From Nitrospira sp. (GTDB lineage: Bacteria > Nitrospirota > Nitrospiria > Nitrospirales > Nitrospiraceae), in contig JAHBWR010000029.1 in NCBI GenBank assembly GCA_019636875.1, forward strand, positions 1 through 33,845: DNA of 33,845 nt, in the 5' to 3' direction. The translations under genes were made by a program, and so were the position numbers. Numbering within the stretch: the stretch's first letter is position 1; the number at the start of each line of letters is the position of its first letter. Below the pieces are notes generated by a model. It was not told where the DNA came from, did no database searches, and saw only the letters and a list, made by a program, of their open reading frames with translations. This document shows, in pieces, positions 1 to 33,845 of this stretch.

Positions 1-1085
1 GCCTCACCGCTCCCTTCGGCTTCCTTTTCCTTGGCGAGGAGTTCGACTTCTTCGATCAACGTGTCCATCAATTCTTCCATCGGAACCTTACGAACCAGCT
101 TCCCCTTCTTAAACAGGATACCTTTCCCCTCACCGCCGGCAATCCCGATGTCGGCCTCTTTCCCTTCGCCGATTCCGTTCACGACACATCCAAGTACCGA
201 CACGTTCAACGGAGTCTTGATATGGCCGAGCTTTTTCTCCAACTCATTCGCCATACGGACAACATCGATTTCGACACGCCCACAAGTCGGACACGCGATG
301 ACATTGATGCCCCGATGACGTAGCTCCAGCGACTTTAGAATCTCAAACCCCACTTTGACTTCATCGACGGGATCGGCCGCCAGGGACACCCGTAATGTGT
401 CTCCGATCCCTTGTCCAAGCAGATATCCTAGGCCGATCGAAGACTTCACCGCCCCTGTCATCGTCGTCCCGGCTTCTGTGATCCCAATGTGAAGCGGATA
501 ATCCGACTGGTGCGCAAAGAGCCAATAGGCGTCTATCGCATGGTGCACATCCGACGCTTTGAGTGACACTTTCAGATTAGTAAACCCTACATCCTCCAGG
601 GCACGCACAGCATTAAGCGCTGACTCTGCCAGGGCCTCAGGGGAAGGCCATCCGTACTTCTCCAGCAGGGGACGCTCGAGCGATCCACCGTTGACACCGA
701 CACGAAGAGGAATACCGCGATCGTTCACGGCCTTGATCACTTCTTCCACTTTCCACCAGGCGCCGATGTTGCCGGGATTGATACGGACACAATCGACGAC
801 CTGCGCCGCCTTTAAGGCTAGGCGATAATCAAAATGGATGTCCGCTATCAGCGGCACTGTCATAGCCGCCTTGATCTGGGGCAGAACCTGCGCGGCCTCC
901 TCATCCGGAACCGCGACGCGAATGAGCTCACAGCCAGCCGCTTCGAGCTGGTGAATCTGCGCGATCGTGGCAGCCGCGTCGCGTGTATCCGTCGAACACA
1001 TCGACTGGACGGACACGGGAGCGTCACCGCCGACTTTTACGTTACCAACTTGAATCTGTCGAGTTTTACGTCTCGTGATGTGCAT
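1..1085 (-). CDS. ispG: 4-hydroxy-3-methylbut-2-enyl diphosphate synthase (IspG/GcpE), 3' end cut by window
   Basis: IspG is the [4Fe-4S] enzyme that reductively converts methylerythritol cyclodiphosphate to HMBPP in the MEP isoprenoid pathway. About 361 codons are visible from an ATG at 1085; the stop lies beyond base 1. The cluster ligands can be seen: Cys265 and Cys268 in ACPTCGR, Cys300 in VLGCVVNGIGE, and Glu307. These have the same spacing as E. coli C270/C273/C305/E312. The N-terminal TIM-barrel part carries the family segments VSVQSM and VRINPGNIG. At about 370 residues the family is nearly complete here, so few residues are missing. A GGGAGGT lies somewhat far (about 16 nt) upstream of the ATG. 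The gene follows dxs by 62 nt on the same strand, so the two are probably co-transcribed. This is the short bacterial form without the plant-type insert. Confidence 0.95.
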   Translation of the reverse strand, partial: MHITRRKTRQIQVGNVKVGGDAPVSVQSMCSTDTRDAAATIAQIHQLEAAGCELIRVAVPDEEAAQVLPQIKAAMTVPLIADIHFDYRLALKAAQVVDCVRINPGNIGAWWKVEEVIKAVNDRGIPLRVGVNGGSLERPLLEKYGWPSPEALAESALNAVRALEDVGFTNLKVSLKASDVHHAIDAYWLFAHQSDYPLHIGITEAGTTMTGAVKSSIGLGYLLGQGIGDTLRVSLAADPVDEVKVGFEILKSLELRHRGINVIACPTCGRVEIDVVRMANELEKKLGHIKTPLNVSVLGCVVNGIGEGKEADIGIAGGEGKGILFKKGKLVRKVPMEELMDTLIEEVELLAKEKEAEGSGE

Positions 1086-1147
1086 CGCGTGAAACCGTTG
1101 AACCTCCCCACTCCTCGTTGCTTATTCGTCACGCCTCACGTTTTGAA

Positions 1148-3094
1148 TCAGCTGCCCTGTTCATCTCCATGAGGGAGGTGGCTACCGAGGATGGCGCCTG
1201 TGAATCGTGATTTTTCCACCGGTGCTTGTCCGATCAATTCCTTCACGCTTTGGTAAATTCCCTCGGCGGTTAACCCATATCGTTCACGTAAGAGATCTTG
1301 AGGCCCCTGTTCGATGTACCAATCGGGCAACCCCAAAACCTTGGTCTTCACGTCCGTCACACCGGCATCGGAAAGCGTTTCCAGAACGGCTGAACCGAAT
1401 CCTCCGATGCGGCAGCCTTCCTCCACAGTCACGACATATCGAACCTGCTTTGCAACACCCAGGATCAACTCCTGATCAAGCGGCTTCGCAAATCGGCCAT
1501 TCACCACAGCTACAGAGACCCCTTCTTTATCCAGCCGTTTAGCAGCCTCGACGGCCTGCCATACGGAGACACCGATGGCGACAATCGCGACATCTGTTCC
1601 TGGTTTCAGGAGTTCGCCTTTCCCGATCGGGAGCGCCTGGGGAGCCGGATCCATCTTGACGCCAAGACTCACTCCACGTGGATACCGCACAGAAATCGGT
1701 CCGTTAAATTCCAGACACGTTTTCATCATATGTTGGAGTTCGTTCTCATCTTTAGGGGCCATCACGACCATATTGGGAACGTGACGCAGATAGGCATAGT
1801 CGAATGCGCCATGATGGGTTGTTCCATCCTCGGCAACAAGCCCTCCACGGTCAATACAGAATGTCACAGGAAGATTCTGTGTGGCAACATCGTGCACGAC
1901 CTGATCGTACGCCCGCTGGAGGAACGTGGCATACATCGCAACCACTGGCTTCATCCCCTGTGCCGCGAGCCCCGCGGCAAACGTCACGGCGTGCTGTTCG
2001 GCGATACCAACGTCGTACAGCCGCTCAGGAAATTCTTTTTCAAAAGCAGTCAATCCGGTCCCTTCGCACATCGCCGCAGTAATAGCCACGAGGCGTTTGT
2101 CCTCGCGTGCCAATTTGACCAGCGCGTCCATGGCAATCGCCGTGTAGGACGGGCGGGCCGCCTTCTTGGCCGGAGCGCCGGTCTCCAACACAAATGGCGG
2201 GCAGGCGTGGAACCACACCGGGTTCTTCATGGCCGGCTCGTAGCCAAGCCCTTTTTTGGTGATGACATGGAGCAAGACCGGCCCCTTCATTTTCAGCACG
2301 TTTTCGAGCGTCGGGAGCAGGTGTTCGAAGTTATGGCCGTCGATCGGGCCACTATATTGGAAACCCAATTCCTCAAAGAGCAAGCCAGGGAGAATCACAC
2401 CTTTCGCGAGTTCCTCAGCTCGACGAGCGAGTTTTTGCATGTCAGACCCAATGTGAGGAATCTTGCCTAACAGTTGTCCAGTCTCTTCGCGCATCTTTCC
2501 GTAGAACTCTCCCGTGATCGTTCGACTGAGATACGCAGAAATCGCACCGACGTTTTTCGAGATCGACATTTGATTATCGTTCAAGATCACGAGGAAGTCT
2601 TTCCCAAGCCCTCCCGCATGATGCAGTCCTTCGAGCGTCATCCCCGCCGTCATGGCGCCGTCACCCACGACACAGACAACCTTGTTCTTCTGCTTCAACT
2701 GCTCGCGAGCCTCCACCATGCCGAAGGCGGCCGATACACCGGTACCAGCATGCCCGGCATTGAACGTATCGTACTCACTCTCTTCTCGCTTACAAAACCC
2801 ACTCAGTCCACCATACTGCCGCAAGGTGTGAAATTGCTCACGCCGACCGGTGAGAAGCTTGTGCGTATAGGATTGATTGCTCGTGTCCCAAACAATCTTG
2901 TCATTCGGTGTGTCCAGGAGATACTGCAAGGCGACCGTGAGCTCGACGACACCCAAATTCGAGGCCAAGTGCCCTCCCACGTTCGATACTGCTCCGATAA
3001 TCTGTTCACGAATCTCCTTACATAGGGCCGGAAACAGTTCAGGAGATAACCGCTTGAGATCAGCCGGACTATGGATCGTCTTGAGAATGGACAT
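1148..3094 (-). CDS. dxs: 1-deoxy-D-xylulose-5-phosphate synthase
   Basis: DXS condenses pyruvate and glyceraldehyde-3-phosphate to DXP, the first step of the MEP pathway, using thiamine diphosphate (ThDP). The 648-residue length is normal. The ThDP/Mg motif starts at VVGDGAMTAGM (Gly144-Asp-Gly) and ends at LNDNQMS (Asn172-Asn174). The second transketolase domain holds DVGIAEQHAVTFAAG with catalytic Glu366, and the C-terminal domain ends near GLPDWYIEQG. His42 (SNVGGHLAS) and the His of VWFHACPPF match active-site histidines of E. coli DXS. One oddity: the usual DVGHQ segment reads DTSNQS here (residues 70-75), so the position of E. coli His80 is Asn. The ATG is preceded by GAAGGAGA at good spacing. 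ispG follows downstream; the Omp85 gene lies 233 nt upstream, leaving room for a separate promoter. Confidence 0.95.
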   Translation of the reverse strand: MSILKTIHSPADLKRLSPELFPALCKEIREQIIGAVSNVGGHLASNLGVVELTVALQYLLDTPNDKIVWDTSNQSYTHKLLTGRREQFHTLRQYGGLSGFCKREESEYDTFNAGHAGTGVSAAFGMVEAREQLKQKNKVVCVVGDGAMTAGMTLEGLHHAGGLGKDFLVILNDNQMSISKNVGAISAYLSRTITGEFYGKMREETGQLLGKIPHIGSDMQKLARRAEELAKGVILPGLLFEELGFQYSGPIDGHNFEHLLPTLENVLKMKGPVLLHVITKKGLGYEPAMKNPVWFHACPPFVLETGAPAKKAARPSYTAIAMDALVKLAREDKRLVAITAAMCEGTGLTAFEKEFPERLYDVGIAEQHAVTFAAGLAAQGMKPVVAMYATFLQRAYDQVVHDVATQNLPVTFCIDRGGLVAEDGTTHHGAFDYAYLRHVPNMVVMAPKDENELQHMMKTCLEFNGPISVRYPRGVSLGVKMDPAPQALPIGKGELLKPGTDVAIVAIGVSVWQAVEAAKRLDKEGVSVAVVNGRFAKPLDQELILGVAKQVRYVVTVEEGCRIGGFGSAVLETLSDAGVTDVKTKVLGLPDWYIEQGPQDLLRERYGLTAEGIYQSVKELIGQAPVEKSRFTGAILGSHLPHGDEQGS

Positions 3095-3184
3095 AGATTG
3101 GTCTCCTTCTTTCTTCTTCCGTCAGCCGTGTGTCGTCGCAACACGGTAACAGAGATCTCCTTCAGAGGTACCTAATTTGGGTGG

Positions 3185-3213
3185 AGTCTCACACAGGAAC
3201 CATATGAAGTCAA
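3185..3213 (-). promoter_or_regulatory. possible sigma70-like promoter for dxs-ispG
   Basis: On the minus strand, TTGACT (3213-3208) is followed after 17 nt by GAGACT (3190-3185). The -35 is good and the -10 is poor (3 of 6). It would give a leader of roughly 80 nt before dxs. Its TTGACT matches the -35 of better promoters elsewhere in the window. This is a weak call. Confidence 0.22.
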
Positions 3214-3327
3214 GCACTTGCCAAAGATCCTTAGCGGTGGAAATCAACTCATACAGACCTCTCACTTGGAAGCACGAAGTCAATTGACCGGAAGACTGAT
3301 TTGACGAGCATGCGCTTGAGGGTGGAG

Positions 3328-4524
3328 CTAGTAAGGAAAATCAAGCCCCGCAAAGATGGCCCCACCTTCCTTGCTGAATCCGTAGTCGATTCGCCCCACG
3401 ACATTAGGTCGGATGATTCCCCGAAATCCGATTCCCGGTGTGATCCGGTAGTCTTTGAAGCTCACATTCTTAAAAGAGTTGAACACTTGACCGGTATCGA
3501 TAAAGGGCGCGATCTCGAAGTCCGCCATGACCCCTGCGAGACGCGTCCGTAAGATGTGAATTCGTTCCTCGACACTAAACGCAATGAGTTGCTTATCGAT
3601 ATACCGGTCCACACCAAAACCACGCAGATTATTTTGTCCCCCCAACGAGCTTTGTTCATAGAATGGAACATCTGATCCGAGGGTAGCCTGTAGTTCTCCA
3701 CGGACAACCAGAATAGCTCGCTTTGATTCGCTGGCGAACATCCGCTTCACCTCAAGCCCATACCTCGAATACCACGGATCTGCTGCATTCTTGAAGTTGT
3801 AGTTCAGCTCAGCATAGGCGGTGATCGCAGTCCCATCGGTCGGTGTCACCAAATTGTTCCGAGTGTCATAATGGAAACTCACCCGTTGACCGAGCACCGT
3901 CGCGCCGTCCGAGCCAGGAGCCGAGGGAAACACCGTTCCCGTAAACGGAAGTTCCGTGCCTCCCTCCTGGATCGATTGCATATGCCGCAATCGCTGACTG
4001 ACTGCAATTTGCGTAACCTCATTCGCATAGACGCCGAACTTCCAGTTCAACCTCGTTTCGGAAGCCGTATAGTTGGTCTCCTGTTCCTTCACGGTGGTCG
4101 GACCAAGCCCATAAAACCGCACGGTCGCATTCTTAAAGTGCATGGCGCTGAATCCGATGCTATAGCGCCCATTGCTGAAACCGGGGTCGACATAACTGAC
4201 GAGAAACTTCCGCTCTATCCGTTGCGTCCAGGATGCGATGCCTCGGAGCTCTTTGCCTCCTGGTTCATAACGGAATAGGTTGACGGTCCCACGAGTGCCG
4301 ACGATCGAGTTATACACCACCATCGGCGCAACCAAATACTTGAGATCTCCATCCGGACCAGTGATGAGCGCTGGAACGATCATGCCGATATCGTTGCCAT
4401 CGTTCTTACTGGTGCTCACGGCAGGAATAGGGAAAAATCGGACATCGGCCCGGGCCGGGCCGGGAGAATAGAGGCACCAGCTCCCAAGCAAGAGGAGCAT
4501 CAGACTGGCGGCAAGGCTACGCAT
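3328..4524 (-). CDS. Omp85 (BamA/TamA)-type outer-membrane beta-barrel without POTRA domains
   Basis: This looks like the C-terminal barrel half of the Omp85 superfamily (bacterial surface antigen domain). Seen: a signal peptide (Met-Arg start, Leu-rich core, cleavage near PARA-DV), many alternating aromatic strands, the conserved loop-6 motif LGGQNNLRGFGVDRY, and a terminal strand ending in LDFPY. At 398 residues it has no room for POTRA repeats. The open frame extends 27 nt further to a TTG at 4551; the ATG at 4524 was chosen because it starts a canonical signal peptide. It follows mlaC by 29 nt on the same strand, so it may be the outer-membrane partner of the Mla-type transporter. That role is inference; it could instead be a patatin-type passenger relic or an assembly factor. 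Confidence 0.8.
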   Translation of the reverse strand: MRSLAASLMLLLLGSWCLYSPGPARADVRFFPIPAVSTSKNDGNDIGMIVPALITGPDGDLKYLVAPMVVYNSIVGTRGTVNLFRYEPGGKELRGIASWTQRIERKFLVSYVDPGFSNGRYSIGFSAMHFKNATVRFYGLGPTTVKEQETNYTASETRLNWKFGVYANEVTQIAVSQRLRHMQSIQEGGTELPFTGTVFPSAPGSDGATVLGQRVSFHYDTRNNLVTPTDGTAITAYAELNYNFKNAADPWYSRYGLEVKRMFASESKRAILVVRGELQATLGSDVPFYEQSSLGGQNNLRGFGVDRYIDKQLIAFSVEERIHILRTRLAGVMADFEIAPFIDTGQVFNSFKNVSFKDYRITPGIGFRGIIRPNVVGRIDYGFSKEGGAIFAGLDFPY

Positions 4525-4553
4525 ACACGTTCTCGTGGTCCCGCAAACCAACG

Positions 4554-5192
4554 TTATGGCGCCTTGAGCTTGTCCGATTTCTTGCGGAGTTGATCGACAA
4601 GATCTGAATACGACGAGGCTCGAAGAATTTTTGTAAATTGTCCGCGATAGTTGTTCACCAAGCTGATGTTATCCACCACGACATCGTACACCCGCCAGTC
4701 TTCAGCTTTGTGAATCAACCGATAATCGAGTGGAATCTCAGTTTTCCCCGAAAGGACTTTGGTCCGCACTTCCGCATATTCCTTCTCTGTACGTTCGTTC
4801 AGATATTGAACCCCTTCACCGGAATAGGTTTCAATCTTGTCCGCGTACGAATTCGTCAGTAACGTCCGAAATAAATCAACGAATTCTTGCTTCTGTTGAT
4901 CAGTCAGCTGATTCCACGGAGCCCCGAGGGCTCGCCGAGACATTTCCGCATAGTCAAACCGAGCCTCCACCACCTTTTCAAGCAGATGCCGACGCTCATC
5001 CGCTTTGTCTTTGTGCTTGAGATCTTGATCGCGAACAATCCGCAGCACTTCGTCAATGGTCGTTTTCATGGCTTCGGTGGGAGGGCCCGCGTAGCCTGGG
5101 ACAATCGACAACCCCACCATGCTCATGGTCAGGAGCGCGACTGTGCTCCAGCGGATAGTGGTTCGTAGGCCCTCACGAATGCGCATGATCAT
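4554..5192 (-). CDS. mlaC: MlaC/Ttg2D-family periplasmic phospholipid-binding protein
   Basis: MlaC proteins ferry lipid across the periplasm between the MlaEFD complex of the inner membrane and an outer-membrane partner. The 212-residue product has a signal peptide (basic start, hydrophobic core, cleavage near GYAGPP). Its family segments include RFDYAEMSRRALG, a WNQLTDQQKQEFVDLF stretch and WRVYDVVVDNISLVNNYR near the C-terminus. SD AGAGGGGA precedes the ATG. In proteobacterial hopanoid clusters the related protein HpnM belongs to this same family, so with shc and hpnG upstream the cargo may be hopanoid rather than phospholipid (inference). A hairpin sits in the 60-nt gap after mlaD. Confidence 0.88.
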   Translation of the reverse strand: MIMRIREGLRTTIRWSTVALLTMSMVGLSIVPGYAGPPTEAMKTTIDEVLRIVRDQDLKHKDKADERRHLLEKVVEARFDYAEMSRRALGAPWNQLTDQQKQEFVDLFRTLLTNSYADKIETYSGEGVQYLNERTEKEYAEVRTKVLSGKTEIPLDYRLIHKAEDWRVYDVVVDNISLVNNYRGQFTKILRASSYSDLVDQLRKKSDKLKAP

Positions 5193-5226
5193 TATTGCAC
5201 CATCCCCTCTACTGAATTTCCACCTA

Positions 5227-5246
5227 CCGGCTGACAGGCCAGCCGG
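5227..5246 (-). other. intercistronic hairpin between mlaD and mlaC
   Basis: CCGGCTG and CAGCCGG form a perfect 7-bp inverted repeat around a 6-nt loop, 6 nt after the mlaD stop and about 35 nt before the mlaC start. There is no T tract, so it is not a classical terminator. It could be a stability or processing element that sets MlaC level apart from MlaEFD. Confidence 0.5.
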
Positions 5247-5252
5247 ACCGAG

Positions 5253-5696
5253 TTAATTGACTTTCCCATGGACGTATTGACTCACCAACTCCTCAAGATC
5301 AAGCCCTGACTCTGTATCACGGATGGTATCTCCCGGCTTCAGGGTATCTCCACCGCCACCAGGGGAAAGCGCAAGAAATTTTTCTCCGATGATCCCTCGA
5401 GTTTTGATCGACGCGATGGTATCCGTATATAACGCGGTTCCATTTTGAACTGCCAGCCTTACGACTGCCCGATCGTCTTTAAGACTGATGCTTTTCACGC
5501 GGCCGACCTCCACGCCGGCTATTTCAATCGTCGCTCCGGACTTCAAACCAGACGCTGAGTTGAACAGCGCATTCACTTCGTAGAGATCTCCGCCGATGAT
5601 TTCCAATTTGCCGAGCTTGATGGAGAGATACCCGAGGGAAATAATGCCGACCAGCACAAAGACGCCGACCACTAATTCCAGCTTAGTCTTCCCCAT
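5253..5696 (-). CDS. mlaD: MlaD-family MCE-domain lipid transport protein
   Basis: MlaD anchors in the inner membrane by one N-terminal helix and forms a hexameric MCE ring over the MlaE permease. The 147-residue product shows that layout: one hydrophobic segment at about residues 8-25 (LVVGVFVLVGIISLGYLSI), then an MCE domain with FNSASGLKSGATIEIAGVEV, VGRVKSI and the ring-loop segment IKTRGIIGEKFLALSPGG. The C-terminal tail (LDLEELVSQYVHGKVN) is short, so this is a compact form. It lies 14 nt downstream of mlaF in the same operon. Identity is firm; the lipid carried cannot be read from the sequence. Confidence 0.93.
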   Translation of the reverse strand: MGKTKLELVVGVFVLVGIISLGYLSIKLGKLEIIGGDLYEVNALFNSASGLKSGATIEIAGVEVGRVKSISLKDDRAVVRLAVQNGTALYTDTIASIKTRGIIGEKFLALSPGGGGDTLKPGDTIRDTESGLDLEELVSQYVHGKVN

Positions 5697-5710
5697 ATCT
5701 TGAGACTCCT

Positions 5711-6469
5711 CTAGTTTGCGGACGTCGGACTGGTCAACGATACCGTCCCGCCGACTGAGATGAATTCCCGGATTTCAGGATCTGTGGTTCGTTGAAACTC
5801 CTTGGATTCCGCCATCGCAGCAATCTTGCCGTGCTTCAGCATGGCCACATAATCTGAAATTCCAAAAATTTCTGGAATCTGATGACTCACCATCACAGCC
5901 GTAAATCTGAACTTCCGCTGCATACCTGTGATGAGGTCATGGATCGACTTAGCCATAAGCGGATCAAGGCCGGTTGTCGGTTCGTCAAAGAGGATGATCT
6001 CCGGTTGCATCACGAGCGCGCGAGCCAGGCCCGCACGCTTACGCATCCCACCGCTCAACTCAGCCGGAAATTTGTGTCCCATTCCTGCCAAGCCGACCTG
6101 TTCGAGCTTTTCCTCAACCCGCTGAGTCACCTCGACACCTTTCATACGAAGTTTCTCTCGGAGCGGAAACGCAACATTTTCAAAGACAGTCAGTGAATCG
6201 AATAACGCCGCCCCCTGGAACAACATCGCAAACCGCTTGCGAACCTCGTTGAGGGCTTGTCCGCGGAGTCGCGAGATCTCCACCCCATCCACCCAGACTG
6301 CTCCGGAGTCCGGTTGAAACAAGCCAATCATGTGTTTCAGCAGGACACTCTTCCCTTCCCCACTTCGGCCGATGATCGTTGTGAGCTTCCCTTCAGGAAC
6401 GGTCAGATCGACCCCTCGCAAGACAGGTTGCCCCCCTAGCGTTTTAGTCACGCCGACAAGCTTCAACAT
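5711..6469 (-). CDS. mlaF: MlaF-type ABC transporter ATP-binding protein
   Basis: This is the ATPase of the MlaFED lipid transporter. The 252-residue product has Walker A GRSGEGKS (residues 34-41), a Q-loop (FQGAALFDSLTV), the signature LSGGMRKRAGLARAL, Walker B IILFDEPTTGLDP and the H-loop VSHQIPE. The LSGGMRKR form is typical of the MlaF/Ttg2A branch. The frame stays open to an upstream start at 6505 inside mlaE. The ATG at 6469 was chosen because it lies 2 nt after the mlaE stop and begins the canonical N-terminus MLKLVGVTKTLGG. No strong SD is visible there, which fits translational coupling to mlaE. Confidence 0.94.
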   Translation of the reverse strand: MLKLVGVTKTLGGQPVLRGVDLTVPEGKLTTIIGRSGEGKSVLLKHMIGLFQPDSGAVWVDGVEISRLRGQALNEVRKRFAMLFQGAALFDSLTVFENVAFPLREKLRMKGVEVTQRVEEKLEQVGLAGMGHKFPAELSGGMRKRAGLARALVMQPEIILFDEPTTGLDPLMAKSIHDLITGMQRKFRFTAVMVSHQIPEIFGISDYVAMLKHGKIAAMAESKEFQRTTDPEIREFISVGGTVSLTSPTSAN

Positions 6470-6471
6470 GG

Positions 6472-7245
6472 TTACAAGAGAACCGACGTTAAAAAGTAGT
6501 CCCACACGAGAATCAAGACCGACGACAACACGACTGCCTCGGTCGTGGCTGTACCGAGCCCTTCGGCACTCATCTTCGTGTAGAACCCTTTATAGCAACA
6601 AACCCAGCTTATAATCAGCCCGAAACTGATGGACTTGAGGATGCCTCCATAGACATCTTTCCACTCCACCGCGGACTCGATGGAATTCCAGTACGAGCCG
6701 GCATTGACACCGAGCAAATCCACGCCAACAAGATGGCCGCCGTAGATTCCCACCACGTCAAAGATGGCAACCAACAGTGGCACACCAATCAACCCGGCAA
6801 GCAGTTTTGGAGCAATGAGATATTGGAGAGGGTTGATAGCCATGGTGTCGAGCGCATCGATCTGTTCCGTGATCCGCATGATCCCGATCTCTGCCGTCAT
6901 GGCCGAACCGGCCCGAGCCGTGACCATGAGTGCCGCCAGCACCGGACCCAATTCGCGAATCATACTGAGCGCGACCGCGGACCCTAACAACCCTTCGGAA
7001 CCGAACTTCCGCAATGTGTAGTACCCTTGCAATGCTAACACCATTCCCGTAAAGGCCGCAGTCAAGACGACAACAAACGTCGACTTATATCCGATGAAGT
7101 GGAGTTGTTTGACGATCTGACTAATTCGTAACGGCGGACGGGCCAACCACGCAAAGGAAGATGTGACAAAGATCAGCATCCGACCCATTTCACTGATATA
7201 GGTGAGGGCCCAACGGCCCATGGATTCAAGCAGCGCCATAGTCAC
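6472..7245 (-). CDS. mlaE: MlaE-family ABC transporter permease
   Basis: MlaE is the inner-membrane permease of the lipid transporter. The 257-residue, strongly hydrophobic product contains the family hallmark SMIRELGPVLAALMVTARAG followed by SAMTAEIG and IDALDTMAINP, plus an N-terminal amphipathic region and about five membrane segments. The GTG start at 7245 shares the four bases GTGA with the stop of the upstream hpnG. An ATG two codons in (7239) is an alternative. The overlap means ribosomes finishing hpnG can restart here, a direct link between hopanoid modification and lipid transport. Confidence 0.93.
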   Translation of the reverse strand: MTMALLESMGRWALTYISEMGRMLIFVTSSFAWLARPPLRISQIVKQLHFIGYKSTFVVVLTAAFTGMVLALQGYYTLRKFGSEGLLGSAVALSMIRELGPVLAALMVTARAGSAMTAEIGIMRITEQIDALDTMAINPLQYLIAPKLLAGLIGVPLLVAIFDVVGIYGGHLVGVDLLGVNAGSYWNSIESAVEWKDVYGGILKSISFGLIISWVCCYKGFYTKMSAEGLGTATTEAVVLSSVLILVWDYFLTSVLL

Positions 7246-8075
7246 ATCAATGAAAGTTGTTGCGGTTGTGTTTGGCTTCCCATGGTTACAAGGTACTGCC
7301 GAAAAAAATCCGTCAACGCCTGCGCCGCAACGGTACTCTGGCGACGAAGTCGGCCTAGGCCCACGAGGCTTGACGGAGTCCTTAAAATAGCGACAATACC
7401 CTTAAGCCAGCCAGTGGGATTAAGAAATAGGTTGAAGTCAAGCGGGAGATCTTCGTCGAGGAGATCCGACACAGATCGAATAACTATGAACGGAATGCGC
7501 GCGCGACTGGCCTCAGAAGCCAACGCCGCACTCTCCATATCGAGACCGATCGCTTCAGTACTCTTTGCGAACTCACGTTTTTCCTTCGCGCTGCCAACCA
7601 CGTGATCGGTGGAAGCAAACAGACCGATACACTCCGGTGGCACCATAGTCTTAATAACGGTCACCGCAAGGTTCCGTTCATCTCCCGGCACTCCCCAAGA
7701 CGGTGTCGATAGAGACTTTGAACCTTGCTCGGTTTTCTCCACGACTTCGAGTCCCACTAACAGCGTTCCGATGTTGGCATCGATGAGTGCACAAGCAAAT
7801 CCTGTTGATACCACAAGGTCAATGGGTTGTTCGACGAGCAGTTGGTTGGCACTTCGCCTGGCCTTCTCCAAACCCATACCTGTTTGAACCAGCCAGTATT
7901 CTCCAGCTCCGGCCGAGTACACGTGAACAGAAATACCGGCATAGCATCGCTCCACTCCGGGAGGGAACGCAGCCTGCACGGCCTTCATTTCCCAAGGGGT
8001 GGCGGCAAAAATGACAGTACGTTTAGGCAGCACCGCGCCCGAAGAGAGCAAGGAAAGAGAACCGGAAGAGGTCAA
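7242..8075 (-). CDS. hpnG: hopanoid-associated nucleoside phosphorylase (HpnG-like)
   Basis: The 277-residue product belongs to the PNP/UDP/MTAN nucleoside phosphorylase family: VIFAATPWEM at the start of the core, VQTGMGLEKA, LVVSTGFACAL, the substrate-binding GLDMESAALASEA and the late RSVSDLLDED. In hopanoid clusters the HpnG protein of this family cleaves adenine from adenosylhopane to give ribosylhopane, a step to bacteriohopanetetrol. Position directly after shc strongly favours that role over futalosine or MTA/SAH hydrolase. The start taken is TTG at 8075, which overlaps the shc stop by four bases (TTGA). A GTG about 14 codons in (8033) is an alternative. The matching radical-SAM gene hpnH is not in this window. 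Confidence 0.85.
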   Translation of the reverse strand: MTSSGSLSLLSSGAVLPKRTVIFAATPWEMKAVQAAFPPGVERCYAGISVHVYSAGAGEYWLVQTGMGLEKARRSANQLLVEQPIDLVVSTGFACALIDANIGTLLVGLEVVEKTEQGSKSLSTPSWGVPGDERNLAVTVIKTMVPPECIGLFASTDHVVGSAKEKREFAKSTEAIGLDMESAALASEASRARIPFIVIRSVSDLLDEDLPLDFNLFLNPTGWLKGIVAILRTPSSLVGLGRLRRQSTVAAQALTDFFRQYLVTMGSQTQPQQLSLM

Positions 8076-10252
8076 TGCTCGGACCGAGGTGAATCGATCC
8101 CTGGAATGTAATGACGCAGTTCATCGGCTCGCATCTTCCCTCGAGAGCGAAGGTTGCGACACATCGCCAGAGCCCACAATGGGAAATACTGGCAATACCA
8201 GTGGTATCGAAGGTAAAACACCCGAGGAAATCCCGTACCCGTGTGCATAATCTCTTCCCACGACCCGTCTTTCTTCTGGTGCCGAAGCAGGAATTGCACC
8301 CCGCGCGCCACGCTCAGCGAATCGATCGCGCCGGCCGACATGAGGGCCATCAATGCCCATGCGGTTTGCGAGGGTGTGCTTTCTCCTCGCCCTTGATGCT
8401 CCACATCCTTGTATGAAAGGCAGGACTCACCCCAGCCACCATCAGTATTCTGTCTTGACTCCAGCCAGGACACCGCCCGACGAATATAGGGCGCCGACAG
8501 ATCCTCCCCGATTGCTCGTAGCCCTGCCAGAACGGACCAGGTGCCGTAAATGTAGTTAACACCCCACCGCCCATACCAGCTACCATCTTCTTCCTGCTCC
8601 TTTTTCAGGAAGGCCAATGCTGGCCCGGCAGATGGATGTGTCTTGTCGTACCCGAGCGCACCAAGCATCTCCAAACAGCGTCCAGCCAAGTCCGAGGTGC
8701 TAGGATCCAACAGCGCCTTATGATCGGCAAACGGGATATAGTTGAAGACCACCCGGTTGTTGTCTTTATCATATGCGCCCCAACCGCCATCGGAACCCTG
8801 CATGGCCAACACCCATCGCATCCCGCGACCAATGGAGTCGTTGACCTCGTGCTCTTGACCAGAGATCTTCAGCTTGGACAGGGCCATAATGACGACCGCA
8901 GAGTCATCCACATCGGGATACAGCTCATTCTCGAACTGGAAATACCAGCCACCCGGTTCCGCATGGGGCGAAGAGATGATCCAGTCACCAACCGTCTTCG
9001 TTTGCCGAGATATCAAATAGCGACCAGCTTGTTGGAGGGCAGGATGATCTTGCGCAACCCCCGACTCTACCAGTGCATTCGTCAACAAAGCCGTATCCCA
9101 AATAGGAGAGAAACATGGTTGTAGGTGAAGGGTAGGAAGCATCTCCCCATCCATCATCACAGAATCATAGACTTCCAGTTCTTCGATTTCACGCAACGCC
9201 TTGACCACCAAGGGATCATCCGCATCGTACCCAAGACACTCGAGCGCCATGATAGAGTTTGCCATCGCAGGATAGATTGCACCAAGTCCACCGGAACCCT
9301 TGATGTGATCCACCATCCACGTCGCAGCTTTATGAAGAGCCTTTTCCCGCAAGATCCGCATGGGCATCCGATCATACAGCTTCAACATGGCATCCAGCGC
9401 CACAAAGAAGTTGTGCGGCGTAAGCCAGGCCTGATCCTTATTGAAAGGAGGATACTTCCAATACCGGACTTCCCCGCGAGGAATCGGATATAACTCATCA
9501 ATGCCTTGTTCGCGCGGGATCTGGCAAACTGGCCTGTGGGCAAAGACAATCAGCAAGGGAATCAAGACCGCCCGAGACCAATAGGAGATCGCATAGATAC
9601 TGAAGTAGAACTTTTTCGGGAGCAGCATGATCTCGACAGGCATGTGTGGAACGCCTTCCCAATCATACTGATCGAACAACGCCAGCGTGATTTTTGTAAA
9701 CACGTTGGCCTGCAGCACCCCACCCATCGCCAAAATTCGTTCTTTGGCCCGAACCATGAACGGTTCATCCGCTGAGACGCCGCTCAACTTGAGTGCGAAA
9801 TAGGCCTTGACTGAGGCACTGATTTCGGTCGGCCCCCCGTAATAAATCGGCCAGCCGCCATCGGAAAGTTGCGTCGACTTGAGATATCGAACGGCTTTCT
9901 GCTCCCGTTCAGGATCCACGCGATCGAGGAATCGGCGCAGCATCAAATACTCGGAGGTCAGCGTCGTATCCGCCTCCAGTTCGGCAACCCAATATCCCTC
10001 CGGATGTTGCTTATTGAAGAACCACGATTGACTCCGCTTGATGGCATCATCCACCGCATCCGGTTGGCTGACGGTATGTCCACTGGGCCTGCGAGACGTC
10101 GAAGCATCCAAGACTGGTAGAACCACTGGTTTTTCCGAGACTAACCGAAGCGACGTTATCGAGCTGTACTCTCTCGCAGGATCAAATCCCCCACGTGCGT
10201 TCGCAAGTAGACTATCGGAGAGGCGGCTGAAGATCGCCTTAATGATGTTCAT
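8072..10252 (-). CDS. shc: squalene-hopene cyclase
   Basis: SHC (HpnF) cyclises squalene to hopene on the inner membrane, the committing step to hopanoids. The 726-residue product has the catalytic acid motif DVDD at 447-450 and repeated QW motifs (QLSDGGWPIYYGG, QGSDGGWGAYDKDN, EEDGSWYGRWGVNY, QNTDGGWGESC). About 65 N-terminal residues precede the first alpha-barrel repeat (AIKRSQSWFFNKQHPEG), somewhat longer than short SHCs. The ATG at 10252 has no clear SD. A well-formed promoter lies about 110 nt upstream. It is the first gene of the hpn-mla operon. No squalene-forming genes (hpnCDE) are seen here. Confidence 0.96.
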   Translation of the reverse strand: MNIIKAIFSRLSDSLLANARGGFDPAREYSSITSLRLVSEKPVVLPVLDASTSRRPSGHTVSQPDAVDDAIKRSQSWFFNKQHPEGYWVAELEADTTLTSEYLMLRRFLDRVDPEREQKAVRYLKSTQLSDGGWPIYYGGPTEISASVKAYFALKLSGVSADEPFMVRAKERILAMGGVLQANVFTKITLALFDQYDWEGVPHMPVEIMLLPKKFYFSIYAISYWSRAVLIPLLIVFAHRPVCQIPREQGIDELYPIPRGEVRYWKYPPFNKDQAWLTPHNFFVALDAMLKLYDRMPMRILREKALHKAATWMVDHIKGSGGLGAIYPAMANSIMALECLGYDADDPLVVKALREIEELEVYDSVMMDGEMLPTLHLQPCFSPIWDTALLTNALVESGVAQDHPALQQAGRYLISRQTKTVGDWIISSPHAEPGGWYFQFENELYPDVDDSAVVIMALSKLKISGQEHEVNDSIGRGMRWVLAMQGSDGGWGAYDKDNNRVVFNYIPFADHKALLDPSTSDLAGRCLEMLGALGYDKTHPSAGPALAFLKKEQEEDGSWYGRWGVNYIYGTWSVLAGLRAIGEDLSAPYIRRAVSWLESRQNTDGGWGESCLSYKDVEHQGRGESTPSQTAWALMALMSAGAIDSLSVARGVQFLLRHQKKDGSWEEIMHTGTGFPRVFYLRYHWYCQYFPLWALAMCRNLRSRGKMRADELRHYIPGIDSPRSEH

Positions 10253-10360
10253 GAATAGTTAGGACTCAAAAGAAATAACTGCGGCAGGCGAAAGACCGAC
10301 ATCTATAGAAGGTCTCCCTTACTATGGCTCCTCACAACATGCACGTACGCAGCACAGCTC

Positions 10361-10389
10361 TATATAACAGACACCTAAAACTGAGTCAA
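10361..10389 (-). promoter_or_regulatory. sigma70-like promoter for the shc-hpnG-mla operon
   Basis: On the minus strand TTGACT (10389-10384) and TATATA (10366-10361) are separated by exactly 17 nt. Transcription would start near 10354 and give a leader of about 100 nt before shc. The -35 region continues as TTGACTCAGTTTT, nearly the same as the tlpA promoter at 31156-31185. Confidence 0.6.
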
Positions 10390-10862
10390 GCAAGGGAGAC
10401 GGGAAGTGCCTGATGTACATATGGATTTTCAGGTATCCGAGAGTGTAGACGACTTCCAGATTCGACGCATAGACGTCCCGTCGTGATGCATCACGACAGG
10501 CTATCCCTTTCAGACCCTGCACTAGAGCATCATTTGGACTTGGTCTGGCTTGGTTTGGCGTGGGTAGCCCTTCCAAACAAGATACTGGTATAAGACAAGC
10601 CAATGGTGTTAGACAGAAGGTTATGCGACCGATGGGACCCGCTTTAACATCGTCCCTGTATAGCTAGGAGAACCAGTTGTGAGCGAGCCACAGCGATCAC
10701 CTCCCCATCACAGAAAGTAATAGGCTACTCGATCCACTTCTAGTATCGCGTTCGTATCTTCAAGATGAATTTCGGAGATGGGTTATGCCGTGACACATGC
10801 TCATCTCAGCAATCGCTGCGTGTGTCCGACTGATAAATTGTTACGGAGGAGGTTGCATTAAC
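10390..10862. other. intergenic region between divergent shc and the CopD-cytochrome gene
   Basis: No gene is supported here. A possible extended -10 on the plus strand (TGGTATAAG, 10586-10594) could serve the plus-strand gene but lacks a good -35. A strong SD, GGAGGAGGT, occupies 10845-10853. A GT-rich stretch (about 10538-10566, repeated CTTGG/TTTGG units) has no clear role. Confidence 0.4.
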
Positions 10863-12488
10863 ATGACAATGGCATCTTCACCACCTAGTGCGGTCCATCC
10901 CACTCTTGCCATCCTCTTGGTTGTGGGAATATTCACCTTTCTAGCGGCAGTCTTTGCCGTAACCGGCAAACGTCCAACCAAGCAGACAACATGGCTGGGG
11001 ATTGGAACTCTCAAATGGATCTCTGCACTAGGACTTGTGGTGTTAGCCGCCGTGTTGATCACAGGATTGAACGCGGCACATCCCTTGATCGATAAGAACT
11101 ATGCGGCCGTATTCGTCACAACCTCCGGCTGGTTGCTCGTTGCAAAACTGACGATTACCTGTCTCATCCTGGCCATTGCATTGCGAATCCATTTTGTTAC
11201 GTTGCCGGCCATTGTCAACGATCCGGAATCGGCGATAACTGCGAAGCGCAGCCTCCGCCGATGGGTTGTCGTCGAAGGGATTCTTGCGCCTCCGCTCCTA
11301 TGGGTAGGACACATGGTGGCAAACGAGCACCCGCCAAATCACGCTGTCATCTACACCTGGCCATATCCCTTCCGCTTCTCCGTCATGAACACGTGGGGTA
11401 TGGCCATGCTGGACGCCGTGATCGGCGTATGGATTGCGATTACTCTGCTCATCGTAGCAGGAGCCTTCACATTGCGTGCTCTAATGCAGGGCGGACGATC
11501 AAGCTGGCGGTTTGGCATCCCGACCGTGCTGGTGCTGTTGGCCCTCGTCGTTGGGGCATACGCCCTGTCCATTAAGGCCTATCCAGAAACCTACCGTGAT
11601 ACCCCAGTCCCGTTTAGGTCGGAATCCGTCGCTCACGCCATGACCATCTTTGCCGAGAACTGTGTCCCCTGCCACGGACACCAAGCCAAAGGGGACGGCA
11701 TTTTGTCCAAAACCTTACCGAAAAAACCGATCGATTTACTCACGGAGCCTCACGCGACGATGCATACCCCAGGAGATTTTTTCCACTGGCTCACCAACGG
11801 CGTTCCCGGAACGGGCATGCCTGCATGGGGTGAAAAATTTTCTGACAAAGAACGCTGGGACCTCGTCAATCTCATCCATGCCATTAACCGAGGCTATCAA
11901 GCGCGTATTATGAATACTCGGATTCTCCCCAACCAACCATTTCTTGCACCTCCAGGCTTCTCCTATACCACCCATGACGGAACCACCGGCAGGTTGAAAG
12001 ACTTCCGTGGAGAAAAAGCCGTCCTGCTGGTCCTGTTTTCATGGCCGGACTCGCGCGAACGGCTCGATCAACTCAGGCTCGCCTACCCGGCGTTACGAGA
12101 CCACAAGGCCGAGGTATTAGCCGTACCCCTAACGGAGCTCACTTCGCAGCAGATCGCCGATATTGGGAAGGACATCCCTTTCCCCGTGGTTGAAAGGGAG
12201 GCAGCTGAGATCGCCCGCACCTACTCGCTGTTCCGCAGGACGATCTCTCATCCCGACCTGATGGGGCCGGCAACCGTCCCAAAGCATATGGAGTTCCTGT
12301 TCGACCGCTTCGGATACTTGCGGGCACGGTGGATCCCTGAAACCGATGCGGCTGACTGGAACGACATCCAGTTCGTGACTCAACAGGTGGATCAATTGAA
12401 TCAGGAACAGGAAATCATGCCTCCACCTCCCGACTACTTGCAGGAGTCAGGACATGATATGCACATGATGGGCGGAATGAAGATGTAA
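10863..12488 (+). CDS. CopD-like membrane domain / cytochrome c / redoxin-like fusion protein
   Basis: This is a 541-residue, three-part protein. Residues 12-240 carry about six hydrophobic helices with conserved histidines (VGHMVANEHPPNH), resembling CopD-type copper membrane proteins. Residues 250-345 form a monohaem cytochrome c domain (CVPCH at 267-271, probable axial Met319 in PGTGMPAWG). Residues 365-490 resemble a thioredoxin/AhpC fold (DGTTGRLKDFRGEKAVLLVL), but the usual Cys motif reads SWPDSRE, so no redox cysteines. The tail ends HDMHMMGGMKM, a likely copper-binding sequence. The start was moved to the ATG at 10863, 9 nt after a perfect GGAGGAGGT, rather than the in-frame upstream start. 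Function is inferred: a membrane copper or electron-transfer protein. rlpA follows after 24 nt. Confidence 0.75.
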   Translation: MTMASSPPSAVHPTLAILLVVGIFTFLAAVFAVTGKRPTKQTTWLGIGTLKWISALGLVVLAAVLITGLNAAHPLIDKNYAAVFVTTSGWLLVAKLTITCLILAIALRIHFVTLPAIVNDPESAITAKRSLRRWVVVEGILAPPLLWVGHMVANEHPPNHAVIYTWPYPFRFSVMNTWGMAMLDAVIGVWIAITLLIVAGAFTLRALMQGGRSSWRFGIPTVLVLLALVVGAYALSIKAYPETYRDTPVPFRSESVAHAMTIFAENCVPCHGHQAKGDGILSKTLPKKPIDLLTEPHATMHTPGDFFHWLTNGVPGTGMPAWGEKFSDKERWDLVNLIHAINRGYQARIMNTRILPNQPFLAPPGFSYTTHDGTTGRLKDFRGEKAVLLVLFSWPDSRERLDQLRLAYPALRDHKAEVLAVPLTELTSQQIADIGKDIPFPVVEREAAEIARTYSLFRRTISHPDLMGPATVPKHMEFLFDRFGYLRARWIPETDAADWNDIQFVTQQVDQLNQEQEIMPPPPDYLQESGHDMHMMGGMKM

Positions 12489-12512
12489 TTAGTGGACTAG
12501 CGTGCCCAAGGA

Positions 12513-13298
12513 ATGAAGCTCGTGCATCCGCGCACATCATTCTCGGAAGGTCCTTATGGGAAGGGGCGAACAAATCTGTTCACCCTTTCCCTTCTCCTCC
12601 CTACTTTTCTGACCCTTGCCTCCTGTTCGGTAATCGAAACCACCTTTTCCGCGATCAAGACAACCTTCTCCGCAATGAAGACAACCTATCGAGTCGCGAA
12701 GAAGACGGTCAAAGGCACGATATGGGTGGTCAAAGGAGCCTACCAATTCACGAAGGGGACGACCAAACTCGCGTACCAGATCGGCAAGTTCACCTTTGAG
12801 GTCGTTCGAGCTCCTTTGGAGTACCCCTTGATGAACGACGATATCCAGACTATCGATGGGCTCCCGGTCAAGGAAGCAATCCGTCTCGGGCGAGTGAAGG
12901 CTGCACCGTATACGGTCAACGGCCATCATTATGTGCCGATGACGCTCGCGAGCGCGAAAACCTACAAGGAGACAGGCCTGGCATCGTGGTATGGAGAAGA
13001 AACCAGGCGGCAGAAAGATGGGCACATGACGGCCAACGGCGAGCTGTTCAACCCCAGAGCATTAACGGCGGCTCATAAGTACCTGCCGCTTCCGATTCAC
13101 GTCCAGGTGACGAATCTAGAAAACGGACGGTCGATCATCGTACGCGTGAATGATCGTGGCCCCTTTCCCAGCCGGCACAACTCAGACTCTGGGAACAGGA
13201 TCATTGACTTGAGTCGAGGTGCGGCCGAGCAACTAGGATTTGTCGAACAAGGAGTCGCCAGAGTCCGAGTTGAGACTATTGAGCTGGAAGAAGCATAG
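12513..13298 (+). CDS. rlpA: RlpA-family septal/peptidoglycan lipoprotein
   Basis: RlpA proteins are outer-membrane lipoproteins with a double-psi beta-barrel that act as lytic transglycosylases on denuded glycan. The 261-residue product has a lipobox LASC (lipidated Cys39), a basic repeat-rich linker (about 42-105), then the RlpA domain at 155-255: TGLASWYGEE, TANGELFNP, LTAAHKYLP and VRVNDRGPF with catalytic-type Asp214, ending IDLSRGAAEQLGF. The C-terminal SPOR domain of the E. coli protein is absent. AAGGA lies only about 2 nt before the ATG at 12513, so the GTG at 12522 (10-nt spacing) is a plausible alternative start. It sits 24 nt after the CopD-cytochrome fusion gene. Confidence 0.88.
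   Translation: MKLVHPRTSFSEGPYGKGRTNLFTLSLLLPTFLTLASCSVIETTFSAIKTTFSAMKTTYRVAKKTVKGTIWVVKGAYQFTKGTTKLAYQIGKFTFEVVRAPLEYPLMNDDIQTIDGLPVKEAIRLGRVKAAPYTVNGHHYVPMTLASAKTYKETGLASWYGEETRRQKDGHMTANGELFNPRALTAAHKYLPLPIHVQVTNLENGRSIIVRVNDRGPFPSRHNSDSGNRIIDLSRGAAEQLGFVEQGVARVRVETIELEEA
12639..12701 (+). repeat. three tandem 21-nt units inside rlpA
   Basis: Three consecutive 7-codon units encode TTFSAIK, TTFSAMK and TTYRVAK just after the lipidated cysteine. Two weaker units follow (KTVKGTIWVVKGAYQFTKGT). The repeat makes a basic, amphipathic linker between the lipid anchor and the enzymatic domain. Confidence 0.7.
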
Positions 13299-13409
13299 CG
13301 CCGAAGACGATAGCGAGTGGCTCAGCAACAAGTCAGGCGAATTAGCCCCCATCTTGCTTGTCCCATTTGTAGCGGACATACGCGAGACGAGCCCAGTACA
13401 GTAACCCCG

Positions 13410-16400
13410 TTAGGCCGGCTGAAGCTCTCCCAGTCGTACCGAGACGAGCTTTGACACTCCGGGCTCTTCCATCGTCACACCAAAGAGCGAATCCGCAATA
13501 CTCATCGTTCGCTTGTTATGCGAGATGACGAGGAACTGTGCATTCTGTGCCAGATCCTTCAACACCGCCGTAAACCGCCCGATATTTTCCTCGTCGAGCG
13601 GGGCGTCGATTTCATCCAAGAGGCAGAACGGCGTCGGTCTGATGAGAAAGCTGGCAAAGAGCAGCGCCATCGCCGTCAGTGTCTTTTCGCCGCCCGACAG
13701 CATGGTAATGCTTTTCAGTCGCTTCCCAGGTGGTTGCGCGACGATTTCAATGCCCGGTTCGTCGCTGCCGGAGGGCTCACCGTTTTCCGACGGAGGTTCT
13801 TCGACCAACTGCAACTCTGCACGCCCCCCAGGGAAAAACTGACCGAACACTTCGGTAAACTTCTGCTGCAGTTCGTCATAAGTCGCCGCGAACATTTCCT
13901 TGGTCGTCCGATGAATCCGCTGGATGATCTCCTTGAGCGAGGCGATTGAGTTAGACAAATCCTGCTCCTGAGCCGTGAGGAACGTGTGGCGCTCCTCGAG
14001 TTCCTGGTGCTCACTGATCGCGGCCAGATTAATCGGCCCCATACGATCAAGCCGATCGCGAAGTTTTTGCAGCTGCTCCTTCAACTCAGCATCGGATCGT
14101 TCAACTGTGTCTTGATCACCGGCAGCCTCTAACTCTGAGACCGGCTCGCTCGCTGCCAAAGACACCTCGATCAGCGTCGACGGATCCAGTTGATAGGTGC
14201 CAGCTAAGGTGCTTTCGACCGTACCCAATTGCGTACGAATCTCCGCACGCCGGACCTCGACGGTCATGCGCGCATCACGAATCGCGGACATTCCTCGCCG
14301 TGCTTCCTCGAGATGGCCCTCCATTGCCTGACTATTCACCATCTGTTGCGCCTGTCGCTCTTGAGCCCCGACCAATTCTCCCTTGACTTGCCCTGCCGCC
14401 TCACCGAGTTCTCGGCACAGCGCTTCCTGGCGAGTTTGCTCAGCGAGGCTCTGCTCGATGAGACCTTTCAGGCTATCGAGATGTTCCCCCAAAACCCGTC
14501 GCCGATCTTCCGTTTCCTGAATTTGCTGCGTCACTCGCGCTCGATTCAGTTGCTCATGCTCTCGCTTTGCGCGCAACCCCTCGGCAGCTAACCTCGCTTC
14601 CGTGACACAGTCCTGATGCGCTCGCAAATTCTGATCGAGTAGCCCAAGCCCTTCGCGTACCCGCGATAACAACGTGTCTTGACCGGTTTTTTCTGCGATC
14701 CACTGACTCAATTGAGCTTGAACTGAGTGAGATTCCTGTTCCAAGTGCTCACGCTCAGCCCGACCTTCCTGAATCTCGGCCTCCACCGCGTTGAGTCTAT
14801 GATCAAGATCGTCCAGTACGTGCTGGAGTTTTTCTTGGTCTTTGCGCAACGACAGGTTTTGCATTTCGGCCTCGCGCAACGAATCACCAAGCTGGCGGTC
14901 TCGCTCGGTCAACTCTTGAATCTGGGCCTGCAGGACATCCCGCTGTTGCTTATTCTGATCAAGTTCTACGACGAGGGTTTGTCGTTTAGTTTCAAGATCG
15001 AGCACCTCCCGCCGCCGCTCCAGCAAACCGGGCGTGCCTTCCACGTGCCCACCCGTCACGATACCGGACGCGTCCACCACTTCACCGTCCAGAGTCGCCA
15101 GAATCGGACCGTTCGGAGCACTCCAGGCGTGGCGTTCCCACAGCTCGATGGCCTGGTCCAACGAGCGGACGATCACGACTCGATCGAACAGCGAGTCGCG
15201 AGCCACCGTTCTGGCAGCATCAGTCTGCACGAGGTCTACCGCTTTCCCCACAACTCCTGGCTCTGACGCAATGGCCGCCCACCACTCATACGCCTGATTC
15301 CCTTCCCAACGTGGCTGCTGGGGGATAAAACTGCCTCGCCCCAACGTCTCCTCTTGGAGAAACCGGACCAATCGCCGCCCCACGGACGGTTCATCGACAA
15401 ACCACCCCCGCACACGTTCCCCGAGAACCGCTTCGACCGCTCGCTCCATCCCAGGAGGAATCGTCAACCATTCGGCGACGGCATCCCGCACCCCTTCACA
15501 CGACTTCAGGGCAGGTCCTTGGGTCGCTCCTTGTCGGCCGTACCCCATCTCCTCCTGGACGACGCTTTGCAACGCCTCGAGGCGTGACTCAAGTCCGGCA
15601 AGTTCTTCAGAACGCCGCAAAATAACCTGATCTAACGACTGGACGAGCCCGATCGCTTGCGCCACTTCTTCTTTCACAGCACGTTGGTCCGCCTGTAACG
15701 TTGCAACAAGGCGGTCCGCCTGTCCGTATTCTTCGCGCAGGGTTTCGTGACGTGCGACCGAGGACTCTCGTTGACTCCGCAGATCGTCACGCTCCGCATC
15801 CAACCGGGTTGCGCGATTGGTGAAATCTTCTATCCGTTTCGCTAACTGCGAGATACTCTGCTCGGTGTTGGCGACCAGCACGGCCAGTTGCAACACATCT
15901 TTTCGCCCGCGTTCCTCTTCTGCGACTGCCGCGGCACGCTGATCGCGCAATCGCGTCATCTCCCGGTCCAGCTCCTCGAGCGCCTGGGTTCGAACCGTCA
16001 CTTCCTCCTCAAGTCCGACCAATGCCGACTCAATGGCCTGGAGTGTGCCGGCCACTTGTTCCTGCGAGCGTACAAGCTCTTCCAGTTCAGCCGACTCTTG
16101 GACTTGTTGTTGGCTGAACAACTGACCCCGATTGCGCTCAACCTCCGCCGCCGTCAGTGCGTGCGCCTGCTGCTGCTCCACTCCCGCCAGCTGTTCCCGA
16201 ATCTTTCCAATGGAGTCGGCCGTGGCGATCGATTCGAGACGCGCTTGTTCAAGGTCCGTGGCCAGCCTAGCCTGTTCGGCCGCTTTCTCAGACTCTTGCT
16301 GATCCAGACCCACGAGCTCACTTTCGACCGCCTGCAACGTGTGTCGCAGTGCCCTGAACTCTCTCGTTAACAACGTCACTTCGATCTCGCGCGCTTCACC

Positions 16401-17090
16401 TTGCAACGTCTGATAGGTGCGAGCCTGACGGGCCTGTCGTTCCAGAGAATTCAGCTGCTTCTTGACCTCGGCCACGATGTCTCGAACACGCAGGAGATTT
16501 TGCTGCGTCGTTTCGAGTTTTCGCAACGCCTCCGCCTTCTGCTTCTTGTAACGAACAATCCCGGCCGTTTCTTCAATGAGCTCACGCCGATCTTGTGGAG
16601 ACGCGTTCAAGATTTGATCAATCTGCCCCTGGGCAATCACCGTGTGCCCTTTACTTCCGGCACGGGTATCGAGCAACAGACTGCGAATATCTTTCAGACG
16701 GCAGTGAACCTTATTGATGAGGTACTCACTCTCCCCGTTGCGATATAGGCGGCGGGTAATCATCAACTCCTGCACTTCGGTCAGTTCATTCGGAAGCCCC
16801 GAATTACCATCTAGTTTCATCGCCGCCTGATCTAACCCACCGATCACCAGGGAGACCTCCGCCATGCCCAACGGCTTGCGAACCTCCGTGCCGTTAAAAA
16901 TGACATCCTCCATCTTTTCACTTCTAAGCGTCTTGGTACTTTGCTCCCCCAAGACCCATAGGATGGCATCGACGACATTGCTCTTCCCGCTTCCATTGGG
17001 TCCCACGACCGCGGTGACCCCTTCAGGGAATTCAATCTTGGCCTCCGCGAACGATTTAAATCCCAACATATTCAGTGATTTCAAGTGCAT
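13410..17090 (-). CDS. smc: chromosome segregation protein SMC
   Basis: SMC is the ATPase that organises and segregates the chromosome as a V-shaped dimer. The 1226-residue product has Walker A GPNGSGKS (30-37), long Glu/Gln/Arg-rich coiled coils to about residue 500, a hinge near 510-690 ([32 protein letters not shown]), a returning coil, and the head with signature [15 protein letters not shown] (about 1131) and Walker [16 protein letters not shown]. The extra glycine-rich hinge and full length point to SMC rather than MukB or RecN. The start has AGGTGA upstream. It is convergent with rlpA. No scpA or scpB is nearby. Confidence 0.96.
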
Positions 17091-17150
17091 CCATTCACCT
17101 ATTCTTAGGCACGTAGAACATCATCATGAGGAAATGAAAAATTTCCGGCC

Positions 17151-17179
17151 CTTGTACCACAGGGGTTTTGAGAAATCAA
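17151..17179 (-). promoter_or_regulatory. sigma70-like promoter for smc
   Basis: On the minus strand TTGATT (17179-17174), a 17-nt spacer and TACAAG (17156-17151), with a TGG just before the -10 (extended -10). It predicts a leader of about 55 nt. A small hairpin (GGAAAT/ATTTCC, 17130-17146) lies at the start of that leader. Confidence 0.4.
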
Positions 17180-17267
17180 AACAAAACACAGCCCATAGGG
17201 TAGATCCAATAGTACCCCTACAATTCATAGGGTGCTTTGGGGAAGAACCTGGACCTCATGAGGACAA

Positions 17268-17296
17268 GGGCCCACATTCACTACGGCCATGGGCCC
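17268..17296 (-). other. inverted repeat downstream of ispH
   Basis: GGGCCCA (17268-17274) and TGGGCCC (17290-17296) are perfect complements around a 15-nt loop, about 32 nt past the ispH stop. There is no T run after it on the minus strand. It may be a weak or factor-dependent terminator, or a processing stem. Confidence 0.35.
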
Positions 17297-17327
17297 GAAT
17301 TCGAGAGAGTATGGCCCGCGCACCGGA

Positions 17328-18290
17328 TCAGCGAGCCATCGTGGGAACGGAGTTCTTGGAAGATTCTATCTGGACTAGTTCCTTCGGTAGAAGAAACTCG
17401 ACATCCTCCTCAATAACCGTAAGCTCTTCGACCTCAGACGATTCCGACATCTTTAAGAATGCGACCACTTCGGTCACAAGAATTTCCGGCGCCGACGCCC
17501 CAGCGGCAATCCCAACCGCTTTGGCTCCTTGCAACCACGCGGGATCGATGTCTGCGGCTGAGTCGATAAGATAGGACGGGATACCGCACTGCTCCCCCAG
17601 CTCCCGCAACCGATTGGAATTGGAGCTGTTCGGCGAGCCAATGACGAGAATGACATCCACGCGACGGGATAATTCCTTGACGGCGTTCTGCCGGTTCTGT
17701 GTTGCGTAACAAATATCTTCCTGGTGCGGCCCCTTGATGTTCGGAAACCGTTCATGCAGCGCACCAACAATATCTCGACATTCATCGACACTCAGCGTCG
17801 TTTGCGTCACATACGACAAATTGACCGTGCTCTCGACTTGGAGCTTCTCCACATCGCCGACCGACGACACCAGGTGAAACTTGTCGGGAACCTGGCCCAG
17901 CGTCCCGATCACCTCCGGATGACCGGCATGACCGATGAGGATCAGCTCATACCCCTGCGTATAATCGCGATTCACCTCGTTATGAACTTTGATCACGAGC
18001 GGACAGGTCGCATCGATCACGTGCAGCCGACGACGACGTGCTTCTTCCCATACGGACTTCGCCACCCCGTGCGCGCTGAAAATGACGACCGACCCTTCTG
18101 GGACTTCGTTCAGCTCTTCCACAAAGACCGCGCCTTTTTGCCTAAGCGACTTCACAACATGTCGGCTATGGACAATCTCGTGGCGTACATAGATCGGGGC
18201 GCCATATTTTTTGAGCGACAGCTCCACGATTTCGATCGCCCGATCGACACCGGCGCAAAACCCTCGGGGATTGGCGAGATAGATCTTCAT
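17328..18290 (-). CDS. ispH: 4-hydroxy-3-methylbut-2-enyl diphosphate reductase
   Basis: IspH is the [4Fe-4S] enzyme that reduces HMBPP to IPP and DMAPP, the last MEP step. The 320-residue product shows cluster ligands Cys12 (PRGFCAG), Cys96 (VIDATCPLV) and Cys194 ([11 protein letters not shown]). It also has the substrate-binding residues His41, His74, His124, Glu126 ([10 protein letters not shown]) and the [11 protein letters not shown] loop, at almost the E. coli numbering. The frame stays open to an ATG at 18353. The ATG at 18290 was chosen because GAAGGAGC precedes it, [14 protein letters not shown] is the canonical N-terminus, and a promoter -10 covers the longer start. With dxs and ispG, three MEP enzymes are in this window. 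Confidence 0.95.
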
Positions 18291-18355
18291 GGTGGTCGTA
18301 GCTCCTTCGTTCAGGCTCGACAAGGCGGACTCTGCACGGTCAGCGTTGATCATTC

Positions 18356-18385
18356 ACGATACGTCAGATCCATAGGGTCCGTCAA
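18356..18385 (-). promoter_or_regulatory. sigma70-like promoter for ispH
   Basis: On the minus strand TTGACG (18385-18380), an 18-nt spacer and TATCGT (18361-18356). Transcription would start near 18349, inside the upstream extension of the open frame, which supports the 18290 start and gives a leader of about 60 nt. Confidence 0.4.
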
Positions 18386-18690
18386 CAGAATTGGCTGTGA
18401 TCTGGTCCATCACCCTATATGGCACGGCCTTTGGGATCGACAGAGGTGCAGTGACATAGATACCAGTTCAGTAGAATTTTCCTCCTTTCAGTGACAACCA
18501 AACTCATGAATCCATTTTCTGCGCTCGGTCTCTAAGAGGATGGGAGGCAGCATGATATTCCAGAGTAACTCGTAAGTATGAACATCGTAGGATTTGGAGC
18601 CGGATGATTCAGAGGGTCGATGGAAGCCGTTATCGAGATAGTCGCAGGTACGGTTGGCGGATACGGTCGTCTGAGGGGAAAGGAGCGGTC
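18386..18690. other. divergent intergenic region ispH / tetraheme cytochrome
   Basis: No gene is supported. A TTGGCT about 19 nt before TATATG (around 18392-18422, plus strand) is a poor promoter candidate. The stretch ends with the AAAGGAG SD of the cytochrome gene. No convincing operator or riboswitch was seen. Confidence 0.3.
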
Positions 18691-20094
18691 ATGAATCTAT
18701 CGAAGAGAGCTGCTGGAGTGGTGATGCTGATGCTGGTCGGAATGCTGGCCTCCCCGAAGCTGCTGCATGCAAATGACGAGTCTCGGGCCAAAGAGCTGAT
18801 CCAACAGACCTGTGTGCAATGCCATCGGCTGGAAGGGAAAGCTGAATCGAGATTTAAGCTTCACGCGCCAGACTTGATCTGGGCCGGTAGCAAATATCAA
18901 CGGCCTTGGCTCATTCGTTGGCTCACCGGCAAAGAAGCCCCACTGTATGCGAAGGGGTATCTATGGGACATGACGAGCGTCCCGAGGCAACACCCAAAAG
19001 TGACGGATGCTGAAGCGAACGCAATCGCGGATTATTTTGCCGAACACAATAAAGACCCGCGTGTGACTGTGGGTGCGTTCGACGTTTCCAAAGTGACGAA
19101 GTTCGATGTCACGTTTGGAGCAGCGGCCTATAAGGCTCATGCCTGCCTCGGCTGCCATACGATCGAGGAGAACGGAAAGCTCATCGGTGGCCCTCAGAGT
19201 GCCGCGCTACAGAACGCCGGGCAACGGTACAACATGGACTGGCTGTACCGGTTTGGGCTGAATCCACAGGACTTCACCGTCCACAATGGAGAATTTCTGG
19301 CGGATGCTACGGATGCGCAATTGCGGGCGGTGATCGGGTTCCTTGCCGTGCAAGGGGTTCACGACTTCACCTACTACGAGCCCTGGACGAGTCCGGAGTT
19401 CGCTAACGCGAGCGTGGATCGAGGCAAGACCCTGTACAAGGAATACTGCGCTCAGTGCCATGGGTTCACCGGCAAGGGTGACGGCCCAGCTGCTTCAGGC
19501 CTGGAGCCCAAGCCCGCCATCCACGCGAATATCCCCTTCGAGAAACTTCCCATGGACTATCTCTATAACGTGATCAATCATGGCGGCCCAGCCGTCGGCA
19601 AATCGCCGAACATGCCCTACTGGGGACTGACCATTGGTCAACAGGGTGTGGCCGATGTCATTACCTATCTCAAGGTGACCTTCAAGGGGATCCCGGACGT
19701 CGCGGCGGCAGCCGGGGGAACTGAGGGGAGTGCTTGCGTTCAACCGCGCAAGACGGCTAAAGCACCGGCAGACTTCCTCAGCAGAACGAATCCGCTTCCG
19801 TCGTCATCCGGTTCTATCAAGGCAGGAAAGGAGTTGTTCCTGAAAGGCGCGCAGCCGGTCGCCTGCGTCATGTGTCACGGCGAGCTGGGAGATGGAAAGG
19901 GATTGATGGGCGCGGCCTTTATCCCACCGCCGCGGAATTTTACCTGTGGCGCCATGATGCGAGACCTACCCGACGGGCAGCTATTCTGGATCATCAAGAA
20001 CGGATCGCCAGGGACCGGGATGATGGCGTTTCAAGGCCTACCAGACGAGCAAGTCTGGCAACTGATTCACTATATCCGGAGTCTTGAGAAGTGA
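18691..20094 (+). CDS. periplasmic tetraheme cytochrome c
   Basis: The 467-residue exported protein has four class-I-like cytochrome c modules, with CVQCH (41-45), CLGCH (152-156), CAQCH (253-257) and CVMCH (392-396). A signal peptide (KRAAGVVMLMLVGMLA, cleavage near LHA-ND) sends it to the periplasm. Likely axial methionines lie in segments such as KSPNMPYWG and GTGMMAFQG. The ATG at 18691 follows AAAGGAG and begins the signal peptide; the upstream in-frame start lacks both. Role inferred: electron shuttle between a quinol or nitrogen enzyme and an oxidase. The two cupredoxin-like proteins downstream on the same strand may be its partners. No named family beyond cytochrome c was recognised. 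Confidence 0.9.
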   Translation: MNLSKRAAGVVMLMLVGMLASPKLLHANDESRAKELIQQTCVQCHRLEGKAESRFKLHAPDLIWAGSKYQRPWLIRWLTGKEAPLYAKGYLWDMTSVPRQHPKVTDAEANAIADYFAEHNKDPRVTVGAFDVSKVTKFDVTFGAAAYKAHACLGCHTIEENGKLIGGPQSAALQNAGQRYNMDWLYRFGLNPQDFTVHNGEFLADATDAQLRAVIGFLAVQGVHDFTYYEPWTSPEFANASVDRGKTLYKEYCAQCHGFTGKGDGPAASGLEPKPAIHANIPFEKLPMDYLYNVINHGGPAVGKSPNMPYWGLTIGQQGVADVITYLKVTFKGIPDVAAAAGGTEGSACVQPRKTAKAPADFLSRTNPLPSSSGSIKAGKELFLKGAQPVACVMCHGELGDGKGLMGAAFIPPPRNFTCGAMMRDLPDGQLFWIIKNGSPGTGMMAFQGLPDEQVWQLIHYIRSLEK

Positions 20095-20298
20095 GGCGTG
20101 ATGCATCGGACCTGTGCAGCGAAACATCGCATGCGCATGGAGTAATCAACGAACTGCCGGGGCATCCTGAGCAGAAAGAGGAACTGAATCGACTGGGAGG
20201 AGGTGATGGGCCACGTCAGTCGCACGAGCCCGAGAGCTGACTTGAGGACCGAGTGGACGAGCAATATACCTGTTCAACACTATTACGAGGAGGTCAGA

Positions 20299-20793
20299 AT
20301 GAGTACCCACCGATTCGGAACTGTTCTATCAGCCATTCCGTTCGCCGTCGCAACGTTAGCGGCCGTAGGTGCTGTCCCCGGCACCACCTATGCACAGATT
20401 AAGGGGATGGAGGCGCCGCCCTCCAAGATAGAGATCACCATTAAGGATCGACAGCACGGCTATGAAACCGTCGGTATTACGATGCCATCGCAAGACACGA
20501 TCATCGTTGTCCGAAACCAGGACTCCGTCACGCATGGGTTGGCGTCGACCTTGTTCAAAGACATCCCTGTGAAGGTGGAAGGAGGGACTGAGGTTCGCGC
20601 AAAAAAATTCAAATCGTTTCATCTCGATGCGGGAAAGACGATGACGCTCCGGTTCTCCACCGCACCCACAAACTTTGATTCGCTCACCGGTGGCGCCGAA
20701 AGCGTGCACCATGCCCTGTGGTGCGACATCCATCCGGAGGTGAAGGGTGAGATATTTGTCATTGAAACCCGTGGGGATATCGGAGGTGGATGA
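20299..20793 (+). CDS. exported cupredoxin-like protein (first copy)
   Basis: The 164-residue product has a signal peptide (core IPFAVATLAAVGAV, cleavage after TYA-Q) and a cupredoxin-like domain. Possible copper ligands are His79 (SVTHGLAS), Cys142 and His145 (HHALWCDIHPEVKG). The Met expected about five residues after the last His is missing, so the site would not be a classical blue copper centre. The ATG at 20299 follows GAGGAGGT. A second strong SD (GGGAGGAGG) precedes an in-frame GTG/ATG at 20203/20206, but that start would bury the signal peptide. Located about 200 nt after the tetraheme cytochrome. Function is inferred as copper binding or electron transfer. Confidence 0.78.
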   Translation: MSTHRFGTVLSAIPFAVATLAAVGAVPGTTYAQIKGMEAPPSKIEITIKDRQHGYETVGITMPSQDTIIVVRNQDSVTHGLASTLFKDIPVKVEGGTEVRAKKFKSFHLDAGKTMTLRFSTAPTNFDSLTGGAESVHHALWCDIHPEVKGEIFVIETRGDIGGG

Positions 20794-20809
20794 CGGGCAG
20801 CACCGTCAT
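20790..20809 (+). other. hairpin at the end of the first cupredoxin gene
   Basis: ATGACGG and CCGTCAT pair perfectly around a 6-nt loop. The left arm includes the TGA stop. There is no T tract, so it is more likely an mRNA stability or attenuation element between the cupredoxin gene and the small ORF than a full terminator. Confidence 0.45.
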
Positions 20810-20867
20810 ACCGTGAGGAACGTGTGAGCATCCTCTAGGTCTGGTATCTTCCTATGGAGGAAAGTAT

Positions 20868-21005
20868 ATGAAGAGCAGGATGCCGGTCCTGGCCGACGAA
20901 AGTTCTATACCGGAAGTGTGCCAGGACTGGCAATCCTGTTTCTCCAATTGGAATAGTTCTACAGGACGAATCCGCCGATCGCTGAGCATAGGGAACACAA
21001 GATGA
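20868..21005 (+). CDS. small ORF (45 aa), translationally coupled to the second cupredoxin gene
   Basis: A 45-codon frame begins at an ATG placed 7 nt after GGAGG and ends in TGA that overlaps the start of the next gene as ATGA. The peptide starts MKSRMPVLADESS, holds two cysteines six residues apart (VCQDWQSCFSNW) and ends basic (GRIRRSLSIGNTR). It has no signal peptide or membrane helix. No family is recognised. It may be a leader cistron that drives translation of the downstream gene, or a real microprotein. The SD here is better than that of the gene it overlaps. Confidence 0.42.
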   Translation: MKSRMPVLADESSIPEVCQDWQSCFSNWNSSTGRIRRSLSIGNTR

Positions 21006-21469
21006 AAGAGTTCGTCAGCCATTCCGCTCGTGCCGTTAGAATTTGGCTGGGGTGCCTGATTGGCTACGGAATGTTCGCCCTGGTGCCTACCGGATGGGCG
21101 AAGGAGGTCGTGTTTGTCGCTCGTGATGTCGAACATCAGCAAGCCGTTTGGCTTCCCCTGGAGGTCGTCCTTCACCAGAGTACTGATTTCACGGAACCGT
21201 TGATTCTCCGGTTGAGCAATCCAACCGAGCGGACCCATGTCTTTGAAGCCCCTGGGTTATTCGAATCGTTTGAAGAGAGCGGAGTTCAGGTCACACGACC
21301 AGTTCGCGTCACCATCGCACCAGAGGGGACGGAGCAAATCGTGATCGACAGAAGTCGGATATCGAGCGATGTGGTTACCGCCGAGAGCGAGACCATGACC
21401 TACCGCTTCTACTGTCCCCTTCATCGGGCAGATGACGATCTGGGTGGGAACATCATCGTGCATCAATAA
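21002..21469 (+). CDS. exported cupredoxin-like protein (second copy)
   Basis: The 155-residue product has a signal peptide (WLGCLIGYGMFALVPTGWA-KE) and a small beta-rich domain. Cupredoxin-type ligands can be seen: His79 (NPTERTHVFEAPG), Cys138 and His141 (YRFYCPLHRADDDLGG). As in the first copy, no Met follows where the axial ligand should be. The two proteins share layout but little obvious sequence, so they are probably old paralogues or separate members of one superfamily. The start has only a modest AGGGAA upstream but overlaps the small ORF by four bases. Function is inferred as copper binding or electron transfer with the tetraheme cytochrome. Confidence 0.75.
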   Translation: MKEFVSHSARAVRIWLGCLIGYGMFALVPTGWAKEVVFVARDVEHQQAVWLPLEVVLHQSTDFTEPLILRLSNPTERTHVFEAPGLFESFEESGVQVTRPVRVTIAPEGTEQIVIDRSRISSDVVTAESETMTYRFYCPLHRADDDLGGNIIVHQ

Positions 21470-21493
21470 CCGCTTGCGAACGTTGCCCTCCGC

Positions 21494-21522
21494 TTGACTC
21501 TCGCTGTCCTGCCCCGTACGCT
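21494..21522 (+). promoter_or_regulatory. possible promoter for the 135-aa protein gene
   Basis: TTGACT, a 17-nt spacer and TACGCT, about 60 nt before the gene. The -10 is weak, but the same ten bases (CCCGTACGCT) form the -10 region of the phoB promoter candidate, also at 17-nt spacing. Confidence 0.33.
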
Positions 21523-21580
21523 CACTACCTATTGATACATCGTAGCTGTGACAGATTCTTGAGAGAAGGAGGCGCTTCAC

Positions 21581-21988
21581 ATGGCTCAACGACCTTTTCA
21601 AACCGGAGCGATCGTCAACTTGAGTAGTGGGGAGAGCAGCAAGGATGTCGTCATCTGCACCGTTCCAGCCAACAAGCGGTTCCACGTGAAGTTTCTCGGC
21701 ATCAATGGGTTTGGGCAACCAAATCAAGCACTCTTTTACGCGATTCAGGTAACGACAGGATCGAGACTCGGTATCTATCCCATTGCGCCCTCCGGCGTGG
21801 GAGAAATAGCCGAACCTGAATTTCCCGCAAGGCATTTCGGAAGCCAGGAAGTCACGCTCTATGCCGACCCCGGATCAGACCTGCTCTTCACGGTTGCTCG
21901 CAAGGACACCACTGGGAATGTACGCGTGTTCGTCGAGCTCTGCGGAATTCTCGCCGACGTTAGAGCCAGAGGCCAAGCAGATCACTGA
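21581..21988 (+). CDS. uncharacterised 135-aa protein
   Basis: This is a clear gene: GAAGGAGG precedes the ATG at good spacing and the frame is uninterrupted. The product has no signal peptide or membrane helix and so should be cytoplasmic. It is beta-rich, with alternating hydrophobic residues (KDVVICTVPANKRFHVKFLG, EVTLYADPGSDLLFTVAR, RVFVELCGILADV), suggesting a small beta-sandwich or jelly-roll fold. Two cysteines (26 and 120) are present. I do not recognise a family. It lies between the copper/cytochrome genes and the methyltransferase, and may have its own promoter. Confidence 0.8.
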   Translation: MAQRPFQTGAIVNLSSGESSKDVVICTVPANKRFHVKFLGINGFGQPNQALFYAIQVTTGSRLGIYPIAPSGVGEIAEPEFPARHFGSQEVTLYADPGSDLLFTVARKDTTGNVRVFVELCGILADVRARGQADH

Positions 21989-22037
21989 TCAGGAGCAACG
22001 AGCCACTCGTCTTTACACACAAGGGAAATGACGCCAT

Positions 22038-23063
22038 ATGAATAGGCCTCCGAATCCTTCCACTATCTTACAAACTGCCTTCAGTTTTTGGAGCTCAAAG
22101 GTCCTCCTCACTGCCGTCGAGCTTGGCCTGTTCACGACGCTCGGGAGCCGTCGCCTTACAGGGGCGGAGTTGGGCAACGAATTACGATTACATCCGCGCG
22201 CGAATCCTGATTTTTTTGATGCCCTCGTGGCAATGAAGTTCCTCGACCGTGAGAACGACGGCCCACAGGCAAGATATTTCAACACACCCGAGGGCGCACT
22301 GTTCCTCGATGCCGCGAGCCCACGGTATATCGGCGGCATTCTGGTGATGCTCAACGCACGGCTGTTCAAGTTTTGGAACGATCTCCCCGAAGCCTTGCGG
22401 ACAGGCCGGCCGCAGAATGAAGTCAAGCACGGGCAGAAAGGCATGTTTGAAGAACTCTATTCAGACCTGCCCAGACTGGAACAATTCATGGGCGCCATGA
22501 CCGGCCTCTCTCGTATCAACTTCGAGGCGTTCGCAGAAAAATTCGACTTCTCACAATTCAAGACTCTGTGCGACGTCGGCGGCGCGACCGGTCTGCTCAG
22601 CATTGAAGTCGCGAAGCGACATCCACATCTCACATGCACGAGTTTTGATCTGCCCGTCGTTCAACCGATTGCGAAGAGACACATCGCTGATGCCGGGCTA
22701 GAACGTCGAGTGCGCACCGCAGCTGGAGACTTCTTCAAAGACCAGCTCCCAAAGGCAGACCTCATCACAATGGGTATGATTCTGCACGACTGGAATCTTG
22801 AGAAGAAGATGCACTTGATTCGTTCGGCCTACGACGCGCTCCCAGTAGGCGGAGCGTTGGTGGCCATCGAAGCGCTGATTGACGATGCCCGGCGTGAGAA
22901 CGTGCAGGGGTTGCTCATGTCCCTCAACATGCTCATCGAATTCGGCGATGCATTCGATTATTCAGGCGCGGATTTCCGTCGCTGGTGCGGAGAGGTCGGA
23001 TTCAAGCGGTTCGAGGTCATTCATCTTGCTGGCCCGTCGAGCGCGGCAGTGGCCTACAAATAG
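22038..23063 (+). CDS. SAM-dependent O-methyltransferase (COMT / acetylserotonin type)
   Basis: The 341-residue product has the two-part layout of plant-type O-methyltransferases: an N-terminal winged-helix dimerisation domain (TILQTAFSFWSSKVLLTAVE, LFTTLGSRRLTGAEL) and a C-terminal Rossmann domain. The latter has the SAM motif CDVGGATGLLSIEVA (about 178-192), FDLPVV, AGDFFKDQLPKADLI and the catalytic-type MGMILHDWN with His-Asp. Such enzymes methylate hydroxyls on carotenoids, quinone-like or polyketide compounds; the substrate cannot be told here. The ATG is only weakly supported by AAGGG at a long distance. It may be cotranscribed with the 135-aa gene 49 nt upstream. Confidence 0.85.
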   Translation: MNRPPNPSTILQTAFSFWSSKVLLTAVELGLFTTLGSRRLTGAELGNELRLHPRANPDFFDALVAMKFLDRENDGPQARYFNTPEGALFLDAASPRYIGGILVMLNARLFKFWNDLPEALRTGRPQNEVKHGQKGMFEELYSDLPRLEQFMGAMTGLSRINFEAFAEKFDFSQFKTLCDVGGATGLLSIEVAKRHPHLTCTSFDLPVVQPIAKRHIADAGLERRVRTAAGDFFKDQLPKADLITMGMILHDWNLEKKMHLIRSAYDALPVGGALVAIEALIDDARRENVQGLLMSLNMLIEFGDAFDYSGADFRRWCGEVGFKRFEVIHLAGPSSAAVAYK

Positions 23064-23111
23064 CCGGTCCGTCGGCAGACTCCTCTCGCTCTCGCGCCTT
23101 CCTGCAGTTAC

Positions 23112-23140
23112 TTGACAGCTTCTTCCACCACCCGTACGCT
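23112..23140 (+). promoter_or_regulatory. candidate promoter immediately upstream of phoB
   Basis: Consensus TTGACA, a 17-nt spacer and TACGCT. The predicted start site lies only about 5 nt before the GTG start, and no SD is visible, so the transcript could be nearly leaderless. Confidence 0.4.
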
Positions 23141-23151
23141 GAGACATCTCC

Positions 23152-23862
23152 GTGAGCAACCTGACTTACAAGAAGGTTCTGATCGTCGAAGATGAGCGCG
23201 ACATCCTGCAGCTCGTCAAGCACTACATTGAAAAGGAAGGGTTTCGAACCGTCGTCGCAACCAGCGGGCTCGAAGCCCTGAAGAAAGTTTCGGAGGATAA
23301 ACCGGATTTGGTCGTCCTCGATCTCATGTTACCCGAACTGGACGGACTGGAAGTCTGCAAACGTCTCCGCTCCGCTCCGGGCACCGCCATGCTCCCGATC
23401 ATCATGCTGACGGCGAAAGCGGAGGAGTCGGACACAATCGTCGGATTGGAACTGGGCGCAGACGACTACGTCACCAAACCCTTCAGCCCCAAGACACTGG
23501 TCGCCCGTGTTAAAGCCCTCCTGCGTCGTGCCGACCGTACACCTGAGACCGACCCTGACCTCTATCATTATGAGACGCTCACGATGAATCTCTCCCGACA
23601 TGAGGTCAGCCTTGGTAAACAAGAGGTGACGTTGACAACCAAGGAATTCGGCTTGCTCGAACACTTGCTCCGTCATCGGGGCCGCGTGCTCACCCGCGAT
23701 GTCTTGCTCAATGCGGTTTGGGGATACGACTATCATGGCACAACCAGAACGGTCGACGTGCACATCAGACGGTTGAAACAGAAGTTGCCGCTCCTTGAAG
23801 AAGCCATCGTCTCGATTAAATCACTCGGGTACAAACTGAAAGACGTCGACGAGCCAGGATGA
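23152..23862 (+). CDS. phoB: PhoB-like OmpR-family response regulator
   Basis: The 236-residue product has a receiver domain with acidic pocket Glu13/Asp14 (LIVEDERD), phospho-acceptor Asp57 (LVVLDLMLPELDG), and the conserved Lys of DDYVTKPFSP. A winged-helix DNA-binding domain follows (TTKEFGLLEHLLRHRGRVLT, GTTRTVDVHIRRLKQKL). The start is GTG. It overlaps the kinase gene by four bases (ATGA). Neighbouring Pit phosphate transporter and DUF47 genes favour a phosphate-responsive (PhoB) role, but no Pho box was recognised here, so the assignment to phosphate is inferred from context and sequence type. Confidence 0.88.
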   Translation: MSNLTYKKVLIVEDERDILQLVKHYIEKEGFRTVVATSGLEALKKVSEDKPDLVVLDLMLPELDGLEVCKRLRSAPGTAMLPIIMLTAKAEESDTIVGLELGADDYVTKPFSPKTLVARVKALLRRADRTPETDPDLYHYETLTMNLSRHEVSLGKQEVTLTTKEFGLLEHLLRHRGRVLTRDVLLNAVWGYDYHGTTRTVDVHIRRLKQKLPLLEEAIVSIKSLGYKLKDVDEPG

Positions 23863-25715
23863 CGTGGTCGATCCGCTGGAAGATCATGACTGGAACGCTG
23901 GTGGTGGTGGCCTGTGGCCTGCTTATCGCCGGCGTGATGACGATTCAAGCCCTCGAACGGCAGCATCTCGCGCAACTGGGCGAGGCCCTCGAGGCCAAAA
24001 CCAAACTCGTCGAGTACGGATTACAGTCCCTCTTTGATACCGCTCGTTCATCCCTCCCCCCTGCTCAGCTCCAGGACGCCGCGCGCGACTTCAGTAGTCG
24101 GGCTATGGCCCGGGTGACTCTCATCGCCATCGATGGAACCGTCCTTGCCGACAGCGCCGTCCGAGGTATCGACCTCTCGACACTCGAGAATCACAAGTCT
24201 CGACCTGAAGTCGATCAGGCATTGACCAGCGGACAGGGACAGGATATCCGCGCCAGTCGCACCACCGGTGAGCGGACGATGTATCGGGCCGTCCTCCTGA
24301 ACACGACCCAGGACGCTTCACCGCTTGTCGTACGAGTGGGACTGCCGATGGCTGTGCTTGACCGTGAGCTATCGGAAACGCGGGATCACATCATTTTTGC
24401 TCTTGGAGTGGCATTCCTCGCAGCCCTTACGCTCAGCGTGTGGTTGGCGCATAACATTACCAAGCCGCTTTCAGACATCGTCGCGGCTGCACGACAACTT
24501 GATTCCGGCAACCACGCCCTCCACATCAGGACCACTGCACAAGATGAGGTCGGCCTCTTGGCTTCTACACTGAATCATGTAGCTGACCAGCTTCAGACCA
24601 AGGTTGATGAACTGTCAGAGGATCGTGCTCAACTCCTGGCGGTCCTGACCTCGATGGTTGAAGGCGTCATGGTCATGGACTATCGAGGCCACATTTTGCA
24701 GGTCAATCCGGCATTGGAACGGATGTTCGGCATCTCCCGCATTGAGGCACGCGGTCGACCTTGTATCGACCTATTTCGCCATCAGCAGCTCAATGAATTG
24801 GTGGCCGGCATCCTGCGCTCTCCGGCCCATCATCAGGATGAAATCGTACTGCCTCTAACGGGGCGATGCCTACAGATTGAAGCCTCCCCTGCGGGAGGCA
24901 AACGAGAAAATGAAGCCTGTGTCGTGTTGGTCTTCCACGATATTACAGACCTGCGTCGGCTGGAGAAAATCCGGAAAGACTTCGTCGCGAACGTCTCGCA
25001 CGAACTTCGCACTCCGCTCACGTCCATCAAGGGTTACGTGGAAGCCCTTCTCGATGGGGCTAAAGACGACCCGGTGGCTTCCTCGAATTTTTTGGATATC
25101 ATCCTCAAGCAGAGCGATCGATTGAACCTGATCATCCAAGACCTGCTCGAATTGTCAAAGATCGAGTCAGGCGGCATCTCGTTCAAGGAAGAACCGATTG
25201 AGCTGAAGTCGCTGATAGAACGTGCGCTGTCAGTCGTCAGACCCATAGCCGACAAGAATCGCCATCATCTCACCACCATGATCGATGCAGCACTTCCAGC
25301 GGTGGCTGGAGACGAAGGTCGGCTCGTCCAGGTTCTCACCAATCTTCTCGATAACGCGATCAAGTACACCCCGGAGGGTGGAACCATTACGGTCGACGCG
25401 ACCCGCGTCGCTCTCGAAAAAACCGAGCCTCACGCCAACGCGATCGATATCAGCGTCGCGGATACTGGAATTGGGATTCCTGAACAGGATAGGCCACGCG
25501 TGTTCGAGCGCTTTTACCGTGTCGACAGGGCACGATCTCGCGAGCTCGGAGGAACCGGATTGGGATTAGCTATCGTGAAACACATCGTTGAAGGACATGG
25601 AGGACAAGTCTGGGTGGAGGCGAACCATCCGCGGGGAAGCCGATTCGTTGTTCGCCTCCCCATCAATCCTAACCGCCAGTTACCGGCTCACTGGAGGGAC
25701 GCGAGCAGAGCATAG
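23859..25715 (+). CDS. phoR: PhoR-like sensor histidine kinase
   Basis: The 618-residue inner-membrane kinase has TM1 at about 9-29, a periplasmic sensor region (30-177), TM2 at 178-198, HAMP (198-250), a PAS domain (258-365, MVEGVMVMDYRGHILQVNPA), HisKA with His381 (VANVSHELRTPLTS) and an HATPase domain (NLLDNAIKYTPEGG, VADTGIGIPEQ, GGTGLGLAIVKHIVEGHGG). This TM-periplasm-TM-HAMP-PAS order matches the PhoR/PnpS type of many non-enteric bacteria, with a larger periplasmic part than E. coli PhoR. Its 3' end overlaps the pit gene on the other strand by 28 nt. Signal is presumed to be phosphate status. Confidence 0.88.
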   Translation: MTWSIRWKIMTGTLVVVACGLLIAGVMTIQALERQHLAQLGEALEAKTKLVEYGLQSLFDTARSSLPPAQLQDAARDFSSRAMARVTLIAIDGTVLADSAVRGIDLSTLENHKSRPEVDQALTSGQGQDIRASRTTGERTMYRAVLLNTTQDASPLVVRVGLPMAVLDRELSETRDHIIFALGVAFLAALTLSVWLAHNITKPLSDIVAAARQLDSGNHALHIRTTAQDEVGLLASTLNHVADQLQTKVDELSEDRAQLLAVLTSMVEGVMVMDYRGHILQVNPALERMFGISRIEARGRPCIDLFRHQQLNELVAGILRSPAHHQDEIVLPLTGRCLQIEASPAGGKRENEACVVLVFHDITDLRRLEKIRKDFVANVSHELRTPLTSIKGYVEALLDGAKDDPVASSNFLDIILKQSDRLNLIIQDLLELSKIESGGISFKEEPIELKSLIERALSVVRPIADKNRHHLTTMIDAALPAVAGDEGRLVQVLTNLLDNAIKYTPEGGTITVDATRVALEKTEPHANAIDISVADTGIGIPEQDRPRVFERFYRVDRARSRELGGTGLGLAIVKHIVEGHGGQVWVEANHPRGSRFVVRLPINPNRQLPAHWRDASRA

Positions 25716-26680
25716 ACTGCCGCCCCCAACAGCCCGGCCCCAGGCAGCGTAAAGATCCAGGCGGAAAAGATCTTCCTCGTGACTCCCCATCGAACCGCTG
25801 ATAACCGCTTCGTCGATCCTACACCCAGGATCGAAGAAGTAATGGTGTGTGTCGTACTGACCGGAAGTCCGAAGTGAGCCGTGAATAGTAGGACCGCGGC
25901 TGCCCCGGTCTCGGCAGCAAAACCATGAACAGGCTCAAGCTTGACCATCTTGATTCCCAACGTCTTGATGATACGCCATCCACCCACGGTCGTTCCAAGA
26001 CCCATGGCCAGCGCGCAGGACACGATTACCCACGTCGGCACTTCAGAGGTGGTCAATTGCCCGGAGGCGACCAAGGCGAGTGTAATGATTCCCATCACCT
26101 TTTGAGCATCGTTGGCTCCGTGACTGAACGCCATGAAACTTGCGGAAACAATTTGAAGCCGACTAAATATCTTCGTAGCGACCCCTCGGTGCACCTTAAA
26201 AAAGACCCGACTGACGAGAACCATGATAAGAAACCCCATCACAAACCCCATCAAGGGGGAGACGATCATGGCTTCAAGAATTTTGCGCAGACCTTGAAAC
26301 TGAACGACCGCCCACCCACCGTGGGCCACGGCCGAGCCGACAAGGCCCCCAATCAGCGCATGCGACGAACTGGTGGGTAATCCCAAGAGAAGCGTGAAGA
26401 AATTCCACAGAATAGCTCCGCCCATCGCTGCCGCCACCACGGCATTGGTAATGGCATCGGGGAACACGATGCCGCCCCCGATCATTTTTGCCACAGCCGT
26501 AGAGAAGAAGGCCCCGGCGACGTTCAACAGACCTGCCAATAACACGGCGGCGACCGGACTCAGCACACGCGTGGACACAACCGTTGCCACCGCGTTTGCA
26601 CAATCGTGCCATCCATTCGAAAAATCGAACAGAAGAGCCAGAACCACTGTGAGCAAGAGCAATCCGCTGAGTTCCGTCAT
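25688..26680 (-). CDS. pit: PiT-family inorganic phosphate permease
   Basis: The 330-residue membrane protein belongs to the PiT family of cation-coupled, low-affinity phosphate transporters. Seen: the N-terminal hallmark NGWHDCANAVATVVSTRVLS, the repeat-related ASFMAFSHGANDAQKVMGII, the GLPTSSSHALIGGLVGSA and GLPVSTTHTITSSILGVGS pairs, and about ten hydrophobic segments. This is a compact bacterial form. It lies about 100 nt downstream of the DUF47 gene, a common pairing in which the DUF47 protein tunes the permease. The gene ends inside the 3' end of the phoR-like gene. Confidence 0.93.
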   Translation of the reverse strand: MTELSGLLLLTVVLALLFDFSNGWHDCANAVATVVSTRVLSPVAAVLLAGLLNVAGAFFSTAVAKMIGGGIVFPDAITNAVVAAAMGGAILWNFFTLLLGLPTSSSHALIGGLVGSAVAHGGWAVVQFQGLRKILEAMIVSPLMGFVMGFLIMVLVSRVFFKVHRGVATKIFSRLQIVSASFMAFSHGANDAQKVMGIITLALVASGQLTTSEVPTWVIVSCALAMGLGTTVGGWRIIKTLGIKMVKLEPVHGFAAETGAAAVLLFTAHFGLPVSTTHTITSSILGVGSTKRLSAVRWGVTRKIFSAWIFTLPGAGLLGAAVYALLASLQ

Positions 26681-26784
26681 ATCGCGTCGAACGACTGAGA
26701 GCCGGTTGGGCCCCCCTGGCCGTGTCTATAGGAAGGATCTGGGGAGGAAGAGCGTTCAACAATCAGCATGGCGTTCCTTGCTGG

Positions 26785-27405
26785 TTACGTTTGCTTGAGG
26801 ACAATGCGCTCGATCACATTGGCAACATCTTCGCAGCGGTCTGTTCCATCCTCCATCGTTTCGTAAATTTCTTTCCATTTGATCACCGTAATAGGATTCG
26901 GCTCCTTCTCGAAGAGGTCTGAAATCGCATCACGTGACACGCGATCCGCTTCATTCTCCAGACTGTTGACTTGCACAGTGAACTCTTTGATTTCGGCATG
27001 CGATAACCCAATTCCATCGACCCCACGGCCGACCGCGACGCACGCTCGGTGGAGAATATCAGCCAGCCGAATCGCACTAGCGGTGGGCTGTTCGATCTTG
27101 TAAATGGCGCAGCGATCCGCCACGGCTTCCACCGCATCCAGAATATCGTCCAATGCGCTAGCCAGATCGTGGATATCTTCACGGTCTATGGGAGTAATGA
27201 ACGTCTGATTCAGACGGACGGCAATATCATGAGTAATTCCGTCACCGACATGTTCCACGTCCTTAATCTTCAACGTCTTTTCTTGGACGTTCGTATAGGT
27301 TTCCATCAATTCCTTGAGCAGACGGCTTCCTTCTATGACGTTGTGGGCCGCTTGTTTCAGCAGATCGAAAAAGGCCTCTTCTTTGGGGATTAGACCGAAC
27401 ATCAT
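26785..27405 (-). CDS. DUF47 (PhoU-like) Pit accessory protein
   Basis: The 206-residue, mostly helical product matches the DUF47/TIGR00153 family, distant relatives of PhoU. Family-like features are FGLIPKEEAFFDLLKQAA at the start, KDVEHVGDGITHD, and TPIDREDIHDLASALDDILD, with metal-binding-type acidic motifs, and the late WKEIYETMEDGTDRCEDVAN. These proteins are usually encoded beside pit and are thought to regulate phosphate uptake; some may link it to the PhoBR system. Two adjacent ATGs open the frame; the first is used here. AGGAG lies about 11 nt upstream. Confidence 0.9.
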   Translation of the reverse strand: MMFGLIPKEEAFFDLLKQAAHNVIEGSRLLKELMETYTNVQEKTLKIKDVEHVGDGITHDIAVRLNQTFITPIDREDIHDLASALDDILDAVEAVADRCAIYKIEQPTASAIRLADILHRACVAVGRGVDGIGLSHAEIKEFTVQVNSLENEADRVSRDAISDLFEKEPNPITVIKWKEIYETMEDGTDRCEDVANVIERIVLKQT

Positions 27406-27482
27406 GGTCTCTCACACTCCTGAGTCGAATGCGTGTGCCGGTGATGCGCTTGTACGTAGACCAGGTGGCTCATCCGCGGTTC

Positions 27483-28481
27483 CTACCAGCGAACAAGGCT
27501 GGTCGCCCACGTCAGCCCCCCACCAAAACTGCCGAGAAGCAGCAGATCTCCGGGTGAAACGTTTCCACTGCGAACCGCGTCATCGAGCGCGATCGGTAGA
27601 GATGCTGAGGACGTGTTGCCGTATCGTTCGATCACCGATGCCAGGCGATCGCGGCTGACTCCTAAGCGATCGGCGATGTGAGACAAGATCCGCCCGTTCG
27701 CCTGATGGAGGACTACCTGTCTGACATCCTCAGAACGAACGCCAAATTCCTTTAGGATGTCCTGTACCGCACGTTCGACTCGTCGAACGGCCAAACGAAA
27801 AAGCGGAGCCCCATGCATGCGAAGCGCATGCCCCTTTGTTTTGAACGCCTCAGATGTCAGCGGCATCCTTGACCCACCGCTAGGAACGCGGATAAGTCCG
27901 TGGTGTGCCCCATCGGCATATAACTTGACGCTGAGAATCCCTCGCCACTCAGGGCTGCGATCGTCTTCACCTCGGACGAGAACGGCTCCAGCGCCGTCTC
28001 CGAACAACAGGGTCGTCGCTTTATCCTGGTAATCCAGGGATCGCGATTTCACTTCCGCCCCAATGACCAGGCAGGTCCGCACCTGGGTGCTCTGAATCAT
28101 GGCCTGCGCCATGGAAAGGGCGTACAAAAACCCTGAGCAGGAGGCAGAGACATCAAACGCTCGAATTTGTTTACATCCCAAGCCTCGCTGGACCGCGCAC
28201 GCGGTGGATGGGAACGCCATGTCAGGGGAGGTTGTGGACAGGATAATGGCGTCGACAGAAGAAGGCGCACACCCTGCAGCCTCCAGAGCTTGACGCCCAG
28301 CAACAATGGCCATGTCGGACGACGCTTCATGCTCCGCAACCCAACGACGAGTCCGAATACCAGTGAGCCGTTCAATACTGACCGGAGAGACCCCTGTCAT
28401 CCCGGCGAGCTCTTCGTTGGTAACCACACGGGACGGTAAATGGCTGCCTGTGCCAATAAGCCTGGCTCGGATCATCTTCAT
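27483..28481 (-). CDS. fabH: beta-ketoacyl-ACP synthase III
   Basis: FabH starts fatty acid synthesis by condensing acetyl-CoA with malonyl-ACP. The 332-residue product has the full catalytic triad: Cys115 in DVSASCSGFLYAL, His259 in VVLHQANGRI and Asn289 in RYGNTSSASLP, plus the N-terminal GTGSHLPSRVVTNEEL and the C-terminal GSFGGGLTWATSLVRW. These fit true FabH more than thiolases or long-chain OleA types. It is the first gene of a minus-strand unit with DUF47 and pit, behind a near-consensus promoter. Other fab genes (plsX, fabD) are not adjacent, so it might be an extra copy for a special lipid. Confidence 0.93.
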   Translation of the reverse strand: MKMIRARLIGTGSHLPSRVVTNEELAGMTGVSPVSIERLTGIRTRRWVAEHEASSDMAIVAGRQALEAAGCAPSSVDAIILSTTSPDMAFPSTACAVQRGLGCKQIRAFDVSASCSGFLYALSMAQAMIQSTQVRTCLVIGAEVKSRSLDYQDKATTLLFGDGAGAVLVRGEDDRSPEWRGILSVKLYADGAHHGLIRVPSGGSRMPLTSEAFKTKGHALRMHGAPLFRLAVRRVERAVQDILKEFGVRSEDVRQVVLHQANGRILSHIADRLGVSRDRLASVIERYGNTSSASLPIALDDAVRSGNVSPGDLLLLGSFGGGLTWATSLVRW

Positions 28482-28532
28482 AAACCACGAGCATGTTTTA
28501 CAAAATAATGGACGCTGCTACCGCGGCGGGGA

Positions 28533-28561
28533 ATTATAGGGAGCATCAGCGGACGGGTCAA
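28533..28561 (-). promoter_or_regulatory. near-consensus sigma70 promoter for fabH-DUF47-pit
   Basis: On the minus strand TTGACC (28561-28556), a 17-nt spacer and a perfect TATAAT (28538-28533). Transcription would start near 28526, giving a leader of about 45 nt. This is the best promoter in the window. Confidence 0.68.
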
Positions 28562-28615
28562 CCAAACTAACCGTGTCATTGATTTTTACCGCTTTCCTTG
28601 CTATGTGTGGTAGGT

Positions 28616-29608
28616 ATGAATGCATTACGTTCTCCCCTTGATATCCTTTCGTCACCTACGCTGTCACGCCTTTGGCTGGTTGGGTGTCTCACACTAGGGT
28701 CCGTGTTCTTGGTCTCCTGTGCCGGTGATATCACTCCCAGCGACGTGCGGAGTGGGCTCAAGAAGGTCATCGGTGGAACGGATGAGCAAATTTTCATCGG
28801 TGATACCCTCGACAACCACTACCATCCCAATGTCATCATGAAGCGGGGGGAAGCGTATTTTGAGAAAGAGGAATATGCGGAGGCCCTCGTCGAGTACAAC
28901 CACTTCATGGACCTTCATCGCAATCACGTCCTGGCTCCCTATGCGGCATTCAGAATCGGTGAAATTCATGTCATGATGGCAAAGACGATCGACCGAGACC
29001 CTGAACCAATGCACAAGGCCATCGCCGCATTCGAACAGATGAGAAGAGACTTCCCCGGTAGCCGCTACGACGCGCAAGCGCAGCAAAAACTCGAGGAGTG
29101 CCACGATTGGATCGCTCAAATGCACCTCTTCGTGGGACAATTTTATTACCGACGGGGTTCATATCTTGCCGCCGCGCACCGGTTCGGACAGGTCATCAAA
29201 ACCTATCCCGATAAACCCGCTGCTTCAGATGCCCTGTATTATCAAGCCAAGGCGTACCACGAAATGGGGGCCGACGATTGGGCAAAAGATAATCTCGTCG
29301 CCCTCCTGGACAAATATCCAAACAGTACCGCCTCCGATGCCGGGAGCACGTTGTTGGAAAAAATCGGTGGGGCTCCCTCTAAAACGCTCCTTGCGCAGAA
29401 ATCGGATCCGGTTTCTGTGTCCGATGCCGCTCCGACGGCTATTCCAACCGGTTCATCCCGAATTCCTCACCAACCATCGGAATCCTCATCGCCCACTTCG
29501 ACAATCGGGACACTTGGTGTTCCCCAAGCCCTCAGCCAGCCATCTACTCCTTCTGCGGACACGTTTGGAAACACCTTCACTGCCTGTCGACTTGGCGCCT
29601 GGTGCTAA
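28616..29608 (+). CDS. BamD-like TPR outer-membrane lipoprotein
   Basis: The 330-residue product has a lipoprotein signal (LTLGSVFLVSC, lipidated Cys35) and about five TPR-like helical repeats (65-235: KRGEAYFEKEEYAEALVEYN, YRRGSYLAAAHRFGQVIKTY, YYQAKAYHEMGADDWAKDNL). These are arranged as in BamD (YfiO), the BAM-complex lipoprotein that helps fold outer-membrane barrels. An unusual Ser/Pro/Thr-rich tail follows (about 255-330). The longest frame begins at a TTG (28598); the ATG at 28616 is preferred. It is divergent from fabH. Identification as BamD is likely but not certain, since other TPR lipoproteins look similar. Confidence 0.75.
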   Translation: MNALRSPLDILSSPTLSRLWLVGCLTLGSVFLVSCAGDITPSDVRSGLKKVIGGTDEQIFIGDTLDNHYHPNVIMKRGEAYFEKEEYAEALVEYNHFMDLHRNHVLAPYAAFRIGEIHVMMAKTIDRDPEPMHKAIAAFEQMRRDFPGSRYDAQAQQKLEECHDWIAQMHLFVGQFYYRRGSYLAAAHRFGQVIKTYPDKPAASDALYYQAKAYHEMGADDWAKDNLVALLDKYPNSTASDAGSTLLEKIGGAPSKTLLAQKSDPVSVSDAAPTAIPTGSSRIPHQPSESSSPTSTIGTLGVPQALSQPSTPSADTFGNTFTACRLGAWC

Positions 29609-29750
29609 TCGAGCAGATATAGGGCGGAACGAAGCCTGGGTCATACCCAGCCATAGCGGCAACAGAGGCTAGGTTGGCCCCCCAATCAGATTGCGGTCTT
29701 CGTAGGAGGAAGGCTAACCAGGCAGAACGGGGGGGTGAGATCGAGGCTCG

Positions 29751-30497
29751 CTACTGGCCGAGATACCAACCGATCCCATATCGTTCCAAGAAACTCGTCA
29801 CCATCGTGAGTGAATTCGCGTAGATCATCACGCCGACGAGGATCAACATCACCCCGCTCACCGTTGATACTCCCCACAGATAGGCGCGCACTTCTTTGAA
29901 ATAGGCGAGAAATCGATCCACTCCCAACGCCGTCAGGAAGAGCGGCAAGCCCAAGCCGAGCGAGTAAAAGGTCAACAGCACGACCCCGTTGAGAAGTGAA
30001 TCGGTGGTACCCGCATAGAGAAGAATGGATCCCAGCACCGGTCCGACGCAGGGTGTCCATCCCGCAGCAAAGGCTACTCCGATCAAGAATGACCCCAGGT
30101 ATCCAGCCGGTCTGTTACGGAACTGATACCGATGTTCCATCTTCAGGAACGTGAGATTCAGAATCCCAAGGAGATACAGGCCGAACACGATGATCAAAAT
30201 GCCTCCGATTCGCCGAATGAGGTCCTGATACGTAATTAAGAGCTGCCCCAAAAAGCTCGCTGATGCTCCAAAGGCGATGAAGACCGACGAAAATCCCGCG
30301 ATGAACAGCAGGGAGTTCACGACAATCGCCTTCCTGAATTTTATGCGCTCAGACGCGTCGGTGAGCTGTTCGACCGAAAGCCCTGTGATGTACGAGATAT
30401 AACTTGGCACCAACGGCAGCACACATGGAGAAACGAATGAGAGCAGCCCCGCGGAAAATGCAGCAATCAGAGAGATCTGTGGGATGGATTGTGTCAT
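29751..30497 (-). CDS. ccdA: CcdA-family thiol-disulfide transmembrane transporter
   Basis: CcdA passes electrons from cytoplasmic thioredoxin across the inner membrane to periplasmic thiol reductants used in cytochrome c maturation. The 248-residue product has six membrane segments with the two redox cysteines Cys25 (FVSPCVLPLVPSY) and Cys150 (AAGWTPCVGPVLGSIL), one in each repeat, as in the short DsbD-beta type. It follows tlpA by 2 nt, so the pair is one reducing unit. This fits the many CXXCH cytochromes in the window. Confidence 0.94.
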   Translation of the reverse strand: MTQSIPQISLIAAFSAGLLSFVSPCVLPLVPSYISYITGLSVEQLTDASERIKFRKAIVVNSLLFIAGFSSVFIAFGASASFLGQLLITYQDLIRRIGGILIIVFGLYLLGILNLTFLKMEHRYQFRNRPAGYLGSFLIGVAFAAGWTPCVGPVLGSILLYAGTTDSLLNGVVLLTFYSLGLGLPLFLTALGVDRFLAYFKEVRAYLWGVSTVSGVMLILVGVMIYANSLTMVTSFLERYGIGWYLGQ

Positions 30498-30499
30498 CG

Positions 30500-31054
30500 C
30501 TATGATTTCATCAGCTCCTGTATCAATTCACGGGCTTCAGGTGACGCCCAATCGCGAGCGCCAAAGATTTTCTGCCGCACAACCCCTTGGCGGTCAAGCA
30601 TGAAGGTGATCGGCAATGTCCGCGCTCCATACGCCAACCCTGTGCGGTACTCCGAGTCATGGAGAATGGGAAAGGTCAATCCCAGTCGCTCTTGAAACGG
30701 CCCTGTCACAGCCGGACCCTGTACATCGGTTGACACGGCGAGAATTTCAAATTCCCGTCGTGGAAACGTTTGATATAGCTGTTCCATGGCCGGCATCTCG
30801 ATGCGACAGGGCCCACACCAGGTTGCCCAGAAGTTCAGGAGAACGACTTTGCCTCTGAATTGTGACAGGCTCCTCACTTTTCCGGTGAGGTCGCGCAGAG
30901 TAAAGTTGGGTGCTTCGTCACCGACTTGAACCACACCCCGTTCAAGCGCAGATCGTTTCCCAGACTGGGCTGGCTCCGCCCCAGCGAAAGGCCCCAGGAC
31001 GATCCCACCAGCAACCACAAGTGCTAAGAACGGTGCAGCGAGATGATGTCCCAT
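30500..31054 (-). CDS. TlpA/ResA-like periplasmic thiol-disulfide oxidoreductase
   Basis: The 184-residue product has a signal or anchor sequence (LALVVAGGIVLGPFAGA) and a thioredoxin-like domain of the TlpA/ResA family, with NFWATWCGPC (Cys80, Cys83) and the later RTLPITFMLDRQG with cis-Pro. It probably takes electrons from CcdA and keeps the CXXCH cysteines of apocytochromes reduced. No SD is visible before the ATG. A 15-bp palindrome lies 23 nt upstream and a promoter about 100 nt upstream. Naming as ResA or CcmG-like would need a tree. Confidence 0.9.
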   Translation of the reverse strand: MGHHLAAPFLALVVAGGIVLGPFAGAEPAQSGKRSALERGVVQVGDEAPNFTLRDLTGKVRSLSQFRGKVVLLNFWATWCGPCRIEMPAMEQLYQTFPRREFEILAVSTDVQGPAVTGPFQERLGLTFPILHDSEYRTGLAYGARTLPITFMLDRQGVVRQKIFGARDWASPEARELIQELMKS

Positions 31055-31077
31055 AATTGCTTTACTTTAATAGTACT

Positions 31078-31092
31078 TGCCGAGACTCGGCA
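31078..31092. promoter_or_regulatory. 15-bp perfect palindrome upstream of tlpA (possible operator)
   Basis: TGCCGAG-A-CTCGGCA is a perfect inverted repeat with a 1-nt centre. On the minus strand it fills the spacer between TAACTC and TACTAT (31070-31075), so a regulator bound here could act on a start site just before the tlpA ATG. In RNA it could only form a tight hairpin. It looks like an operator; no regulator gene is nearby. Confidence 0.4.
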
Positions 31093-31155
31093 GAGTTACG
31101 GTCTTATGATCGCTACGTGTGCTCGACTCCCCGGTAATTTCTGACAATCTTATCC

Positions 31156-31185
31156 ATGTTACAAGTCTCCGAAAACCTGAGTCAA
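31156..31185 (-). promoter_or_regulatory. sigma70-like promoter for tlpA-ccdA
   Basis: On the minus strand TTGACT (31185-31180), an 18-nt spacer and TAACAT (31161-31156). The context TTGACTCAGGTTTT closely matches the shc promoter, which also sits about 100 nt before its gene. Confidence 0.42.
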
Positions 31186-31366
31186 GCTAACGGCTTGTGG
31201 AACTTTTTCAACCGCCTATCTCCGAAGTGATAGACAAACTCGATTGATGTCTCTAAAATCAGCAGAGCTTGTGCGTGGCTCGTCATTCAGCACCACATCC
31301 TCACATTCATATTAACGACAGACAGAATCACGGCAGCTTTTCATAACCTGAACCCACGAGGGGCAT
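31186..31366 (+). other. leader region of metK
   Basis: No gene is supported in this part of the 312-nt divergent tlpA/metK gap. A TATTAA at about 31310 is a weak -10 without a good -35. CGAGGGG just before the ATG is a usable SD. I looked for a SAM or SAH riboswitch core and saw none I could support. Confidence 0.3.

Positions 31367-33845
<2,479 letters not shown>

Follow-up and report, generated by a model that had tools for sequence, protein, structure and literature searches.

Free-standing short form of the CopD-cytochrome c-redoxin fusion of copper monooxygenase operons in a comammox-type Nitrospira genome

Described CopD proteins and the three-domain fusion

The route by which copper reaches the ammonia and methane monooxygenases, and its oxidation state, are unsettled, and copper transport by CopD itself is a proposal from genetics rather than from transport assays. 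No active isolated ammonia monooxygenase (AMO) has so far been obtained (PMC6189053), and copper supply has been reported to separate comammox Nitrospira from ammonia-oxidizing bacteria (AOB) (PMC13374858). The amo clusters of comammox Nitrospira and beta-AOB contain a copC-copD pair (PMC4863621, PMC6189053, PMC12903955, PMC13374858). The second gene of this pair is named copD in published cluster descriptions (PMC4863621, PMC12903955, PMC13374858, PMC10472526), and proteomics has detected CopD in N. europaea and N. multiformis (PMC5960693). Copper supply through the CopC-CopD-YtkA fusion YcnJ of B. subtilis requires copper-binding residues in its CopC part as well as in its CopD part (PMC13344008); whether Cu(II) undergoes reduction as it passes through CopD, and at which point, is an open question in the work on YcnJ (PMC12362106).

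The window analyzed here is a stretch of 33,845 nt from a comammox-type Nitrospira genome, which encodes AmoA and AmoB on another contig. One of its genes (10863..12488, +; 541 aa) encodes a CopD-cytochrome c-pseudo-redoxin fusion, which we refer to as a short form. This gene is almost certainly a free-standing, N-terminally shortened paralog of the three-domain CopD of copper monooxygenase operons (i.e., the amo operons of beta-AOB and comammox Nitrospira, with a distant homolog in the pmo operons of alpha-methanotrophs). It does not directly follow copC in an amo or pmo cluster and was therefore filed as a paralog rather than as an operon member. Like YcnJ and YebZ, its product belongs to the CopD membrane family. 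CopD is fused to other domains in the short form, as it is fused to extracytoplasmic copper domains in YcnJ; however, YebZ has neither cytochrome c nor redoxin, and none is described for YcnJ. An alignment with E. coli YebZ indicates that the short form retains an equivalent of YebZ His154 (His12; 10896..10898, +) but, unlike YebZ, lacks an equivalent of His135 as well as four helices. The amo-cluster copD gene was known already. The added domains and the detached short form are new with respect to the literature searched, which gave no account of the cytochrome and redoxin domains of the amo-cluster CopD and no description of the short form; few subscription papers were covered, and an earlier description is possible.

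Domains of the fusion and its cysteine-less redoxin

The fusion gene has its own Shine-Dalgarno-like GGAGGAGG (10845..10852, +; from the sequence), which lies 10 nt 5' of the ATG; the stretch holding it is common to the window and the short relatives L002 and L003. An earlier note on this DNA had described the gene as a fusion of CopD-like, cytochrome c, and redoxin parts, and all three were recovered by Pfam at scores exceeding the curated cut-offs. The membrane half (residues 1 to 240; 10863..11582, +) contains approximately six hydrophobic helices, as judged from hydropathy, the helices of a structure model, and alignment with YebZ and with the long form of the fusion (see below). Given the low confidence of the full-length model (pTM, 0.43), the domains could not be placed, and only the helix positions were taken from it. 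The PF05425 (CopD) match covers residues 49 to 142 (11007..11288, +; E = 2.2e-11; 44.5 bits versus a gathering score of 32.1). The N-terminal half is thus CopD-like as previously suggested, although it is incomplete, with its six or so helices compared with approximately ten in the amo-cluster form.

The cytochrome c domain (residues 258 to 339; 11634..11879, +; PF13442, E = 4e-10; PF00034, E = 1.4e-7) contains a single CVPCH motif (residues 267 to 271; 11661-11675, +). Residues C267, C270, H271, and M319 of this predicted class I c-type cytochrome are invariant in 26 aligned sequences. The protein ends in the Met-His tail HDMHMMGGMKM (12453..12485, +), which had been pointed out before and is indeed present at the C terminus; its end (i.e., MGGMKM) is kept in the five other complete short forms.

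The redoxin domain (AhpC/TSA; residues 364 to 488; 11952..12326, +) was identified by PF00578 (E = 1.5e-7) and by its predicted structure, which has a thioredoxin fold. When this structure, predicted from an alignment with 28 relatives (pLDDT, 81.8), was compared with the PDB only, the best matches were ResA (Z = 14.7) and related thiol oxidoreductases, followed by peroxiredoxins (AhpE; Z, ~13), in agreement with the fold that the earlier note had proposed for the C-terminal part. Among proteins of solved structure, AhpE and Bcp come closest in sequence. The lack of CXXC in the redoxin, also claimed before, was confirmed and extended: no cysteine occurs at residues 343 to 541 of the window protein or in the same domain of the 28 aligned relatives, and all 29 sequences are without a peroxidatic or CXXC cysteine. 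The AhpE cysteine region aligns with WP[DEQ]S, in which Ser397 is invariant across the fusion family, and the window protein carries FSWPDS (residues 392 to 397; 12036..12053, +) in this redox-cysteine region of AhpE and ResA (alignment). An invariant H475-x-E477 (12285..12293, +; alignment) is a possible metal site.

The AhpE/Bcp peroxiredoxins and the ResA/TlpA proteins share the fold and a weak sequence similarity with this domain, but they have redox cysteines, and without these their thiol chemistry is impossible for the redoxin of the fusion. With zero cysteines in 29 aligned sequences, an active peroxiredoxin or thiol reductase was ruled out. A cysteine loss peculiar to the window copy was also ruled out because the loss holds for every aligned ammonia-oxidizer relative. 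Elsewhere in the window (29751-31054, -), a CcdA-like gene (PF02683) is paired with a TlpA/ResA-like gene in which CXXC is present; this appears to be an ordinary thiol system and forms a contrast to the cysteine-less redoxin.

Long and short forms in ammonia oxidizers and methanotrophs

Using the family alignment to scan genome contigs of GTDB, we found the fusion at 80 loci, from Nitrospira, Nitrosomonas, Nitrosovibrio, and other Nitrosomonadaceae. The long form among them corresponds to the amo-cluster CopD. The earlier note had called for such a search and had taken the three domains to be normally separate, which was not upheld: in extended copper monooxygenase operons, CopD usually takes the form of this CopD-cytochrome c-redoxin fusion, and the three-domain architecture was seen in all 26 aligned full-length proteins, including that of the window. 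In the Nitrosovibrio family, the redoxin profile matches 110 of 120 genomes, often in two copies. The presence of the fusion in isolates (i.e., Nitrosovibrio sp. Nv4, Nitrosomonas communis Nm44, and N. mobilis) and in dozens of metagenome-assembled genomes rules out an assembly artifact.

The long form (~670 aa) has approximately ten hydrophobic helices before the cytochrome, a full CopD half, and a tail ending in DHVH. In nearly all long-form Nitrospira loci, the gene order is AmoE-AmoD(-AmoD)-CopC-fusion, with AmoC-AmoA-AmoB adjoining or in front; several loci of AOB have the same AmoE-AmoD-CopC-fusion order with AmoCAB. This order agrees with the cluster descriptions cited above. Other copies in AOB adjoin only CopC, and a few have no amo-cluster neighbor. 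The genes called AmoE and AmoD here match, by reading of the sequence, the Cx7MxH and Cx8MH patterns of PMC6189053. An AmoD-type protein of comammox Nitrospira (L021:5968-6552, +) had no Pfam-A match at E 0.001.

The amo-cluster CopD and the short form of the window have the same three domains in identical order and are 41 to 51% identical along the chain. They have in common the motifs WPYPFRFS, PETYxxTPVPF, FSWPxS (at the cysteine position), and DRxGYxRARW, together with the invariant HxE. Unlike the amo-cluster CopD, the window form lies outside the amo cluster, carries the Met-His tail instead of DHVH, and is without some 130 to 150 N-terminal residues that include four helices and His143. 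These residues are gone in all short forms (~540 aa), the CopD half of which corresponds to the last six helices of the long form. The equivalents of YebZ His135 and His154 are both present in nearly all long forms, and the short forms keep that of His154 alone.

Short forms were found at seven loci (the window and L063 to L068). In a quick tree, they were monophyletic (support, 100) and placed on the Nitrospira side, beside a larger long-form group (support, 92). The contigs of L064 and L083 (CAADGK01) are titled uncultured Nitrosospira, but both of their fusion genes fall within Nitrospira in the grouping; judging by the isolate label CMX, this may be a misnamed comammox bin.

Within the genus Nitrospira, 24 of the 35 genomes (including that of the window) had a strong match to the fusion, and one more had a fragment. 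Neither form is carried by three AMO-negative, 99%-complete genomes (G022, G025, and G030), each of which encodes one CopD-domain protein of ~160 to 170 aa. Eight fusion-bearing genomes have no AmoA match; amoC is present in all four of these that were tested, and contigs often stop just past the fusion, where amoC starts. Three genomes (G018, G020, and G029) have AmoA, and we found in them neither the fusion nor a full amoE-amoD block; the block therefore seems to be missing whole, either by assembly or truly. In the 99%-complete G018 (L053), amoCAB is present and no AmoD-type gene was found, as if the block were missing as a unit. AmoE-like genes also occur outside amo clusters: one in the genome of the window (L193:31-693, -) adjoins an RND efflux gene, and one in G029 (L187) adjoins an orphan amoC fragment.

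In an evenly drawn set of 398 Pseudomonadota genomes, AmoC/PmoC occurred in three (G059, G176, and G261), and these same three, and no others, had the fusion (E <= 1e-20). An exception in context is G698 (Beijerinckiaceae family), in which pmo genes are absent within ~5 kb of the copC-fusion pair (14 kb read around the pair). The fusion of this genome (L216:7004-9034, +) is cysteine-less and ends in KDHDH.

In the methanotroph G261, the gene order is pmoCAB-pmoD-copC, followed by a gene for a 650-aa CopD-cytochrome c-redoxin-like protein and by PCuAC. Relatives of this protein were found in eleven further genomes of its family, and the order pmoD-copC-fusion-PCuAC was seen in all 10 loci read, with that of G261 included. 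The alpha-methanotroph pmo CopD (e.g., L200:3767-5719, -; also L202 to L211) shares the three-part fusion with the window form, lies between copC and PCuAC, and has only ~30 to 32% identity with the amo forms (across most of its length for the G261 protein). Its C-terminal domain is below the Pfam cut-off, yet a DRSGYxRARF block is shared. Unlike the amo forms, it keeps two invariant redoxin cysteines (in FA[RH]C and xCP), and it ends in an HxH tail (HSH or HQH). FARC or FAHC occupies the place that FSWPDS has in the window protein. The cysteines were either lost by the ammonia oxidizers or gained on the methanotroph side.

Proposed copper reduction and hand-over and the alternative functions

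On the whole, the gene is probably best explained as a shortened CopD paralog for membrane-anchored copper reduction and hand-over serving AMO. A role in membrane copper handling, with the redoxin as a scaffold, had been proposed in the earlier note, and membrane copper handling with a redoxin devoid of thiol chemistry fits the context of copC, amoD/amoE, and amoCAB or of pmoD, copC, and PCuAC. In the mechanism that we infer, including its topology, copper binding, copper reduction, and target, CopC would hand Cu(II) to the membrane half of the full-length protein. The electron that produces Cu(I) could come from the fused cytochrome c, and the redoxin fold and the putatively metal-binding HxH tail would help pass Cu(I) toward AmoD/AmoE and the monooxygenase. 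The short form would have retained the membrane-anchored periplasmic cytochrome c and pseudo-redoxin and acquired a Met-His tail that would suit Cu(I). Since four helices and one CopD histidine of the pair are lost, it is unlikely to import copper; the odds are about even that it reduces copper in the periplasm and carries Cu(I) for AMO.

A broader proposal, which we put forward tentatively, is that copper monooxygenase operons encode a single-chain copper importer-reductase-chaperone, with a two-cysteine redoxin in methanotrophs and a cysteine-free, copper-passing one in ammonia oxidizers, and that the reducing and passing part was detached as a Met-tailed protein in some comammox Nitrospira. 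The conserved cytochrome c and pseudo-redoxin inside the operon CopD constitute a concrete, testable candidate for the reduction and hand-over step, and the detached short form represents a natural experiment in which the soluble part was kept and much of the transporter was dropped.

Selection on the short form bears on this explanation and on its strongest alternative. In pairs of short forms, the whole-gene dN/dS ratio was 0.11 to 0.22; by part, it was ~0.01 to 0.16 for the cytochrome, ~0.09 to 0.12 for the redoxin, and 0.18 to 0.33 for the membrane half. The soluble part is therefore the most strictly maintained. The electron donor of AMO is unsettled, and the protein may serve electron transfer, with AMO, the quinone pool, or the nitrite/hydroxylamine pathway as the redox partner of the cytochrome c, the CopD half serving only as an anchor, and the redoxin serving as a docking scaffold. 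The conservation of CXXCH and Met319, a cytochrome that is the slowest-changing part in most pairs, and a truncated, faster-evolving CopD half are consistent with such a role. However, nearly all aligned full-length forms have a complete CopD half in which both YebZ-type histidines are retained, their genes are usually preceded by copC, and the C-terminal tails are rich in metal ligands. We therefore consider this function unlikely, although it is the most serious competitor.

Copper reduction and hand-over for AMO must also be weighed against the setting of the short form, which in the window lies between a squalene-hopene cyclase-like gene and an RlpA-like lipoprotein gene (PF03330; 12513..13298, +) located 24 nt 3' of the fusion. 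At least four genomes carry the short form apart from amo genes and next to an RlpA-like gene; both RlpA-like and SMC genes adjoin it in the window, L063, L065, and L066. The RlpA-like gene begins 9 to 31 nt 3' of the short form in the window, L022, and L023. This spacing and the Met-His tail would suit a copper-stress or envelope protein (i.e., a periplasmic copper sink or sensor that is partnered with the RlpA-like gene and acts apart from AMO loading). Such a role is nevertheless improbable, as the short form occurs only in genomes with amo genes. All seven short-form genomes have them (AmoA in G000, G013, G034, and G070; amoC in G003 and G002; an AmoE/AmoD block in G069), and the long form co-occurs with the short form in G003, G013, G034, and G070. 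Furthermore, no RlpA match was found beside the copies of L067 and L068, and the L067 copy is divergent to an adjoining orphan amoC.

The earlier note had also suggested that the protein might supply an oxidase with copper, as Sco proteins do. The fusion and the Sco1/SenC chaperones are both membrane-anchored, with a thioredoxin fold and a copper context; in addition, the family has copper-type neighbors, the tail is of the Met-His type, and BsSco appears at rank 48 in the Foldseek list of the redoxin model. However, membership in the Sco/SenC family was ruled out by the absence of the CXXXC copper ligands and of any other cysteine from the domain, the nearest relatives in sequence and fold being AhpE/Bcp and ResA. 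In the surroundings of the copies that were read, no oxidase gene was noticed, and the constant genomic partner is the ammonia or methane monooxygenase. A Sco-like copper donor to a terminal oxidase is thus very improbable, and the suggestion was abandoned. Still less credible is the reading that the gene is a nonfunctional, decaying copy of the amo-cluster CopD: the lost helices and histidine, the faster-changing membrane half, and the few genomes involved would agree with decay, but the reading frames are open in all complete copies, the gene has its own ribosome site and conserved synteny, and the dN/dS ratio (~0.1 for the redoxin) together with the conserved MGGMKM tail rules out a pseudogene.

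Another cytochrome c gene of the window (18604-20793, +) encodes several heme domains. The small exported protein encoded 3' of it, which has no Pfam match, looks cupredoxin-like by eye.
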